Origin: Streptosporangium sp. NBC_01755
GTDB lineage: Bacteria > Actinomycetota > Actinomycetes > Streptosporangiales > Streptosporangiaceae
Direction of reading: 5' to 3'
Assembly: GCF_035917995.1 (NCBI RefSeq)
Contig: NZ_CP109131.1
Span: forward strand, 1,302,001-1,366,000
Length of the DNA: 64,000 nt
Numbering within the stretch: position 1 is the first letter of the stretch; every line of letters begins with the position of its first letter. Below, in pieces: positions 1 through 64,000 of the stretch. Made by a program: the position numbers and the translations under genes. The notes beneath the pieces were generated by a model. It saw only the letters and a program-made list of their open reading frames with translations. It was not told the origin of the DNA and did not search any database.

Positions 1-1686
1 GCCCGCCCCGGTCCCTCCTCCGGCCGCGGCGACGGACCCGCTCATGGGCCTGGCCTCCGGCTTCGAGCGGGCCGGCGTGTGGGAACCGGCCACTGCCTCG
101 GAGCGCGGCCGCACCACCGTGGGCCCCGGCTGTCCGCGCGTGACGGCTCCCTGCCAGGCTCCGCCGGCGGGATCGGCCTCCCCCGCGGGAGAGGGCACCA
201 GCCCGGAGGCGGGGCCCGCCATCGGCGAGACGTCCGCCGTACCGGCATCCGGCGGGCTGTCCGGACTCCCCGGCAGGCTGTCCGGACTCCCCGGCAGGAG
301 ACGGGCCAGAACGGCGGCGAGCACGATCACCACGAGCACCAGGCCACCCCCGACCAGTGTCCACAGGTGCAGAGCGCCCACGAACCCGTCGACCAGTGCC
401 TGCGGGGTCCTGGCCTCCCGCAGCTGGGCGACCTGAACGCCGCTGCCCAGCAGGAAACCCGCCAGCACCGCAGGAAAGAACAGCGACAGTGCCAGGAGCG
501 CGGCCTCCTCGGCACAGGAACGCAGCGCGCCGGTAAGGGCCACCGAGGTGCCCCCCGCGAGCAGCGCGAACGGGAGGATCAGCGCGAGCCCGCCCGAGGT
601 GGGAAGGAAGAGCCGTACGGCACACAGGCCCGCGACCACCACCACCAGGCCACCGGCGGTGACCATGGGCATGGTCGTGACGCCCAGCCGGTTCGTCAGC
701 GCGGCGGCCAGGAGAGCCACCACGGCGGCGATCGCGAAGGCCGACCACAGGCCGGACAGACCTGGACCCCCCAGCCCACCGAGCTCGACGTAGGTGACCT
801 GAGCCGCGGTGGGCAGGACGACGACGCCGACCGCGACCATCGCGTAGGCCGGCGCACGGCCGACGGCCCCCCGTGAGGCACCCGAGGAGGCCAGGGCGAG
901 CAGCACGAGGACGGACACCAGGGCCGCGCGGATCACGAGACTCGCCGACCAGTCGAACGTGCTGCCCAGGGCGAGGGCCGCGACGCCCGCGGCGGGCACG
1001 ACCGCCCACAGCGTGCGCCCACGCGCCGCGCCGCCCGGGTCCGGGCCGGCAGCGCCCTCACCGTCCTTCAGCCACAGCACGAGGTAGAGCGCGGCCAGCA
1101 CGAGTGCCACCCCGGTGAGCATCGGGTACGGCTGGAGGGTGACGCGCCAGGAGTCGACCTGGTCGAGTGGCCAGAGCGCGAGCGCCTGTGCGGCCAGGAG
1201 GCTGGCCGCCAGCGTGGCCGCCCACACCACCCGCAGGAACGGGGAACGCCCCCAGACGGCCATCAGGGTGGCGGGGACCAGCAGGCCCGCGCCGACACCG
1301 TGCAGGACCCGCAGGATCCCCACCAGCGCCGTGGACCCCGCATAGCCGCCGGCGGCGTCCGCGAAGGCGAGCAGGGTCAGCCCCGCGACCACCATCGGGG
1401 CCGCCCTCACCCGGCGCACCAGTACCGCGGCCACCGGCATGGTCAGGACCATCGCGGGGAGCGCCAGCCCGTGTGCCCTGATCATCGCTATCTGCGAGAC
1501 CTCCGGCGGCAGGAGGGCGGCGACCACCGAGATGGTGTTGGGAATGGCGACGATCGCCAACGGCAGCACTACCGCGACGAGTAGTCCGAGGACGACGTCG
1601 AGCATCAAGGGGACACCGAGTGCGCGCACCAGGCCCGTGGGCCCGGCGCCCACCGCCCGAGTCGGCTGAATGGGAGGGACGGCCAT
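1..1686 (-). CDS. Multi-pass membrane transporter, MFS-like (3' end off window)
   Basis: The frame is open from an ATG at 1686 to the left edge (562 codons, no stop), so the C-terminus is missing. After about 20 polar residues come roughly 12-14 hydrophobic segments separated by short basic loops, which fits a major-facilitator-type permease. The substrate cannot be read from the sequence. After the last membrane span there is a long Pro/Gly/Ser/Ala-rich cytoplasmic tail (from about residue 460), including a duplicated seven-residue unit LPGSPDS. The gene starts 11 nt after the DUF4233 gene stop with no clear Shine-Dalgarno sequence, so it is probably translated from the same transcript. MFS is inferred from topology; another polytopic membrane family is possible. 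Confidence 0.65.
   Translation of the reverse strand, partial: MAVPPIQPTRAVGAGPTGLVRALGVPLMLDVVLGLLVAVVLPLAIVAIPNTISVVAALLPPEVSQIAMIRAHGLALPAMVLTMPVAAVLVRRVRAAPMVVAGLTLLAFADAAGGYAGSTALVGILRVLHGVGAGLLVPATLMAVWGRSPFLRVVWAATLAASLLAAQALALWPLDQVDSWRVTLQPYPMLTGVALVLAALYLVLWLKDGEGAAGPDPGGAARGRTLWAVVPAAGVAALALGSTFDWSASLVIRAALVSVLVLLALASSGASRGAVGRAPAYAMVAVGVVVLPTAAQVTYVELGGLGGPGLSGLWSAFAIAAVVALLAAALTNRLGVTTMPMVTAGGLVVVVAGLCAVRLFLPTSGGLALILPFALLAGGTSVALTGALRSCAEEAALLALSLFFPAVLAGFLLGSGVQVAQLREARTPQALVDGFVGALHLWTLVGGGLVLVVIVLAAVLARLLPGSPDSLPGSPDSPPDAGTADVSPMAGPASGLVPSPAGEADPAGGAWQGAVTRGQPGPTVVRPRSEAVAGSHTPARSKPEARPMSGSVAAAGGGTGAG
257..298. repeat. 21-bp perfect tandem duplication
   Basis: Two identical 21-bp units lie head to tail (257-277 and 278-298). 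They keep the reading frame of the membrane protein and duplicate seven residues of its disordered tail. This looks like simple replication slippage. Confidence 0.8.
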
Positions 1687-1697
1687 GTTGGCCGACT

Positions 1698-2036
1698 TTA
1701 GCGAGAAGTCACGCCCTCGACACGGCGAGCGACGAATATCGCTGTGATCCACAGCGCGGCGAAGATCGCTCCGAGGAAGAACATGGTCGTGACCATGAAG
1801 CCGGAGGCGATGGCGAGCACCTGGATCAGACTTCCCGCGACGTAGGCGAAAGGCCGCTTGAGCAGGCCGATGACCACCACGCAGAGGAGCGCCAGGCCCA
1901 GCCCGACGGTGGCCGCGACGGCCGGTTCGATCCCCTGCGTGTTGATGGCCACCGGCGTGAACAGCCCGACGACTATGGCCTCCATACCGAGCACGCTGGC
2001 GCAGAGACGCCTCATGCCCGGAGTGACCGTGATCAT
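1698..2036 (-). CDS. DUF4233 family small membrane protein
   Basis: 112 residues with about four hydrophobic segments and a basic C-terminus (ARRVEGVTSR). Its position directly downstream of folC is the conserved location of the DUF4233 family in actinobacteria, and size and topology agree. The biochemical role is unknown. The ATG at 2036 has an AAGGAG about 8 nt upstream. There are 52 nt between the folC stop and this start, and 11 nt to the next gene, so folC, this gene and the transporter are likely one operon. Confidence 0.7.
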   Translation of the reverse strand: MITVTPGMRRLCASVLGMEAIVVGLFTPVAINTQGIEPAVAATVGLGLALLCVVVIGLLKRPFAYVAGSLIQVLAIASGFMVTTMFFLGAIFAALWITAIFVARRVEGVTSR

Positions 2037-2088
2037 TTCTCACTCCTTCTCAGTCGCCCCGTCGGCGGCCGTTGGCACTCGCCGTTCA

Positions 2089-3411
2089 CTACTGCGTCTC
2101 GTCCGCTTTGAGGAGGAGCCGCGCGTCGCCGGCGGTGACCACGGAGCCTGTGATCAGTACCCCGGCCCCGCTGAACTCCCCCAGAGCGTCGACAATGCCG
2201 ATCGCCCGGTCGATCGCACTGTCCAACCGCTCGACCTGGTGCACCCGGTCAAGGCCGAAGATCTCCTCGGCCAGCGCAGCGAGATCGTCCACGTCCATGG
2301 ACCTGGGCGAGGAGTTCCGGGTCACCACGATCTCGTCCATCATCGGTTCCAGCAGCTCCAGAATGCCCTCGACGTCCTTGTCCTCGAACACCGCCACCAC
2401 TCCGATGAGCTTCGCGAAGTCGAAGGACTCATGCACCGCGTCCAGAGTGGCCCGCATCCCCGCCGGATTGTGCGCGGCGTCGACAAGCACCGTGGGTCCC
2501 CGGCGCACCACCTCCAGCCTGCCGGGCGAGCGCACCCCCAGGAAAGCCTGCCGCACCAGCTCGGCGTCGAGAGGCTCGTCCCCGCCGGTCAGTGCCTCGA
2601 CCGCGGCCAGCGCGCAGACGGCGTTGCTCGCCTGGTGGGCACCGTACAGGGGGAGCAGGATGTCGTCATAGGTACCCTTGAGGCCCTTGAGCTGGAGCAG
2701 TTGCCCGCCGATGGCGAGTTCCCGGCTCAGCACTCCGAACTCCAGCCCCTCGCGTGCCACGGTGGCGCCCGTGTCGGCCGCCTGCCGCATCAGCACCGCG
2801 GCCGCGGGAAGCTCCTGCTGCGCGAGCACGGCGGTCGCCCCGGCCTTGATGATGCCGGCCTTCTCTCCCGCGATCGTCTCGACATCGGGCCCGAGGTAGT
2901 CGACGTGGTCGAGGGCGATGGGCGTGATGACCGCCACAGCACCGTCCGCGACATTGGTGGCGTCGGTGATGCCGCCCATTCCCGTCTCGATGACCGCGAC
3001 ATCCACGGGGGCGTCGGCGAACGCCGCGAACGCCATCGCGGTGAGGGTCTCAAAGAAGGAGAGCCGTCGCCCCTGGGCGTCGACCATCTCCAGGTAGGGC
3101 GCGATGTCCTCGTAGACCTCGACGAAGCGTTCCTCACTCAGTGGAGCACCGTCCACGCTGATACGCTCGCGCATGGAGACGAGGTGCGGGCTGGTGAACC
3201 GGCCGACACGCAGATTGCGCTCGCGCAGAAGCGCCTCGATCATCCGGGTCGTGCTCGACTTACCGTTCGTACCGGCCACGTGCACGACGGGATAGGAGTG
3301 CTGCGGGGAACCGAGCAGATCCACAAGCGCGGCGATCCTGTCGAGGCTGGGCTCGAAGTTCCACTCGACCCCGCGCTGCATGATCGCTTGTTCAACCGCT
3401 CGATAGTCCAC
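2089..3411 (-). CDS. folC: Bifunctional folylpolyglutamate synthase / dihydrofolate synthase
   Basis: 440 residues, normal for FolC. It ligates glutamate to dihydropteroate and adds polyglutamate tails to folates in the cytoplasm, using ATP. The Mur-ligase P-loop is at residues 47-53 (GTNGKSS), followed by the SPHL motif about 30 residues later and by the typical central-domain motifs with the metal-binding region (VIETGMGG). The C-terminal domain contains VDAAHNP, the family's ligase signature. The GTG start at 3411 is preceded by GGAG at short spacing. In most actinomycetes folC directly follows valS; here an rRNA operon lies between them, so folC cannot be cotranscribed with valS and must be transcribed by its own promoter or by readthrough past the 5S terminators. 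Confidence 0.93.
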   Translation of the reverse strand: MDYRAVEQAIMQRGVEWNFEPSLDRIAALVDLLGSPQHSYPVVHVAGTNGKSSTTRMIEALLRERNLRVGRFTSPHLVSMRERISVDGAPLSEERFVEVYEDIAPYLEMVDAQGRRLSFFETLTAMAFAAFADAPVDVAVIETGMGGITDATNVADGAVAVITPIALDHVDYLGPDVETIAGEKAGIIKAGATAVLAQQELPAAAVLMRQAADTGATVAREGLEFGVLSRELAIGGQLLQLKGLKGTYDDILLPLYGAHQASNAVCALAAVEALTGGDEPLDAELVRQAFLGVRSPGRLEVVRRGPTVLVDAAHNPAGMRATLDAVHESFDFAKLIGVVAVFEDKDVEGILELLEPMMDEIVVTRNSSPRSMDVDDLAALAEEIFGLDRVHQVERLDSAIDRAIGIVDALGEFSGAGVLITGSVVTAGDARLLLKADETQ

Positions 3412-3464
3412 GTCTCCAGCCTACTGACGTCCCGGTCAGGTTCCGGACACGAGTACCCCCAACG

Positions 3465-3496
3465 CAAAAAAGGCCCTCACCACCCGGCGAGGGCCC
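3465..3496 (-). terminator. Second rho-independent terminator after the rRNA operon
   Basis: On the minus strand a GGCCCTC/GAGGGCC stem (3472-3495) is followed by a run of T (plus-strand A run 3465-3471). It lies between 5S and folC and backs up the first terminator. Confidence 0.75.
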
Positions 3497-3580
3497 GAAG
3501 CCGGTCCCGTTTCGGGACTCCCCTGGAAAACATGAGAATCCCACCAACCGGCGGTGCGGGTTCCCGGCAGAAAACACGAA

Positions 3581-3606
3581 GGCCCCCACCACGAATGGTG
3601 AGGGCC
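3581..3606 (-). terminator. rRNA operon terminator
   Basis: An 11-bp stem with a four-base loop begins about 18 nt after the 5S 3' end, followed on the minus strand by a T-rich stretch. Its stem shares the GGCCCTC core with the next terminator downstream. Confidence 0.75.
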
Positions 3607-3623
3607 CTCACATGAAAGATTGT

Positions 3624-3740
3624 CCGGCGGCGACCTACTCTCCCACACCGTCCCCGGTGCAGTACCATCGGCGCTGAAGAGCTTAACTTCCGGGTTCGGA
3701 ATGTAACCGGGTGTTTCCCCTTCGCCATAACCGCCGTAAC
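3624..3740 (-). rRNA. rrf: 5S ribosomal RNA
   Basis: About 117 nt. The minus strand shows the conserved 5S core (CCGAACCCGGAAGTTAAG, GGGAGAGTAGG) with complementary ends GTTACGGCGG/CCGCCGG. It is the last gene of the 16S-23S-5S operon. Confidence 0.93.
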
Positions 3741-3809
3741 ACTATGAAACACACAAACCACTGTTTGCTGTCTCAGAATTGCCTAGTGGACGCGAGCAAG
3801 AATTGCTTT

Positions 3810-8865
<5,056 letters not shown>

Positions 8866-8985
8866 CAATGTCTGAACAGTTGCTCCCGGCTGAAAGCACC
8901 CATCTCACATGATGGATGTTCAACCAAAGGAATCCGTCCTCCCACCCCAAAGGGCAGGTCGGACAGGGTTGTGCTTCATGCACTG

Positions 8986-9020
8986 GCTTTTAACACACTG
9001 TTGAGTTCTCAAGAAACGGA
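8986..9020 (-). promoter_or_regulatory. rRNA leader antitermination region
   Basis: The minus strand carries CTTGAGAACTCAACAGTGTG, the conserved leader element found before 16S in many high-GC Gram-positive rRNA operons, where it holds box A-like antitermination sequence. Confidence 0.6.
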
Positions 9021-9091
9021 CGCGTACACCGTCGTCCGCGGACCCGCCTTCGCGGTGTCCCAGACTTCAGGGCGTTCCATTCCGTGTCACC

Positions 9092-9121
9092 ATCTTATCG
9101 GATCTGCCGGGCTTGTGTCAA
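9092..9121 (-). promoter_or_regulatory. rRNA promoter (proximal)
   Basis: Minus strand: a perfect TTGACA -35 box (9116-9121), an 18-bp spacer and a TAAGAT -10 box (9092-9097), about 230 nt before the 16S gene. This is close to the housekeeping sigma-70 consensus, as expected for an rRNA promoter. Confidence 0.75.
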
Positions 9122-9202
9122 ATTGCCGGTTTTCCGACCATCGACCCCAACCCGCCGAATCCGCTAGGATTGCGACCACCCTGTTTCCAGGGCAACCCCT
9201 CT

Positions 9203-9232
9203 AACTTACTCCAACATCCGGCCAGTGTCCAA
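9203..9232 (-). promoter_or_regulatory. rRNA promoter (distal)
   Basis: Minus strand TTGGAC (9227-9232), an 18-bp spacer and TAAGTT (9203-9208). Actinomycete rRNA operons usually have several tandem promoters, and this is a plausible upstream one. Confidence 0.5.
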
Positions 9233-9379
9233 TTCGTGCAGACACGCCTGATTCTCAGATTTTCAGAGGGGGCGCAGGACTCCTGCCCTGCTTGAAGAAC
9301 TCTAGCAGCCCCCTAGGGGCACCATGACCAACTTCCTGGTAACGACTAGGCCTTCCCTGAGACCCCAGCTCTCAAACAC

Positions 9380-9411
9380 GAGAACCCGGAGTCAAGAGAC
9401 TCCGGGTTCTC
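9380..9411 (-). terminator. valS terminator
   Basis: A perfect 14-bp inverted repeat with a four-base loop lies about 105 nt after the valS stop and upstream of the rRNA promoters. There is only a weak T tail. It would insulate the rRNA promoters from valS transcription. Confidence 0.75.
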
Positions 9412-9516
9412 AGCTCGACCCGTCTCCCTGACCAGGGCCGTTCTCTTCCCAACCCACCGGTCAGAACCCTCGTACCGCTCTGAACTCAGGCCATCTGAAC
9501 TCAGGCCATCGGCCCG

Positions 9517-12093
9517 TCAGCTCGCCGGCAAAGCCGCCAGCTGAGCGAGCAACCGCGCGATGTCCTGGTCGGCCTGTGCGGCACGGGATCGCACCTTGGT
9601 CACCACATCGTCCGGTGCCTTGGCCATGAACTGCTCATTGCCGAGCTTGGCGGCGACCTGAGCCGCCTCCTTACGCGCCACCGCGAGATCCTTTTCCAGG
9701 CGCTTACGTTCAGCGGCCACATCGATCGTTCCCGCCGTATCGATCTCCACGACGACCCCGCTCACATCGAGACGGGCGGTCGCGGCGAACGAATCGGACG
9801 GCTGGTCGAGCCGGAGCAACGACCGGATCGCCCCTTCGTGGGAGGCCAGAGCCGTACCGGCGAGTGAGAGGTGCGCGGCGACCCGCTGCCCTGGCTTGAG
9901 GCCCTGATCGGAGCGGAATCTGCGCACCTCGGTGATCAGCCCCTGCACCGCGATGATCTCCTCCTCCGCCGAGGGATCACGCAGCGACTCCTGGACCGTC
10001 GGCCATGGCGCGACCACGATCGACTCGTCCCCTGTGACCGCTCGCCACAGCTCCTCGGTGACGAACGGCACCAGCGGATGGAGCAGACGGAGCAGCGAGT
10101 CGAAGACATGGCCGAGCACGAGCCGGGTGTGCTCCTGCCCTGAGGCGATCTGGATCTTGGCGAGTTCCACGTACCAGTCGCAGACCTCGTCCCACGCGAA
10201 GTGGTAGAGCAGATCGGAGATCTTGGCGAACTCGAAGTCCTCGAACGCGGCGTCCACCGACGCGACGATCTCCTGGAGCCTGGACAGGATCCACCTGTCG
10301 GCAGCGGTCAGCTCCGCAAGCGGAAGCTCACCCGTCACGGCACCGTTCATCAGCGCGAAGCGGGTCGCGTTCCAGATCTTGTTACAGAAGTTACGCGACC
10401 CCCCTGCCCATTCCTCGCTGATCGCCACGTCGGAGCCGGGGTTGGCTCCGCGTAGCAGGGTGAAACGGGTGGCGTCGGCGCCGAAGCGCTCGATCCAGTC
10501 GAGCGGGTCGACGACGTTGCCGAACGACTTCGACATCTTCTTGCCGTACTGGTCCCGGACCATGCCGTGCAGAGCCACGGTTCGGAACGGCGGCTCGCCG
10601 TCCATCGCGTAGACACCGAACATCATCATCCGGGCCACCCAGAAGAACAGGATGTCGTAGCCGGTCACTAGAACGGAGGTCGGATAGAACTTCGCCAGTT
10701 CCGGTGTTCTGTCTGGCCAGCCGAGGGTGGAGAACGGCCACAGCCCAGAGGAGAACCAGGTGTCGAGGACATCGGGGTCCTGGACATAGCCATCGGGTGC
10801 CTGCTCGTCCGGGCCCACGCAGACGACCTCGCCGGCGGGGCCGTACCAGACCGGGATGCGGTGTCCCCACCACAGCTGCCGGGAGATGCACCAGTCGTGC
10901 ATGTCGTCGACCCAGTCGAAGTAGCGCTTGGCCAGCTCCGGCGGGTGGATCTTCGTCCGGCCGTCACGGACCGCGTCGCCCGCCGCCTTCGCCAGGGGCG
11001 AGACGTTGACGAACCACTGAAGTGAGAGCCGTGGCTCGACCACGGTCTTGCAGCGCGAGCAGTGCCCGACGGAGTGGAGGTAGGGGCGCTTCTCCGCCAC
11101 GATCCGGCCCTCGGCGCGTAGCGCGGCCACCACCGCGGGCCTGGCCTCGAAGCGGTCGAGCCCCTGGAACGGGCCGTGGGCCGTGACCACACCGCGCTCG
11201 TCCATAATCGTCAGGGACGGCAGCGAGTGGCGCCGTCCGATCTCGAAGTCGTTCGGGTCGTGCGCCGGGGTGACCTTGACCGCCCCGGTACCGAAGGCCG
11301 GGTCGACGTGCTCGTCGGCGACGATCGGGATGAGGCGCCCGGTGAGCGGTAGCTCCACTTCCCTTCCGATCAGGTGCGCGTAGCGCTCGTCGGAGGGGTG
11401 CACGGCCACGGCGGTGTCACCGAGCATCGTCTCGGCCCGGGTCGTGGCGACCACGATGGAGTCGTCACCGTCGCCGTAGCGGATCGAGACGAGCTCGCCC
11501 TCGTCCTCGCTGTGCTCGACCTCGATGTCCGACAGCGCGGTCAGGCAGCGTGGACACCAGTTGATGATGCGCTCGGCGCGGTAGATGAGCCCGTCGTCGA
11601 AGAGCTTCTTGAAGATCGTCTGAACGGCACGTGAGAGCCCGGGATCCATGGTGAAGCGTTCGCGCGACCAGTCGACGCCATCGCCGAGCTTCTTCATCTG
11701 GCCGAGGATCCGGCCCCCGGACTCCTCCTTCCACTGCCAGACCCGCTCGACGAACGCCTCGCGACCGAGGTCGTGCCGGGACAGGCCGTCCTTGGCGATC
11801 TCGCGTTCGACGACGTTCTGGGTGGCGATACCGGCGTGGTCCATGCCTGGCAGCCAGAGCGTCTCCTGGCCGCGCATCCGAGCGCGCCTGGTCAGCGCAT
11901 CCTGGATCGAGTGGTCGAGTCCGTGGCCGATGTGCAGGACACCGGTCACGTTCGGCGGAGGCAGGACGATGCTGTACGGCTCGCGCTCGCCGCTCGGGTC
12001 AGCGGTGAAGTATCCCTCCGATACCCAGCGCTCGTAGCTCCGGGTCTCCACGTCGGCAGGTGTGTACTGGGTGGGCAGCTCTGGCGTCGTCAC
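9517..12093 (-). CDS. valS: Valyl-tRNA synthetase
   Basis: Class Ia synthetase that charges tRNA-Val with valine and edits threonine. Counting from the GTG at 12093 it has 858 residues. HIGH is at residues 54-57, the CP1 editing domain follows, and KMSKS is at 519-523 before the anticodon-binding helical domain. A C-terminal coiled coil rich in Arg, Lys and Glu/Ala closes the protein, as in bacterial ValRS. I chose GTG 12093 because the family starts close to the YERW motif; the frame stays open to a GTG at 12159, which would add 22 atypical residues. No T-box leader is visible in the 196 nt before the start. Confidence 0.93.
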
Positions 12094-12225
12094 GATGTCC
12101 AAGTCTAGGGATGTCCGCGCACTCGATGTCCCCCAGCCGAAGACTTGCGACATGTTCACATCCTTGCGAGCTCCGCCACGCCATCGACCCCACCGGCCGA
12201 CCCTCCGGAAACCGCCGAGAACAGC

Positions 12226-12258
12226 GACGCCCCCACAGGATCTCCCTGCGGGGGCGTC
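12226..12258 (-). terminator. clpX terminator hairpin
   Basis: A GC-rich inverted repeat (GACGCCCCC/GGGGGCGTC core) 31 nt after the clpX stop. It lacks a T-run, which is common for actinomycete terminators. Confidence 0.6.
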
Positions 12259-12288
12259 AGCCGTACGAACCGGTTTATCCGGGCTGGA

Positions 12289-13569
12289 TCACGCGGACTT
12301 CTCGCGCGGCGGCCGCTGCTGCTTGTTGAGCTGGTCACGTGGCACGAGCGTGGGGTTGACGTGTTCGAGCACCGACTCGCGGGTGATGACGACGCGCGCC
12401 ACGTCCTGCCGCGACGGCACCTCGTACATCACCGAGAGGAGGACCTCCTCCAGGATCGCTCGAAGGCCGCGGGCACCGGTGCCGCGCAGGATCGCCTGGT
12501 CCGCGATCGCCTCAAGCGCGTCGTCTGTGAACTCGAGTTCGACGTTGTCCAGCTCGAACAGGCGACGGTACTGCTTGACGAGGGCGTTGCGCGGCTCGGT
12601 GAGGATCTGGATGAGCGCCTCACGGTCAAGGTTGTGAACGCTCGTGATCACCGGAAGCCGGCCGACGAACTCGGGGATCATGCCGAACTTCAGCAGGTCC
12701 TCGGGCATGACGTCCCCGAAGATGTCTGAGCTGTCGATGTCTTCCTTGGAACGGATGATGGCGTTGAAACCGATGCCCTTGCGGCCGATCCGGGACTCGA
12801 TGATCTTTTCGAGGCCGGCGAAGGCCCCACCGCAGATGAACAGCACGTTGGTGGTGTCGATCTGGATGAACTCCTGGTGCGGGTGCTTACGGCCGCCCTG
12901 CGGCGGCACACTCGCGGTCGTGCCCTCCAGGATCTTCAGCAGGGCCTGCTGCACGCCCTCACCGGAGACGTCCCTGGTGATCGACGGGTTCTCGCTCTTG
13001 CGAGCGATCTTGTCGACCTCGTCGATGTAGATGATGCCGGTCTCGGCCTTCTTGACGTCGTAGTCGGCGGCCTGGATCAGCTTGAGCAGTATGTTTTCGA
13101 CGTCCTCGCCCACGTAGCCCGCCTCTGTCAGGGCTGTGGCGTCGGCGATGGCGAACGGAACGTTCAGCATCTTCGCCAACGTCTGTGCGAGCAGCGTCTT
13201 ACCGGAACCGGTCGGGCCCAGGAGCAGGATGTTGGACTTGGCCAGTTCAATGCCGTCGTCACGCCCGCGCTCGCCGGACTGCACCCGCTTGTAGTGGTTG
13301 TAGACCGCTACGGAGAGAGCCTTCTTCGCCTGGTCCTGACCGATGACGTAGGCGTCGAGGAATTCGTAGATCTCCCTCGGCTTGGGAAGGCTGTCCCACT
13401 TGAGCTCAGAGGACTCGCTGAGCTCCTCCTCGATGATCTCGTTGCAGAGGTCGATGCACTCGTCGCAGATGTATACGCCGGGTCCGGCGATGAGCTTTTT
13501 GACTTGCTTCTGGCTCTTTCCACAGAAAGAGCACTTCAGCAGGTCTCCCCCGTCGCCGATGCGTGCCAC
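12289..13569 (-). CDS. clpX: ATP-dependent Clp protease ATP-binding subunit ClpX
   Basis: 426 residues, full length. It is the AAA+ unfoldase that feeds substrates to ClpP1P2. The N-terminal zinc-binding domain uses Cys13, Cys16, Cys35 and Cys38. Walker A is GPTGSGKT at 118-125 and Walker B is YIDEVDK at 181-187; sensor and pore-loop regions follow. The GTG start at 13569 has GGAG 8 nt upstream. It lies 192 nt downstream of clpP2 and is followed by valS, the normal actinomycete order. A hairpin between clpP2 and clpX suggests partly independent expression. Confidence 0.96.
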
Positions 13570-13713
13570 CCCAGATACTCCTTTGCGTGGGACCGCCCTG
13601 GCTGCCGCGGTCCGTTTCTTCCGACCGGCCCGATACCCGATCGAAAAGTCATCCCGCTTAGGTTTCGACGTTACCGTCTTCTGAGCCCTCAGTGAGCCCC
13701 CTAGCGGCGAGTC

Positions 13714-13750
13714 GCACCGGAACGTGCCTGATTCGGCACGGTTCCGGTGC
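13714..13750 (-). terminator. Hairpin after clpP2
   Basis: An inverted repeat of about 15 bp with one bulge and a five-to-six-base loop, 12 nt after the clpP2 stop, without a T-run. It probably ends or attenuates the clpP1P2 transcript before clpX. Confidence 0.6.
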
Positions 13751-13761
13751 GATATGCCTCG

Positions 13762-14406
13762 TTAGGAGGCTACGGCCTTCGCGAGTTTCTTGCGGGACGG
13801 GATGATGTCGTCGATCAGCCCGTACTCCTTGGCCTCCACAGCGTCAAGGATCTTGTCCCGCTCGATGTCCTTGCGGACCGCCTCCGGCGCCCTGCCCGAG
13901 TGCTGAGCGATGATGGTCTCCATCTGCGCGCGCATCCTGAGGATCTCACGCGCCTGGATCTCGATGTCGCTTCCCTGGCCGCCCCCCTCGGTGGAGGGCT
14001 GGTGGATCAGCATGCGGGCGTTCGGCAGGGCGAAGCGCTTGCCGGGCGTGCCGCCGGCCAGCAGGACCGCCGCCGCCGAGGCCGCCTGCCCCAGACAGAC
14101 CGTCTGGATCTCCGGCCGGACGAACTGCATCGTGTCGTAAATCGCCGTCATGGCGGTGAAAGAACCACCCGGCGAGTTGATGTAGATGCTGATGTCACGG
14201 TCGGGGTCGAGCGACTCCAGGGTCAGCAACTGCGCCATGACGTCATTGGCCGACGCGTCGTCCACCTGCACGCCGAGGAAGATGATGCGGTCCTCGAAGA
14301 GCTTGGCGTACGGGTTCATCTCCCGCATGCCATAGGACGTGCGCTCGGTGAAGGACGGAAGAACGTAGCGGCCGTTGATGTCTCCCGGCCGGATCAACTC
14401 ACTCAC
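13762..14406 (-). CDS. clpP2: ATP-dependent Clp protease proteolytic subunit (ClpP2)
   Basis: 214-residue serine protease subunit. Catalytic Ser110 is in GQAASAAAV and His135 in LIHQPS, with the Asp supplied further on. Actinomycetes make a hetero-oligomer of ClpP1 and ClpP2, and the neighbouring gene is the partner. The start codon is GTG at 14406 with a GGGG-type ribosome site upstream, 11 nt after the clpP1 stop, so the two are translated from one message. Confidence 0.94.
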
Positions 14407-14417
14407 CTTGTGCCCCT

Positions 14418-15062
14418 TCAGGAGACGGCGCCCGTGGAGGGCACCTGTCGAGCGCTGCGCACGACCTGGTCGATGAAGCCGTAGTCCTTGGCCTCCTCGG
14501 CCGTGAACCAGCGGTCACGGTCGGAGTCGGCCTCGATCTGCTCCAGGTTCTGACCGGTGTGGAACGCGATGCGCTCGGCGAGGGTCTTCTTGACGTAGAG
14601 CATCTGCTCCGCCTGGATGGCGATGTCGGCTGCGGTACCGCCGATACCACCGGATGGCTGGTGCATCATGATGCGGGCGTGCGGCAGGGCGTAACGCTTG
14701 CCCCGCTCACCGGCGCAGAGCAGGAACTGGCCCATGGAAGCGGCCAGACCCATCGCGACCGTGCACACATTGTTAGGCACGTATTCCATCATGTCGTAAA
14801 TCGCCATACCAGCGGTCACGGAACCGCCTGGCGAGTTGATGTAGAGCCAGATGTCGCGCTCTGAGTCGTCCGCGGCGAGCAGAAGCAGCTCGGCGCAGAT
14901 TCGGTTGGCGATCTCGTCGTTGACCTGGGTGCCCAGCACGATGATTCGCTCACGCAGCAGCCGCTGGTAGAGCTGGTCTTCGAGCCTGAACGAGCCGTTC
15001 GGCTGGCTCATCGACTCGGGCCCGGAGCCGGTCGGCTGGTAGAAGGTCGGCGGGCTGGTCAC
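14418..15062 (-). CDS. clpP1: ATP-dependent Clp protease proteolytic subunit (ClpP1)
   Basis: 214 residues from the GTG at 15062. Catalytic Ser109 (LAASMGQ) and His134 (MMHQPS) are present. I chose GTG 15062 over the farther ATG at 15134 because GGAAGG lies exactly 7 nt before it, while the upstream ATG would add 24 residues with no family support. It is first in the clpP1-clpP2 operon. A ClgR-like site about 90 nt upstream suggests induction by the Clp gene regulator under proteolytic stress. Confidence 0.94.
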
Positions 15063-15149
15063 AGCGTCACCTTCCGATGCGTCGTAATCGATTGGCTTTG
15101 CTTGTGACCTTAACGCGCGCGGCCTACCGGACATGCCCCCTCAACGCAC

Positions 15150-15167
15150 TGTTCGCTGACGGCGCAT
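15150..15167. promoter_or_regulatory. ClgR-type operator upstream of clpP1P2
   Basis: The sequence CGCTGACGGCG matches the core CGC-Y-N-A-N-R-GCG known for ClgR, the activator of clpP operons in actinobacteria; 16 of 18 positions of the extended consensus fit. Its location about 90 nt before the clpP1 start is right for an activator site. Confidence 0.6.
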
Positions 15168-15533
15168 GCTGGCCGCCGCCTCCTCGCCGTGCCTGGAACC
15201 TCCCGCCGCGCCCCCTGGTAAAGGCTCGGAAACCGGAGTCCGTACGGCGCGTCGGAGCTCACGGGGCCGTGTGCGAAGGCCGGAAGCGGGTCGCGGGGAG
15301 CCGCGAAGGAGGGACGCACGACACTTCCGGGGCCGAAGAGAGGAAGATCGCGGCCCTCAGCGGGCCCAGGAGCCCGCGAGTCCCCTTGGAGGTCGGGAGA
15401 GCCGAAGGAATACCGGAGACCGTCAGGCAGCGCTCTGCGGCGCACTCACCCCCCACATCGCCCTCGGCTCGTCCGAGGCCTGCGGCCCCGGACGAGCGGC
15501 ACCGCAGGCCTCGGCCGGAGCCGGGAGCACGCG

Positions 15534-15568
15534 AACGCCCCCGTCACGCGGAGCGCGGCGGGGGCGTC
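15534..15568 (-). terminator. tig terminator hairpin
   Basis: A 10-bp GC-rich inverted repeat (AACGCCCCCG/CGGGGGCGTC, one G-T pair) 36-70 nt after the tig stop. The rest of the 541-nt interval between tig and clpP1 holds the clpP1 promoter region and no gene I can support. Confidence 0.6.
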
Positions 15569-15603
15569 GGGCGCGCTCGATGGCGCCCTCTCTCAGCCTG
15601 GGA

Positions 15604-16992
15604 CTACTTCGCGTCGTCGGCCTCAGGGGCGTCGGCCTCGGGGGCCTCCTCGGCGGCGGGCTCCTCACCGTTGATCTCGGTGTAGATGGCCTTGAGGTCG
15701 ACCTCGTTGCCCGCCTCGTCGGTCACCTTCGCGGCGTCGCCGATGACGCTCTTGGCCTTGTCCCGGACGATCTCGACCATGGCCAGCGTGAGCTGGTCGT
15801 TGTCGGCCAGGTGCTGAGCCAGCGTGTTGGGCGCGACGTTCATCTGCATGGCGCGGCGCACCACGAAGTTGGTCAGCTCCTGCTCACTGACGCCGAGTTC
15901 CTCGCTCTTGACGATCTTGTCGAGGACGAAGCCCGTCTTGAGTGCCTTGGCGGCGCTCTCGTCGAACTCGGCGAGGCGCTCCTCCTCGGTGGTCTGGTAG
16001 AGGCGGAAGAACGCCTCCTTGCTCAGGCCACTGTCGGCGATCTGGTGCTCAAGATTGTGCTTGCGATTGTCGACCTCGGCCTTGAGCGCGCTCTCCGGCA
16101 GCGGAATGTCGATCTTGCCGAGCAGGGCGTCGAGCGCGTTCTCACGGGCCTGGACGACCTGGTCGATCAGCTTGTTGCGGCGGGCCTGCCCGCTGATGCT
16201 CGCCTTGAGCTCGTCAAGGGTGTCGAACTCGCTGGCGAGCTGGGCGAACTCGTCGTCGAGCTCGGGGAGGACCTTCTCCTTGACGTTCTTGACGGTGATG
16301 GTGACCACGGCCTCCTCGCCGGCGTTCTCGCCGCCGACCAGGTTGGTGGTGAACTCCTTGGTCTCACCGGCGGACAGGCCGACCAGTGCGTCGTCCAGGC
16401 CCTGCAGCACCGAGCCGGCGCCGACCTCGTAGGAGACGTCGTTGGCCTGCTGCTCCTCGATGTTGACGCCGTCGATCGCGGCGGCCAGGTCCATGACGAC
16501 GAAGTCGCCGGAGGCAGCGGCACGCTCGACGCCGGTCAGCGTGGCGAAACGCTGACGCAGGCCGTCCAGCTGGACGTCGACGTCCGCGTCGGAGACCTCG
16601 GAGACCGGGACGGTCACCTCGATGCCCTGGTAGTCGGGGACGTCGAACTGGGGGCGGATGTCCACCTCGGCGGTGAACTCGACCTGCTGACCGTCCTCGA
16701 TCTTGGTGACCTCGATCTCCGGCTGACTGACCGGGAAGATCTCGCTCTCGTCGACGGCCTGGCCGTACAGCTTGGGCACCGCGTCATTGAGGGTCTCCTC
16801 CAGCACCACCGCGCGGCCGAACCGCTGCTCGATGATGCGGGCCGGAACCTTGCCGGGGCGGAACCCGGGAACGCGCACCTGCTGCGCGACCTTCTTGTAC
16901 GCCGCCTGCAGGCTCTCGCCGAGCTCCTCGAACGGCACCTCGACGGTAAGCCTTACCCGGGTCGGGCTGAGCTCCTCCACAGCGGTCTTCAC
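15604..16992 (-). CDS. tig: Trigger factor (ribosome-associated chaperone)
   Basis: 462 residues from GTG 16992, which has GGAG 8 nt upstream. The N-terminal ribosome-docking signature GFRPGKVP is at 43-50, followed by the FKBP-type PPIase domain (about 160-245) and the C-terminal chaperone arms. The last 20 or so residues are an acidic, Ala/Glu/Asp-rich tail. It binds nascent chains at the ribosome exit. Starting further upstream would prepend about 47 residues unrelated to the family. It precedes clpP1P2, the standard arrangement. Confidence 0.95.
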   Translation of the reverse strand: MKTAVEELSPTRVRLTVEVPFEELGESLQAAYKKVAQQVRVPGFRPGKVPARIIEQRFGRAVVLEETLNDAVPKLYGQAVDESEIFPVSQPEIEVTKIEDGQQVEFTAEVDIRPQFDVPDYQGIEVTVPVSEVSDADVDVQLDGLRQRFATLTGVERAAASGDFVVMDLAAAIDGVNIEEQQANDVSYEVGAGSVLQGLDDALVGLSAGETKEFTTNLVGGENAGEEAVVTITVKNVKEKVLPELDDEFAQLASEFDTLDELKASISGQARRNKLIDQVVQARENALDALLGKIDIPLPESALKAEVDNRKHNLEHQIADSGLSKEAFFRLYQTTEEERLAEFDESAAKALKTGFVLDKIVKSEELGVSEQELTNFVVRRAMQMNVAPNTLAQHLADNDQLTLAMVEIVRDKAKSVIGDAAKVTDEAGNEVDLKAIYTEINGEEPAAEEAPEADAPEADDAK

Positions 16993-17201
16993 GGGGTCGT
17001 CTCCTTGATCAAACTTCGAGTGATCGCGGGCGCGCCAAGTCGTAGCGGCTACCGCGGCAAGCTCTCGCGCCGCGCCCACATGAGTGGCACTTGGCACAGC
17101 CATCGAGACGTGCAAGATTAGGGCACGCTCCACTGCGGCGGGTGTTCAGCGCCGCAGGCCAGTCTAGGGCAGAGCGGCACCATGGAGCGACCAACGGCCG
17201 C

Positions 17202-18068
17202 TCACTCCTCCTTGATGATCCGCCTCAGGATGTCGTTCGTCTCGCCGGGGGTGGTGCTGACCGCGCACAGCCGCTCCATGACCTCGCTGTAGCGGTCGAC
17301 GTCCTCGCGCTTGTCCAGGTAGAGGGCGCTGGCCAACTGCTCGACGTAGACGACGTCCGGAAGCTCGCTGTCGTTGAAGCGGAGCACGCTGAAGGCGCCG
17401 CCCTCCGCGCTGTGGCCACCGAAGCTGAAGGGCATCACCTGGATCGTGATGTTCGTCCGCCGCATGAGATCGAGCAGGTGCTCCAACTGGCCCCGCATGA
17501 CGTCCGCACCGCCGATGGGGCGCCGCAGCGCGGCCTCGTCGATGACGGCCCAGAAGAACGGGCCGTCGGACCGCTTGAGCACCTGCTGGCGCTCCATCCG
17601 CAGGTCGACGCGGCGGGCGATCTCGTCGGGCGCGATGCCTGCGCTCCCCGCGGTGACGATCGCCCTGGCGTACTCCTTCGTCTGCAGCAGGCCGGGCACG
17701 AACTGCACCTCGTACGTACGGATCCGGGAGGCTGCCTCCTCCAGGCCGACGTACGTCTGAAACCATGAGGGCAGCAGGTCGTTGAACCGGTGCCACCAAC
17801 CGGGTTCGTTGGCTCTGAGCAGCAAGTCCATGATCGCCGACCGAGCGCGCTCGTCCTCCACCCCGTAGAAGGTGAGCAGATCCGCCACGTCGCGTTCTCT
17901 CAGACCAACCCGGCCGAGCTCCATCCTACTGATCTTGGATTCGGATCCGCGGATCAGATGGCCTGCCTCCTCTCGCGAGAGCCCCTTGGCCTCGCGCAGA
18001 CGACGCAGTTGGGAGCCTAAGAGGATACGCAGAGCTGTGGGACCTGATCCCGGTTGAAGCTGCGCCAC
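17202..18068 (-). CDS. XRE-family regulator with DUF5753 (chromosomal copy)
   Basis: 288 residues. An N-terminal helix-turn-helix (about 18-65; LREAKGLSREEAGHLI then SKISRMELG) is followed by the DUF5753 sensor-like domain (about 95-280) with its conserved YEVQFVPGLLQT and IDEAALRR motifs. This is a common actinomycete developmental or secondary-metabolism regulator class, often coupled to DUF397 proteins and HATPase proteins. GTG 18068 has GGGAGG just upstream. It is divergent from the ATPase gene, with a shared 242-nt promoter region. A second, clearly diverged copy lies at 19442-20311 across the integration junction. Confidence 0.85.
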   Translation of the reverse strand: MAQLQPGSGPTALRILLGSQLRRLREAKGLSREEAGHLIRGSESKISRMELGRVGLRERDVADLLTFYGVEDERARSAIMDLLLRANEPGWWHRFNDLLPSWFQTYVGLEEAASRIRTYEVQFVPGLLQTKEYARAIVTAGSAGIAPDEIARRVDLRMERQQVLKRSDGPFFWAVIDEAALRRPIGGADVMRGQLEHLLDLMRRTNITIQVMPFSFGGHSAEGGAFSVLRFNDSELPDVVYVEQLASALYLDKREDVDRYSEVMERLCAVSTTPGETNDILRRIIKEE

Positions 18069-18310
18069 TTCGCCTCCCTCTCTACTTGGGCCAGCGCACA
18101 CAGTGTCACTACTTCCGGCCGCTATGACAAGGTCTCAACTCCCTGCCCAATTCGCCAAGTCGCCGACCTAACCCCCATGCTGCTGCACATTGCAACTGCA
18201 CGTGCATTTGGGTCTTGCAGCAGACGTTCCGGTGACCCATGATGGTTTAGTGCATATTGGGCTTATGGTGCACAAGCTCTGAAAACTCTCAAGCGGTACG
18301 GAGACTCACG

Positions 18311-18820
18311 ATGACAGCGGGAGGTACCGGCAGGATGGTGGAGGAGCCAAAATCGGCTGCCGACTACCTGCAGGCGACCTGCGAAATCGGCTTTGACGAG
18401 CTGCTCGGGGTCAACCACTCCGACGCCACCGCGTGTCCCCTGCCCAGCCAGGCAGACTCGGTGAAGACCGCCCGGGACGTGACGCGCTCGACGCTTCACG
18501 ACTGGGGACTGGCAGAACTCAGCGATGACGCAGCGCTAGTGGTTTCGGAACTTGTCACCAACGCGGTCCGTTACGCGCTGTGTCCGCCCGGGCAACCGGA
18601 GAACACCCCGATCACGCTCGTCCTGCTGCGCCTCTCCCCCCATGTGCTCCTGGCCGTGACGGACCCGAGCGACGAGATTCCGACCCCCAAGGAACCGGAT
18701 TTCATCTCGGAGAACGGCCGGGGCCTCTACATCGTGGAGACCTACAGCCAGGATTGGGGCTGGGACTACCTCAACTGCGGCGGCAAGGCCGTCTGGGCCC
18801 TCTTCAGCGCCCACCACTGA
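18311..18820 (+). CDS. Histidine-kinase-like ATPase (anti-sigma-factor type)
   Basis: 169 residues of a single GHKL ATPase fold: N box SELVTNAVRYA, then an NGRGLYIVE glycine motif and a closing strand GKAVWALF. Such RsbW/SpoIIAB-like proteins are abundant in actinomycetes; most act in anti-sigma or regulatory switching, partner unknown. ATG 18311 has GGAG 7 nt upstream and is preferred to an ATG at 18257. It sits beside the XRE/DUF5753 gene, a frequent pairing. Confidence 0.8.
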   Translation: MTAGGTGRMVEEPKSAADYLQATCEIGFDELLGVNHSDATACPLPSQADSVKTARDVTRSTLHDWGLAELSDDAALVVSELVTNAVRYALCPPGQPENTPITLVLLRLSPHVLLAVTDPSDEIPTPKEPDFISENGRGLYIVETYSQDWGWDYLNCGGKAVWALFSAHH

Positions 18821-18826
18821 CGTTCC

Positions 18827-18854
18827 CGCACCATGGCTCCCGCACCATGGCTCC
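18827..18854. repeat. 14-bp tandem repeat
   Basis: CGCACCATGGCTCC occurs twice in tandem, followed by a decayed third copy. It lies in the intergenic DNA between the ATPase stop and the tRNA fragment. No function is apparent. Confidence 0.7.
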
Positions 18855-18975
18855 CACACCGTGAGGCGATCCTCCCCGCACGCGTCCGCGTGCCCCGCCC
18901 CTCTCGCGTGGCCGAAAACTCGCACCCCGTACAACGAGAAACCGGGCACCGGTCGAAACCGATGCCCGGCATATG

Positions 18976-19022
18976 TCGGGGTGACAGGATTTGAACCTGC
19001 GGCCCCCTGCTCCCAAAGCAGG
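18976..19022 (-). tRNA. tRNA-Pro(UGG), 3' half only (attachment site)
   Basis: Minus strand: an anticodon arm CCTGC-TTTGGGA-GCAGG (19022-19006) gives anticodon UGG, followed by a variable loop, a T arm with TTCAAAT, and the acceptor 3' strand CACCCCG plus discriminator A ending at 18976. Upstream of the anticodon stem the expected D arm and the CGGGGTG acceptor 5' strand are absent, replaced by unrelated sequence. Such a cut is the mark of a tyrosine-integrase crossover in a tRNA gene. The duplicated, intact tRNA should lie at the other end of the element. Confidence 0.85.
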
Positions 19023-19100
19023 TTTTTCCGGCGCCATTACCTGCATATAGGGAAGAAATAGCAGCTCAAGGGGTGTGATAGGCCGAGGATCACCGAGTCT

Positions 19101-19129
19101 GAGTGAGCCTGGCCGGGAGTGGCTCACTC
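19101..19129. repeat. 9-bp inverted repeat near the attachment site
   Basis: GAGTGAGCC and GGCTCACTC (perfect) are separated by 11 nt, 80 nt inside the element. It could be an integrase arm site or a terminator-like hairpin. I see no gene between 19,023 and 19,251. Confidence 0.45.
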
Positions 19130-19203
19130 CCATTTCGCTCCCATCCTCGACCCGCGCCGATCGTGGTTACGGCCCGTAGACTGACGGCGGGTTAGTTCCA
19201 CGC

Positions 19204-19235
19204 AAAAGCCCCCATCCGGGAGGATGGGGGCTTTT
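19204..19235. terminator. Bidirectional terminator
   Basis: A perfect 14-bp inverted repeat with A-run and T-run flanks (AAAAGCCCCCATCC, GGGA loop, and complement). It works on both strands, ends the DUF397 operon and shields the element edge. Confidence 0.85.
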
Positions 19236-19251
19236 GTTATGAACCTGTTTC

Positions 19252-19461
19252 CTAGCCGAACTCGTTGGCCTTGACGCCCTTGATGAAGGCGTCCCACTCG
19301 CCTGTGGTGAAGGTCACGGTGGCCGCTTCCGGCCTCTTGCTGTTGCGCACCGCGCGGCCTCCGCTAGGCAACTCGGCGACCTCGACGCAGTTATCGTGAG
19401 GGCCGCTGAAGCTGGCCTTGCGGTAGGTGAGCGTGGCGAGCTCAGTTGGGGTTAGTTCCAT
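19252..19461 (-). CDS. DUF397 protein
   Basis: 69 residues with the DUF397 signatures YRKASFSG, CVEVAEL, AVRNSKRP and FTTGEWDAFIKGVKANEFG. These small proteins are almost always encoded next to XRE/DUF5753 regulators, and genetic work in streptomycetes places several such pairs in developmental control. The ATG at 19461 lies inside the end of the preceding regulator gene (20-nt overlap), so translation is coupled. Confidence 0.9.
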   Translation of the reverse strand: MELTPTELATLTYRKASFSGPHDNCVEVAELPSGGRAVRNSKRPEAATVTFTTGEWDAFIKGVKANEFG

Positions 19462-20311
19462 CGCCTCTCTCCAGTTGATCAACCATCGTTGCCAGATACC
19501 TAACAGACTCCTCCGGAGGCTCCGAAATCGCCACCGCCCGGGTAAAGATCCGACCGTACGCCTGTAGTTCCTCCGGCTTCTCCAGGTGGAGTGAGTCTGT
19601 CGCAGTTTCCAAGTAGACCACCGAGGGGTCGAGTTCGGTCGCAAAGTCCAAGATCGTAAATGCTCCGGTCATCACCGCATGCGCACCAGCCGAGTCACGA
19701 AGAATCTGAATCGTTACGTGCGGGGCAGCAGCCGCCTCAATCAGATGTCGCATTTGCTCCGCCATCACCGCGGGCCCGCCGATCATCTTGCGTAGCGCCG
19801 CCTCGTCGATCAAGGCATACAGCTCCGGTGGCCGCTCGCGCTTGAGGACGTCCTGCCGGACGATCCTGACCTCGACGCGCCGTTTCACAGAGGCATCGTC
19901 CAGCACCTGGCCGGCCCGAAACACGGCGGCGGCGTAATCGGCGGTCTGAAGCAGGCCGGGGACGAACAAGGCCTCATAGGTGCGGATCTGGGTCGCCTCT
20001 GCCTCGAAGCCGGGCAGTGAGCCGCGAAAGACGTCGTTGTACTTGGCCCACCATCCCTTCTCGCGGGACTGGCGGGCGAGGTCGAGGATCGCGTTGCGAA
20101 CCTGCTCGTCGGTGACGCCATACAGGTCCAGCAGAGCGCGAATGAGCACGACGTCGGGTCGCACCCACTGGTTGAGTTCCCATTTCGTGAGGCGCCCGTT
20201 GGACCACCCGAGGCGGGTAGTCACCTCTTCAACGGTTAGCCCTGCATCTTTACGCAAGCGAACGAGCTCGGCGCTGAGGCGTCGCAGTTTGACGGTGGGG
20301 CTGCCGGTCAT
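19442..20311 (-). CDS. XRE-family regulator with DUF5753 (element copy)
   Basis: 289 residues. HTH at about 12-60 (LRKDAGLTVEEVTTRLGWS, then LTKWELN), DUF5753 from about 95 with YEALFVPGLLQT and IDEAALRK. The ATG at 20311 is preceded by AGGAGG. It forms a two-gene unit with DUF397. It differs substantially from the chromosomal copy at 17202-18068, so it is not a recent duplication. Being the first regulator inside the element, it may control maintenance genes, but no target can be shown. Confidence 0.88.
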   Translation of the reverse strand: MTGSPTVKLRRLSAELVRLRKDAGLTVEEVTTRLGWSNGRLTKWELNQWVRPDVVLIRALLDLYGVTDEQVRNAILDLARQSREKGWWAKYNDVFRGSLPGFEAEATQIRTYEALFVPGLLQTADYAAAVFRAGQVLDDASVKRRVEVRIVRQDVLKRERPPELYALIDEAALRKMIGGPAVMAEQMRHLIEAAAAPHVTIQILRDSAGAHAVMTGAFTILDFATELDPSVVYLETATDSLHLEKPEELQAYGRIFTRAVAISEPPEESVRYLATMVDQLERGDGTNPN

Positions 20312-20464
20312 CGCGTGTCCTCCTGTGTGCGCTGAGTGAGCGCATCATACGGCTGGCCTACGGTGGTGCGAATCCGACAATTGTGTCATTGAAACTGTGC
20401 CCTTGAAAGTTTTTCCGGGAAGCCGCATGATGAGAACACCCGATCACATGAAGTGAGGCACCCC

Positions 20465-20683
20465 ATGATGCTCCTCACGAACGACCGCGTAACTGAATTA
20501 CGCACGCTCTACCCCGCCTGGACCATTTTCCAGTCCGGCGCCGGCCGCTGGTGGGCGCTCCGCACCGGCGCCATCAGCCCCGCCCAGCGCGACCTCGGCA
20601 TCACGGCAAGCTTGGACGCCGACACACTCGAAGACCTCGCGGGGCAGCTCGCGGCCCAGGAGCAGCTCCGGGAGACAGCGTGA
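20465..20683 (+). CDS. Small single-domain protein (YPxW...GxWWAxR family)
   Basis: 72 residues. The pattern is Leu-rich start, YPAWTIF, G-x-WWALR, then a helix with ASLDADTLEDLAGQLAAQEQL. The same domain occurs twice in the protein at 21210-21653. I do not know a characterised member. The aromatic centre suggests a small beta-sheet fold followed by one helix. ATG 20465 has GAGG 6 nt upstream; a GTG at 20453 is in frame but has no ribosome site. It is convergent with the GntR gene, 2 nt from its stop. Confidence 0.65.
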   Translation: MMLLTNDRVTELRTLYPAWTIFQSGAGRWWALRTGAISPAQRDLGITASLDADTLEDLAGQLAAQEQLRETA

Positions 20684-20685
20684 CG

Positions 20686-20943
20686 CTACTCTTCCTCCGG
20701 CTGCTGCCAGTCCTCGCGGGGGCGCACGAACGTGCCCTTGCCGCCGATCACCCGCACCAGCCCGTCATCGGCGAGCTTGCCGATGACCTTGCGCACGGTC
20801 TGCCGGGCAATCCCGAGCTCCTGCTCCAGGTGCGCGATGCTCGGAATCGGCAACCGCTCTTTGTAGACGCCCCCCTCAATCCGTTCGCGCAGGAGGTCGT
20901 AGACCTGCGCCCATACGGTCCGGTCCGGGTCGAACTCGATCAT
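20686..20943 (-). CDS. GntR-family transcriptional repressor, DNA-binding domain only
   Basis: 85 residues consisting of one winged helix (VYDLLRERIEGGVY, IPSIAHLEQELGIARQTVRKVIGKLADDGLV, GGKGTFV). There is no effector domain, as in the short KorSA-type repressors of actinomycete conjugative elements. Two dense palindromes just upstream of the ATG at 20943 are likely autoregulatory operators. It probably holds transfer or replication genes silent in the integrated state; that role is inferred from family and context. Confidence 0.85.
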   Translation of the reverse strand: MIEFDPDRTVWAQVYDLLRERIEGGVYKERLPIPSIAHLEQELGIARQTVRKVIGKLADDGLVRVIGGKGTFVRPREDWQQPEEE

Positions 20944-20962
20944 GGAATGGACCGTAGGGGAT

Positions 20963-21013
20963 CATGCTCTAGCATGCCCTTTCGGAACCGGCTATGCCCG
21001 GGCATGCCCGGGC
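20963..21013. promoter_or_regulatory. Palindromic operators upstream of the GntR gene
   Basis: CATGCTCTAGCATG (20963-20976) and the 18-bp perfect palindrome GCCCGGGCATGCCCGGGC (20996-21013) lie 20-70 nt before the repressor start, on the side facing the plus-strand genes. Both contain a central or terminal CATG. Short GntR proteins typically bind such sites to repress themselves. Confidence 0.6.
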
Positions 21014-21149
21014 ACTACACGGCGCGGATAATCTGCAATTCCCAGAGCGGGCGCGGCGGCCGGGTACACCACTCCCTCGCCACAGGGTCGGCCGTCGCGC
21101 TCTCAGTGTGCACCCCCGGCACATCGTCTGCCGGCGGGTCCACTGGCCA

Positions 21150-21189
21150 CCTCCGGACATGTCTCCACAAGCTGGGGCATGTCCGGAGG
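21150..21189. repeat. 12-bp inverted repeat before a plus-strand gene
   Basis: CCTCCGGACATG (21150-21161) and CATGTCCGGAGG (21178-21189), perfect arms with a 16-nt loop, ending 20 nt before the next start codon. It would form a strong leader hairpin next to the ribosome site, or act as a dyad operator. CATG is shared with the GntR-side palindromes. Confidence 0.55.
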
Positions 21190-21209
21190 GGCGGCGGCGA
21201 GGTGTCGTC

Positions 21210-21653
21210 ATGACCGCCGACACCGAGGTAACCGCCCTCGACCTGCTCGCCCAGGAGTTCGGCGACATCTGGCAGATCATGCGTAGCGACGCCGGACGGT
21301 GGTGGGCCACCCGGCACAAGCCGATCGCCGGGGTCGAAGACGTGGTCGGCTGTTCTCGCACGGTGGACGCCGACACGCCCGCCAAGCTGTCCCAACGGTT
21401 CGCTGAACAGGCGAAGCTCATCCAGCAGGCAGCGGACATCACCGAAATCCTCCGCGTACTGGAGACCACCTACCCCGGGTGGAGCACCACGTATGACGGC
21501 CACTGGCGCGCGGACCGCACCCCTCCCATCACTAGCGCGCAAGCCGCCGCTGGCGTGGTAGCCAGCCTCTCCACCCCCTCCTATGAGGAGTTCACCGAGC
21601 AGTTGGCCAAGCAGGCGACGCTGATCGACCGGTGCGGCGGCTACAACACCTGA
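21210..21653 (+). CDS. Two-domain relative of the 72-residue protein
   Basis: 147 residues made of two tandem copies of the domain seen at 20465-20683. Copy one is about 8-70 (FGDIWQI, GRWWATR, ending LSQRFAEQAKL); copy two is about 80-140 (YPGWSTTY, GHWRADR, ending EFTEQLAKQATL). The second copy has lost one Trp of the WW pair. ATG 21210 has GAGG 8 nt upstream. The function is unknown; single and tandem versions side by side suggest a duplicated protein-binding module. Confidence 0.65.
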   Translation: MTADTEVTALDLLAQEFGDIWQIMRSDAGRWWATRHKPIAGVEDVVGCSRTVDADTPAKLSQRFAEQAKLIQQAADITEILRVLETTYPGWSTTYDGHWRADRTPPITSAQAAAGVVASLSTPSYEEFTEQLAKQATLIDRCGGYNT

Positions 21654-21903
21654 CCCCCGGCCGCCCCTGCCCTGAGGTGGTGGCGGCCGGTGCAAAACCC
21701 CCGGTTGAGAGGCGCGGGCTGGCGTCAACCTCCCGGGGACGGCCCGGCACATGCCGCCGGGCCGGGGTCCTCGCCCACTTCTCTCCCGGGCGAGGACCCA
21801 AACAACCTCCGGCAGGCGAAAGTTTGGTCGCCCGCCGGCCCCGGCCCCGCCGTCTCCCCACGCGGCGGGGCCACCACAACGACGACCCGCCTGGAGGAAC
21901 CCG
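21654..21903 (+). other. Structured intergenic region with three strong hairpins
   Basis: Between two plus-strand genes lie three consecutive perfect inverted repeats: 8-bp arms at 21741-21748/21756-21763, 12-bp arms at 21765-21776/21788-21799 and 10-bp arms at 21843-21852/21863-21872. None has a T-run. It may be a terminator group or a structured leader for the gene at 21904. I see no coding gene in it. Confidence 0.5.
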
Positions 21904-22311
21904 ATGAGCAGCACCCCCAACGAGCAGCACGCCACCGCGAGCCCGGACAGCGCGGACCCCCTCATCGACGACCAGGCCACAAAGCTCCAATACGGCGTCC
22001 GTTGGACGCCCAGCCACAGCCAGCACCCTGTCGTGGCCACCAGCCCCGACAGCGAGATCGAAGCCGATAGCCTCGCCCGGCGCCTGCGCTCCATCCAGCG
22101 AGTGCTCGGCAACGACGATGACGCCGTCGTTGTCTACCGGATGGGCCCGGACGGCGAGTGGGACACCGCCCCGCCCAACCCGTTCGGCTTCCCCGAGCAG
22201 GCCGAAGCCTTGCTCCAGGACTTCCTCCTCTGGGCGGAGCGGAACCCCGGCATGTTGCAGCTTCTCGTCGACGAGCTCCTCCGCGAGGCCGCCGACCAGC
22301 CCACCCCCTGA
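21904..22311 (+). CDS. Hypothetical protein
   Basis: 135 residues; I do not recognise the family. A hydrophilic N-terminus (about 1-45, Asp/Ser/Thr-rich) is followed by an alpha/beta-like middle with VVVYRMGPDGEW and a C-terminal helical stretch FGFPEQAEALLQDFLLWAE... that could mediate dimerisation. The start is ATG 21904 with GGAGG 7 nt upstream. A terminator follows 69 nt downstream. Confidence 0.65.
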   Translation: MSSTPNEQHATASPDSADPLIDDQATKLQYGVRWTPSHSQHPVVATSPDSEIEADSLARRLRSIQRVLGNDDDAVVVYRMGPDGEWDTAPPNPFGFPEQAEALLQDFLLWAERNPGMLQLLVDELLREAADQPTP

Positions 22312-22379
22312 ACGCAGAAGACCCCCAAGCTCCCGGCCGGGAAGGGATTCACCCACTGCGGCCCGGCCGGGCACACCGA

Positions 22380-22413
22380 GGCCCCGCCGCCCATCTCACC
22401 GGGCGGCGGGGCC
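22380..22413 (+). terminator. Terminator after the 21904-22311 gene
   Basis: 13-bp perfect GC stem (GGCCCCGCCGCCC and complement) with an eight-base loop followed by TTCATCG. The remaining 150 nt before the next gene carry two GGTTACC repeats (near 22455 and 22479) that may belong to its promoter. Confidence 0.65.
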
Positions 22414-22564
22414 TTCATCGTCCCGGTGACGTACACCGTAGATCCTTAACGGTTACCATTCGGTAGCTCTCCGTCGCGGTTACCCTGGATCTTCCCGCCT
22501 CCCCCTGTACCCGGACAGAGGCTCCAGGCGACCCCCGCCCGACGACGTCCGATGGAGAGCGCCG

Positions 22565-22969
22565 TTGTCCGACAAGTATGAGCACCTCGCCGCCAAGCCC
22601 CCCGAAGGCTCCTTTCTGTGGGGCACTCCAGAACCCGGAACATCCTTCAACCACTCCTACAGGGCTCTCCTCCCGAACAACGACTTGCTGATCAGCCGCT
22701 TGGAGATGGACGATCGTGACCGTCTCTTGGGGTTCGCGATGATCCATATGACCCATGATGGGCGGGAGGGTGAGATGGTCGCCGAACTCGACACCCGGCA
22801 CGGCGAAGTCCACATCCACCAGTACCGCCAAGGCAATATCAGGACCGGTAGACGCGTTCTCCGTATCATCAGGAGCCAGGAAGACATTGAAGACGGATAC
22901 GAAGAGGCTCTTGATGTGATGACCGAGAAGTGGGAAGAACACAGGAGGAGGTGGCAACGTGGACGCTAG
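22565..22969 (+). CDS. Hypothetical protein, first gene of a two-gene unit
   Basis: 134 residues starting at TTG 22565, with GGAGA 7 nt upstream. The N-terminus is polar; the C-terminus is a highly charged helix (EEALDVMTEKWEEHRRRWQRGR). I recognise no domain. The stop overlaps the next gene by 11 nt, so the pair is co-translated and may form a complex. Confidence 0.6.
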   Translation: MSDKYEHLAAKPPEGSFLWGTPEPGTSFNHSYRALLPNNDLLISRLEMDDRDRLLGFAMIHMTHDGREGEMVAELDTRHGEVHIHQYRQGNIRTGRRVLRIIRSQEDIEDGYEEALDVMTEKWEEHRRRWQRGR

Positions 22970-23396
22970 GGAAAAAACCCGCATGCGGATGACGCGTGAC
23001 GTGCTGCGACTGCTTCGGGTACGAGACTTCCGAGGTGCTCTCCCACCGCTTCGCGACGGTGAGGAGTCTGCCATCCTCGTCAGCTTCCTGGACGACACCC
23101 TGAAGTCGGTAATGAAGCGCATCGCGCTCCTCGGTGGCAACGTCAACGTCGTTGTCCCGCCTGAAGACCTCGCCGACTGGCCGACTCGCATGACATTCCT
23201 TCAGGTCACCACTGGCGGCAGGGTCGCGCCCGGCTACGCCATGACCGACAACGACTGCCTCGTAAACGAGCACTCCGAGCTCGGGATGCTGCTGGAGCTC
23301 CTGCGGGTGCGCAGGCGGACGATGACGTTCCACCTCTGCAAGCACGAGACCACGGTCGAGCTGGTCGACGATGGCAAGGACTCTGTGCCCGTGTAG
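22959..23396 (+). CDS. Hypothetical protein, second gene of a two-gene unit
   Basis: 145 residues from GTG 22959, with AGGAGG 7 nt upstream inside the previous gene. The middle has alternating hydrophobic strands (GGNVNVVVPP, MTFLQVTTGG), then a Leu/Arg-rich helix LGMLLELLRVRRR. No family is recognised. A strong terminator follows 18 nt after the stop, so the unit ends here. Confidence 0.6.
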   Translation: MDAREKTRMRMTRDVLRLLRVRDFRGALPPLRDGEESAILVSFLDDTLKSVMKRIALLGGNVNVVVPPEDLADWPTRMTFLQVTTGGRVAPGYAMTDNDCLVNEHSELGMLLELLRVRRRTMTFHLCKHETTVELVDDGKDSVPV

Positions 23397-23413
23397 GGCT
23401 TCTGGACGCGACA

Positions 23414-23446
23414 AGGCGCCCCGCTCCATCTCGGAGCGGGGCGCCT
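23414..23446 (+). terminator. Terminator with AGGCGCCCCGCTCC stem
   Basis: A 14-bp perfect stem and a five-base loop. The same 14-bp stem sequence forms the core of the terminator at 24576-24628, and a variant occurs near 35620, so a terminator cassette has been reused along this part of the element. Confidence 0.75.
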
Positions 23447-23583
23447 GCGATGTGCCATCGTCGAGGGCTCGCCCAGGGGCAAGCAACGTCCACGTTTTCG
23501 TTACCCAAAGGCAAGGAGACCTGGTGCTACCTCCCCCCACCCACAGGGAACATAATCTAAGAGAGCGACGAGGAGGTGGGGGC

Positions 23584-24051
23584 ATGGCGAACGTGAAGGA
23601 CGTAGCGGCCTACATCCTCGACAAGATCGGGCCGATGACGGCCATGAAGCTGCAGAAGCTCTGCTACTACTCCTACGGCTATCACCTCGCGTGGGAAGAG
23701 CGTCCGCTGTTTCCTGAGCGCTTCGAGGCTTGGGCCAACGGCCCCGTCTCGCCGGTCCTGTACGCCAAGCACCGCGGGCGGCTTCACCTGCAGGCCGGCG
23801 ACATCGATGGCAACCCCGAGGCTTTGGACGAGGGCGAGCGAGAGTCTGTTGACCTTGTTCTGTCGTCCTATGGCGAGTTCACCGCGAGCCAACTGTCGAC
23901 GATGACGCATCAGGAAAGGCCGTGGGTGTGCGCGCGCCAGCGGGCCAGCGTCGGGCCGATGCAGCGCAGCACCGAACCGCTCTCGGATGCTGATGTTGCC
24001 GAGTTCTTCGAAGCGATGATCGCCAGTTCCGTCGATGGCGCAGAAGGCTAA
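23584..24051 (+). CDS. Panacea-domain (DUF4065) antitoxin
   Basis: 155 residues covering a whole Panacea domain: KVAAYIL-type start (DVAAYILDKIG), MKLQKLCYYSYGYHLAW, FEAWANGPVSPVLY and the helical end with QLSTMTHQERPWV. Panacea/SocA-like proteins are versatile antitoxins that neutralise many unrelated toxins. ATG 23584 follows GGAGGTGG. It overlaps the next gene by 17 nt, the usual toxin-antitoxin gene arrangement. It probably stabilises the element in the host. Confidence 0.85.
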   Translation: MANVKDVAAYILDKIGPMTAMKLQKLCYYSYGYHLAWEERPLFPERFEAWANGPVSPVLYAKHRGRLHLQAGDIDGNPEALDEGERESVDLVLSSYGEFTASQLSTMTHQERPWVCARQRASVGPMQRSTEPLSDADVAEFFEAMIASSVDGAEG

Positions 24052-24577
24052 GCACAAGCCTGTCCCCGGATCCACGTACAGCGGCAGAGACGTACCCGTC
24101 ACGCCTGGTCTTGCCGCCGGGGTAGGCAAAGGAAGCATCCCGAAACGGCTGCTGTCCATGGCAGCCAACGGGGACGGAGCTGACTATCAGCACCCGCTCT
24201 GGAGGCTTTCGCTCCTCGATCGCGAGTACGAAGGAGCATGGTCCTGGCGGATGATCGACGGCGAAACGACCGAACGAATCGTCGCGTTCCTGTCGGAGAT
24301 GGAGCGGCTGAGCTGGAAAGAGATCCGTGGCCAGATCACGGGCGGCCAACGGCGGCGCGGATCCAAGCACAAGCACGTCCCCGTCGATCACCTGGCTCCA
24401 GACGCGCGATCAAGGTTCGACCAGCTACAGCTGGACGAGTTTGACGAGATGTTCCGATTCCGGTTGAGCGGTCCGGAGCGGTTGTGGGGCGTCATCTCGG
24501 ACGAGGTTCCGCGGGTGTTCTATCCCATCTGGTGGGATCCGGAACACAAGATCTGTCCCGGCAAGGACAGAGAGTAG
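24035..24577 (+). CDS. Candidate toxin paired with the Panacea antitoxin
   Basis: 180 residues. The N-terminal 40 residues are basic and probably flexible. The core has HPLWRLSLLDREYEGAWSW, a GSKHKHV stretch, and a C-terminal RLWGVISDEV...FYPIWWDPEHKIC. The last part resembles the closing strands of RelE/YoeB-like small RNases, where a Trp/His-rich end meets the RNA, but I cannot assign it with certainty. Overlap with the antitoxin gene (starting at ATG 24035, before its stop) is the main evidence for the toxin role. Confidence 0.6.
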   Translation: MAQKAKHKPVPGSTYSGRDVPVTPGLAAGVGKGSIPKRLLSMAANGDGADYQHPLWRLSLLDREYEGAWSWRMIDGETTERIVAFLSEMERLSWKEIRGQITGGQRRRGSKHKHVPVDHLAPDARSRFDQLQLDEFDEMFRFRLSGPERLWGVISDEVPRVFYPIWWDPEHKICPGKDRE

Positions 24578-24628
24578 ACACACGAAGGCGCCCCGCTCCA
24601 CATCGGAGCGGGGCGCCTTCGTGTGTCT
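24576..24628 (+). terminator. 24-bp perfect-stem terminator after the toxin gene
   Basis: Two perfectly complementary 24-base arms (24576-24599 and 24605-24628) with a five-base loop begin at the toxin stop codon. This is far longer than needed for termination and will also form in the antisense transcript. Confidence 0.85.
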
Positions 24629-24729
24629 CGTCGATGAAGTTGTCTGGTCGTCAGTCGCGCCGCGCGTCAGCGCGGAGACGATGACATGGGTTGATCACAT
24701 GGGTTGTTGTCTATGGGATGGTGGCCGGT

Positions 24730-24827
24730 ACTCACTACCGGTGCTCGCGGTAATGAGTACCGGTACGTGCAGGTAGTGATTACCGGTACTGCGGAACTGA
24801 TTACCGGCACCGGTAGTCACTACCGGT
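24730..24827. repeat. Five iteron-like repeats (candidate replication origin)
   Basis: Five copies of a motif close to TAGTGATTACCGGT. Their ACCGG cores start at 24737, 24759, 24782, 24803 and 24822, i.e. spaced 22, 23, 21 and 19 bp, about two helical turns, so all copies face the same side of the DNA. The array abuts the 3' end of an HTH protein of replication-initiator type. The rest of 24,629-24,828 has no gene. Iterons beside a DNA-binding gene suggest an origin or a multi-copy operator. Confidence 0.65.
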
Positions 24828-24828
24828 G

Positions 24829-25422
24829 TCACCAGTCGTCTCCACGGGACTGGCGGAACAGCTTCCACGCGTCGGCCCCCTGCGCAGGCCAAGGCCGCTT
24901 GCCCGCCTCCTCCTGCTGCCGGTTCCACTCGTGGTAGCAGGAGACGTCCGATCGCCCCTTGACCTTCCTCGGCTGCGGGCAGAACACGGCCTTCCAGAGG
25001 CTCCACGTCGCTTTCCCGTCCCGGGTGACCTCCCCGCTGCCTTGCGGGTTGATCTGCTTTCCGCAGTTCAGGCATACGAACTTACGGCCGTTCGGCCCGA
25101 GGATCGGCAGCCCCTTCCAGTACTCCGGGATGGCCAGTTCGTACTCGTCGGCCAGCCGTTGGTGCGCGACGGCGTGAGAGACCCGCTCAGCGAGCCCAGC
25201 CGCGCGCAGGAGCGCCCACGCGTTGCGGATCGTCTTGTCCCCCAGCCCGGTGTCGCGCTCGATGCGTTCGTTGCTGGGGAAGCAGGAGGTTCCGTCGTGG
25301 AAGTCCGCGTAGTCCATGACCGTGCGGGCGACGAGCTTCACCGAGGGTTCCACAAGGAGGATCCTGATGAAGGTGTTCCAGCGGGCCACGAAGGGCTTGT
25401 CCTCGTCATCGGGACGGATCAC
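24829..25422 (-). CDS. HTH_36-type protein, possible replication initiator
   Basis: About 197 residues from GTG 25422; the frame stays open to 25617, so the start is uncertain. Residues 20-80 form a winged HTH of the type seen in phage and plasmid initiators (LLVEPSVKLVARTVMDYA, CFPSNERIERDTGLGDKTIRNAWALLRAAGLAE). The C-terminal half carries cysteine pairs (CLNCGKQINP, then FCPQ and SCYHEW) that may bind zinc. Iterons follow directly after its stop. An origin-binding role is inferred from context. Confidence 0.6.
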   Translation of the reverse strand: MIRPDDEDKPFVARWNTFIRILLVEPSVKLVARTVMDYADFHDGTSCFPSNERIERDTGLGDKTIRNAWALLRAAGLAERVSHAVAHQRLADEYELAIPEYWKGLPILGPNGRKFVCLNCGKQINPQGSGEVTRDGKATWSLWKAVFCPQPRKVKGRSDVSCYHEWNRQQEEAGKRPWPAQGADAWKLFRQSRGDDW

Positions 25423-25659
25423 GACAAGTCCGGCAGTGCAGAGTCGAGCGCCGCGACGCTCAGACGAGATACCCGAATGTGCCCCTCGCGGAATCTGGAC
25501 ACGGGCACGGGTATGGCATGTACGGTGCTGATGACTCACTCCTGGCACACAGGCGTTGGTCAAGGGCCCGCTGGTGGTTGCACACCGGACGGGCCCGTTT
25601 CGCGTTGAGGCGCGCATGCTCGAATAGCCCTCTGAAGTGAGGGCGCATGCTGCGATGGG

Positions 25660-25875
25660 TTACGCCGGGTCGCGGCTGTCGTCGGCCTGCGCTTCCGCGA
25701 GGCGCCTCGCGCGCTTCTGCCGAGCCCTCTTGGCGAAGTAGTCGGCCAACGCCTCTTTGACGATCGCGGTGTTGGTGGTGTCGTCTTCGCCCGCAGCCCG
25801 TTCGACCTGCTCCCAGATCTCGTCACCGAGGCGGACGCGCCGGATTGGCGTTGTACCCGTCTTCGGCCTGGCCAC
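25660..25875 (-). CDS. Ribbon-helix-helix DNA-binding protein
   Basis: 71 residues from GTG 25875, preceded by GGGGAG at 8 nt. A short strand RRVRLGDEIWEQV is followed by helices ERAAGEDDTTNTAIVKEALADYF, the pattern of CopG/Arc-type dimers. The C-terminus is basic then acidic. Such proteins repress plasmid copy-control or partition promoters. It is divergent from the 26045 operon with a dyad in between. Confidence 0.7.
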   Translation of the reverse strand: MARPKTGTTPIRRVRLGDEIWEQVERAAGEDDTTNTAIVKEALADYFAKRARQKRARRLAEAQADDSRDPA

Positions 25876-25977
25876 TGCTGTACTCCCCGCGTCGTGTGTA
25901 CAAGGGATCATACGGCGACTCCTTTAGATCATGTATTCTTGTGGCAACAATAACACCACGAAATTGCTTGCAGATCG

Positions 25978-25993
25978 ACACTAATCTGTGTCA
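25978..25993. promoter_or_regulatory. Dyad GACAC-N6-GTGTC in a divergent promoter region
   Basis: GACACTAATCTGTGTC lies between the ribbon-helix-helix gene and the membrane-protein operon, in a locally AT-rich stretch (25920-26010). It is a plausible operator of the neighbouring small regulator. Confidence 0.45.
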
Positions 25994-26044
25994 ATCTGTG
26001 GCGACAAGAACGATCCCCATTGCCGCCCCAAGGAGCCCTAGGAC

Positions 26045-27604
26045 ATGGCCGATTACCTGCCGCCGATCCCGTCATGGGTGCCCGACGTCGTGGCCGCTCT
26101 CGTGATCGGCCTCGGCGTCATCGCCACGCTTTTCGCCCTCTGGGAGCTCCGCAAGGGCGCCAAGGCGCTCATCCGTAAGGCAAAGACCAGCAAGACCCCG
26201 GGCGAGGATCTCCTCACCTGGGTTGCTGCCGCTATCGCGACGGGCGTGTCCGCTCAGGGAATGTGGCGGTTCGCCGGCGACATCCTCGGCTTCGACGGCC
26301 CGCTACGGCTGCTGCTCTTCGCCTTCATCGAAGTCGCCATGTTCACCAGCGCCGTCCGTGCCCGCCGCAACATGCGGGAGAACTTCTCGGCGGGTATCGA
26401 CGGCCTGGCCGTGTGGGTCCTCACGTGCCTGTCGGCGGTGCTGTCGTGCATGGACGCCCGCAGCATCCCCGAGGCCGTGTTCCGCCTCGCCGCCCCTCTC
26501 GTGGCCGCCTGGCTGTGGGAGCGGGGCATGGCGATCGAGCGGCACCGCGCCACCGGCCGTAAGCGCATCCACTGGCGCATCACCCCCGAGCGGGTGCTGG
26601 TCCGCCTCGGCGTGGCGGAGAGCCGGGACCGTACCGCGGAGGAGGTCGACGCTCAACGGCGCCTCACCAAGGTCGCGCTGGCCGCGAAGAAGGCCCGCGC
26701 GTTGGAGCAGGCAGGCAAGACCGGCTGGAAGATGCGCCGCGCCATGACCCGCCTGGAGGGCGCCCTCGACGCCGCCATGCAACACACCGTGCTCGCCCGC
26801 GACGAGGCACTGCAGCGGTCGCTCCTCGACGGGGTCACCACCGCCTACAGTGCGCCGAGCCTCATGCAACTGCCCCCGGTCGCGGCGTGGGCGCACCTCG
26901 ACCACCCCGCGGTGACCGGCGCCGCGAAGAACAGCGAAGCGGTCAAGCTGGCCGGCGCGCTGAGCGAGTGGACCGCGGCGATCGAGCGTGAGCATGACCC
27001 GGAGGTCTCCGCCGCGGTCACGAGCATGGCCGCGTACATCACCGGCGGTCACGTCACACCAGCGACCACTCCGGTGACCGGTGCCGCCGCCTACCCGAGT
27101 CTGATCGACGCCACCGGGCAGGTACTGCCTCCGTCACCGGAGGGCCGTTCCTGGCTCGCCTCTCTCAAGCCGTGGTCGCGACCGGAACCGCGACCGGAGA
27201 CAAACCAGGAAGACGACCACGCCGAGCACCCCGTTCCGGTCGCCGAACCGGTCGCGGAAACGGTCGCCGAAAGTGACCAGGATGGTGACCGCGACGGCAA
27301 CCACCCTGACGACCGCGACAGTGCCGCTGAGCTGGACAACGGCGCCGCCGAGGAGTGGATCCGCGCCAGGTGCCGCGGCAAGAACGGTGCCGGGCGAAAG
27401 CCGTCCCAGCGCGAGGTGGCCGACAAGTACAAGCACAGCGTCGGATGGGCTCGCAATCGGCTCGCCGCAGTGCAGGAGCGAATGACCGCCCAGGGCTACA
27501 CCTTCCAGCATGACGGCACGGTCCTGGCCCCGCGCCGGGCGGTCACCGAACCGGCCTCCGCCGCCTCGTCACCGAACGGCTCTTCGGCAACCACCCCCAA
27601 CTGA
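26045..27604 (+). CDS. DUF2637-like membrane protein of the transfer module
   Basis: 519 residues. About four membrane segments lie in the first 170 residues (VVAALVIGLGVIATLFALW, a second pair near 70-105, LAVWVLTCLSAVLSC), followed by a long charged cytoplasmic part and a C-terminal HTH-like segment (KPSQREVADKYKHSVGWARNRLAAVQ) after a Glu/Asp/Pro linker. Proteins of this DUF2637 type sit directly before FtsK-like translocases in actinomycete conjugative elements and some phages. AAGGAG precedes ATG 26045. Confidence 0.7.
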   Translation: MADYLPPIPSWVPDVVAALVIGLGVIATLFALWELRKGAKALIRKAKTSKTPGEDLLTWVAAAIATGVSAQGMWRFAGDILGFDGPLRLLLFAFIEVAMFTSAVRARRNMRENFSAGIDGLAVWVLTCLSAVLSCMDARSIPEAVFRLAAPLVAAWLWERGMAIERHRATGRKRIHWRITPERVLVRLGVAESRDRTAEEVDAQRRLTKVALAAKKARALEQAGKTGWKMRRAMTRLEGALDAAMQHTVLARDEALQRSLLDGVTTAYSAPSLMQLPPVAAWAHLDHPAVTGAAKNSEAVKLAGALSEWTAAIEREHDPEVSAAVTSMAAYITGGHVTPATTPVTGAAAYPSLIDATGQVLPPSPEGRSWLASLKPWSRPEPRPETNQEDDHAEHPVPVAEPVAETVAESDQDGDRDGNHPDDRDSAAELDNGAAEEWIRARCRGKNGAGRKPSQREVADKYKHSVGWARNRLAAVQERMTAQGYTFQHDGTVLAPRRAVTEPASAASSPNGSSATTPN

Positions 27605-27632
27605 TCTTTCCCTCCCCCCCCTGGAGACCGTC

Positions 27633-27773
27633 ATGGACGCCGCCGTGCTGCTCATCGTCAAGCTGGCCGTCACCACCGCCGGGTCCGGACATCGCGCTCG
27701 CAGCGTCCTGCCCGCCCGGGCAGATGACACCGATCGTTGCGCCGGACCCGGTCCTGGATGGCTCCTACCGTGA
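27633..27773 (+). CDS. Short hypothetical protein
   Basis: 46 residues with one hydrophobic N-terminal stretch (AAVLLIVKLAVTTAG). ATG 27633 has GGAG 7 nt upstream. It is in line with the transfer genes. Without a homologue I cannot be sure it is expressed. Confidence 0.4.
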   Translation: MDAAVLLIVKLAVTTAGSGHRARSVLPARADDTDRCAGPGPGWLLP

Positions 27774-27802
27774 CGGCGCTTCCTTCCCCTGCTGAGGACC
27801 TC

Positions 27803-27964
27803 ATGTTCTTCATCGTCCCTGTGCTCGTCACCGCGCTCTGTGTCGCCGCGGTGGTCTTCGCCGTCCTGAGGGCGGCAGTCCATTACCACCGCACCAAGCC
27901 CAGTCAGCGCGCCGTAGATGCCGCCCGCGCCCGCCTGAACGCCAAGCAAGGAACCACCTCTTGA
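27803..27964 (+). CDS. Small membrane protein of the transfer operon
   Basis: 53 residues: an N-terminal transmembrane helix (FFIVPVLVTALCVAAVVFAVL) and a basic cytoplasmic tail. ATG 27803 has GAGG upstream. The stop overlaps the TTG start of the translocase gene by 3 nt, so it is a translationally coupled partner, possibly a small spread-type protein. Confidence 0.6.
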   Translation: MFFIVPVLVTALCVAAVVFAVLRAAVHYHRTKPSQRAVDAARARLNAKQGTTS

Positions 27965-30000
27965 AGCACGACACCCAGCCAGCCCCGGCGCCCGCCCCGG
28001 TGGAGTCGTCTGCGGTGCTGGACGCCCTCCGGGACATGTGTCGCGCTGCGGTGCACACGTTCCGGGCCGGCCGGTGGGTGTGGCGTCGCCTGGTGTGTCC
28101 GCACCGAGACCAGCTCGCCCCGGTCGGCCTGGCGCTGTCCGCTCTCACGATCGGTTCCGCAGGCCACATAACAGGGGCGCCGTGGTGGGCAACCGCGGCA
28201 GTGTTCGCCGCGGGCATCGCCGGGGTCCGGATCCAGCTCGACCGCCGCGGAGTGCAACCCGAGCACCGCGACGCCTTGGCTGGCGCGACCGCCACCTGGG
28301 GGGTATGGGCAACCGCCGCAACCGTGTTCGGGCCGACGATCCACGTGCAGCGCGCCTGGCTCGTGTGGACCCTCATCGCGGCCGGGACGTGGCTCCTTAA
28401 CCCCACGTCGAAGGCGTGGCGGCGCCTGCGTGCCCGCGTCCGCAACTGGTCACGCCAACTGCCCGCCGTCCTGGCGGGGCTCGGCATGAGCGGCGTGACC
28501 GTCACCTCGATCAGCATGCAGGCCGGAGGCCGGGTGCTGTTTCACCTGCGTCTTCCCCTCAACGTCACCGAGTCCCTTCTGGCGGGTGAGCGGGAGAAGA
28601 TCTGGTCAGGGATGGGCTGGCCGAAGGACTCCATCGAGATCCGCCAGGACCCCGACCACAACGCCGCTGACCGGGTGGTGCTCGCCTACCAAGACCGCCG
28701 GGCGATTGTCCGCCGAGACGTCGTCTGGGACCCGGACAAGGCGTCGGGGGCGATCTTGAACGCCCAGTGGTGGGGTGTCGACGAAGACGGCCACGACGTG
28801 TTCGTACCCGTCTACCTGCCCGGCGTCGGCATGACCCGCGGCCTGTACCAGGGCGCTCCAGGATCGGCGAAGTCAAACCATCTGCGGATGATCGCAGCCA
28901 ACGGCGCCCCCTGCCTGTCCACCCTGTACCTGGTCATCGACCTGAAGAGCCGGGCGGCGTCACTGCGCGGGTTCCTGCCGCGAACGGCGTGGCTGGCCAC
29001 CACCGAAGCCGAGGCCACGCTGCTGCTGGAAGCCGCCGCTGAGATCATCAGACGGCGCGGCGCGCTCCTAAAGCCAGAGCACAACGGCGTCCTCCCCCCC
29101 ACCCCGGAGCATCCGGCGATCATCATCCTCGTCGACGAGTTCGCCCCCATCTGGGGCAAACGCGTCCGTGACCGGCGCGCGGTCGACGCAGCCCTTCTCA
29201 TCGCCCAGCAGGGGCGAGCCCTCGGTGTCGGCATGGAAGGCGCAGCCCAGTACCTGTCGGAGAACGCGATCCGAACGGACCTGCGCGCCCTGTTCGACTC
29301 CCACAACGCCTGCTACCGGGTGCGGAAGAAAGAAGACGCCCAGTTCACGCTGGCCGACTGGCGGCACGTCAACGCCACCCAACTCCCCATCGGCTCGTCC
29401 TACCTGACGTTGGCCGGCGAGGAGTACCCGCGGCGACTGGACGCTCCGGAGGTGACCGAGGCGATCCTGACGCAGTCCGCGAAGGACCACGAGGAGATCG
29501 CCCCCGACTTGGAGGCGTCGACCGCTGAAGGATTGCCGGGGTGGAGTGACCGGTGGGGGCGACTGCCGGTAGACGTGCTTCCCTACTGCTCCCCCACTCA
29601 GCGCCGCATGGCCGAAGCGGCGCGCGATGTCCAACCGTTGCGTGTCGCCGCGGCGGGAAGTCCGCGCCGGCTCGTCGTGTCCGAACGGATCGACGAGCCG
29701 CAGGGAAGTTCAGCGCAGGGGAGCGCGACGCAGGGAACGGCGGCGGCGCTGGCCGCGATGTGCGCCGTCCTGACCGCCAGGGGAGAAGCGCGAACCCATG
29801 AGCTGCTGGCCGCGGCGAAGGGGAGGGGCAAAGGCCGGTCGTGGGCCATGGACAGGCTTCCTACCTGGGTGGGGGCGGGGCTGGTCACCTCCCCAAGCAG
29901 GGGCGTATACCGGCTCTCCTGTACCCCCGAGGCGCTCCTGGAGGGGGTCCGGGAGGCCGAACGGGTCCTCACGGCCCGCCGTCGGGGTGACGGATCGTGA
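27961..30000 (+). CDS. FtsK/SpoIIIE-type DNA translocase (Tra-like)
   Basis: 679 residues. Two or three membrane segments lie around 50-140. Walker A is GAPGSAKS at 298-305, Walker B is IIILVDEF with the acidic pair at 392-393, followed by the AQQGRALG sensor region, and a C-terminal winged helix (about 610-670). Actinomycetes conjugate double-stranded DNA with one such hexameric pump rather than a type IV system. The TTG start overlaps the previous stop, with AAGGA upstream. This is the central transfer gene, if the element is conjugative; some actinophages carry relatives. Confidence 0.85.
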   Translation: MKHDTQPAPAPAPVESSAVLDALRDMCRAAVHTFRAGRWVWRRLVCPHRDQLAPVGLALSALTIGSAGHITGAPWWATAAVFAAGIAGVRIQLDRRGVQPEHRDALAGATATWGVWATAATVFGPTIHVQRAWLVWTLIAAGTWLLNPTSKAWRRLRARVRNWSRQLPAVLAGLGMSGVTVTSISMQAGGRVLFHLRLPLNVTESLLAGEREKIWSGMGWPKDSIEIRQDPDHNAADRVVLAYQDRRAIVRRDVVWDPDKASGAILNAQWWGVDEDGHDVFVPVYLPGVGMTRGLYQGAPGSAKSNHLRMIAANGAPCLSTLYLVIDLKSRAASLRGFLPRTAWLATTEAEATLLLEAAAEIIRRRGALLKPEHNGVLPPTPEHPAIIILVDEFAPIWGKRVRDRRAVDAALLIAQQGRALGVGMEGAAQYLSENAIRTDLRALFDSHNACYRVRKKEDAQFTLADWRHVNATQLPIGSSYLTLAGEEYPRRLDAPEVTEAILTQSAKDHEEIAPDLEASTAEGLPGWSDRWGRLPVDVLPYCSPTQRRMAEAARDVQPLRVAAAGSPRRLVVSERIDEPQGSSAQGSATQGTAAALAAMCAVLTARGEARTHELLAAAKGRGKGRSWAMDRLPTWVGAGLVTSPSRGVYRLSCTPEALLEGVREAERVLTARRRGDGS

Positions 30001-30090
30001 CCCCTTCCGGCGGCTACCCCTCCCCTCCCCCGCTGACCCCCGGGGAGGGGGCTCCACACGTGCGTGCACGCGCGGGGGCGCGTAGGGACG

Positions 30091-30148
30091 TCCGTTGGAC
30101 ATTCCCGCGGACATCACTTTCAAGATCCGTTGGATATCCCAGCGGACA
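30091..30148. repeat. Tandem 23-bp repeat, probable operator
   Basis: Two 23-bp units at 30091-30113 and 30126-30148 agree at 20 of 23 positions. Each begins TCCGTTGGA and ends GCGGACA, so each has partial dyad symmetry. They are 35 bp apart and end 22 nt before the next start codon. Confidence 0.65.
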
Positions 30149-30170
30149 CCCACAAGTAACGGAGAGTCAC

Positions 30171-30377
30171 ATGTCTGGGAAGCCCAAGAAGTACACCATC
30201 ACCGACAAGCAAACCGGCCGCGAGGTTGCTCAGGCCGGACCCGTGGACGCCCGCCTCTGGAAGCGCGCCGGCCAGAGGAACGGTCGGCCGGTCCTCGCCG
30301 AGCGCACCGACCTGTGCTCAGCGTGCGGGCTCCACAACTGTGGCGGCGGGCGCTGCGGCGAGAAGAGCGGTCGCTGA
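30171..30377 (+). CDS. Small basic Cys-containing protein
   Basis: 68 residues: KYTITDKQTGREVAQ strand region, basic middle, and a C-terminal CSACGLHNCGGGRC cluster that could bind zinc. ATG 30171 has GGAGAG about 7 nt upstream. The TGA stop overlaps the whiB ATG by one base, so both are made from one transcript controlled by the tandem repeat upstream. Confidence 0.65.
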   Translation: MSGKPKKYTITDKQTGREVAQAGPVDARLWKRAGQRNGRPVLAERTDLCSACGLHNCGGGRCGEKSGR

Positions 30378-30664
30378 TGACTCCCCGCCTCTGGCCGCCC
30401 CGCCAGTACGACGACCCGATATCCGTTCCCGGCTGGCAGGAGCGCGGACGCTGCGGCGAGATCGGCGACCCAGAACTCTGGTTCCCCGAGAAAGGCGGGC
30501 CCACCCGGGAGGGTAAGCAGGTGTGCCGCGGCTGTGAAGTCCGATCGCAGTGCTTGGAGTATGCGCTGGAGAATCACGAGCGGTTCGGCATCTGGGGCGG
30601 GCTGTCAGAGCGGGAGCGGCGGCGGATCCTGGCGCAGAGGGCTCGGTACGGGGCGGCGGCGTGA
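30377..30664 (+). CDS. WhiB-family iron-sulfur transcription factor
   Basis: 95 residues. The four cluster ligands are Cys26, Cys50, Cys53 and Cys59 (C-x2-C-x5-C spacing), followed by the GIWGG turn at 71-75 and a basic C-terminal end. WhiB proteins bind the primary sigma factor and redirect transcription. Phage-borne versions are known to interfere with host WhiB proteins and superinfection. The start is ATG 30377, overlapping the upstream stop. Confidence 0.9.
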   Translation: MTPRLWPPRQYDDPISVPGWQERGRCGEIGDPELWFPEKGGPTREGKQVCRGCEVRSQCLEYALENHERFGIWGGLSERERRRILAQRARYGAAA

Positions 30665-30751
30665 GCGGGCGCCGCCGGCGTCCACCTGTCCGCAGTCGAA
30701 CAGTTCCGTACACCTACTCACAGGCCGATGGTTCGGATTTTCGATTACGGC

Positions 30752-30787
30752 ATTCACAGCTGGTATGCGATATTCACACTATTCACA
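30752..30787. repeat. Three ATTCACA repeats before the HU gene
   Basis: ATTCACA occurs at 30752, 30772 and 30781 in an AT-rich promoter stretch, followed by GTTAACAC and TCAACAC at 30799-30816. They probably mark a binding region for a regulator of the HU gene. Confidence 0.45.
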
Positions 30788-30825
30788 CAACAGAGTCTGT
30801 TAACACGGTCAACACAGGAGAAGCT

Positions 30826-31119
30826 GTGAACAAGAAGGAACTCGTCGACGCCATCGCGGATCGGGTGGGCGACAAGAAGACGGCCACCGAAGCCGTGAAC
30901 GCGGTGCTCGACACGATCCAGACCACCGTCGCGAGTGGTGACAAGGTCTCGATCACGGGGTTCGGTGCCTTTGAGATGGTGCACAAGCCGGCCCGCACCG
31001 CCCGCAACCCGAGCACGGGTGCTCAGATCGACGTCGCCGAGAGCTGGGGGCCGAAGTTCAAGCCGGGCCTGGAGTTCAAGGAGGCCGTCAATGCGGGCGG
31101 CAAGAAGGCCGCGGCCTGA
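30826..31119 (+). CDS. HU-family histone-like DNA-binding protein
   Basis: 97 residues from GTG 30826 with AGGAG 6 nt upstream. It has the HU fold: helices (KKELVDAIADRVGDKKTATEAVNAVLDTI), GFGAFEMVHKPARTARNPSTG arm region, and a C-terminal strand. The end departs from host HU (SWGPKFKPGLEFKEAVN instead of the usual VPAFKPG), so it is a distinct element-encoded copy. It could shape the element's DNA for replication, integration or packaging. Confidence 0.9.
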   Translation: MNKKELVDAIADRVGDKKTATEAVNAVLDTIQTTVASGDKVSITGFGAFEMVHKPARTARNPSTGAQIDVAESWGPKFKPGLEFKEAVNAGGKKAAA

Positions 31120-31206
31120 CCCTGTACGGCTGGCGCCCCTGCCCTCGGGTGGGGGCGTTGCTGTGTCTGCCTGCGAACGATCAGCGGCCGGGGCCAGCAT
31201 GGCGGC

Positions 31207-31341
31207 ATGGACACCGAGCTGAGCGCCGCGATCAGCGCGCTGACCCGCCTCGACCGTGACGCCGCCCTGGCCCGGCTCGCCCTCGCTGCGGGTGGGACGC
31301 GGAAGGATGCGGCGGCCATCATGCGGGGCGAGCAGGAGTAG
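31207..31341 (+). CDS. Possible 44-residue protein
   Basis: An Ala/Leu-rich reading frame with an amphipathic helix and no good ribosome site. Codon use is normal for the region. Real or spurious cannot be settled from sequence. Confidence 0.3.
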   Translation: MDTELSAAISALTRLDRDAALARLALAAGGTRKDAAAIMRGEQE

Positions 31342-31345
31342 CCCT

Positions 31346-31388
31346 GAAAACAACGACGAGCCCCCGCCCGTTCCCTGGCAAGGGCTCG
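31346..31388 (-). terminator. Terminator of the antirepressor gene
   Basis: Minus strand: a stem based on CGAGCCC/GGGCTCG (31357-31363 with 31382-31388) followed by a T-rich stretch, 14 nt after the antirepressor stop. Confidence 0.55.
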
Positions 31389-31401
31389 CGCGTCTAACGA
31401 C

Positions 31402-32190
31402 TTACGGCAGAGGCTGACGGCCCCACAGGTCCACCACCAAGTCCACGCCCCGCGGCGTGGCGTAAGCAACAGGGAAGACGAAGCCGTTCTTCGTCTCGGT
31501 CTTCACCTCGAAGTGCCCGGAGCGCTGACTCGTTGCCCGCGGCAGGTTCCGGCCGCCACCGCCCTGGGATACCTGACGGCGGAACAGGCTGATCTCGACC
31601 AGCCAATTCGTCAGCGGCTTGACCGTGGTGCGCAGGATGTCGGCCAGCTCGGTCATGCCGATCAGGCCCTCGGAGTTGCAGTAGGCGTCCCACTTGCCGG
31701 CCTTGGGCTTAGCGACCTCCAACTCCCGGCTGAGCTCCTGCTCCCGCTCCAAGACGGCGAGATACTTGCGTGCCATCTCGATCTCGGTCATGGGCTTGCT
31801 GGTGGCGTTCTCGGCCTCGCGGGTCTTGATCGCGAAGTAGGACTGAGCGGCGGCGACCTGAGGCTTGTTGGGGTCGCCGTTCATGGCAACGAGGTAGGCG
31901 GCGTAGCGGCTCAGTCGATAGTTGCCCCGATGGGTGTTCGGCGCATTCCCGCTGGTCACTACGGGTTCCCAGAGGCGGGAAAACGCCTGCTCGGAGTAGG
32001 TGGCGGTGTTCTCCGCCGAGCGGATCGCCCGGTCGATCACCGCTTCGAAGTTCTCCCACTTCCCGTAGCCCATGACGACCTGGAGTTCACGAGCGAGCCA
32101 GTGCTCGCCGTTCTCGTCCTCATGGCGGATCGCGTCGAACGGGGACCCTGACTCGGGGTGACCGGGGACGGCAATGGTATTTTCGGGCAT
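31402..32190 (-). CDS. DinD/BRO-type antirepressor with KilA-C-like end
   Basis: 262 residues. The N-terminal half (about 15-150) matches the DinD/BRO style: RELQVVMGYGKWENF, YRLSRYAAYLVAMNGDP, QSYFAIKTREAE. After a coiled-coil segment (about 120-155), the C-terminal domain with LADILRTTVKPLTNWLVE resembles the KilA-C/antirepressor DNA-binding end. Such proteins block phage repressors during induction. ATG 32190 has AGGAG 7 nt upstream. Confidence 0.8.
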   Translation of the reverse strand: MPENTIAVPGHPESGSPFDAIRHEDENGEHWLARELQVVMGYGKWENFEAVIDRAIRSAENTATYSEQAFSRLWEPVVTSGNAPNTHRGNYRLSRYAAYLVAMNGDPNKPQVAAAQSYFAIKTREAENATSKPMTEIEMARKYLAVLEREQELSRELEVAKPKAGKWDAYCNSEGLIGMTELADILRTTVKPLTNWLVEISLFRRQVSQGGGGRNLPRATSQRSGHFEVKTETKNGFVFPVAYATPRGVDLVVDLWGRQPLP

Positions 32191-32432
32191 GTCAACTCTC
32201 CTATATAGGGTTGGCCACTCCCGGGGCGGTCTCATCCACCGCCGCCGGGGTTTGTCGTACAGCTCCCCATATGCCTACCACCCAGGGCCGACAGGTCATG
32301 AAGACCGAATCCCGCTCTAGAGGCGGCCCGTGTCCATGCCGTCCTGTTATGGCCGGTAACCCGTGAGCCTCGCGAGGCGTCTGAGAGTTGGTCCCGGCTC
32401 CGGCGAGGGGAGTCGGGGCCCGAGCAACGTGA

Positions 32433-32464
32433 GAGCCCCGCCGCTTCGGAAAGCGGCGGGGCTC
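32433..32464 (-). terminator. Terminator of the XRE-TPR regulator gene
   Basis: A perfect 14-bp stem with loop CGGA, 46 nt after the regulator stop. The other parts of the 319-nt interval (32,191-32,509) contain the antirepressor promoter and no gene I can support. Confidence 0.7.
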
Positions 32465-32509
32465 ATCCCCGCAGACGCGAGGCCGACCTGGTTCATGGCA
32501 GGAAAGACG

Positions 32510-33895
32510 CTAAGGCAGGGGGCGCCTTCCGGCCAGCGCGGTTGCGAGTTCCCGAACCCCAGCCACTCGGGGATGCACAGCAGTGAGGTCGTCAGCGATC
32601 CGCCGGATCTTGGGCCGGTCACGCACCTCGCTCGGCGCCTCCCTATAAGCCTCAAGCAGCGCGCTCGCCGTCTCCTCCGGCCGGCCCCGCATCCACCAGG
32701 CCCGCGCCAGGTCGGTGTGCAACCGTCCCCTGCGCTCCGGCGTCGGATACATCTCCGGCCGCAGATCCTTGCCCACCTGCAGCGCCGCCCCCGCGTCACC
32801 GAGTGAATAGTGGATGTTCATCCGGTACATCCGCGTGAACGGCTCGGCTTCCGGTTTGCCCGTCAACGCAACCAGACGCTCAGCGGCCCGCTCAGCCTCC
32901 GCGAGCCGCGCAAACGCCTCCTCCCGATCATCCGCCTGGCTCGCCGTGTAGGCGGAAGTACACATCAGCCGCAGGTACGTGCCCAGCTGCGGTGCCTTGC
33001 GTAGCCCCATCACCTCCAGGGTGTCAGCGGCCCGCTCCACCACCCGCGTGGCCGCGTCATGCTGCCCGGTCGTACGGAGCATCATCCCCATCGCCCGAGC
33101 GGACGCGCCCTGGGCCACCGCATCCTCAGACCGTTGCGCGTACAACACCCCATGGTCAGCGGTGCGGAGTCCCGTGTCCTTGCGGCCCACCTTGTTCAAA
33201 ACATCGGCGGCGAGGTTGTAGCAGGAAGCCAACGTCGCCCACCCCGCTGGGGTGTCCACCCGCTTGGCGGTGTCGAGAGCAGCCGACAGCAGAGCAGGGA
33301 ACTCGGCCAATAGCGGCGCGAGCGCGCTGATATCGAACTGGCCTCGCGCAGCCTGCAGACGCTGCTGGATTTCAGCGAGTGCCGCGGGGCGGCTGGATTC
33401 GACAGGAACCGCGAGAGCGGCTTCAAGGTCCAGCAGTAGATGCAGCGGGACAGCGACCCCCGCCACTCCCGCCGCTTTGATCAATGTCCTGCGCTCCATA
33501 GGATCCTCTCTCTCATCGTCGCCGAAGTTCCTATTACGGCGTTTCGGTGTCGGCAATCCCAGACGTTCAGCAGAAACCCCGTACAACCGGCACAAAACCT
33601 CGCTGTACACGGACCCCGGCTTTCCTTGACCGTGCTCCCATTTGCACAACATCACCGTATTGACGTCCGGTCTTTCCAGCCCGTCTTCGGCGTACAGGGC
33701 CGCGATCTCCTCGATCGCGCGAGCGCGACTCCACCCGTGTGCCAGGCGCCACGCCTCCAACGGCAGCATCTCAGGAACTTTTTTGAGGATTTCGGCGCAT
33801 ATGTCCGGCGCTTTCATCCCGCGGTCCCTGCATGTGAGGCTGACAGTTTTGGCCTGCCTCAAAAGCGCGGCTCGTTGTGTTCGCTCAACACCCAT
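32510..33895 (-). CDS. XRE regulator with TPR domain
   Basis: 461 residues. A helix-turn-helix (about 40-100; LEAWRLAHGWSRARAIEEIAALY, then VMLCKWEHGQGKP) is followed by a hydrophobic joint and 6-8 tetratricopeptide-like helix pairs up to the end. Regulators of this build often sense peptides or partner proteins. ATG 33895 has GGAGG 6 nt upstream; the frame is open further to 33967, but that part overlaps the palindromic operator. It is divergent from the NUDIX operon. Confidence 0.8.
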   Translation of the reverse strand: MGVERTQRAALLRQAKTVSLTCRDRGMKAPDICAEILKKVPEMLPLEAWRLAHGWSRARAIEEIAALYAEDGLERPDVNTVMLCKWEHGQGKPGSVYSEVLCRLYGVSAERLGLPTPKRRNRNFGDDEREDPMERRTLIKAAGVAGVAVPLHLLLDLEAALAVPVESSRPAALAEIQQRLQAARGQFDISALAPLLAEFPALLSAALDTAKRVDTPAGWATLASCYNLAADVLNKVGRKDTGLRTADHGVLYAQRSEDAVAQGASARAMGMMLRTTGQHDAATRVVERAADTLEVMGLRKAPQLGTYLRLMCTSAYTASQADDREEAFARLAEAERAAERLVALTGKPEAEPFTRMYRMNIHYSLGDAGAALQVGKDLRPEMYPTPERRGRLHTDLARAWWMRGRPEETASALLEAYREAPSEVRDRPKIRRIADDLTAVHPRVAGVRELATALAGRRPLP

Positions 33896-33952
33896 CGCAA
33901 CCCTCCGGCGCAACAACCTGCAATCGACAGTAACCCAAACGTCACCTCGAAC

Positions 33953-33968
33953 ATTGTCAGCTGACAAT
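33953..33968. promoter_or_regulatory. 16-bp perfect palindrome ATTGTCAGCTGACAAT
   Basis: It lies 58 nt upstream of the XRE-TPR start and 180 nt before the NUDIX gene, in their shared 252-nt divergent promoter region. It is probably the operator of the XRE-TPR protein and controls both directions. Confidence 0.6.
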
Positions 33969-34147
33969 ATTCGCCATCACTGGCATTGATGACGGCCACC
34001 ACCGCGCCGCACCCTGAAGCCAGCACGCCAAACCAGCAGGCAAGACACGCATCCAACGTCCCCCATTCCTGTGGAAGACCGTCCCCTGGTCCGCCAAGGT
34101 GAACAGGAACGGCGCCACACCCCGGCGCCCAACCACCAGGAGACCCC

Positions 34148-34600
34148 GTGAAGCACCTCATTACCCGGGTTTGGCGTGCCCTGGCAGGCCCACTCCAATG
34201 GCGCATCCTGTGGGTCAGCCACGCCAAGTTCATGATCGGCGTCACCGGCATCGTCCGTGACTCTGACGGCAACGTGCTCCTCCTTCGGCACCGGCTGTGG
34301 CCGGAACACCGCCAGTGGGGTCTGCCCACCGGCTACGCCAACAAGGGGGAACGCTTCGAGGACACGATCGTTCGCGAAGTACGCGAAGAAACCGGCCTGG
34401 ACGTTCAGGTCGGCAAGCTCGCCCACATCAAAAGCGGCTACCAGCTGCGGGTCGAGATCGCATACGAAGCCTTGGTCACCGGCGGAACCCTCCGCGTCGA
34501 CTCAATGGAGATCCTGGAGGCGAGATGGTTCACACCGTTCAATCTGCCCGACGGCATCCAGGAGTCGCATCGGCTCCTGATCCACGACAAGCAGGAGTAG
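34148..34600 (+). CDS. NUDIX hydrolase
   Basis: 150 residues. The complete Nudix box runs from Gly62 to Leu84 (G-x5-E68-x7-R76-E77-x2-E80-E81-x-G83-L84). It hydrolyses nucleoside-diphosphate-linked substrates; which one is not visible. NUDIX genes recur in actinomycete conjugative elements next to their activator genes. GTG 34148 has AGGAG 7 nt upstream. Confidence 0.88.
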   Translation: MKHLITRVWRALAGPLQWRILWVSHAKFMIGVTGIVRDSDGNVLLLRHRLWPEHRQWGLPTGYANKGERFEDTIVREVREETGLDVQVGKLAHIKSGYQLRVEIAYEALVTGGTLRVDSMEILEARWFTPFNLPDGIQESHRLLIHDKQE

Positions 34601-34653
34601 CCCTTGGACTCCTGACCCCCAACGAACACCTGGCCGGCTCCCCCGCCGACCGT

Positions 34654-35607
34654 GTGGCGCTCACCGAGCGGCTCGCCGCCCAGCGGGCGACCGCCGGCCT
34701 CGACCAAGCGCACCCGAACGTGGTGTTCTCGCTGTTGCCCTGGGTGCTGGCCGACCTCGGCAGCGACGCCCTGCAGGTCTTCTACACCGGCGCAGCCATC
34801 TTGGCCGACCGGTACGAAAAGCTGGGCCTGCACCGGCTCCTGCCGACCGACCGGGTATGGGTCGGCGTCCGCTCCACCCGGGCCGGCGTCTTCGGCGGCT
34901 TCCACCACGCCGGGCAGGGGTACCGGCACCTGCAGATGGGGGCCGTGGTCACCCGCTACGGCCGCCTGGACCAGGCCGTGGCGGCTCCGGAGCTGGTGGC
35001 GTTGGACCTGCTGCGGGCCTACGCCCACGACTGCCTGCACTACGGCTCCTACCGCGAATACAGGCTGCGGCATGGTGAGCTCGTCCGCACCCGGTACGGC
35101 ATTAACAGCCGCGGCGAGGACGGCCGCACCTACTCGGCTCCCGACCCGGCCGGGTCCATCTCGACCCGGAACCTCGGGGTGGTGATGGAGGGCGCCACCG
35201 ACCGGGAGGCCTCGGCCATCGCCCGGCAGGCGGCCCAGCGAGCAGGCGTCACCGAGCCGGACGGAGTCGACCGCTTCGCGTTCCGCGACGTCACCGGACG
35301 TCTCACCGATGCCGACCTGGCGCGTCTCCCCCTCCATCAGGCCCCGGCCGAGCAGCGGACGGCCGGCAGGCGGGACTTTCTGGCCTCGCTGGGCTCCTAC
35401 ACGCGCGGCGTGAACAACCGCTACAGCGTCTTCCTGGCCGAGGTCGGAGGCAGCGAAGTCGATGAGCTCCACACCGTCATCGTGTCCTCGATGATCAGCG
35501 GACGCCTGGCCCCGCTGTCGGCCTGGCTCGACCAGCGGCACGGCCCGAGGACGTTCGCCGTACTTTTCCGGGCCGCTTCCTACCGAGGGCCCGAACCAGA
35601 CGCATAA
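34654..35607 (+). CDS. Hypothetical protein downstream of the NUDIX gene
   Basis: 317 residues from GTG 34654; the same frame is open and protein-like for about 16 more codons, so the true start may be a rarer codon near 34606. The middle has LLRAYAHDCLHYGSYREYRL, a His-rich helix reminiscent of metal sites, and later SSMISGRLAPLSAWLDQ. I recognise no family. It follows the NUDIX gene closely, so the two form an operon ended by the terminator at 35611. Confidence 0.6.
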   Translation: MALTERLAAQRATAGLDQAHPNVVFSLLPWVLADLGSDALQVFYTGAAILADRYEKLGLHRLLPTDRVWVGVRSTRAGVFGGFHHAGQGYRHLQMGAVVTRYGRLDQAVAAPELVALDLLRAYAHDCLHYGSYREYRLRHGELVRTRYGINSRGEDGRTYSAPDPAGSISTRNLGVVMEGATDREASAIARQAAQRAGVTEPDGVDRFAFRDVTGRLTDADLARLPLHQAPAEQRTAGRRDFLASLGSYTRGVNNRYSVFLAEVGGSEVDELHTVIVSSMISGRLAPLSAWLDQRHGPRTFAVLFRAASYRGPEPDA

Positions 35608-35610
35608 ACC

Positions 35611-35657
35611 ACGTGAAGGCGCCCCGCCGGTCCGAAGACCAGGCGGGGCGTTCGCGT
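35611..35657 (+). terminator. Terminator of the NUDIX operon
   Basis: GCCCCGCC/GGCGGGGC stem (35621-35628 and 35642-35649) with extended imperfect pairing. It is a variant of the cassette at 23414 and 24576 and also serves the minus-strand gene ending at 35660. Confidence 0.65.
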
Positions 35658-35659
35658 GT

Positions 35660-35782
35660 TCAGGCTCGGGCGGTCGTCTCCTGCGATGGCGGCGGAGCGT
35701 CCGTGATCTGCTCTACGCGGGCGTGTACCTCGTCGTAGGCGCGCTGAGCTTCGATCAGGTCAGGCGGAAAGTCGTAGGCCAT
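35660..35782 (-). CDS. 40-residue hypothetical protein
   Basis: Starts at ATG 35782 with GGAG just upstream. MAYDFPPDLIEAQRAYDEV, then a helical and Pro/Thr-rich tail. No family is recognised. It shares a promoter region and a dyad with the plus-strand gene at 35893. Confidence 0.5.
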   Translation of the reverse strand: MAYDFPPDLIEAQRAYDEVHARVEQITDAPPPSQETTARA

Positions 35783-35846
35783 CGTGCTCCAGTCCCCGAG
35801 GTTGCGGGGAGATCCTACGGCCCTCCAGCCCTGGGGCTCCAACCTG

Positions 35847-35868
35847 TTGCATACCTATCCCTATGCAA
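35847..35868. promoter_or_regulatory. Dyad TTGCATA-N8-TATGCAA
   Basis: A perfect 7-bp inverted repeat in the divergent region between 35782 and 35893. Two further TGCATA/TATGCA half-sites occur at about 35884 and 35897, so it may be a multi-site operator. Confidence 0.55.
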
Positions 35869-35892
35869 ACCATCCTTCCGTAGTGCATAGTG

Positions 35893-36216
35893 ATGGCTAT
35901 GCAGATCTACGTGAGGTTCGGCGACTGCCCCGAAGGCCGCAGCTACAACTTCGACGCCGACGACTACGAGCCCGGCGTCTCGGTCTACAAGGCCATCCTC
36001 AACAACTGGGGCGAGCTCAGCCTCATCCTCCCCAACGAGGAGTCCGCCGCCACCGTAGAGATGCTGCTGTGCGACCGCCCCGTCTACCGCGTCGAGGGCC
36101 GCCTCCTGGAGACGGTCGGCGGAGACGGCGAACCCCTCATCGCCGACGCTGTCCTCACCCTTATGGAGGACGTAGACGGCACCCTACTGCCCTACTCGAT
36201 CGAGGAGAACGCGTGA
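35893..36216 (+). CDS. Hypothetical protein
   Basis: 107 residues, acidic, mostly beta-like (QIYVRFGDCPEGRSYNF, GELSLILPN, YRVEGRLLETVGGDGEP). No family is recognised. The start could be ATG 35893 or 35899; neither has a good ribosome site. The stop overlaps the next start by 4 nt (GTGA). Confidence 0.6.
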   Translation: MAMQIYVRFGDCPEGRSYNFDADDYEPGVSVYKAILNNWGELSLILPNEESAATVEMLLCDRPVYRVEGRLLETVGGDGEPLIADAVLTLMEDVDGTLLPYSIEENA

Positions 36217-36509
36217 CCGACACCCAGGGCTACGAGGCCGACCCCGCCGACGTCGAAGCGCTGCTCGACACCGCGATCAGCGACGCCCTCGATGAGCCTG
36301 ACCCGCTCATCCGCTACACCCTCCTGACCAAGGACCTGGTGCTGTACGACGCGCTCGTGGGCCGGATCGCACAGGAGCGCTACCGGGCAGTGGCTGCCAT
36401 GTCGTCGCCCGGCGGCATGTCCTACGCCGCGATCGGCGACGCCCTCGGCGTGTCCCGCTCACGTGCTCAGCAGCTCGTGGAGCGCGGCCGAGTCCCGCCC
36501 GAGCGGTAG
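36213..36509 (+). CDS. Small HTH protein (sigma-region-4-like)
   Basis: 98 residues. The C-terminal helix-turn-helix GMSYAAIGDALGVSRSRAQQLVERG resembles sigma region 4 or its relatives; the N-terminal 60 residues form helices. It is translationally coupled to the gene before it, suggesting the two act together, e.g. as a regulator and its partner. Confidence 0.7.
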   Translation: MTDTQGYEADPADVEALLDTAISDALDEPDPLIRYTLLTKDLVLYDALVGRIAQERYRAVAAMSSPGGMSYAAIGDALGVSRSRAQQLVERGRVPPER

Positions 36510-36523
36510 CCGTACAACGCGAA

Positions 36524-36561
36524 AGAGCGCCGCCACCCCCGTCTGGGGGTGGCGGCGCTCT
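36524..36561. terminator. Bidirectional terminator between convergent genes
   Basis: A 17-bp perfect stem with loop GTCT lies between the HTH gene (+) and the collagen-like gene (-) and ends both. Confidence 0.8.
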
Positions 36562-36573
36562 CGTGTGTGCGGG

Positions 36574-37188
36574 CTACGGGGCCATGGTCTGCGTCGGCTG
36601 CGGGGTGGAGGTAGACGTCGGGGTGGCGGTCGGAGTCGGCGCCGGGTTGGGAACGCCGAGCTTGCACTTCAGCCTCGGGTAGCCCTTGACCGAGCCGTCC
36701 CACTTGCACAGGGACTGCACCCCGTTGATGTCGAGGACGAACGGCCCGTCGAGGCCGGCGCCGTCCTTACCGGGGGCGCCGTCGGCTCCGTCCTTGCCGT
36801 CAGCGCCGGGCTTACCGGCCTCTCCCGGAGCGCCGGGCTTACCAGCGGGGCCTTCCGGGCCGGTCTTCCCAATCGGCCCCTGCGGGCCGGTCAGGCCCCG
36901 CTCACCCTGCGGGCCCTGAGGGCCTCGCGGGCCGGTCTCCCCCTGCGGGCCGGGGCCGGCCACCGTGCTCTGCCCCTGGGTGGCCTGCTTGGTCCACCAC
37001 ACCTTGACCTCGGTCGGCTTGCACTTGGTGGTGGCGTTAACGAGCCGCACGTAGCCGGTGCTCTTGGCCTTGCACGCGTAGATGAGGTCAGCGGCCGAGG
37101 TCTGCGCGGCTGAGGCGGTGGTGACGCTGGACAGGCCGACCGCGAGGATCGCGGTGGCCGCGATAGCGAGAGGCGTACGGAGACGCAT
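36574..37188 (-). CDS. Secreted collagen-like protein
   Basis: 204 residues from ATG 37188 (GGAG 7 nt upstream). A signal peptide ([20 protein letters not shown], cleavage near ASA-AQ) is followed by a Cys-containing domain (about 30-75), a run of about 22 Gly-x-y triplets (about 80-145) with Pro and Lys typical of collagen, a second small Cys domain, and a Pro/Thr tail. The protein should be exported and trimeric. It lies just before the lysis genes, like a lysogenic-conversion gene, and may change the cell surface. A tail-fibre use is less likely because of the signal peptide. Confidence 0.85.
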
Positions 37189-37381
37189 GAGAGAACTCCA
37201 GGGGAGGAAGGGGAAGCCGTGGCGCGGCCCAACCAGAGTGGCAGGAAGGAACAATCCGCGAAGGCAAAATGGGGCATGTCACGAAAAGGCGTCACACATA
37301 AAGAACGCCCCCTCGTCCGGGGACGAGGGGGCGAACAGAGGCCGGAGTTTGATCAGTTCAATTCGCTGACGCGAGGGGTGC

Positions 37382-37573
37382 TCAAACTACCGGGCCGTGG
37401 CAGACGAAGCTGCACACCTCGGACCCCGAGACGAGGCAATCGCCGTTGCAGCCGTGACGACAATCAGACGGGTCGTCCAACGGTGACGGCAGGCGGATCT
37501 CCCAGACGAGATCCAGCCCGGCATCCAGCATGGTCCGCCGTAGCTCCGACAGGCGCGGGTCCTGCTCGCTCAC
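37382..37573 (-). CDS. Cys-rich miniprotein A
   Basis: 63 residues from GTG 37573 with AGGGG 7 nt upstream. After a helical start it ends with DCRHGCNGDCLVSGSEVCSFVCH, five cysteines and two histidines in 23 positions. The protein just upstream (37586-37729) has the same pattern, so this is a duplicated small fold, likely zinc-binding or disulfide-bonded. The function is unknown. Confidence 0.6.
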   Translation of the reverse strand: MSEQDPRLSELRRTMLDAGLDLVWEIRLPSPLDDPSDCRHGCNGDCLVSGSEVCSFVCHGPVV

Positions 37574-37585
37574 GCAATGCCCCTC

Positions 37586-37729
37586 TCACGCATCGGCTTG
37601 CCCGTACCACGCCGGGAACGACCAGGTATCGACGTGAGCAGCCCAGCTGTGGCAGGACACCGCGCAAGCAGGATGCGGGCGCAGGATGCACCCGTCGCAG
37701 CCGTGGTCGCATTGACGCCGCTCTCTCAC
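37586..37729 (-). CDS. Cys-rich miniprotein B
   Basis: 47 residues from GTG 37729, preceded by AGGAGG. CDHGCDGCILRPHPACAVSCH matches the Cys/His spacing of miniprotein A (C-x2-GC-x-G... C...CH), then an aromatic tail (WAAHVDTWSFPAWYG). Its stop is 13 nt before the start of miniprotein A, so both are co-translated. It is shorter than most gene callers accept. Confidence 0.6.
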   Translation of the reverse strand: MRERRQCDHGCDGCILRPHPACAVSCHSWAAHVDTWSFPAWYGQADA

Positions 37730-37749
37730 GCTGACCTCCTGCGAAGTCG

Positions 37750-37770
37750 AAAAGGGGCCGAGCGGCCCGA
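37750..37770 (-). terminator. Small minus-strand hairpin with TTTT
   Basis: GGGCC-GCTC-GGCCC followed by CTTTTCG on the minus strand, 20 nt before the start of miniprotein B. It could terminate upstream transcription or attenuate the miniprotein operon. Confidence 0.4.
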
Positions 37771-37784
37771 AGGCGACTCGACCC

Positions 37785-37927
37785 CGTAGTGTCCGTTGAG
37801 GCTTAGGGTGCCGGAGTCCCGCTCCTAGACACGCCGATCTCCCCCGCGCGGGACTGGAGGAGGTGCGGCCCTCAACGGATAGAGATGAGGCTACCGGGTC
37901 CTCCCCGGAAGCCTCATCTCTTTTTGA
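37785..37927 (+). ncRNA. Candidate structured RNA with intrinsic terminator
   Basis: On the plus strand, TCCGTTGAGG (37792-37801) pairs perfectly with CCTCAACGGA (37870-37879). Inside, AGTCCCGC (37815-37822) pairs with GCGGGACT (37848-37855). Directly after comes a terminator: a 12-bp stem AGAGATGAGGCT/AGCCTCATCTCT followed by TTTTT. No reading frame on the plus strand explains the terminator. I propose a short RNA transcribed against the late genes. It shares TCCGTTG with the tandem repeats at 30091-30148, possibly by chance. No promoter is clear. Confidence 0.5.
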
Positions 37928-38086
37928 GCCGACCGCCGTACGGAGCAGTCAGCCCTCCGGGTGTGCTTAGACGGTCCTAGCCTCCGGCGATCAACCCGGG
38001 ACTGCCGCCACCCCGAACCCCGCCAGTCCCTGAGGACGACAGGAAGCGAAAACCCCGAGCACTCCCGGGCGCTCGGGACGGACAGA

Positions 38087-38275
38087 CTACCGCTGGGGCG
38101 AGTCCGACTTCTGCGCGTTCGGCACGGCCCACACTCCGAGCGCGGTCAGCACCGCGAGAACGGTGTCCACCCACTCCTGCGGCGTATAGACGCCGTCATC
38201 GACCGCGCCCTTCGCGATGAAGACCGCAGCGAACAGTGCCGCTACGACGGTCTTCGCGTACTTGCCTACGTTCAT
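38087..38275 (-). CDS. Holin
   Basis: 62 residues with two hydrophobic segments (YAKTVVAALFAAVFIAKGAV and VDTVLAVLTALGVWAVP) joined by a DGVYTPQEW turn, typical of small actinophage holins. It makes the membrane lesion that releases the endolysin. The start is ATG 38275. It is separated from the endolysin by a 40-residue gene and two terminators, so it may have its own promoter. Confidence 0.8.
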   Translation of the reverse strand: MNVGKYAKTVVAALFAAVFIAKGAVDDGVYTPQEWVDTVLAVLTALGVWAVPNAQKSDSPQR

Positions 38276-38337
38276 TCGCCCCTCCTGGGGGTCAGCCCGC
38301 CGGGCGGCGGGAAGTGAAGAGCCCGGATCCGGGCATG

Positions 38338-38370
38338 AAAAAAAGCCCCAGCCAGGAGGCGCAGGGCTCA
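38338..38370 (-). terminator. Terminator upstream of the holin
   Basis: Minus strand AGCCC...GGGCT stem (38344-38348 with 38364-38368) followed by a seven-base T-run. Confidence 0.65.
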
Positions 38371-38430
38371 GCAGTGAGGTGTGAACTTTCGCGGAATATC
38401 ATTCATTCCGCAGGTCAGGGGCAGGTGTGA

Positions 38431-38459
38431 AAAAACCGGCGATATTATCACCGGTTTTG
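38431..38459. terminator. Terminator after the structural/lysis operon
   Basis: AAAACCGG/CCGGTTTT arms with an 11-nt loop and T-run on the minus strand, 12 nt after the last small lysis-region gene. Confidence 0.75.
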
Positions 38460-38470
38460 CAACACCAAGA

Positions 38471-38593
38471 TCAGTTGGACTCGTCGATGAGTCCAGGGAG
38501 AGGCCCGTCGTCCTCACCGGGCTCCGGCGTGTCAGGCCACAGAGCAGCCACCCGAGCCAGGTACGGCCACAACAAGGCGTGTAGGACGTCCAT
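38471..38593 (-). CDS. 40-residue protein after the endolysin
   Basis: The ATG at 38593 follows the endolysin stop by 2 nt. MDVLHALLWPYLARVAALWP forms one amphipathic/hydrophobic helix, then an acidic Pro-rich tail. It could be a second holin-like or lysis-accessory peptide. Its position directly after the endolysin supports expression. Confidence 0.5.
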   Translation of the reverse strand: MDVLHALLWPYLARVAALWPDTPEPGEDDGPLPGLIDESN

Positions 38594-38595
38594 GG

Positions 38596-39357
38596 TCAGG
38601 CGACGCGGAGCAGCAAAGCCCAGGTGTCCTTGTCGACAATGCCTGTCGGCTTCTTCCCGGCGGCGTCCTGGATGCCCTTCACACCGTTCTCGTGCTCTTC
38701 GGAGAACACGGTGTCGTTGAGCCCGTCCAATCCTCCGTAGTCGCGGGCCAGCAGCAGGTAGTGCAGCGTCTTCACGTGCCAGCGAATCGGGTCCTTGTCG
38801 TCCTTGCCGTCGCCGAGCTTCAGGGTGGGCAGCTTCTTCACCATGACCTCCGTAGAGTTCGGGACGGGCTTCGGCTTGGCCGGCGGTTTCGGCGGGGCGG
38901 CGTCGATGGGCATCCCAGCGTCCACCCAGGCCTGCAACTTCGACCCAGGGCAGCTGGTGGCGTATCGCTCGCCGTGACCGAGAAGCTTGAGCTTGCGCCC
39001 GGCCCGGCGGCACGCCTCCCCGTACAGCCAGCGGATCGACCGCTTCGCCGCCTCGGTGGGGTTGTTGTTGCCGATGTAGGCAACCGACTCGCCGGATGTG
39101 TTGTGGCCGGGACAGTGCGCGCCGACGACACACCAGCCGCGGCCCTCATAGATGACGCCGTTCTCGTCGACGAGGTGCCCGTAACCGATGTCGGACCAGC
39201 CGTTGCCGTCGAGGTGGAAGTTCTGGATGGCCTGGATGCTCTGCGTCTTCGGCCCGGCGCTGTGGTGGACGAAGAACTCGGTCCGCTGCCCCCAGGTGAC
39301 GGTGTAGCGGCTGCGGGGCGGACGAGCACCCCACTTCTTGCGGGGGATGATGTCCAT
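38596..39357 (-). CDS. Endolysin: N-acetylmuramoyl-L-alanine amidase
   Basis: 253 residues from ATG 39357 (GAGG upstream). The Amidase_2/PGRP domain (about 1-150) carries the zinc ligands His31, His128 and Cys136 (FVHHSAG, LLGHGERYATSCPG). After a Pro/Lys linker (about 155-172) comes a C-terminal peptidoglycan-binding domain (about 185-250: VKTLHYLLLARDYGG, FSEEHENGVKGIQ). It cleaves the amide between muramic acid and the stem peptide at the end of infection. Confidence 0.92.
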   Translation of the reverse strand: MDIIPRKKWGARPPRSRYTVTWGQRTEFFVHHSAGPKTQSIQAIQNFHLDGNGWSDIGYGHLVDENGVIYEGRGWCVVGAHCPGHNTSGESVAYIGNNNPTEAAKRSIRWLYGEACRRAGRKLKLLGHGERYATSCPGSKLQAWVDAGMPIDAAPPKPPAKPKPVPNSTEVMVKKLPTLKLGDGKDDKDPIRWHVKTLHYLLLARDYGGLDGLNDTVFSEEHENGVKGIQDAAGKKPTGIVDKDTWALLLRVA

Positions 39358-39359
39358 GG

Positions 39360-39662
39360 TCAATCCTCTCTGCGCTGGTCGAGAGTGACGGCGAGCGTGT
39401 TCTCCACGCGCTGCACGGACCGCTCGACACGGTCCACCGCGTCACGGGCGCTATGGCCACCGTTTGGCAGGAGCTGCGCCTCTATGGCCTCCAGCCGGGC
39501 CATCACCCCAGGACGGGCCGGAACCCCGGGGCGGGCCGGTTCGCCCTTCCAGTCGTCCAAGGCGTCGTGGCCTTTCTTGATGAGGGCGAGGAACTTGAAG
39601 ACGACGGCGCCACCACCGGCCAGGACGGCTAAGGCCACGCAGATGGCAAGAATGTCGGTCAC
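39360..39662 (-). CDS. DUF2746-like phage membrane protein
   Basis: 100 residues with one N-terminal transmembrane helix (ILAICVALAVLAGGGAVVFKFL) and a cytoplasmic coiled-coil tail (LEAIEAQL, VDRVERSVQRVENTL). It is next to the endolysin, matching small membrane proteins of the lysis region in actinophages, so it may be a second holin or a spanin-like accessory. Confidence 0.6.
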   Translation of the reverse strand: MTDILAICVALAVLAGGGAVVFKFLALIKKGHDALDDWKGEPARPGVPARPGVMARLEAIEAQLLPNGGHSARDAVDRVERSVQRVENTLAVTLDQRRED

Positions 39663-39727
39663 ACAGGGGCTCCGTTTCCAAAGAGGGCAGATGGCGAAAA
39701 ATGGCCGGATCCGCCGGACGGCACGTC

Positions 39728-40132
39728 TTAGGTGGCGATGAGGGGTGCTGCACGCAGAGACGCCACCAGCGCGTTGTGCGCGATGAACAGTGACTCAACG
39801 CTGTCGACCACGGTCTGCGCCTGCCCCTGGATGTAGGTGCCGGTGGCATTCGTCAACGTGTTCGCGGGATTCGCCACTGCTACGCCCTGCGGGAACGGCG
39901 GGGTGATCAGCTCGTGTACTACGCCGCCACTGTCCTTCCAATACGGGTCGCCGCCGGACGCGAACAGGTGCCCGCCACCGGTGGGGGTGGGCGGCGATGC
40001 CATGTTGCCGATCTTCCAACCCGCAGACGCCGACGTGAGCGGCGACTGCTGGCGAAGCAGAGCGCGGAGCTCGTCCACCTCGGCGCGCAGCTGGCGAATC
40101 TCAGCGGACAGGTCGCCGGGAAACTTATCCAC
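39728..40132 (-). CDS. Small tail-tip/fibre-associated protein
   Basis: 134 residues. A coiled-coil start (EIRQLRAEVDELRALLRQQ) is followed by a Gly/Pro/Thr-rich beta region (SGGDPYWKDSGGVVHEL) and a helical end. It overlaps the previous gene by 8 nt. The position suggests a receptor-binding or tail-tip component. Confidence 0.55.
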   Translation of the reverse strand: MDKFPGDLSAEIRQLRAEVDELRALLRQQSPLTSASAGWKIGNMASPPTPTGGGHLFASGGDPYWKDSGGVVHELITPPFPQGVAVANPANTLTNATGTYIQGQAQTVVDSVESLFIAHNALVASLRAAPLIAT

Positions 40133-41951
40133 CGGTCACCTCGATTCCTTCGAAAATCAAGTCGGCTTCTTCCTTGCCGGACTCGCGGGAGGTCGGGGTA
40201 ACGCCGATGCCGATGATGCGCCGTACCCGGCTGTGCGGGAGGTGCCATTCGTTGTTCAGAAAGATCCGAGCCTGATCGCCCAGGCTGTTGGGGGTGAACG
40301 TCGGCTCAGCGCCCAAGGCGACGGTGATGGAGTCCACGCGCAAAGCGCCCGGCGCGGTCGCCGCCCAGTACGCCGCGTAGTCCTCCAAAGTCTGCAGCTC
40401 AGTGACCGACGAGTAGGTGAGGGTGCGGTCGATGCGCGGCCAGCCCGCCGCGAGATGCGCCTCCGCCACATGGGGGTCGGACATGAGCGGCACACTGCTG
40501 GTCGAGGCGTCAGTTGAGATGCTGCTTCCGCGGGCACGCCACGAGGTGGCGCCACGCAGCGCGTCGACCTGCTCACCCAGCTCAAGGATGTCGCCGCCGT
40601 TCGGGCTGTCAACGAACACATGGGCGACCGCATCCGATCCGAGCGTGGGGTAGCCCCACACCCAGTGCCGCTCCAACCCGGCGGGTCCGGCGACGATGTT
40701 GATGGCCCATTCGAAGCCGGACTCGACCTGTGCGAGCTCGGTCAGCCGTTGCCCGTAGGTGGCCTCGTTCGCGGCGTAGGCGCGGTCCTGGGGCACGCCC
40801 GAGCTGCCGCTCTGGAGGGCGAGGTTGAGGCTGGCGTGCGGCTGCCCCTGCATGTGCTGCAGCAGGCTGCGGGCGATATCGATCTGGTCCTCGGAGACGA
40901 ACTCCAGCGCCTCCTGAAGCTCAACATGCAGCAGGTAGGCATCCATCGTGGATCCGCGCAATTGGATCGCCGGAGTGCCGCGGCGGGACCGGGACAGCTG
41001 CGTGGCGGTGATCCAGTACTCGCCCCAGCAGACCCCGCCCCGGTAGACCTCACACGTGATGACGCCGGGGCCGATGGACAGGTCCGTGATGCCGCCCACG
41101 CCTTCCTCATCGCGGGGGATGACCCGGGCGACCCGGGCGGCGACTTTGCGGGACGGGATCGGGATCGTCGCGCTGAACGTGCCCGGCTGGAGGATGCGCT
41201 TGTCGAGGCTGACGCCTCGCAGATCCAGGTCGTCCAGGTAGGTGCCGTCCCACCTGCGCAGCACATACCGGTACAGAGCGGATCCGCGGCCCGGTGTGAA
41301 CGGCGGAGGCGGCTCCGGGGCAGGCCCCGCGTCGCCCTCTGCGAGGCTGATTGAGACGCCGACCCCGTACCGCTCCCCCGCCGGAAGGGAGAGCGTGAAG
41401 GACTTCGCGCCGGTCGACGTGCTGGAGGCGATCTGCTTGGACGCCGCCGCGGACGTGAGCAGGTCACCGCTTTGCCGGCTGCCGCGCAGCGCGTACCCCG
41501 GCGGCGGCGTCCAGGTGACGGTGCCGGTGATGCCGCCGGTGATGGCTCCCGCACGGATCTCCAGGTGCGTGGCCGAAGCTGCGGTGACCGGCGGGGTCAC
41601 CACTTCGCCGGCGAACGTGATCACGGTAGCGACCTTGGGGGGGATGGTGGTGGAGGCGTCCCGGACACAGATGATGTGGACGATGCCGTCAGCGTTGACC
41701 GGCTGGGAGAAGCTGAAATTCGTGCCCTCGCCGCCGGTGGCGGTGCGCCGCCACACCCGAGTCGCAAGCTCATCGTCAGGGTTGCGGCTGGCCATCGTTG
41801 TCCAGCCGCTCGCGGACACCCCGGACAGGCCCGAGTCGCCGAAGTAGACGGCGATCAACACATCGCCCTCGACAACCCCGGACGGTTTCGTCACGCTGAT
41901 GGTGGGCGCGGTTGCGGAGCCGATCGACTGAGAGCGCACACTGATCGCCAC
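40125..41951 (-). CDS. Minor tail protein with N-terminal lectin/Ig-like domain
   Basis: 608 residues. Residues 1-210 form a beta-sandwich domain (DVLIAVYFGDSG, ITGTVTWTPPPGYAL) shared with the smaller protein at 43075-43776. After a Pro linker (about 213-222), residues 225-608 are a baseplate-like domain of the ReqiPepy6 gp37-type, with YRYVLRRWDGTYLDDLDLRG at its start. It is a tail-tip hub or adhesin. Confidence 0.7.
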   Translation of the reverse strand: MAISVRSQSIGSATAPTISVTKPSGVVEGDVLIAVYFGDSGLSGVSASGWTTMASRNPDDELATRVWRRTATGGEGTNFSFSQPVNADGIVHIICVRDASTTIPPKVATVITFAGEVVTPPVTAASATHLEIRAGAITGGITGTVTWTPPPGYALRGSRQSGDLLTSAAASKQIASSTSTGAKSFTLSLPAGERYGVGVSISLAEGDAGPAPEPPPPFTPGRGSALYRYVLRRWDGTYLDDLDLRGVSLDKRILQPGTFSATIPIPSRKVAARVARVIPRDEEGVGGITDLSIGPGVITCEVYRGGVCWGEYWITATQLSRSRRGTPAIQLRGSTMDAYLLHVELQEALEFVSEDQIDIARSLLQHMQGQPHASLNLALQSGSSGVPQDRAYAANEATYGQRLTELAQVESGFEWAINIVAGPAGLERHWVWGYPTLGSDAVAHVFVDSPNGGDILELGEQVDALRGATSWRARGSSISTDASTSSVPLMSDPHVAEAHLAAGWPRIDRTLTYSSVTELQTLEDYAAYWAATAPGALRVDSITVALGAEPTFTPNSLGDQARIFLNNEWHLPHSRVRRIIGIGVTPTSRESGKEEADLIFEGIEVTGG

Positions 41952-41979
41952 GACTCACCCCCAATCGGGTCGTCGCAGG

Positions 41980-43059
41980 TCAGATCCAGGCGTCCCGGTA
42001 CAGGAAGACGGCCCCTCGGCCGCCGCCAGAGCCGGTGGTGTAGGTGATCGGGTTGCTGCCTCGCGCCAGCACGAAATCGCTCACCGGGGCTGAGGCGCCG
42101 GTCAGGGTGGACATGACGCTGACGCCGCCCACGGTCGCGTTACCATCCGCCGTCTCGATCAGCAGCCGTTCCCCGTCGGCGAGGGTCAGCGAGAACGCCA
42201 GGGTGCGGCCCGTCGCGGAGTTCGCCAAGGTCGGGTTCGTGGCCGGCCCGTCCAACCTGATGACTGGGTGGGTTGAGATGTTGCCCGCGTTGGCCAAGGC
42301 TGTGACGACCCCGACCGGGACATCCACACCCGTGCGTGCCAGGGCGTAGCGGCGCGGGTCCGCGCACGCGATCAGCACCGACACCGTCGGCAGACCAGCG
42401 TTGTAGTCGCCGTCCATGGACACGGCGCGGTCAATGACCTGGCCGTACGCAAGCTGCGGATCCCCGTGCCCGCGGATGACCAGCGGCAGCGGCGTTTCGT
42501 CCTCGGGGAGGCCGGTGACGGCGTCGATCTGCGTCAGCAGATCATCGATCAGCGTCGGATCCGTGGCCGAGTTGGGTTGCAGGCGGATCGTAACCAGGCG
42601 CTGCTGGGCGAGTTTCCGCCCGTCCCACGCCCCATGCTGAGCGGGTCTGGACACGTTGAGGTTGTCGATGCCCGGCAGACTCCGCCATCCGTCGACCGGC
42701 ACCAGCACGCCGATGTCTGTGCCAGCTCCCCACAGGGTGGTGAGAGCCCACTCGACCTGTCCCGGCTGGGTGATCTGGTCGCCGGGCAAAGGTGGCACAG
42801 CGGCTACGAGAGTCGGGAACTCATCTTCGGTTTCGAACGCCGCCAGGGTGAAGTTCTGCCCATAGGCCAAGGTCAGCGGCGGGAACTCGTCTGCGGTCTC
42901 GAACGCCGCCAGGTACAGGTTCGCGTTTGGGGTGACCACCTGCAGCGGCGGGAACTCGTCTGCGGTCTCGAACGCCGCCAGGTACAGGTTGACCTGCAGC
43001 GTGTAGCGGCCCTTGACGACCACCGGACGGTTTGGTCTGCTGCGGCCTAGACGAGCCAC
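41980..43059 (-). CDS. Phage distal tail protein
   Basis: 359 residues. Residues about 120-359 match siphovirus distal-tail proteins (WRSLPGIDNLNVSRPAQHG, QRLVTIRLQ, RGHGDPQLAYGQVIDRAV). The first 90 residues are unusual: three copies of a 23-residue unit with core LAAFETADEFPPL. The distal tail hexamer links tube and tip. The repeats may add flexible contacts at the tail end. Confidence 0.75.
   Translation of the reverse strand: MARLGRSRPNRPVVVKGRYTLQVNLYLAAFETADEFPPLQVVTPNANLYLAAFETADEFPPLTLAYGQNFTLAAFETEDEFPTLVAAVPPLPGDQITQPGQVEWALTTLWGAGTDIGVLVPVDGWRSLPGIDNLNVSRPAQHGAWDGRKLAQQRLVTIRLQPNSATDPTLIDDLLTQIDAVTGLPEDETPLPLVIRGHGDPQLAYGQVIDRAVSMDGDYNAGLPTVSVLIACADPRRYALARTGVDVPVGVVTALANAGNISTHPVIRLDGPATNPTLANSATGRTLAFSLTLADGERLLIETADGNATVGGVSVMSTLTGASAPVSDFVLARGSNPITYTTGSGGGRGAVFLYRDAWI
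42815..42990. repeat. 48-bp perfect repeat (period 69 bp) in the distal tail gene
   Basis: Positions 42874-42921 and 42943-42990 are identical over 48 bp; the offset of 69 bp keeps frame (23 codons). A third, diverged copy is at about 42815-42854. Identity down to third codon positions points to a recent expansion. Confidence 0.85.
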
Positions 43060-43074
43060 CGGCCACCGCCTCTC

Positions 43075-43776
43075 TTACCAGGACGCGGCGCGGTGGACAG
43101 CAGCGGTGGACAGCACAGCGCGGCGCCCTGCAGGGGCCGGGAGGGAGGCGACGGCGACGGTGATCCCGTGCCGGTAACCGACCGTCAAACTGGCGGTGAA
43201 GTTGACTGTGCCCGTCGCCACGTTCGAGGTGAGAGCCTTGACCGCCAGGGACGCCATGGTGTTTCCACCGGCCTGCTGGTCGCTTTCCTCGCTGTACCCC
43301 GGCGGCGGCGTCCAGGTGCCGGCCTCAAAGTCGGGGTAGGCGGCAGCCCACCGCAGCTCCAGGTCGCTGGATCCTGCCGGGGTAATGCCCGGGGTGGGGG
43401 CGGTCGCGGAGAAGGCGTCGTTGCCGGTCTGCGCAACCACCGGCGTCGTGATGTCCGCTCCGACAATGGCCGCGATCGCCACACATCCTCGACCGGCCGA
43501 GTTTTGCGTGAAGGTGTAGTTCGCCGGCTCGGAGCCGCCTGCGACTTTCCACCACACTTTGCTTCGTAGGTCGAAGCTGCCGCCGCTGCCGCGGGTAGCC
43601 AGTGACTGCCAGGTGGCGCCCCCGGTAGGGGTGCCCATATTGGCCAGCGTGCCCTCGTCCGTGCTGTGGAACGCGATCAGGATGTCGTCTGCCGCCGTGC
43701 CCGCCGGTTTGGTGATGTTGCCTGAGCCGGTGGCATTGAGGGTGCCCGTCGCCACCGCCCGCAATGCGGCAGGCAC
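43075..43776 (-). CDS. Tail fibre-like beta-sandwich protein
   Basis: 233 residues, almost all beta: DILIAFHSTDEGTLANMG, SKVWWKVAGGSEPANYTF, TWTPPPGYSEES. It is a paralogue of the N-terminal domain of the minor tail protein at 40125-41951. The GTG start directly follows the previous stop (TAG-GTG). It is probably a surface or receptor-binding part of the tail. Confidence 0.6.
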   Translation of the reverse strand: MPAALRAVATGTLNATGSGNITKPAGTAADDILIAFHSTDEGTLANMGTPTGGATWQSLATRGSGGSFDLRSKVWWKVAGGSEPANYTFTQNSAGRGCVAIAAIVGADITTPVVAQTGNDAFSATAPTPGITPAGSSDLELRWAAAYPDFEAGTWTPPPGYSEESDQQAGGNTMASLAVKALTSNVATGTVNFTASLTVGYRHGITVAVASLPAPAGRRAVLSTAAVHRAASW

Positions 43777-44247
43777 CTATGCCCGCTCGAAAAACATGGT
43801 CGCCCTCACACTGACCGTGTCAACGGCGGTGAAGCGCAGCACGAACCCGTGGTCGGGGGCGCAGTCAGGGGTGTCGCCGAGCGGGATGTCGTACAGGAGG
43901 GTGCCGCCGTTCGGCGACAGTGGGATCTCCCCGATGACGGTCAGGACGGTCGGCTCGGTCGTCCAGTTCCGGGCGGCCGTGACGCCGTGCGCAATGGTTC
44001 GCCCGTACACCTGAGCTGGGGTCACGGAGGTGGAGTTGGTGCCGGGCGCGTTGGTGGCCCACGTGCAGTAGCACAGCTCGCAGACGACGGAGGCGTCCGT
44101 GGCATCCACACCGGTGAACCCCCACCACACCTTCTTCAGGTCGAGGCCGAACGCCTCCCCTGACTTGATGCCGAGCACGCTCTTAGCGGTACTCGCGACG
44201 AGAGAAACGGCGGCGCCGGTAACGACGCTGTATCCAGCCTTGGCCAC
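43777..44247 (-). CDS. Hypothetical virion protein
   Basis: 156 residues from GTG 44247 with GGGGG just upstream. Beta-rich, with LLYDIPLGDTPDC and a terminal VDTVSVRATMFFERA. It resembles small appendage proteins of the tail or head, without a family I can name. Two terminators separate it from the gene before it. Confidence 0.5.
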   Translation of the reverse strand: MAKAGYSVVTGAAVSLVASTAKSVLGIKSGEAFGLDLKKVWWGFTGVDATDASVVCELCYCTWATNAPGTNSTSVTPAQVYGRTIAHGVTAARNWTTEPTVLTVIGEIPLSPNGGTLLYDIPLGDTPDCAPDHGFVLRFTAVDTVSVRATMFFERA

Positions 44248-44266
44248 AATCGGCCCCCTTACATGC

Positions 44267-44346
44267 GAAAACCCCGCACGCTGGCGGGGTCGAAAAGACG
44301 AAAAGAGGGGTGCATGCAAAGGCCCGGAGGACATCCCTCCGGGCCT
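44267..44346 (-). terminator. Two minus-strand terminators in tandem
   Basis: AGGCCCGGAGG/CCTCCGGGCCT (44320-44346) and ACCCCGC/GCGGGGT (44271-44290), each followed by T-rich sequence on the minus strand. They divide the tail operon into two transcription units. Confidence 0.7.
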
Positions 44347-44357
44347 TCCGTATGTCA

Positions 44358-44825
44358 CTAGGCGACCTGCCCCAGGTGGGCTCGACGCCAAATCCCATCC
44401 GTATGTGGAGTGATTGAAAATACTCCGTCGGCGGTGGTGTACTGCTGGCCGAAGTAACGCAGTAGCAGAGCCAGATCGTCGCTGGCCCGGTAGATCAGCA
44501 GCCCTTCAGCGGTGAGGGTGGTTTCCGTCCACTCCAGCGGGTTGATCAGCCACCCCGACTTGCCGGGCGTGCTCACCAGCTCGGCGAACGACACCACCTC
44601 GATGGCCTGGCCGCCCGCCGAGTAGCCAGGCCCAGAGGACTCCCCGGCGTCCCATGGAGCCGCCCCATAGGCCGGGGAGGTCTGGGAAAAGTTCGGGGTC
44701 ACCGACCCCGTCCACAAAGCCCCCACGAACACTCCCGGGGTGGTGTCTCCCAGGTCGAGGGTGAGGTTGCCGTTGTGCAGCTGGACCTGAGGGTCCACGA
44801 ACACGGCATCACGCGTGAGCGCCAC
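44358..44825 (-). CDS. Tail-associated protein
   Basis: 155 residues, beta-rich (LTLDLGDTTPGVFVGALWTG, LLIYRASDDLALLLRYFGQQY). I recognise no named family. It lies directly after the tape measure and one small gene, where tail-tip proteins are encoded. GTG start at 44825. Confidence 0.55.
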   Translation of the reverse strand: MALTRDAVFVDPQVQLHNGNLTLDLGDTTPGVFVGALWTGSVTPNFSQTSPAYGAAPWDAGESSGPGYSAGGQAIEVVSFAELVSTPGKSGWLINPLEWTETTLTAEGLLIYRASDDLALLLRYFGQQYTTADGVFSITPHTDGIWRRAHLGQVA

Positions 44826-44833
44826 AGCGTCTC

Positions 44834-45082
44834 CTAAGGCAAGTTGATGTTGACGTGCTGGCGTTCACGCCCGCGGGCGGTTTCACGGATGACGTCGTTG
44901 CCGAGCTGGTCACGACGCCGCTGCCAGCGGGTGCCGTCCTCGGTTCGGCCCTCCACCACCTGGTCGCGGGTCACCCACGTGCGATCACCCACAACCACGT
45001 CCGCGGTGCGGCCCTCGCCGAGCGGAGCACCGCCGCGTAGCCACGCCCCGAACGGGCCATCGACATCGGGATCCCAAGGCAT
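44834..45082 (-). CDS. Small hypothetical tail-region protein
   Basis: 82 residues from ATG 45082 with GGAGGGG upstream. Highly charged (Arg and Asp-rich), with GDRTWVTRDQVVEGRTEDG. No membrane segment. The gap to the tape measure is 34 nt. Confidence 0.55.
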   Translation of the reverse strand: MPWDPDVDGPFGAWLRGGAPLGEGRTADVVVGDRTWVTRDQVVEGRTEDGTRWQRRRDQLGNDVIRETARGRERQHVNINLP

Positions 45083-45116
45083 GGCGAAACCGCCCCTCCT
45101 GCTCGTGAAGGGGCGG

Positions 45117-48100
45117 TTAGCCGCGCCCTGAAATACGCATCGCGACCTGGGCCGCGAACTGATCAATGTCGGCTTCGGAGCGGACCGTCATGCCGTTGAG
45201 CGCGACCAGCGGGCCACCGCCCGACGACCCGCCAGACGAACCGCCCTGCCCGGCCTGACCACTGGGCGCCGCACTGGACCCGCTGGACGACCACGACGGG
45301 GACGACTGAACTGGCTTGGACACGCGCGACCAGTTGACGCTGCCGCCCGACATCGCCACCCCGGCCGTACCCCTGGCTGCCCCCTTGATCTCAGTCGGCG
45401 GCGGCTGCTTCAACGCTTGCGTGCTCCTGACCGCAGACAGCGCCGTCCCGCCGCGGGGCGAGCGCTCATCGCCCTTGGATCCGGTCGACCCCTTGGATGA
45501 GCTCCCACCGCGGGGGCTGCGCTCGTCGCCCTTGGACCCCGCGTTGCCCTTGGCGTCGGCGGCGGACGCCGCGGCGGAGATCGCCTCACCCAGCAAGGTC
45601 ACCGCATCCGTCAGCGGAGGCACCTGCACAGCGATGACCTCACCCCACCCGGTCACCTCACCAGCGAGATGCCCGGCGACCTCCCCCACACCGGCCAGCG
45701 ACTGGGTGAGGGTGCCGGCGTCTCCGAGAGTCGCGTCCAGGGTGGACGTGGCCCCGCCGAGACCAGCGGTCAGGTCCATGGTCGTGGTGTCCAGGGAGGA
45801 GCGAAGCGCACCAATACCGGTCACGGTCACCATCGCCCCACCAGCCGGGAGCGGAATACCGCCCCCGCCGGCCATGGAGCCGCCTGCAGTATTGACCGCG
45901 GTCTGCTGCGGCACCACAGCCATGCCCATCGCGGATGCGGCCTCACCAAGGACCTGCAAGCCGCGGCCCCGCTTGCCAGGATCGAGCGGGATGAAAGCTT
46001 CCCAGCCCGCCTCACCAAACACCACGTCAGGGCCGCCTCGACCGGAGATCAGCGCCGGGGAACGGGCAATCATCGCCGCCGGGTTCGACCCCACCGAACG
46101 GATACCTCCGGACGCCATGTACTGCCGGCCGTCAGCGTGCGAGATGCCGCCATAGGCCTTCGGCGTTGCTGGCGCCCGGATGCCTATAGGGAGTTCCAGC
46201 TTGATGCCGAGGAGCTGCTTCGCAAAGGCGTAAGCCTTTTCGAGCGCCTCCTTGGTCTCCAGCTCGATCTTGACCTTTTTGTCCTTGAGCCGCTCCAGTT
46301 CCTCCTTGAATTCCTTAGAGCCAGTGCGCGCCTTGTCTGCCATCTCCCGGCTGATGCCGAAGTTCTTGGCCAGATCGTAGACACGGGCCTGGGCCTCCTT
46401 GGAGGAGCCCGCCAGATCAAACAACTTCGGTAGTTGCTCAGCGATCGACAGGGTGCTGTCCGCAGTGTTCTTGCCCGCGACCTGCTGAGCCCTCCCAATG
46501 CCGTCAACCTTCTCGATATAGCCAGAGAAAGCGTCCCGGGCCAGAATCGCAGCATCCCGCTGTTCATCCGTCTTCGCCTTGTGAATTTCGAGCCCGACCG
46601 CCGAAGCGTCAACCGCCTTTTTCGCGGACTGGTAGGCGAGGTCCATCTCCCGGATTGCCTTGGCTGCGTCAGTCGTGGCGTTGAAGGTGTCCAGGGAGGA
46701 CTGGAACCCATCGAGGCCCTGCTTGGCCGCATCGATACCGACCGCCGCCTCGGATGAGGCTGTGCCCGCCACGCGTACCGCCTGCGCATACGTGGGGAAA
46801 AGCTCCTGTAGCTTCTCGACGGGCACACCCGCCTTGACCGCTTCATCCTTCAGTCGAGCGAACGCCGCGTTAGCGCCATCGAGGTTCCCCGAGGAAACCA
46901 TCCCCGCGAGGGTGGCGTCCATGTCGGAGAACTTTTGCTCCACCCGGTCGACTGCCGAGTCAATGCCTGGCAGCACTGCGGAGAGCTCAGTGAACGGATG
47001 CTCAACCACTGTCTGGAATAGGCTCGGGTCCTGCAATTCCTTCAGTCCGTCGCGGAACAGCGCCGCAGCCTCATCAGCGGAATGGAAGCCTCCCGCCCAC
47101 TGGTCGCTGAGGTCCCCAGCCCACTTACCGGTTTGGCCCAGCTCAGTCAGCGCCAGAGTTAGTTTGTCTGCACCCTTGGACTGACCTGCCAAGGAGTTGA
47201 TCGCGCTACCAACGCCTTCCAGTGCGACCACGCTGACGCCGATACCCAGCGCAGCTTTGCCGAGGGCCGCGAACTTGCCCTTCGCCCCATTGGCTGCGTC
47301 ACCTGCCGCGCCGATCCCACCGCCGAGGCTCTTCCAGAAGCCGATGGCCGCGCTGGCTGCCTGGTAGCCCTTGACTGCGACGACCAAACCGGCGATAGCG
47401 AGGGCGACGCCCTGGATCTGGCCAGGCGACATCTGGCCGAGCACCTCGGCAAGCAGCACAAACGCGCCAACTTGGAGGCTCGTGCCGAGCTTGATCGCGG
47501 CGAAGATCGCCGCGACCCCCTTAGCGATGGCCTCGACCTGCTCCGGGCTCATTCCCGCAAGCTTCTCCGACAAGGTGACGAGGAAGTCGAGAGCGCCAGC
47601 TCCGGGGCCGGCACCAGCTTCGAGGATCTTCCCGATGGCGATGCCGAGATTTCCGACAACCTCTCCGACCTTCGGCAAGTTTTCTTGCGCGTAGGCGACG
47701 AAGCTCTTGAAGCCTTCCGAGGTCTGGAGGCCCTGTCCCCAGTCCTCGAACTCCTGGCTGACGTTCTCGATCCAGGTCATCAGGTCGCCCGTGTACGGCA
47801 GGAAGGCTTGGATGATCCCAGCCAGACCACCAGCTACGTTCCCGGCGGCAGTACCGAGGCCTTCGATGGCGCGAGGCGCCTGCGTGGTCAGGTCATAGAA
47901 GAAGGACGTCCACTGTTCCCCTTCGAGGCCTTCCTTGGTCTTGTCGATCAGCTCACCGAAAGCACCCGCGCTGGTCCTGATCAGCGGTGTCGCCTTGTTC
48001 ATGCCGACGGTGAGCAGGTCCAAGCCCTTGGAGATGACGGGGAACACGTCGGGCTGAAGGTCGCGCTGCCAGTCGAGGTAGGCCTTATTGAAGGCCTTCA

Positions 48101-49520
48101 CATCCCCGGCGAGGGTCTTCTCCTGCTTGCTCAACTTGGCGAACGCGTCAGCCAGTCCGCCAGCCGAACCACCTGCACCGGCCATGGCCTCCTGCTGCTG
48201 AAGGCGCAGCAGCTTGAGCTGCTGCTCGGCTTCGGCGACCTCGGCCTGTGCGTCCTTCAGGTTCTCCTGGGCGCTCGTATACTCCTCGGTGCCCTTGACC
48301 CCTGCCTTGTTCGCTGCGGCGGTGTCCTTGCGGGCGCGAGCAGTTTTGACTTCCTGCTCTTCGGACCGCTGCAACGCCTGGCGGTAGGACAGCTCGGCGC
48401 GCTCCCGATCCAGCTGGTCGGCGTTCGGGTCGGCGTTGACCTCTGCCAGCCGCTGAGCGGCCTCCCGTACGGCAAGAGCGGCGTCCTCCTGCGACAAGAT
48501 CGACTGGTCCAGGTTGAAGTTCAGGTCCTGCAGGGAGCGGCGGCCTTCCTCCCATGCCGCGGTGAGGTCCCGTTGAGCCTGCCGAGCGTCGACTTGAGCG
48601 TCCTTCAGCCGCTTCTGCGCGGCTTCCATCTGAAGCATCTGCTGAGCTGCTTGAGCGGCAGATTGGCCAGCCCCACCCGTAGCGCCACCGGCCGCCTTCG
48701 CCGCGCTCTCCTGCGCGGCCAGGGCTTCGTTGACTCGGGTCATGCCCGGTACGGCAACGGCGGCAAAGCCAGCCGCGCCGATACCCGCCGCGGTGAACGC
48801 GGAGCCGAGCGCGCCCACGCCCACCGCGATCGACGTTGCTGCTGGAAGGGACGCAAGAGCGGCGCCCACCATGGCAATCCCCGTGAGCGCGCTGGACACG
48901 TCAGCGGTCACACGCACGCGGGCGTTGCGCCCATTCAGACGGGACACCTCTGCGCCCACGGCGGCGAGCCGCGACAGCGCGCCGCCCGTGTCGGCATCGA
49001 CGTTAACTCGGGCGGTTTCCCCGCCGAGCCGGTCGACTTCCCGCTGGACGGACTGAAGTTGAGCCAGAGCTGCAGAAGCGTCAGCGCGGACGTCAATGTC
49101 CGCCGAGGTGCCGAGTCGATCCAGCTCGCCCTGAATCGCCCGCAGCTCGCCGAGCGCGGAAGCGGCGTTGATATCGACGCCGATTGTCTTTCCGGACAGG
49201 TCTTGCATGGCCTGCCGGAGCGAGCCGAGCTTGATCTGGGCGTCAGTGGAGTCTGCGGTGATCTCGGCCTTGGGAAGCGCCTTGAACGCCGATTCCAGGC
49301 TGCGAGAGAAGGACCTCGTGAAAGCACCAGCGACCTCTTCGGCCTGCCGTGGCGCGCGGGTGCGCTGTTTCTGTGTCTCCTTCCCGAACGGCTCCCACGA
49401 GTCGCCGAGCCCATCGCGGAGCTTCTTCGCTGCCGCTTCGGCCTTGGCCATCGCGGTGATGAACGGCTTGACATCGGCCGAAAGCCGGACGGTAACCGAA
49501 CGATCCGCCGTCGGACTCAC
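45117..49520 (-). CDS. Tail tape measure protein
   Basis: 1,467 residues. It sets the tail length and is ejected with the DNA. Long Ala-rich coiled coils (about 20-200 and 290-440), hydrophobic segments (about 210-265 and 675-740) and a Gly/Ser-rich C-terminus with a repeated GSKGDERSPRGG unit are typical. At about 1.5 angstrom per residue the tail would be near 220 nm. The GTG at 49520 overlaps its own AGGAGG-like sequence, so the start may be slightly downstream. Confidence 0.9.
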   Translation of the reverse strand: MSPTADRSVTVRLSADVKPFITAMAKAEAAAKKLRDGLGDSWEPFGKETQKQRTRAPRQAEEVAGAFTRSFSRSLESAFKALPKAEITADSTDAQIKLGSLRQAMQDLSGKTIGVDINAASALGELRAIQGELDRLGTSADIDVRADASAALAQLQSVQREVDRLGGETARVNVDADTGGALSRLAAVGAEVSRLNGRNARVRVTADVSSALTGIAMVGAALASLPAATSIAVGVGALGSAFTAAGIGAAGFAAVAVPGMTRVNEALAAQESAAKAAGGATGGAGQSAAQAAQQMLQMEAAQKRLKDAQVDARQAQRDLTAAWEEGRRSLQDLNFNLDQSILSQEDAALAVREAAQRLAEVNADPNADQLDRERAELSYRQALQRSEEQEVKTARARKDTAAANKAGVKGTEEYTSAQENLKDAQAEVAEAEQQLKLLRLQQQEAMAGAGGSAGGLADAFAKLSKQEKTLAGDVKAFNKAYLDWQRDLQPDVFPVISKGLDLLTVGMNKATPLIRTSAGAFGELIDKTKEGLEGEQWTSFFYDLTTQAPRAIEGLGTAAGNVAGGLAGIIQAFLPYTGDLMTWIENVSQEFEDWGQGLQTSEGFKSFVAYAQENLPKVGEVVGNLGIAIGKILEAGAGPGAGALDFLVTLSEKLAGMSPEQVEAIAKGVAAIFAAIKLGTSLQVGAFVLLAEVLGQMSPGQIQGVALAIAGLVVAVKGYQAASAAIGFWKSLGGGIGAAGDAANGAKGKFAALGKAALGIGVSVVALEGVGSAINSLAGQSKGADKLTLALTELGQTGKWAGDLSDQWAGGFHSADEAAALFRDGLKELQDPSLFQTVVEHPFTELSAVLPGIDSAVDRVEQKFSDMDATLAGMVSSGNLDGANAAFARLKDEAVKAGVPVEKLQELFPTYAQAVRVAGTASSEAAVGIDAAKQGLDGFQSSLDTFNATTDAAKAIREMDLAYQSAKKAVDASAVGLEIHKAKTDEQRDAAILARDAFSGYIEKVDGIGRAQQVAGKNTADSTLSIAEQLPKLFDLAGSSKEAQARVYDLAKNFGISREMADKARTGSKEFKEELERLKDKKVKIELETKEALEKAYAFAKQLLGIKLELPIGIRAPATPKAYGGISHADGRQYMASGGIRSVGSNPAAMIARSPALISGRGGPDVVFGEAGWEAFIPLDPGKRGRGLQVLGEAASAMGMAVVPQQTAVNTAGGSMAGGGGIPLPAGGAMVTVTGIGALRSSLDTTTMDLTAGLGGATSTLDATLGDAGTLTQSLAGVGEVAGHLAGEVTGWGEVIAVQVPPLTDAVTLLGEAISAAASAADAKGNAGSKGDERSPRGGSSSKGSTGSKGDERSPRGGTALSAVRSTQALKQPPPTEIKGAARGTAGVAMSGGSVNWSRVSKPVQSSPSWSSSGSSAAPSGQAGQGGSSGGSSGGGPLVALNGMTVRSEADIDQFAAQVAMRISGRG

Positions 49521-49644
49521 CTCCTATGGAAGGAGCCCAAAAGGGCGGAATATTCGGGTGCGTCAGGTGATGTCGTGAGACGGTGCCAACCAACAGGAAG
49601 TGCAGGGCGTCCTACGCCCCGTCACCCCAGCGATAGGAGTCCCA

Positions 49645-49986
49645 ATGAGCTATCCGCCCGACACGCCGCAGGGCCCGTCGTTTACTCAGCCCAGTACGCG
49701 AAGTCGCCGCCGGCCGGTGACTGAGGCGACTGCCGCTTCGGGATCCCGTAACAGGGTCGGCGTAGCAGCGGTAACAATCGGCGGCCTCGCCCTGATCTGT
49801 GCTCTCATCCCGCCCATCGCCAGCCTGGGCGGGATGCTCGGCATCGTGACGGTGATCGTGGCTCTCGTCGCGATCACCCGGGTAGCGCTCCGCAAGGCGA
49901 ACAACATGGTCGTGTCGATCACCGCGTTCGGGCTGGGGATCGCGGCGATCGCAGCGGCGATTGTCATTAACCAGATCGCGGGTTAG
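49645..49986 (+). CDS. Plus-strand membrane protein inside the tail region
   Basis: 113 residues. A polar N-terminus of about 35 residues, rich in Pro, Ser and Arg, precedes three hydrophobic segments (VTIGGLALICALIPPIA, MLGIVTVIVALVAI, AFGLGIAAIAAAIVINQ). This resembles small host DUF4190-type membrane proteins. ATG 49645 has AGGAG upstream. It is transcribed against the late operon, and its stop overlaps the end of the chaperone gene by 20 nt. It is probably a moron expressed in the lysogen. Confidence 0.75.
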   Translation: MSYPPDTPQGPSFTQPSTRSRRRPVTEATAASGSRNRVGVAAVTIGGLALICALIPPIASLGGMLGIVTVIVALVAITRVALRKANNMVVSITAFGLGIAAIAAAIVINQIAG

Positions 49987-50874
49987 ACACGGCGTGCTTG
50001 ATGCGCTTCATGACGCGGAATAGCAGGCCAGACGGCGATTCCCGGTACTCCTGCTGGCGGTGCCCCATCGGAGTACACGCATGGCAGCGCACCGGGAGCG
50101 GCGACTCGTACGCGCCCTCGTTGTCCGGGTCGGTCGTTTCTGACAAGGGCAGTCCGCAACCGCCAGGGCATTTGTCTATGTCGTTGCGGTGCTTCGCCTG
50201 AGCGTAGGCGAGATCCTCTTCGGCCCATTCCGCGTCATGCACGGTGACCGAGCGGACTAGGCGGTCCTTGTCGTCGTACTCGTACGTCGTGACGCTGGTG
50301 CGCTGCCGGCCGAGGAGGATCGACCGAGGCACACCGTACGCTGCGGCGAGGCTTACTTCTTCTTCGTGCTGAGGAGAGTTGCGGAGGCTCTCCTGGATTT
50401 TGGGACGTCCACCGAGGACCGGTTGAGCGACCACAAGGTGTTGAACAAGTCGTCCCACTGGCCATGCGTGAGACCGTCGATGAGCTGGCCCGCTTTCTCC
50501 TCGCTCATCACGGGATCAACGGCGCACGCCGAGAGGAGACCGACTCCGAATGTGTCGACGTTGAACGTCGACTCATCCTTGTCTTCCCGCGGCGGGTGCG
50601 CGGCCTGAAGGTCCGACAGTCCCCGGTGTGTGAGTGCCCGCAGCCGGAGCGGAGCCACGTACTTCTCCATCTCCGCTTCGAGGTCGCGGAGCTGCTTCGC
50701 CAGAGACTTCCCCGCGGCGGACAGGCCAGCGAGGGAGTCGCGCGACTCCGCCTCCGCAACAGCGAGAGCCTTCTCCGCCTGCTCCCACTCCGCGCGCAGG
50801 TCTGCCCGGACACACAGGTTGTAGATCCGCTCGGGCAGTTTCATCTGCCCGAGAATGTCGTCGATGCTGGCCAT
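49967..50874 (-). CDS. Tail assembly chaperone GT (made by -1 frameshift)
   Basis: The zero frame from 50874 is read to the CCCAAAA at 50404-50398, then slips back one base and continues to 49967. The product is 302 residues: 159 from the G frame plus 143. The T part has a typical LAAAYGVPRSILLGR segment and two Cys pairs (CPGGCG, CHAC) that may bind zinc. G and GT together chaperone the tape measure while the tube assembles; the gene order tube, G/GT, tape measure is conserved in siphophages. Confidence 0.8.
50353..50874 (-). CDS. Tail assembly chaperone G
   Basis: 173 residues, the product when no frameshift occurs. A helical N-terminal region (RADLRAEWEQAEKALAVAEAE), a region DKDESTFNVDTFGVGLLSAC, and a C-terminus with GQWDDLFNTLWSLNRSS. 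The last 14 residues follow the slippery site. ATG 50874 is directly after the tail tube gene (2-nt gap). Confidence 0.8.
   Translation of the reverse strand: MASIDDILGQMKLPERIYNLCVRADLRAEWEQAEKALAVAEAESRDSLAGLSAAGKSLAKQLRDLEAEMEKYVAPLRLRALTHRGLSDLQAAHPPREDKDESTFNVDTFGVGLLSACAVDPVMSEEKAGQLIDGLTHGQWDDLFNTLWSLNRSSVDVPKSRRASATLLSTKKK
50398..50404 (-). promoter_or_regulatory. Programmed -1 frameshift site CCCAAAA
   Basis: The minus strand reads GTC CCA AAA TCC in the G frame, so C-CCA-AAA is a canonical X-XXY-YYZ heptamer in the right register. The T frame is open from there on. This is the expected mechanism for tail chaperone pairs. Confidence 0.85.
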
Positions 50875-50876
50875 GG

Positions 50877-51362
50877 CTACGCGACCACCGCGTCCGTGTC
50901 GCTGTCAGTGTGGTTGAACAGCTTGATCATGAACTTCTGGGCTTCGTTGAGCACCGGCGGCTGGCTGCGCCTGATGCCGTTCTGGATCGGGTGGATCTCC
51001 GCGTCCTGCCCAGCCGCCCAAGCGTCCTCGTGCGGCAGGTTCCGTCGGACCGCAAGGTAGCCGTCCTGCCCGGGAACCAAGGTGTTATAGGCGACGTCGT
51101 TGATCGAGAGGAGCTTCCGCTTGCAGGTGAGCTCGATGGCGAACTTGGACGTGCCTGCTCGCTCCGTCTCGCTACGACTGGCCAGGCTGGTGTTGTCCAC
51201 CGGTGACTGGTCTGGCTCGATACCGAGGCCGTCTTTGGTGATGTATTCCTGCAGGTCCACGCCCGCGTTGAGTTCACTCGCAGGCGGGCTCGAAACAGAC
51301 GAAAGCGTCAGGAGGTACGTAACTTTGACGTTACCGTCGCCCAAAAGGTCGGCGCCAGACAT
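50877..51362 (-). CDS. Major tail tube protein
   Basis: 161 residues with the tube-protein pattern: strands such as VKVTYLLTLSSVSS, KFAIELTCKRK, and GYLAVRRNLPHEDAWAAGQ. Its place directly before the G/GT chaperones and after the tail terminator fits. Many copies polymerise into the tail tube. Confidence 0.75.
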   Translation of the reverse strand: MSGADLLGDGNVKVTYLLTLSSVSSPPASELNAGVDLQEYITKDGLGIEPDQSPVDNTSLASRSETERAGTSKFAIELTCKRKLLSINDVAYNTLVPGQDGYLAVRRNLPHEDAWAAGQDAEIHPIQNGIRRSQPPVLNEAQKFMIKLFNHTDSDTDAVVA

Positions 51363-51365
51363 GGC

Positions 51366-51566
51366 CTATTCCTTTTCTGTTGAGGTGGTGGCCGGGCGCT
51401 TGGGTGCGCTCTTGTCCGGCGTGACGGGTACAGGCGGCTCGACGACCGGCGTGGGAGAGGGCGCATCGACAAGCTCGTAATCGGGGAAGTAGCGCAGCGT
51501 CTGCGGAGCGACCTCCGTGACGAGCCCGGATGTCTTGGACCGGACAGCGACCTTTCGGATGGCCAT
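51366..51566 (-). CDS. Small basic protein before the tail tube gene
   Basis: 66 residues: a short strand domain (MAIRKVAVRSKTSGLVTEV) and a long Pro/Thr/Lys tail. Its ATG overlaps the preceding TGA by one base. The role is unknown; it may be a tail completion accessory. Confidence 0.55.
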   Translation of the reverse strand: MAIRKVAVRSKTSGLVTEVAPQTLRYFPDYELVDAPSPTPVVEPPVPVTPDKSAPKRPATTSTEKE

Positions 51567-51898
51567 CAGACCCTCCGAACCGCGAAGGTCACCGTGGTCA
51601 CCGACGAGCAGACGAAAGTGGCCAGCCCGCCGTCTTCCGGGTCGCCGTACTCGGGCAGGATCGGGATGTCGACCTCACCGGAGGCGGCAACAGTGATGGC
51701 CTTGTCGGGCAGGTCCACGCCGTAACTGGTCTGGCCGACGCCGCTAAGGGTTACGGTGATCGGGGAGACGGATCCGTTCTTGACGGTGATCCACGTCCTC
51801 GGCGCAGCCTTGACCTTGTCTCCGGTCGTCGCGGTCGCCGCGTAATAGGTGGCAGTCAGACCGCCTACGACGATCGCCTGTGCTGTACGGGTAGCCAT
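51566..51898 (-). CDS. Hypothetical virion protein
   Basis: 110 residues from ATG 51898 with GGAGG upstream. All-beta character (ATRTAQAIVVGGLTATYYA, SPITVTLSGVGQTSYGVDL). It may be a tail or head decoration protein; I cannot name the family. Confidence 0.55.
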   Translation of the reverse strand: MATRTAQAIVVGGLTATYYAATATTGDKVKAAPRTWITVKNGSVSPITVTLSGVGQTSYGVDLPDKAITVAASGEVDIPILPEYGDPEDGGLATFVCSSVTTVTFAVRRV

Positions 51899-51965
51899 TT
51901 CGGGCTCCTCCAGGAATGCCAAAGAGCCCGGTCACCGAAAGGTGGCGGGCTAGACGAAGTGGGCG

Positions 51966-52400
51966 TTAAGCGGGTTGGGAGCGGAACGCGATCTCAACGA
52001 CCGCCAGGTATGTGGAGGGCTGCACCGAGTCGTCGCGCCGAATGGGTGGCCCGCCGGGTGTTTGGACCCGGTACGTGGAGCGGCCTGCCACGGTCAGGCG
52101 CCGGCCGATGAGGGCTGCGCGGACGAGGTCGGCGACCCGTTCGGCCTGGGGTTCGGTGATGCCCCAGATGTTGATCTGCGCCGAGTAGTCGAGGTACTCC
52201 AGCGGTTCGGCCTCGTTGCCGTCCGGCACCCCTGGGGAGGGATAGACGACGGCGTAGGGCACGTAGTCGGAGGTGCCGGGGTCGCCTTGCCATCCTCCGC
52301 CTGCGGGTTTCTTCGCCCGCTCCACTGGCATGGGGATCGCGGCGATCGCGGCTACCACGGCGTCAGTGTGCGGCGCGGTCGGGGCGATGGGGATGGTCAT
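51966..52400 (-). CDS. Tail terminator protein
   Basis: 144 residues. The Pro/Ala-rich start and the core YVPYAVVYPSPG, LEYLDYSAQINIWGITEPQAERVADLVRAAL match the tail terminator fold (lambda gpU-like) seen at this gene position. It caps the tail and joins it to the head. Confidence 0.65.
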   Translation of the reverse strand: MTIPIAPTAPHTDAVVAAIAAIPMPVERAKKPAGGGWQGDPGTSDYVPYAVVYPSPGVPDGNEAEPLEYLDYSAQINIWGITEPQAERVADLVRAALIGRRLTVAGRSTYRVQTPGGPPIRRDDSVQPSTYLAVVEIAFRSQPA

Positions 52401-52831
52401 GTGATGGCCTTCTTCCCAACCTGCCCCATCACCTTGTCGACGGACCGGATGGCCGCCTCGAACGCCGGCCGCATGTAGGGTTGCGGCGCGCTACCGGGAT
52501 GGTTGACCTGCTTCACCGGGTGCTCAGCACCAGGCCAGAACAACGCCTTCTTGTTCCGAGCCCTAATGACATGCGGATCGGAGCCGAACTCCACCGCAGC
52601 CCCGTAGTTCGCTGTGGGCCCTGCTTCGAAGCCCATGCCGTCGTCGTCGAAGTCCTGGCCGATCGAGTTCTTCAGGTTGCCGGTATCGACAGCGACTCGG
52701 TCCTGGCCTCCAGCTACGGTGTCGAACGCGACCTTCGCGACCACGACCCTCGTCGAGGCTTCTGCTTTCGGCCCCGCTTTGGCGAAGTCACCGATGAGGT
52801 CATCTAGCTCAGAGGTGTCCCAGTCGCTCAC
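52397..52831 (-). CDS. HK97 gp10-like head-tail joining protein
   Basis: 144 residues from GTG 52831. VDTGNLKNSI, followed by YGAAVEFGSDPHVIRARNKKALFWPG and QPYMRPAFE, is the signature of the gp10/tail-completion family. It overlaps both neighbours by 4 nt, showing tight translational coupling. Confidence 0.85.
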   Translation of the reverse strand: MSDWDTSELDDLIGDFAKAGPKAEASTRVVVAKVAFDTVAGGQDRVAVDTGNLKNSIGQDFDDDGMGFEAGPTANYGAAVEFGSDPHVIRARNKKALFWPGAEHPVKQVNHPGSAPQPYMRPAFEAAIRSVDKVMGQVGKKAIT

Positions 52832-53265
52832 CGCACCTCCCGGTTGGTGATGTCCTGAGTGCAGGTGAGAACGCGCTCCCACTGCTCGGTTCCGCCGCCG
52901 CCCAAGGTGTCTTTCACCTCGAACTTCCGGCCTGGCAGTTGCGGGTCTTTGGCGGTGAGGACCTCGACGATGTCGTGTTCGAGGATCTCCGCCACGTCCC
53001 ACCGAATCGCGACCTGGTAGTCAGTGACGCCGGTCGGCTGGTCCCCGACGACGGGGTTGCTGATACCGGCGGGTGCGGTGATACGGCACGGCCCGACGTA
53101 GACCACGGTCGACGTGGGCGGGTGCCAGACGCCGTCGTCGTCGAGGACGCCCTCACCGCCGGGTCGGGTGATGCGGCAGGTACCGGTCAGAGTGCCTACC
53201 GCGGTGCGGCGGTGATGCTCAGACCAGCGGGCGGGGATCGGGCTATGTCCTGCGAGAGGAGACAC
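52828..53265 (-). CDS. Head-tail stopper (DUF6093-like)
   Basis: 145 residues. Small beta-barrel character (VGTLTGTCRITRPGGEGVLDD, VYVGPCRIT, WDVAEILEHDIVEV). Connectors at this place form the stopper that holds DNA in the capsid. GTG start at 53265. Confidence 0.65.
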   Translation of the reverse strand: MSPLAGHSPIPARWSEHHRRTAVGTLTGTCRITRPGGEGVLDDDGVWHPPTSTVVYVGPCRITAPAGISNPVVGDQPTGVTDYQVAIRWDVAEILEHDIVEVLTAKDPQLPGRKFEVKDTLGGGGTEQWERVLTCTQDITNREVR

Positions 53266-53278
53266 GAGCGCCTCCCCT

Positions 53279-53632
53279 CTACGGGACGTAGCCGAGGTAG
53301 CCGGTGTGCCGGTCGAAGTCGACGATGTCGAAGCCCACGGAGTCGTCGCCGTCTCCGTCGTCGACCTGTCGGCGGAGCTCCGATGCCCTTGACCGGAGCT
53401 CCGCGGCGACCTTCGTGCCGTCGATGCTCAGCCCGTTCATCGAGATCACCTTGGACACGAGCGCCTCCGAGGAAGCGATCACGTCCAGCGCCTGAGCTGC
53501 AGCGCGTTTGACCGAGCCCTCCATCGCGAGGAACGCCTCGATCTGCGGGTCGAGCAGCAGTTGGCTGGCAGGGTCAGTATCAGCGACGAGGAGCCGGACC
53601 ATGCCGACGTCAGTGCTGTAGTCGATCGCCAC
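53279..53632 (-). CDS. Head-tail adaptor (gp6-like)
   Basis: 117 residues. Helical, with VGMVRLLVADTDPASQLLLD, FLAMEGSVKRAAAQALDVIA and an acidic C-terminus. This is the classical adaptor pattern that binds the portal ring. Confidence 0.75.
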   Translation of the reverse strand: MAIDYSTDVGMVRLLVADTDPASQLLLDPQIEAFLAMEGSVKRAAAQALDVIASSEALVSKVISMNGLSIDGTKVAAELRSRASELRRQVDDGDGDDSVGFDIVDFDRHTGYLGYVP

Positions 53633-53642
53633 AGCGCACCTC

Positions 53643-53978
53643 CTACGTGGCGGGGATGACTGCGATCCCCCACGTCGCCGACGCCGGATCGATCGCGCCA
53701 GCGGTGCCGTTGATGATGCGGATCGTCACCGTGTTCGCCGCGCTGACGAACGCGGAGTGGACCAGGCCCGCAGTCAGGTTGCCAGGTGGGGAGGCGAGGG
53801 CGAAGTCGCCAGTGGCAGCGCCGGTCACAGTGGCGGTGAGTGTGCCCACCGCGCCAGCGGCGATGGACGCGAAGTCCAGCGTCGCCGTGGTGACCAGCAT
53901 TCTCTGCGATGCCGGGATGCGGCCTGAGGCGTTGAGTGTGGCGAGGCCGCCGGCCACGCCCTTGGCGGTGCTACCCAT
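53643..53978 (-). CDS. Hypothetical virion protein (beta-sandwich)
   Basis: 111 residues. Starts GGLATLNASGRIPASQ, a motif seen at the base of phage fibres, then strands TLTATVTGAATGDFALASPP and VTIRIINGTAGAIDP. Possibly a head fibre or short appendage. Confidence 0.6.
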   Translation of the reverse strand: MGSTAKGVAGGLATLNASGRIPASQRMLVTTATLDFASIAAGAVGTLTATVTGAATGDFALASPPGNLTAGLVHSAFVSAANTVTIRIINGTAGAIDPASATWGIAVIPAT

Positions 53979-54247
53979 CAGGTGCCGCCCTTCCTGGTTG
54001 AGCGCTTACGCGCGGTACTGGTCCGGGCAGGTGTGGCCGGTTCTGCCAGCGCCTCGCCTGCAGGCTCTTCGGCCGGGGTAGCGGGCTCCCGCAGCTCGAC
54101 CGTTTCCGGCCCAACCTCGGGAGCCAGCTCCTGCGGTGCGGTTGGCGGCTCGGGGAGACGGTCCAGGACCTCCCCAAGCCGTGCGTGGATTGCGGCGAGG
54201 TACCGTTCGGTCCCGTTGATCGGCCCCGGCAGGGGACGTTCGGTCAC
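53978..54247 (-). CDS. Small Pro/Glu-rich head protein
   Basis: 89 residues: one helix (RYLAAIHARLGEVLDRLPE), then Pro/Glu/Ala-rich disorder and a basic end. Overlapping starts and stops tie it to both neighbours. The role is unknown. Confidence 0.5.
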   Translation of the reverse strand: MTERPLPGPINGTERYLAAIHARLGEVLDRLPEPPTAPQELAPEVGPETVELREPATPAEEPAGEALAEPATPARTSTARKRSTRKGGT

Positions 54248-55401
54248 GCCGTGCCCAGCGAGGCGACCGCGCTCTTCGGGTCCATCAGCGTTCCGCCGAA
54301 AGTGTGGCGAACCTTGTGGTCCACGCTGTCGGTGTCGAAGTCTCCGTCCATCGGGTCGATGAGGCCACCGCCGACCCGGGTGGCGTTCGGGGACTTCATG
54401 AACAGCTCGGGGGTTTCGTGGCCTGCGAGGAAACCGATCTCCATCGCGGGCCGGCCCACCCCCGGGTCAGCGAACAGATACCACGCGCTGTTGCCGGTGG
54501 TGGTGTCCACGATCGGCAGCCACGGATCGACGAGGATCTGGACGCGGTTCCGCATCCAGTTCGTCACCCTCAACTGGTTGTTGCCGGTGCCGTCGCCGCC
54601 GCCGTCGGCAGCGACGATTTCGGTGGCGTTGACGATGTTCATCGCGGTGATCTCCAGCGCGGGCGGGACCACGAGCCACACCGCGTTGACGTAGATCGGG
54701 TTGCCGTCGGTGTCGACCTGAGCAGCCAGCGTGTTGAATCCGCTGGTGATGCCCTCAACGGACAGGGCGGGCGCACCGGTGACCAGGTTGGCGTTGCCGA
54801 CGGAGAAGAACGTCGAGTTCGGGCCCGTCGAGGACGCGAACAGGGACGTGAAGAACTTCTCCTCCGAGAACCGGGCCGAGTTCGCGAGGCGGGTCGGCAG
54901 GTCCCGCAGCGCCCCCAGGTCGTCGTTGATGAACGACTCCCAGCTGAACGGGAGCCGCTTGCCGTACTTCTTGACCGAGTACTGGTAGCGGCCGTCCTGC
55001 ACAGCCGCGGCCGGGTACTCGGTGGCCTGCTTGACCTCCGACAGGATCGCCTCACCGCCATCGAGGGTGAACCTGTCGACGGCCCGAAAGTCGCGGACGA
55101 CGCCGCGGCGGGCGACGTTGCGCCACATGACGGCGGTGTGCTGGTAGGCGGCCAGCATCTGCCGGTCGATGATGTCACCGAACAGGAAGGAGAAGTCGGA
55201 GGTGGTCATGGCCTCCTGGAGCCGCCACCCGGGGATTCGGCCGTTGACGACGCCCTCGTACAGGCGGGCCGCCTCCAGGAGGGACTGCTTGTAGTTGGGG
55301 GTGTTGCGTCCGCCGCGGACCCGGCGGCCCTCGCGGGCGTACAGCCGCTCGGCGGTGGCGTCCTGGGCGTTGTAGGTCTCGATCAGGTCGAGGAGCTGCA
55401 T
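54244..55401 (-). CDS. Major capsid protein
   Basis: 385 residues with the HK97-fold features of the Mu gpT/P22-type capsid group: an N-terminal helix, LEAARLYEGVVNGRIPGWRL, RGVVRDFRAVDRFTLDGGEAI, YSVKKYGKRLPFSWESFINDD, and LVDPWLPIVDTTTGNSAWYLF. It forms the icosahedral shell. A hairpin just upstream and the decoration gene flank it, as is normal. Confidence 0.9.
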   Translation of the reverse strand: MQLLDLIETYNAQDATAERLYAREGRRVRGGRNTPNYKQSLLEAARLYEGVVNGRIPGWRLQEAMTTSDFSFLFGDIIDRQMLAAYQHTAVMWRNVARRGVVRDFRAVDRFTLDGGEAILSEVKQATEYPAAAVQDGRYQYSVKKYGKRLPFSWESFINDDLGALRDLPTRLANSARFSEEKFFTSLFASSTGPNSTFFSVGNANLVTGAPALSVEGITSGFNTLAAQVDTDGNPIYVNAVWLVVPPALEITAMNIVNATEIVAADGGGDGTGNNQLRVTNWMRNRVQILVDPWLPIVDTTTGNSAWYLFADPGVGRPAMEIGFLAGHETPELFMKSPNATRVGGGLIDPMDGDFDTDSVDHKVRHTFGGTLMDPKSAVASLGTA

Positions 55402-55442
55402 CGTTGTTCCTTGCTCTCAGGCGCTCCGCGCCGGGGCATGCG

Positions 55443-55473
55443 AAAGCCCCCGGCCGTGTGGCTCGGGGGCTGA
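55443..55473 (-). terminator. Hairpin before the capsid gene
   Basis: AGCCCCCG/CGGGGGCT arms with a short loop and a TTTC tail on the minus strand. It probably attenuates or processes the message between the decoration and capsid genes. Confidence 0.55.
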
Positions 55474-55516
55474 AAGAAGAGGAGTGGGCGCGCCCGCTAC
55501 GGGGCGCCCGGGCGGG

Positions 55517-55870
55517 CTAGTAGCCGATCTTCACCCGGATGGTCGCGGTCGCCGCACTGGTGACACCCTCAAGGGCGTAGCCGAAGCGCACCCCCGTGGC
55601 CTTCTTCGACAGCTTCGGGGTGTCGCCGGTGACGTAGTAGATGATGTCGCCGGCCGAGACGGTGGAGTTGCCGGAGCCGTCGACGCCCTTTACGGACAGG
55701 GTGGCCACGCCGTCGGTCTTGATGGTGGTCAGGCCGTCGCTGCCCTCGTTGGTGAGTGCCACACCGGGAAGCTGCCCGACCAGGACAGGGTCGCCCGATA
55801 CGGGCGTGGTCGGGTCGGTGGCGGCGAGCTGAAGCTGCACACCCTCGTCGAAGATGATGTTGGTAGCCAT
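55517..55870 (-). CDS. Capsid decoration protein (DUF2190-like)
   Basis: 117 residues. The pattern SGDPVLVGQLPGVALTNEG, then AGDIIYYVTGDTPKLSKKATGVRFGYALEG, is that of the head-decoration family. It sits between protease/scaffold and capsid, as expected. Confidence 0.8.
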   Translation of the reverse strand: MATNIIFDEGVQLQLAATDPTTPVSGDPVLVGQLPGVALTNEGSDGLTTIKTDGVATLSVKGVDGSGNSTVSAGDIIYYVTGDTPKLSKKATGVRFGYALEGVTSAATATIRVKIGY

Positions 55871-55876
55871 GCTGGG

Positions 55877-58297
55877 TCAGCCCCTTCCCTGCGCAGCCGT
55901 CAGAGCGGCCGGCTCGTGCATGCCGATGCTGGTGAAGACGTTGGCGAGCGCCTTGTCGACGTCGGCTTCGGACAGTTCACGCTCGGAGGTGGCGCCCAGG
56001 CCACGGGGAATGCCCGCGCCGGAAGCCTCCGCGAGCGCGGCGACGTAGGTCGCCTCGTCCTTGATGGCCGCGGTGATGGCCTCGCCGAGCTTGACAGTGT
56101 CGAGGGCGCCGGTGGTATCGGTCGGCAGGTCCCGCACGACCGACTCGGTGACACGGGCGTAGGAGGCGGCGTGCAGACCGGAGGTCTTCAGCGCCTCCTC
56201 GCAGCGCAGGCGAGCGGTCTGGGCGTTGGCCAGACGCAGCCGCTCGGCGTCGCCCTGGGCGAGCTTCTCCTCCAGCACCTTGATGCGCTGGGCAGCGTCG
56301 GCCTGCGCCTCGGCGAACGCGATCGAGGCCCTCTGCGCCTCAGCCAGCGCCTCGGCAAGAGCGGTATCGCGAGCCGCTTCGGTGACGTTGGCGCCCCGCT
56401 CCGGGGGCGCCTGCTCGCTGTTGGTGCCCTCACTCATCGGGGCTCCCTTCGTGATGGTGGTGTCCGCGTCCTTGGCGGGGTCCGCCCAAAGGTCGCGCTG
56501 GTACAGGTGCGGATGGTCAGCCTCGACGCGGCTGTTGAACGCGGCGAGGGCCTCACCGATCGCGGACGACAAGCCGATCCGCTCGGCCCGGGTGAGGAGA
56601 CCGCCGCCGAACATCTCGTCGGCCATCTCGGTGAACCCGAGGTGGATGCGGGACTCGAACCAGGTGCCGACGGTCGCGGCCTCGGCGAGGTCGGACTCCT
56701 TGGCCGCGAACTTCGCCTTGAGGAAGGCCGGCAGCTTCTTCCCGTCCTTCTTCTTGGAGTCCTCGTCGTCGTCTTCGCTGGTTTCGTCGTCCTCGTCTTC
56801 GAGGTCCTCCGGCTCCTCGTCCTCGTCCTCGCCTTTCTTCTTGAACGGCGGGGCCAAGTTCCCTGCGGCTCGGGCGGACTCCAGTAGTGCCACGATGCGG
56901 CCTCCTGCTCCTGGCGTGGTCACGAAGTCGACGGAGGTCGCTTCGGTCAGCGATGTGACGATCGGTCCGCGAATGCCCTGCTGGGTACTGGCCTCGACGG
57001 TGCCGGTAGCCCGGATCGACATGCCGATGTCGTCGGCCATGGCCTCGATGACCGGCGCCCAATGCGGGTACACCTCGACGTCGGCGTACAAACCGTCGCC
57101 CTGGTAGGTGGCGGGGGTAGCGAGGCGCCCGGCGAGGTCACGCACGGACCGCTCGGGGCGTTCGTACGCTTCGGTGACTCCGGGGTGGTCGAGGTAGACC
57201 GGAAGGCCCTCGCGGAACACAGCGGCGTGCTGGCGGAGCATGCCCGCCGGGTAGTAGCCGCACGATCCTTGGACGTCTCCGGCGATCAGACGGGCACGGA
57301 AACGGCGCCTCTTCGGCGTTTCCCCGCCAGCGGCTTCGGCAAGAGGTACCTGCTCGGCGAGGTTGCACGCGGTTGCGAGTTCGGCTTCGTCGAGGAGCTT
57401 GCTCATTGCGTTCCCCCAATCCTGCTGTTGGGGGCCGTCCACGACGATGCCCCAGTCGTCCCCATCGACCGGCATGACCGTGAGTCGATCGCCTAGGTTG
57501 GTGCCTCCCCAGTTGCCGTGCATGGTGACGCGGACCTTGCCAGCGTTGGTGGTGACGTCCTTGGTGTAGGTGGCTTTGGTGGGTGTGTCGGGATCGTCGA
57601 TGTCGTCGATGAACCCATCGACGACTCGGCTGATCTTGTTGGCGGAGGAGCGGTTGAACGTCACCTCGACCGGGTGACCGTCGTCGCCCAGGTGGCGGAA
57701 GCCGATCTTCTTGCCGTCGCTGAAAACGTCGAGGTCGCCGTTGCCCGTGTCCAGCCGGGAAGACTTGCCGAGCTGGTCGTTCGCCGTCTCCATGCGGGTG
57801 ACGTCTCGCCCGGAAAGCTTCAGGGATGGGCCGTCATCGAGATCCAACTGGTAGCCGCCGCGCTCCCTCGTGATGCGGCCGACACCTGGCAGGTTTTCGC
57901 TGTCCCCGGAATCCCAGTCATCGGCGACAGCCAAGGTGTCGAGAAGCTTCTTGCTCTGTTGGGTGGTGAGGGGCTTGGAAGAGTGGGTGCCGTCACCGAT
58001 GGACAAGCCGCCGTCGGCGTGCCGAGCTAGGGTCGCGGCGCCACCTCCGGAGAGGGTGACTTTCGAGGAGGCGATGGTGTCAGGCATACCGCGGGCCGCT
58101 GAGCTGCTTACGCTGGGCTGGCCAGAGCCGGCAGCGGATGATCCGCCTCCGCCGGAGCTGAACTTGCCGTGGTCGTCTCGGTGGTACAGGTCCTCACGCC
58201 ACGGCGCCGAGTGGCGGCCCTCCTGCACGTCCGCCTCGTCGTCGAGGTCGTCGCCGGGGATGAGCTCGCCCGCGCCCCACGCGAATCGGTCAACCAC
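55877..58297 (-). CDS. Capsid maturation protease / scaffold, with long N-terminal extension
   Basis: 806 residues. Residues 33-50 hold a WREDL...GKF tag. Residues about 80-300 are a separate beta-rich region I cannot name. The protease region is about 330-480 (GYYPAGMLRQHAAVF, GLPVYLDHPG, ATSVDFVTTPGAGG). An acidic linker and a long Ala/Glu coiled coil (about 500-760) look like the internal scaffold. GTG start at 58297, GGAG about 9 nt upstream. It should be cleaved during head maturation. Confidence 0.75.
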   Translation of the reverse strand: MVDRFAWGAGELIPGDDLDDEADVQEGRHSAPWREDLYHRDDHGKFSSGGGGSSAAGSGQPSVSSSAARGMPDTIASSKVTLSGGGAATLARHADGGLSIGDGTHSSKPLTTQQSKKLLDTLAVADDWDSGDSENLPGVGRITRERGGYQLDLDDGPSLKLSGRDVTRMETANDQLGKSSRLDTGNGDLDVFSDGKKIGFRHLGDDGHPVEVTFNRSSANKISRVVDGFIDDIDDPDTPTKATYTKDVTTNAGKVRVTMHGNWGGTNLGDRLTVMPVDGDDWGIVVDGPQQQDWGNAMSKLLDEAELATACNLAEQVPLAEAAGGETPKRRRFRARLIAGDVQGSCGYYPAGMLRQHAAVFREGLPVYLDHPGVTEAYERPERSVRDLAGRLATPATYQGDGLYADVEVYPHWAPVIEAMADDIGMSIRATGTVEASTQQGIRGPIVTSLTEATSVDFVTTPGAGGRIVALLESARAAGNLAPPFKKKGEDEDEEPEDLEDEDDETSEDDDEDSKKKDGKKLPAFLKAKFAAKESDLAEAATVGTWFESRIHLGFTEMADEMFGGGLLTRAERIGLSSAIGEALAAFNSRVEADHPHLYQRDLWADPAKDADTTITKGAPMSEGTNSEQAPPERGANVTEAARDTALAEALAEAQRASIAFAEAQADAAQRIKVLEEKLAQGDAERLRLANAQTARLRCEEALKTSGLHAASYARVTESVVRDLPTDTTGALDTVKLGEAITAAIKDEATYVAALAEASGAGIPRGLGATSERELSEADVDKALANVFTSIGMHEPAALTAAQGRG

Positions 58298-58390
58298 GGG
58301 CTCAGCTCCAATCAGGTGGGCGCGAAGGCATGCGGAAATGCGAAAGCCCCGGCCGGTAGCGGCTCGGGGCTTTCGGTGGTGCGGTGAAGG

Positions 58391-58744
58391 TTAGGCGTCG
58401 GGCTGCTCTGTGGTCGGCTCCTGAAGCTTGCCGACGGCCTTGTACAGCTCCGGGTTGAGCAGGTCGGAGGCGGGCGTCTTGTCCCGGTAGGCGTCGCGGT
58501 GGATCGCCCACACAGCGCTACCCGCCTTGCGCCCGGCGGCTCCGGCCACCTCGGCGGGCTCGAATCCCGCCGCCTTCAGGTCATCGGTCCACACATGACC
58601 CAGCGGGTTGCCGCCAGGAGTGTTCAACACGGCCCGGCGGACCGGGCCAGCCGCCTGGTAGTCGTAGGTGCTCGGCACATGAGTGACGCGCCCAGACAGG
58701 GCGTCGTCACCCCACCGCGGATGCTCATCCTTTTCCCTTGCCAT
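58391..58744 (-). CDS. Small hypothetical head-region protein
   Basis: 117 residues from ATG 58744, 1 nt after the previous stop. HVPSTYDYQAAGPVRRAVLN and GHVWTDDLKAAGFEPAEVA suggest an alpha/beta domain. No family is recognised. It is encoded between the ADP-ribosyltransferase protein and the protease and could be a partner or immunity protein for either. Confidence 0.5.
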   Translation of the reverse strand: MAREKDEHPRWGDDALSGRVTHVPSTYDYQAAGPVRRAVLNTPGGNPLGHVWTDDLKAAGFEPAEVAGAAGRKAGSAVWAIHRDAYRDKTPASDLLNPELYKAVGKLQEPTTEQPDA

Positions 58745-58745
58745 A

Positions 58746-60590
58746 TCAGAGCTGCTCCTCATCGCCGCCGCTGGCGAGGTAGTTGGCGTAATCGGCATAG
58801 TCCTCGGCGGTGAGATCGCCACCAGACAAGTCACCGAAGTCCACGTCCCCGACGGACGGGGCGGGAGCCGAGGGGATCCCCCATTCGGCGCCAGGCGCGT
58901 ATCCAGCTGCGGCGTCACCGGCCGGGTCGGGCTTCCAGTCTGCCTCAGACTGCCAGCCGGCGGGGACGACTTCGACTTCCATATGCCATTTGCCGCCGGA
59001 CTCGTACACGTCGTGCACGACCCAGGAGGTATTGCGGTCGAGGAGCAGTTCCCGCTCGTCTGGGTACCGGCTGATCGGCATGGCGTTGATCGCGTGATGC
59101 CCCTCAGGGACACGTAGCATCAACCTGATCGGCTTGTCGTCAAAAGCCGCTTTGCCGCCCGCCGAGGTGGAGACGTAGGCGTCCTCGCTGGCCACTTTGC
59201 CGATCAGGGCGCGCATGCTGGCAGGGTCCTTGGTATCAGCGCCGAGCCGCTTCACGTAGTCGGCGCCGACGCCGCGGTGCACGATGACGTCCTCAGGCAC
59301 CACGGACTTCGCCATGGCCGCGTCGATGCCGTCGATACGGGCCTGAACGTCAGGGTCGCGCTTTTCGTCGGGGTTACGCAGAGCGAAGTTGATGGCCCGG
59401 TAGTTTTCGCCGGTGTAGTTTTTCACCGCTGCCCGATCAGCAGCGGTGAACGGCTTCTTCTTCGGCGACCCCATCCGCTCGTTGAGCCAGTCGGTGCCCT
59501 CAAGGCTCGTGGTGTGGCGGGTGGCGTCACGCATGCCGGGCCGGCGTGGCTCCCCGGGGGATGCCTGTGCTGGTGCTTCAGGCGCCTCGGGTGGCTTCGG
59601 GGCCGCTTTGGAATCGGCGGCTTTCGGCTTAGACGGAGCATCCGGGGCATTCTTGGCCGCTGTCTTCGCTGCCGGTGCCTTCGTAGCCGGAGTCTTCGGC
59701 GCCGAGTCAGTCGCGTCAGCCTTGGATGCGGCCTTGGATCCGTGCGGCACGAACTCCATCCGCACATGCGGGACGCCGTTGTTGTCCTCTACGGAGACGA
59801 CGCGGTACTTGCCTGACGCCGGGAGAATCATCTCTCCGCCGTTCCCCACCGCGGCCTTCGTGCCAGCAGGGAGGGTGACCTCCACCGTCGCGCCCTTGGA
59901 CGTCTTCTTCGGCGTGAGGGACGTGGACACGTGGCCCTTGTCTCCCATCACGTCGCCCGGCTTGAGACCAGCAGCCATAGCCGCGGTCATCGTCCGGTGC
60001 ACCGTCATCGGCTCAGTTGTCGGCGGAGCCTTACGTAGAGCGTCGTTGAGTTGCCGGTTCGCTCGGGCGGCGCGGGCCATCTCGTCGGCGCTGTACTTGT
60101 CGTCCTTGACGCCGTTCTTGCCTTTGCTGCGCAGCTCGGCGTTCATCAGTGCGTAGTCGGCGTCCTGGTAGCCGCTAAGAGCCTTACGCTGCGCTGGGGT
60201 GAGGGAGCCCCGCCATTCCCCGTAGTGGTTGTCCAGCCACGCCTGGTCTTTCGCTGCCGGAGAGGCGGCCTTCACAGCAGGCGCCTTCTTGACCGCAGGC
60301 GCCTTCTTCGCAACGGGTGTCGGCTTCGCCGCAGGAGTTTTCTTCGCTGCGGGGGCGGGCTTGCTGGCAGCGGCCTTAGCGGCGGCGGGCTTGGCCGCCG
60401 TGGGCGTGGCAGCCTTACCGCCGGTCGTCTTCGCCGACGCCGACGCCGACGCCGAAGGCTTGGCCGCGCCGGCACTGGGCGACGACCCGCCCGACCCGAA
60501 CTTTCCGTCCTTCGCTCTGGGGTGCAGATCCTCGCGCCAGATGCGCTCCACCAGGTCCCACGCCTCAACGAGGCTATGACCCTCGTACAT
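58746..60590 (-). CDS. Virion protein with two ADP-ribosyltransferase domains
   Basis: 614 residues from ATG 60590 (GGAGG upstream). Residues 18-31 carry the WREDL...GKF tag, then an Ala/Lys/Pro linker (about 40-110). Domain 1 (about 115-285) has Arg199 (VHRTM), STS at 222-224, but GGE (251-253) in place of ExE. Domain 2 (about 370-545) is canonical: Arg439 (VHRG), STS 474-476, ExE 512-514. These R-S-E enzymes transfer ADP-ribose from NAD to proteins or nucleic acid. It lies beside MuF, where some phages carry MuF-fused toxins delivered with the DNA. Confidence 0.85.
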   Translation of the reverse strand: MYEGHSLVEAWDLVERIWREDLHPRAKDGKFGSGGSSPSAGAAKPSASASASAKTTGGKAATPTAAKPAAAKAAASKPAPAAKKTPAAKPTPVAKKAPAVKKAPAVKAASPAAKDQAWLDNHYGEWRGSLTPAQRKALSGYQDADYALMNAELRSKGKNGVKDDKYSADEMARAARANRQLNDALRKAPPTTEPMTVHRTMTAAMAAGLKPGDVMGDKGHVSTSLTPKKTSKGATVEVTLPAGTKAAVGNGGEMILPASGKYRVVSVEDNNGVPHVRMEFVPHGSKAASKADATDSAPKTPATKAPAAKTAAKNAPDAPSKPKAADSKAAPKPPEAPEAPAQASPGEPRRPGMRDATRHTTSLEGTDWLNERMGSPKKKPFTAADRAAVKNYTGENYRAINFALRNPDEKRDPDVQARIDGIDAAMAKSVVPEDVIVHRGVGADYVKRLGADTKDPASMRALIGKVASEDAYVSTSAGGKAAFDDKPIRLMLRVPEGHHAINAMPISRYPDERELLLDRNTSWVVHDVYESGGKWHMEVEVVPAGWQSEADWKPDPAGDAAAGYAPGAEWGIPSAPAPSVGDVDFGDLSGGDLTAEDYADYANYLASGGDEEQL

Positions 60591-60642
60591 GTCGACACTC
60601 CCTCCCTGGTGAGCCGATATGCGGCGGAGGTTTTCTGGCAGG

Positions 60643-62727
60643 TCAGGTACGTCGTTGTTTGGCGATGCGTTCCAGGTCGCGGACAGGTCTCGCCCCGTAG
60701 GAGTCACGCCACCCGGAGGTGGTGCGTAGCTGCGGAAGGTCGGCCCAGTCGATGGCGCCGGAGTCGAGGAGTTCCAAGCGGCGAGGCCCCATGATGGCGA
60801 GCTGCTCAGCCCGGGACAGCCCGGCGAATACCTCCGGCCCGGTGGGGATGTGATCGTCGGGCTCGTCGATGTCGAAGCCGAGGTCGGCCCAACCCTTTGT
60901 CTTAGGAGTCCGTGAGCATCGGCAGTTATGTACTACGATCCCGTTCGCCAGGTACCAGCCGGTCGAAGTCTGGAGATTGTAGACATGCCCCCTAAAGCTT
61001 CTGCGGCGGACATCGAGAACGCGGTCGCTGACTACCTCGCCGGCGAAGGCGCTGAGGCTGTCGCCGCTCGGCACGGGACCAGCCAGTCCCGACTCAAGGC
61101 CATCCTCGTCGAGTGCGGCCAATGGCGAACGCGAGAGCAGACCAACGCCTTCAGGGCCCGAAGGACTAGCGCCGGACTGCTCGCTCGATCCGACCTCCCA
61201 ACATCTGAGATCGTTCGGCGGTATCAGGACGGCGAGTCCGTCAACGCTCTCGCCCAAGCCTTCGACGTATCCCGCAGAGCGATCGAGCTGCGGCTTGTCA
61301 ACGCTGGAGTCGAACTGCGATCCATCAAAGACGCCAACCGACTCCTGGCCTCCAAGCGCACGCCGGAGGAAAATGCCCGCCTCATACGCGCTGCCCACGC
61401 CGCCACGCGCGGTGTCCCCATGACCTTCGAGCGGAAGGCCAAGAGCGCCGCCACGCGCGAACGCCATCAGGTGTTCGTGACGCCCACAGAACGCCACCTG
61501 GCCGAACTTCTGACCGATCGCGGTTGCGAGGTCACGCCCCAGAAGGCCGTGGGTCCGTACAACGTGGACATCGCTACCGGCTCCGTCGCCGTGGAAATCT
61601 TCGGCGGCGGTTGGCATGCATATGGCGTCCACCGGGCCAGATCCGCCGAGCGATTCCGCTACATCCTCGATCAGGGCTGGAACCTGGTGATCATGTGGGT
61701 TGTCACTCAGCGCTGGCCCCTCAAGGCCGAGGCCGCAGACTACATCGCAGCCTTCGCGGATCTCACCCGCCGGGATCCATCCATCCGTGGTCAGTACCGG
61801 GTGATTTGGGGTGACGGTAAGGAGTCGACCTCCAACGGTCTGAATGTCGACGACCTCTCCGCTATGCCAACGCGTAGTGGACGCAAGCGCCCGGGGCCCC
61901 GACACCAAGGCGCCCGCGACTAGGCACTGCTGGTGCCCGTATGGGCCTGGTTCCGACAGCGGATGCATGGTTCCGTGCAGGGCAATGCAAGCTGGACACG
62001 TCCTGCCGCGGCTGGCATTAAGTTCCGCATGCCAGATCCAGCCGTCCAGGACGGCGGCGTGGTCTTCCTGGCCGATCTCAGCGGCTCGGCGGTGGCTGTC
62101 GATGATCTCGGTGCGGGCCAAGTTCAAGGCTCTCGTGAGGCCACCGTTGAACTCGCCTTCCAAGTTGCGGAGCATCCTGGCTGCCGCGGTGCGCGGGTTG
62201 TCCCCCACGACGACGCCACGGATCAACTCCTGCTTCATCCGCTTGGTGGCCTCGTCGGCGAGTGGCCAATGCTTGGCGTTGATCTGCTCCGCTGTGCGGC
62301 GCACGATCGCGTCGATCGTGTCGGGCAGCTGCCTGCGATACCGGGCTGCTGCCGCAAGCGTCGACCCGTACGGCAGTTGGGAGGCGATCAGGTCACCCTG
62401 GCCATCCAGTGCGATACGAGCCGCATCCTGGGCGCCGGCCACGGTTTGGGTGCGGACCAGGTCAGCGAGACGGGTCAGAGCGGCGGCGATGACGTCGAGG
62501 GCGGACATGGCGCGGGCGGTCTGCTCGACCTGCCGGCGGGACGGCCACCCGCCCTCCCCTACTTGGAGAAGCTCGGTGATGCCCGCGGCGACCTCTAACG
62601 CCATCTGGTCCCAGGCCCTCACCCAGGCTTGCACCAGGGATCTGGTGACGTCGGCGAGGATCGAGCCGACCGCGCGCCGCATCTCCTCAACCAGGCGGAT
62701 GGTGTCGGAAGTGATCGGCATGACCAC
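60643..62727 (-). CDS. MuF-type minor head protein interrupted by an intein
   Basis: 694 residues, 360 after splicing. The extein halves are residues 1-267 and 602-694. The MuF domain shows RALNLARTEIIDSHRRAAE, WHAELNASRGRTCPACIALHG and, across the junction, GHQQ-CRC, the conserved end motif. The intein (268-601) is inserted just before the first Cys of CRC. GTG at 62727 follows the portal stop by 6 nt; an ATG two codons on is an alternative. The protein sits at the portal and helps DNA ejection; splicing is required for a native product. Confidence 0.88.
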   Translation of the reverse strand: MVMPITSDTIRLVEEMRRAVGSILADVTRSLVQAWVRAWDQMALEVAAGITELLQVGEGGWPSRRQVEQTARAMSALDVIAAALTRLADLVRTQTVAGAQDAARIALDGQGDLIASQLPYGSTLAAAARYRRQLPDTIDAIVRRTAEQINAKHWPLADEATKRMKQELIRGVVVGDNPRTAAARMLRNLEGEFNGGLTRALNLARTEIIDSHRRAAEIGQEDHAAVLDGWIWHAELNASRGRTCPACIALHGTMHPLSEPGPYGHQQCLVAGALVSGPRALASTTRWHSGEVVDIQTVGGRLLTVTPNHPVLTTDGWIPAGEIREGCDVVCGLGLEGPALSDNPHDHQVPALIEDVAESLGGSGPVDAICMPTAAEDFHGDGAGSDVHVVRTHGLLGRDLATAIGQKFGQVAFCGRHEHLMAFARGGALGLPLEGHGDTARGGVGSAYEAGIFLRRALGGQESVGVFDGSQFDSSVDKPQLDRSAGYVEGLGESVDGLAVLIPPNDLRCWEVGSSEQSGASPSGPEGVGLLSRSPLAALDEDGLESGLAGPVPSGDSLSAFAGEVVSDRVLDVRRRSFRGHVYNLQTSTGWYLANGIVVHNCRCSRTPKTKGWADLGFDIDEPDDHIPTGPEVFAGLSRAEQLAIMGPRRLELLDSGAIDWADLPQLRTTSGWRDSYGARPVRDLERIAKQRRT
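60925..61926 (-). other. Intein in the MuF protein (334 residues)
   Basis: Begins with Cys1 (CLVAGALVSGP, block A), has block B TVTPNHPVLT with the TxxH His at residue 42, and ends with block F GHVYNLQTSTGWYLANG and block G VVHN, followed by Cys+1. All standard splicing residues (Cys1, block B His, His-Asn, Cys+1) are present, so it should be active. No LAGLIDADG or HNH domain occurs in the intein frame. The whole middle instead lies antisense to the nuclease gene at 60985-61923. Confidence 0.92.
60985..61923 (+). CDS. Vsr/DUF559-like homing endonuclease, antisense inside the intein
   Basis: 312 residues from ATG 60985, with GGAG 9 nt upstream; the frame itself opens at 60928. Two HTH-like segments come first (about 15-45: VADYLAGEGAEAVAARHGTS; about 75-110: IVRRYQDGESVNALAQAFDVS). 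The C-terminal nuclease domain (about 165-280) has TPTERHLAELL, YNVDIA, VAVEIFGGGWH, then RFRYILDQGWNLVIMWV and GQYRVIWGDG, the Asp-Glu-His pattern of Vsr-like PD-(D/E)xK nucleases. It should cut intein-free muF alleles. The TAG stop pairs with intein codon 2. Confidence 0.82.
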   Translation: MPPKASAADIENAVADYLAGEGAEAVAARHGTSQSRLKAILVECGQWRTREQTNAFRARRTSAGLLARSDLPTSEIVRRYQDGESVNALAQAFDVSRRAIELRLVNAGVELRSIKDANRLLASKRTPEENARLIRAAHAATRGVPMTFERKAKSAATRERHQVFVTPTERHLAELLTDRGCEVTPQKAVGPYNVDIATGSVAVEIFGGGWHAYGVHRARSAERFRYILDQGWNLVIMWVVTQRWPLKAEAADYIAAFADLTRRDPSIRGQYRVIWGDGKESTSNGLNVDDLSAMPTRSGRKRPGPRHQGARD

Positions 62728-62733
62728 CCCCGC

Positions 62734-64000
62734 CTACGCCTCGGCTGGTTCCAGCTCTTCGTCTACGGGTTCCTCGTCGACGACCTCATCAGGGGATTCG
62801 CCCGCGAGGAGCGCCGCCGGATCTCCGCCGTTGCGGAATGCGTCCACCGCGGCTTGCCCGGCGCTCTCCCCTGGCGGAATGAAGGCCCCGTCCTCTGTCG
62901 TCAATTCGTCGAGGATCTCGTCGATGTCCTCCACCCCCAACGCCTCCAGCAGGAGACGCGCCACGACGAGCGGCGGCAGGTACTGGGGGCCGTCTGCTTC
63001 GGTGATGGCCTTCACTAAGACGGTGACGTCGACGTCGTCGATGTCGGGCCACGAGATTTCGAGGGTCTGCTCGGTGTCGCCGTCCAGGGTGATGGTTTCG
63101 CGGCCGGTCTCGTCTCGGGTGATCGCGCCTTTCAGCGCTCCCTTGGGTGCTCGCACGGCTTCGTGGATGACGTAGGTGAGGATCGCCCGGTACATCTCGG
63201 TCCACACGCCGCGGCGGAGCTCCATGGTGCGCTCAGTCGGCGTGTCGAGTGTCTCCGCGGTCGCTCGGGCTCCGGTGGTGCCGGGATCGCCGAGCAACAT
63301 CGTCACCGGCACATCCAGGCCAGCGGCGACCATCGCGGCGAGCGGCCGACCCGAGTCGGAGTCGATCGTGGCACCGCTCTTAGGCACGGCCTCCAACGCC
63401 ATGTCGGGCGTCATGAGTGCGGTCGCGCCGGCGTGCTGCGGCTCCCCCGAATACCGGTCGGCGGCGGGTCCAGCAGCGATGCGGGACCGGGCCGCGGCCT
63501 GCCTGCTGCCCTTCGAGGTGAGCTTCCACGCGAAACGGGACAAGGATTTGATCAGCCTTGCCCAGTCGGTCAAAAACTCCTTGTACGCCTGAGCCCAGTC
63601 GATCGCCGCATACGCGTCGGGAACCCCGTACTTCCAGCCCTTCAGACCGCCGACCTTGACGTGGTAGACCGGTGCGTCCCAGTAGATGGTGGCGTCGCCG
63701 CCGAGCTGCCCTGGGACGGCCTTCGGGCGGTGGGCAGGCCGGTAGCCGAGCGCCGGATAGTAGGCGGTGCGCAGGTTCGCCGAGTAGCCGCCGAGGATCT
63801 CATCGGCAGCGGACTCGTACCAGACCCGCTTGTAGAACCAGACCTCGCTGCTGTCACGCGGGTTGGTGATGACGTCGGCGATCTCATCCCAGGGGATCGA
63901 CCGAGCCCGCACCTTCCCTGTCACCGGCAAGGTGAACAGGGCAAAGAACAGGTTTCCATCGGTGCCGAGTGCCCGCTCGTTCTCCTCGGACGCTTGGCTG
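62734..64000 (-). CDS. Phage portal protein (5' end off window)
   Basis: About 422 residues are visible; the frame is open through the right edge, so the N-terminus is missing. Features are YYPALGYRPAHRPKAVPGQ, KEFLTDWARLIKSLSRFAWKL, GLDVPVTMLLGDPGTTGAR and an acidic C-terminal tail. This is the portal pattern of siphophages. The dodecameric portal is the DNA channel of the head. The stop is 6 nt before the MuF start. Confidence 0.85.
   Translation of the reverse strand, partial: SQASEENERALGTDGNLFFALFTLPVTGKVRARSIPWDEIADVITNPRDSSEVWFYKRVWYESAADEILGGYSANLRTAYYPALGYRPAHRPKAVPGQLGGDATIYWDAPVYHVKVGGLKGWKYGVPDAYAAIDWAQAYKEFLTDWARLIKSLSRFAWKLTSKGSRQAAARSRIAAGPAADRYSGEPQHAGATALMTPDMALEAVPKSGATIDSDSGRPLAAMVAAGLDVPVTMLLGDPGTTGARATAETLDTPTERTMELRRGVWTEMYRAILTYVIHEAVRAPKGALKGAITRDETGRETITLDGDTEQTLEISWPDIDDVDVTVLVKAITEADGPQYLPPLVVARLLLEALGVEDIDEILDELTTEDGAFIPPGESAGQAAVDAFRNGGDPAALLAGESPDEVVDEEPVDEELEPAEA

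What the first reader, a model, noticed from the sequence alone, without database searches (positions are those of the whole stretch)
60925..61926. Intein and homing endonuclease encoded by the same DNA on opposite strands
Seen: the MuF intein occupies 60925-61926 (minus). A plus-strand frame opens at ATG 60928, which is the complement of the intein's His codon at its last-but-one position, and its TAG stop (61921-61923) lies directly against the intein's Cys1 codon. The two frames are codon-aligned (complementary triplets). Intein blocks A, B, F and G are intact on one strand. On the other is a Vsr/DUF559-like nuclease with HTH segments and a ribosome site (GGAG, 9 nt) before ATG 60985. Overlap reaches functional parts: block B (His42) is antisense to the nuclease's YRVIWGD strand, and block F holds the nuclease start. 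The intein uses CTA for Leu2, rare in this GC-rich DNA, matching the antisense stop. Known: homing endonucleases are normally inserted in frame between blocks B and F, and Vsr-like (EDxHD) homing nucleases occur with split inteins. I know of no described case of a nuclease gene antisense to, and coextensive with, its own intein. Such nesting would make the nuclease impossible to lose without harming splicing, and the reverse.
Basis: partly seen in the sequence, partly recalled or inferred. Interest (0 to 1): 0.96.

Follow-up and report, generated by a model that had tools for sequence, protein, structure and literature searches.

The report
Intein with antisense homing nuclease
One kilobase of phage DNA encodes a self-splicing protein (an intein) on one strand and, read backwards on the other strand, a DNA-cutting enzyme of the kind that helps such elements spread; the same two-strand arrangement recurs in many different phages.

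Summary
An intein (60925-61926, minus) sits in a MuF head gene; the plus strand encodes a 312-aa HTH + Vsr/EDxHD-fold nuclease (60985-61923) in the codon-aligned antisense frame. The window alone is weak evidence (P=0.23); relatives decide. In 90 of 91 distinct loci (GC 36-71%) the intein frame is open opposite the nuclease: 0 stops in 24,886 codons, against 7-16 per matched stretch in each other frame. The exception, a free-standing nuclease beside an intein-less MuF gene, carries antisense-stop codons at the expected rate (11 seen, 9.9 expected). Substitutions follow nuclease codons in the middle (21/21 pairs) and intein codons at the splicing blocks. Nuclease start and Shine-Dalgarno lie inside intein block F. 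Salmonella phage head genes exist with and without the 816-bp intein; around the site two of three intein-bearing ones resemble an E. coli phage more than their own relatives, the footprint expected of homing. Best reading: a mobile intein whose homing endonuclease is encoded antisense to itself. Expression, cleavage and splicing are untested. Ten open-literature searches found no such report.

The parts
60643..62727 (-). MuF-like head morphogenesis gene carrying the intein (N-extein 61927-62727, C-extein 60643-60924)
   Evidence: Phage_Mu_F E=0.0016, below cut-off; intein-less homologue in Arthrobacter phage TripleJ, two extein pieces at 46% identity
60925..61926 (-). Intein, 334 aa, Cys1 to His-Asn, then Cys+1
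   Evidence: PF14890 1.1e-8; 51 of 55 aligned inteins match PF14890; AF2 Hint parts at pLDDT of about 90 or more; Foldseek best matches are Mtu RecA mini-inteins
60985..61923 (+). Antisense nuclease CDS, 312 aa, ATG to TAG (same frame open from ATG 60928)
60972..60975 (+). GGAG Shine-Dalgarno, 9 nt before ATG 60985; antisense to block F Leu-Gln codons
   Evidence: Leu codon CTC (=GAG antisense) in 55 of 69 loci against 15.3 expected
60967..60990 (-). Intein block F GHVYNLQT; its His codon (60985-60987) is the antisense of the nuclease ATG
60925..60945 (-). Intein block G (NGIVVHN)
   Evidence: TIGR01443 match
61798..61812 (-). Intein block B TPNHP (His42), antisense to nuclease strand 271-275 (YRVIW)
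   Evidence: (H42 invariant)
61888..61926 (-). Intein block A (Cys1 and following strand)
61201..61302 (+). Nuclease central helix-turn-helix (residues 73-106)
   Evidence: HTH_28 at 75-100 of the 312-aa form; helices
61468..61821 (+). Nuclease catalytic domain, Vsr/EDxHD fold (residues 162-279)
   Evidence: VIA-align range 162-279; MTES_1575 169-239
61567..61617 (+). Conserved catalytic motif from D195 (of YNVD) to H211 (of VAVEIFGGGWH); D195, E204 invariant; W210, H211 at 90% or more
   Evidence: Alignment of 63 nucleases
61642..61920 (.). Doubly folded overlap: nuclease residues 220-312 opposite intein residues 3-95
   Evidence: Both models confident over most of it; constraint in both frames (mid4 and blkA/B)
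61048..61491 (-). Intein linker residues 146-293, predicted disordered; antisense to nuclease HTH part
   Evidence: pLDDT under 50 over nearly all of it; 21 of 21 pairs vary most at nuclease third positions in mid2+3

Best explanation
This is a mobile phage intein encoded on both DNA strands. The minus strand, read in frame with the MuF head gene, gives a Hint-fold intein that splices itself out. The plus strand of the same DNA, codon-aligned and nearly coextensive, gives a separate HTH + EDxHD/Vsr-fold homing endonuclease. Its ribosome site and start codon are the reverse complement of intein block F, and its stop codon lies within 32 codons of Cys1. By the genetic code, the codon-aligned antisense register is the one in which every stop on the intein strand (TTA, CTA, TCA in nuclease codons) can be avoided by synonymous Leu/Ser choice, so the nuclease could keep its sequence while the intein frame stayed open. 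Shown by computation: both frames are under selection, the architecture is conserved, intein-free alleles exist, flanks of some inteins carry a co-conversion footprint, and the domain folds are predicted. Inferred: the nuclease is transcribed from its own plus-strand promoter, cuts the intein-free MuF allele, and repair copies in the element with some flank (homing); the intein splices.
Confidence: 0.9

Rival explanations
1. The plus-strand ORF is a spurious antisense frame of a GC-rich intein gene, and the nuclease resemblance is chance.
For: In this window the open frame alone has P=0.23; 15 of 69 neighbour-gene windows above 62% GC are open by chance.
Against: Nuclease/HTH profile matches, pLDDT 91.4, 21 of 21 loci below 50% GC open where 1 of 26 neighbour windows is open by chance, nuclease-type constraint in 21/21 pairs.
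Confidence: 0.01
2. The nuclease gene is real, but it merely sits antisense in a dispensable intein loop; the intein frame is passively open and there is no real dual coding of two folded proteins.
For: Intein residues 146-293 are predicted disordered and vary at intein first positions. Three inteins lack the loop.
Against: The intein frame must stay open, and 450 expected stop-making codons are absent (excluding L124). Nuclease start/SD lie in block F and the stop near Cys1. Nuclease residues 220-312 lie opposite the folded Hint N-part; mid4 second-position divergence is 0.144 against 0.276 in mid2+3, as expected if both frames matter.
Confidence: 0.12
3. Both proteins are real and co-encoded, but the nuclease is not a homing enzyme: it serves the phage as a DNA-binding regulator, a competitor-excluding nuclease or similar.
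For: HTH-rich architecture. Weak PADLOC hit to PDC-S37 at E=0.0077. No cleavage data.
Against: In 90 of 91 loci it travels with the intein. Intein presence/absence and a foreign ~180-nt flank tract in two Salmonella phages. Closest solved relatives include the homing enzyme I-Bth0305I. The free-standing form L124 sits next to an intein-less MuF gene.
Confidence: 0.08
4. The nuclease is a decayed fossil, kept open only because the intein frame is selected.
For: A few members lack an NTG at the block F position (6 of 83 after setting aside two misplaced motifs); the window's own enzyme is untested.
Against: Invariant D195, E204 and G207-G208 across 63 nucleases. Nuclease third positions vary most in 21/21 pairs, which intein-only selection cannot give. 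SD codon bias 55/69 vs 15.3. Stops in 22 of 94 nuclease matches lie before the start or in the last codons (by inspection; L096 ambiguous). No stop in the nuclease core in 79 of 80 N-terminus-selected inteins; the one counted (L159, end not located) lies before its start codon.
Confidence: 0.04

Closest known systems
Canonical inteins with an in-frame homing endonuclease domain (e.g. PI-type LAGLIDADG inteins)
   Same: Hint splicing blocks A, B, F, G; insertion at a conserved site; endonuclease gene within the intein; presence/absence polymorphism
   Different: Here the nuclease is on the opposite strand, a separate protein with its own start, codon-aligned antisense, and of the Vsr/EDxHD fold
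EDxHD homing endonuclease I-Bth0305I (PDB 3r3p) and the Vsr endonuclease fold (the name EDxHD is recalled)
   Different: I-Bth0305I is deposited as 'Mobile intron protein'. Here the nuclease overlaps a protein-coding intein almost end to end
Antisense homing endonuclease genes in nuclear rDNA group I introns (I-DsqI, Dir.S956-2; PMC9548176, passages read)
   Same: Homing gene oriented antisense to its own splicing element and expressed from the opposite strand
   Different: The host element there is a self-splicing RNA and the gene sits in a peripheral segment, so nothing is dual-coded. Here both strands encode proteins over the same ~1 kb
Split inteins with Vsr-like EDxHD free-standing endonucleases (recalled, no call)
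   Same: Same nuclease superfamily combined with phage/environmental inteins
   Different: There the nuclease lies between split intein halves, not antisense to a contiguous intein
Intein-containing capsid morphogenesis genes of Salmonella and E. coli phages (UPWr_S gp15, PMC8425127; vKMB36, PMC11162368; passages read)
   Same: The same head-gene inteins: KMB36 and UPWr_S5 were opened here
   Different: The passages read mention inteins but no antisense nuclease

Membership tests
Intein (Hint protein-splicing element) | Nucleophile at position 1 and conserved block B TxxH | tested here: met
   Cys1 and T39-PNH42 in the window; H42 invariant, C1/T39/N41 at 90% or more in 55 inteins
Intein (Hint protein-splicing element) | C-terminal block G ending in (His)Asn, followed by Cys/Ser/Thr | tested here: met
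   VVHN|C in the window; N334 invariant in 55 (these were selected by a pattern that requires N before C/S/T)
Intein (Hint protein-splicing element) | In-frame insertion at a conserved site with intein-free alleles | tested here: met
   Sidste HPN|C...HN|CRST versus S142 HPNCRSS, 816 bp difference; not shown base by base for the window's own site (TripleJ lacks the intein, but its CxC motif was not found)
Intein (Hint protein-splicing element) | Hint fold | tested here: met
   Best Foldseek matches are Mtu RecA mini-intein structures, prob 1.00, E 0.0013 and up; profile match to PDB inteins 1e-9
Intein (Hint protein-splicing element) | Splicing activity | not testable with these tools
   Needs expression
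EDxHD/Vsr-fold homing endonuclease (I-Bth0305I type) | Vsr-like PD-(D/E)xK catalytic fold | tested here: met
EDxHD/Vsr-fold homing endonuclease (I-Bth0305I type) | Conserved catalytic acidic residues | tested here: met
   D195 and E204 invariant, E169 at 90% or more in 63 sequences; which of them are catalytic is inferred
EDxHD/Vsr-fold homing endonuclease (I-Bth0305I type) | Transfer of the element with flanking co-conversion | tested here: met
   Foreign tract around the site in two of three intein-bearing Salmonella phage genes tested; not tested for the window's own copy
EDxHD/Vsr-fold homing endonuclease (I-Bth0305I type) | Site-specific cleavage of the element-free allele | not testable with these tools
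   Needs purified protein
Canonical endonuclease-containing intein | Endonuclease domain translated in frame between blocks B and F of the same polypeptide | tested here: not met
   Nuclease is on the opposite strand in 90 of 91 loci; the in-frame centre is predicted disordered in the window's intein
Antisense homing gene in a group I intron | Host element is a self-splicing RNA | tested here: not met
   No Rfam match in 60500-62200; host element is a protein-coding intein

The most novel reading that the evidence does not exclude
A whole lineage of tailed-phage inteins is coded on both strands. Intein and homing endonuclease are translated from the same ~1 kb in codon-aligned antisense, and intein block F doubles as the nuclease's ribosome-binding site and start codon. 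The antisense of a common block F motif (GH[VI]YDL) is close to a ready-made Shine-Dalgarno plus ATG, which may be how the arrangement began. Because each protein's ends are coded by the other's conserved parts, the pair resists the usual loss of the endonuclease.
Probability: 0.8. Interest if true: 0.95.

Novelty: new variant of a known kind. Interest (0 to 1): 0.92.

Why it matters
Cases of two conserved proteins encoded on opposite strands of the same DNA over nearly their full length are few and disputed (recalled). Here the claim is backed by 149 distinct loci (91, 90 of them antisense, plus 58 new), codon-level avoidance, a free-standing control gene and position-specific substitution patterns. 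It gives a natural system for measuring how far one sequence can satisfy two folds. It adds a way for an intein to carry its homing enzyme, and it bears on the homing-cycle question of why endonucleases are usually lost: in these samples no clearly decayed nuclease was seen, though the samples were drawn by similarity to intact members. It also shows that annotation misses a widespread phage nuclease: in 19 phage records opened where the nuclease lies opposite the host gene, only one (PK2) has CDS on the nuclease strand there, called hypothetical.

Tried and rejected
Promoter: sigma-70 scan on one Salmonella phage locus found none; expression route left open. Group I intron: no Rfam hit. Defence system: one weak PADLOC hit, E=0.0077, not pursued. 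Whole-nuclease PDB phmmer: nothing; the 63-sequence profile was needed (its top hit, 2lvs at 1e-5, is an HTH-region match, not the nuclease domain). First genome-contig scan with A1 failed; repeated with the narrower A2, 3 loci. Same-genus genomes: 1 of 16, the window's own. Family: 13 of 341 genomes at E<=0.001, but only three besides the window's own gave more than short, mostly HTH-region, matches (G157, G154, G087); the HTH-only loci L014, L028, L029 entered the 94-locus count and were dropped. Reading of the His opposite the start as imposed by the nuclease was dropped after KlbA showed GHIYDL. Nuclease start at 60928 rejected. L096 was first taken for a decayed nuclease; one search shows an in-frame ATG four codons on, after the stops, so decay is not shown and that claim was withdrawn. 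Pairs for the codon-position test were hand-picked: 22 planned, 21 run (L117 lacked a located intein end). In one search codons that fell in different segments in the two sequences were left out. Intein ends were found by pattern in 83 of 91 loci, starts in 78, both in 74 (L088 and L108 have a misplaced end and were left out of the pair test); block F was not found in 7 loci and misplaced in 2. A3 and A4 used 63 and 55 sequences (window plus 62 of the 74 nuclease and 54 of the 60 intein references). Literature: ten searches of an open-access PMC library only.
Full report
Observation. The coordinates are right. The MuF gene (60643-62727, minus) contains a 334-aa intein at 60925-61926. The plus strand is open from ATG 60928 to TAG 61921-61923, exactly codon-aligned with the intein. 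The GGAG-preceded ATG 60985 gives a 312-aa protein. In that numbering, intein residue r lies opposite nuclease residue 315-r.

Is it more than chance? For the window alone, no: 1.42 antisense-stop codons expected, P(none)=0.23, and 15 of 69 neighbour-gene windows above 62% GC are open by chance. The family decides. tblastn finds the nuclease in 128 of 50,697 phage records, from Salmonella, Gordonia, Pseudomonas, Klebsiella, Vibrio, Acinetobacter, Haemophilus and other hosts, and in 282 IMG/VR stretches through one motif (80 kept). Of 91 distinct nuclease loci, 90 have the intein frame open opposite the nuclease, and 6 of 6 further phage loci too. Over the matched stretches of 90 loci (24,886 codons) the aligned antisense frame has 0 stops; the four other frames average 6.8 to 15.9 stops per stretch and are open in none. 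In the nuclease frame itself 22 of the 94 first-counted matches contain stops; by inspection these lie before the block F start or in the last codons, with L096 ambiguous, and the two seen in the later phage loci are also near the C-terminus (L129, L133).

Codon avoidance with a natural control. Stops on the intein strand are TTA, CTA and TCA in the nuclease frame. From neighbouring codon usage 460 are expected in the 91 loci tested; 11 are seen, all in L124 (the tested set may include up to three HTH-only hits dropped). L124 (Acinetobacter phage IME285) is the one locus where the nuclease is a free-standing, convergent gene beside a MuF gene with no intein; there 9.9 are expected. So the avoidance belongs to the overlap, not to the enzyme.

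Selection on both frames. Nuclease position 3 is intein position 1, and nuclease position 1 is intein position 3. In 21 hand-picked pairs, nuclease third positions differ more than first in the middle of the element in 21 of 21 (0.561 against 0.351). In block G/F the reverse holds in 20 of 21 with one tie (0.170 against 0.419), in block A/B in 19 of 21, and in exteins in 17 of 21. The first quarter after block F (mid1) is mixed (5 for the nuclease pattern, 3 ties, 13 reverse). The segment next to block B (mid4) has low divergence at all positions (0.322, 0.144, 0.378; nuclease pattern in 14 of 21), as expected where both proteins are constrained. It covers roughly intein residues 50-115, opposite the nuclease's catalytic domain.

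Start signals inside a splicing block. NTG stands opposite the block F residue in 75 of 83 loci where a block F was located. Of the other eight, two are misplaced motifs and six have an NTG 2-6 codons away: L003 with GGAG before it, L090 with GGAG before a TTG, and L085, L096, L099 and L108. An SD-like match of at least 4 nt stands in 71 of 83. The SD is the antisense of the block F Leu and next codon; Leu there is CTC in 55 of 69 loci against 15.3 expected from extein usage, and in 26 of 32 against 3.0 in loci that rarely use CTC. The nuclease stop codon lies inside the intein, 2-32 codons from Cys1, in 72 of 74 loci with both ends located, at the boundary in L012 and 3 codons into the N-extein in L061. 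The KlbA intein also reads GHIYDL at block F, so the motif probably came first.

Search from the intein side. Scanning with only the N-terminal 70 intein residues kept 80 loci (72 distinct, 58 new); 80 of 80 carry the nuclease in the aligned antisense frame. This query overlaps the last ~60 nuclease codons and keeps the closest 80 of 565 relatives, so it samples this lineage, not all inteins. L166, L178 and L189 are 183-191 aa versions that lost the HTH part in both frames but keep the catalytic part.

Host genes. Of 77 N-exteins scanned, 50 match Phage_Mu_F, 12 VG15, 5 portal, 4 minor capsid protein 2 and 1 dCMP deaminase (L008), with ten other families at one or two members each (one member may match several).

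Mobility and the footprint of homing. Salmonella phage head genes exist with and without the intein (391 records match the sidste gene, 58 over at least 80% of it). Sidste and S142 differ by exactly 272 codons at HPN|C. Their exteins are 94.7% identical overall, but the differences crowd around the site: 71% identity from -120 to +60 nt against 100% (rounded) in the rest of the compared stretch. In that same tract sidste is 91% identical to the intein-bearing E. coli phage Snoke, against 76% elsewhere; UPWr_S5 behaves alike (90% against 75%); the nuclease-matching DNA of sidste and Snoke is 95.7% identical. The third intein-bearing Salmonella gene, PK2, shows no such tract. This is what double-strand-break repair with co-conversion of flanks would leave after transfer from a Snoke-like donor. 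Passages of PMC7468147 describe an intein with a 0.8-kb homing endonuclease causing variation in a minor head protein.

Mechanism. Most likely the plus-strand gene makes a homing endonuclease that cuts intein-free head genes, and the intein removes itself from the head protein. Shown by computation: two conserved, selected reading frames, translation signals, domain folds, presence/absence, flank footprint. Inferred: transcription from a plus-strand promoter (none found by consensus in one locus), cleavage of the empty site, splicing.

Relation to known systems. It works like an endonuclease-bearing intein, but it fails the defining arrangement of canonical ones (nuclease in frame on the same polypeptide). 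Antisense homing genes are known in nuclear rDNA group I introns (PMC9548176, passages), where the host element is RNA and nothing is dual-coded. Papers that note these head-gene inteins (PMC8425127, PMC11162368; passages) do not mention an antisense nuclease in the passages read. Ten searches of the open PMC library found no report of a nuclease antisense to its own intein among the listed titles, abstracts and passages seen; subscription literature and preprints could not be checked.

Noticed in passing
window 58746-60707 (-): 653-aa prophage ORF beside the MuF gene with an ADP-ribosyltransferase domain (PF03496, 2e-46, two stretches). Some Salmonella phage head genes are annotated as NAD+-asparagine ADP-ribosyltransferase.
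   Followed up: no
L124:455-2055: Acinetobacter phage IME285 (and two records with 100% identical nuclease, BUCT629 and P1068, not opened) has the nuclease free-standing and convergent with an intein-less MuF gene: a possible ancestral or escaped state.
   Followed up: partly
L008 (Virus Rctr197k) 616-1968: The same kind of intein with antisense nuclease sits in a dCMP/cytidine deaminase gene, inside the PCxxC zinc motif; the record calls it head morphogenesis.
   Followed up: partly
L041, L042, L044, L054: These inteins start with Ala (RAE/KAE/YAE) instead of Cys1, suggesting a different first splicing step.
   Followed up: no
L166, L178, L189: Short versions (183-191 aa): a deletion in frame on both strands removed the nuclease HTH region and the intein linker together, leaving the catalytic part.
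   Followed up: partly
L096, L003, L085, L090, L099, L108 around the nuclease start: No NTG opposite the block F residue; an in-frame NTG lies 2-6 codons away, in L003 and L090 with GGAG before it: the antisense start can shift.
   Followed up: partly
L007, L218 and L120 head genes, -120 to +60 nt around the intein site: Salmonella phages sidste and UPWr_S5 carry a tract like E. coli phage Snoke around the intein although the rest of the gene is like intein-free Salmonella phages.
   Followed up: partly
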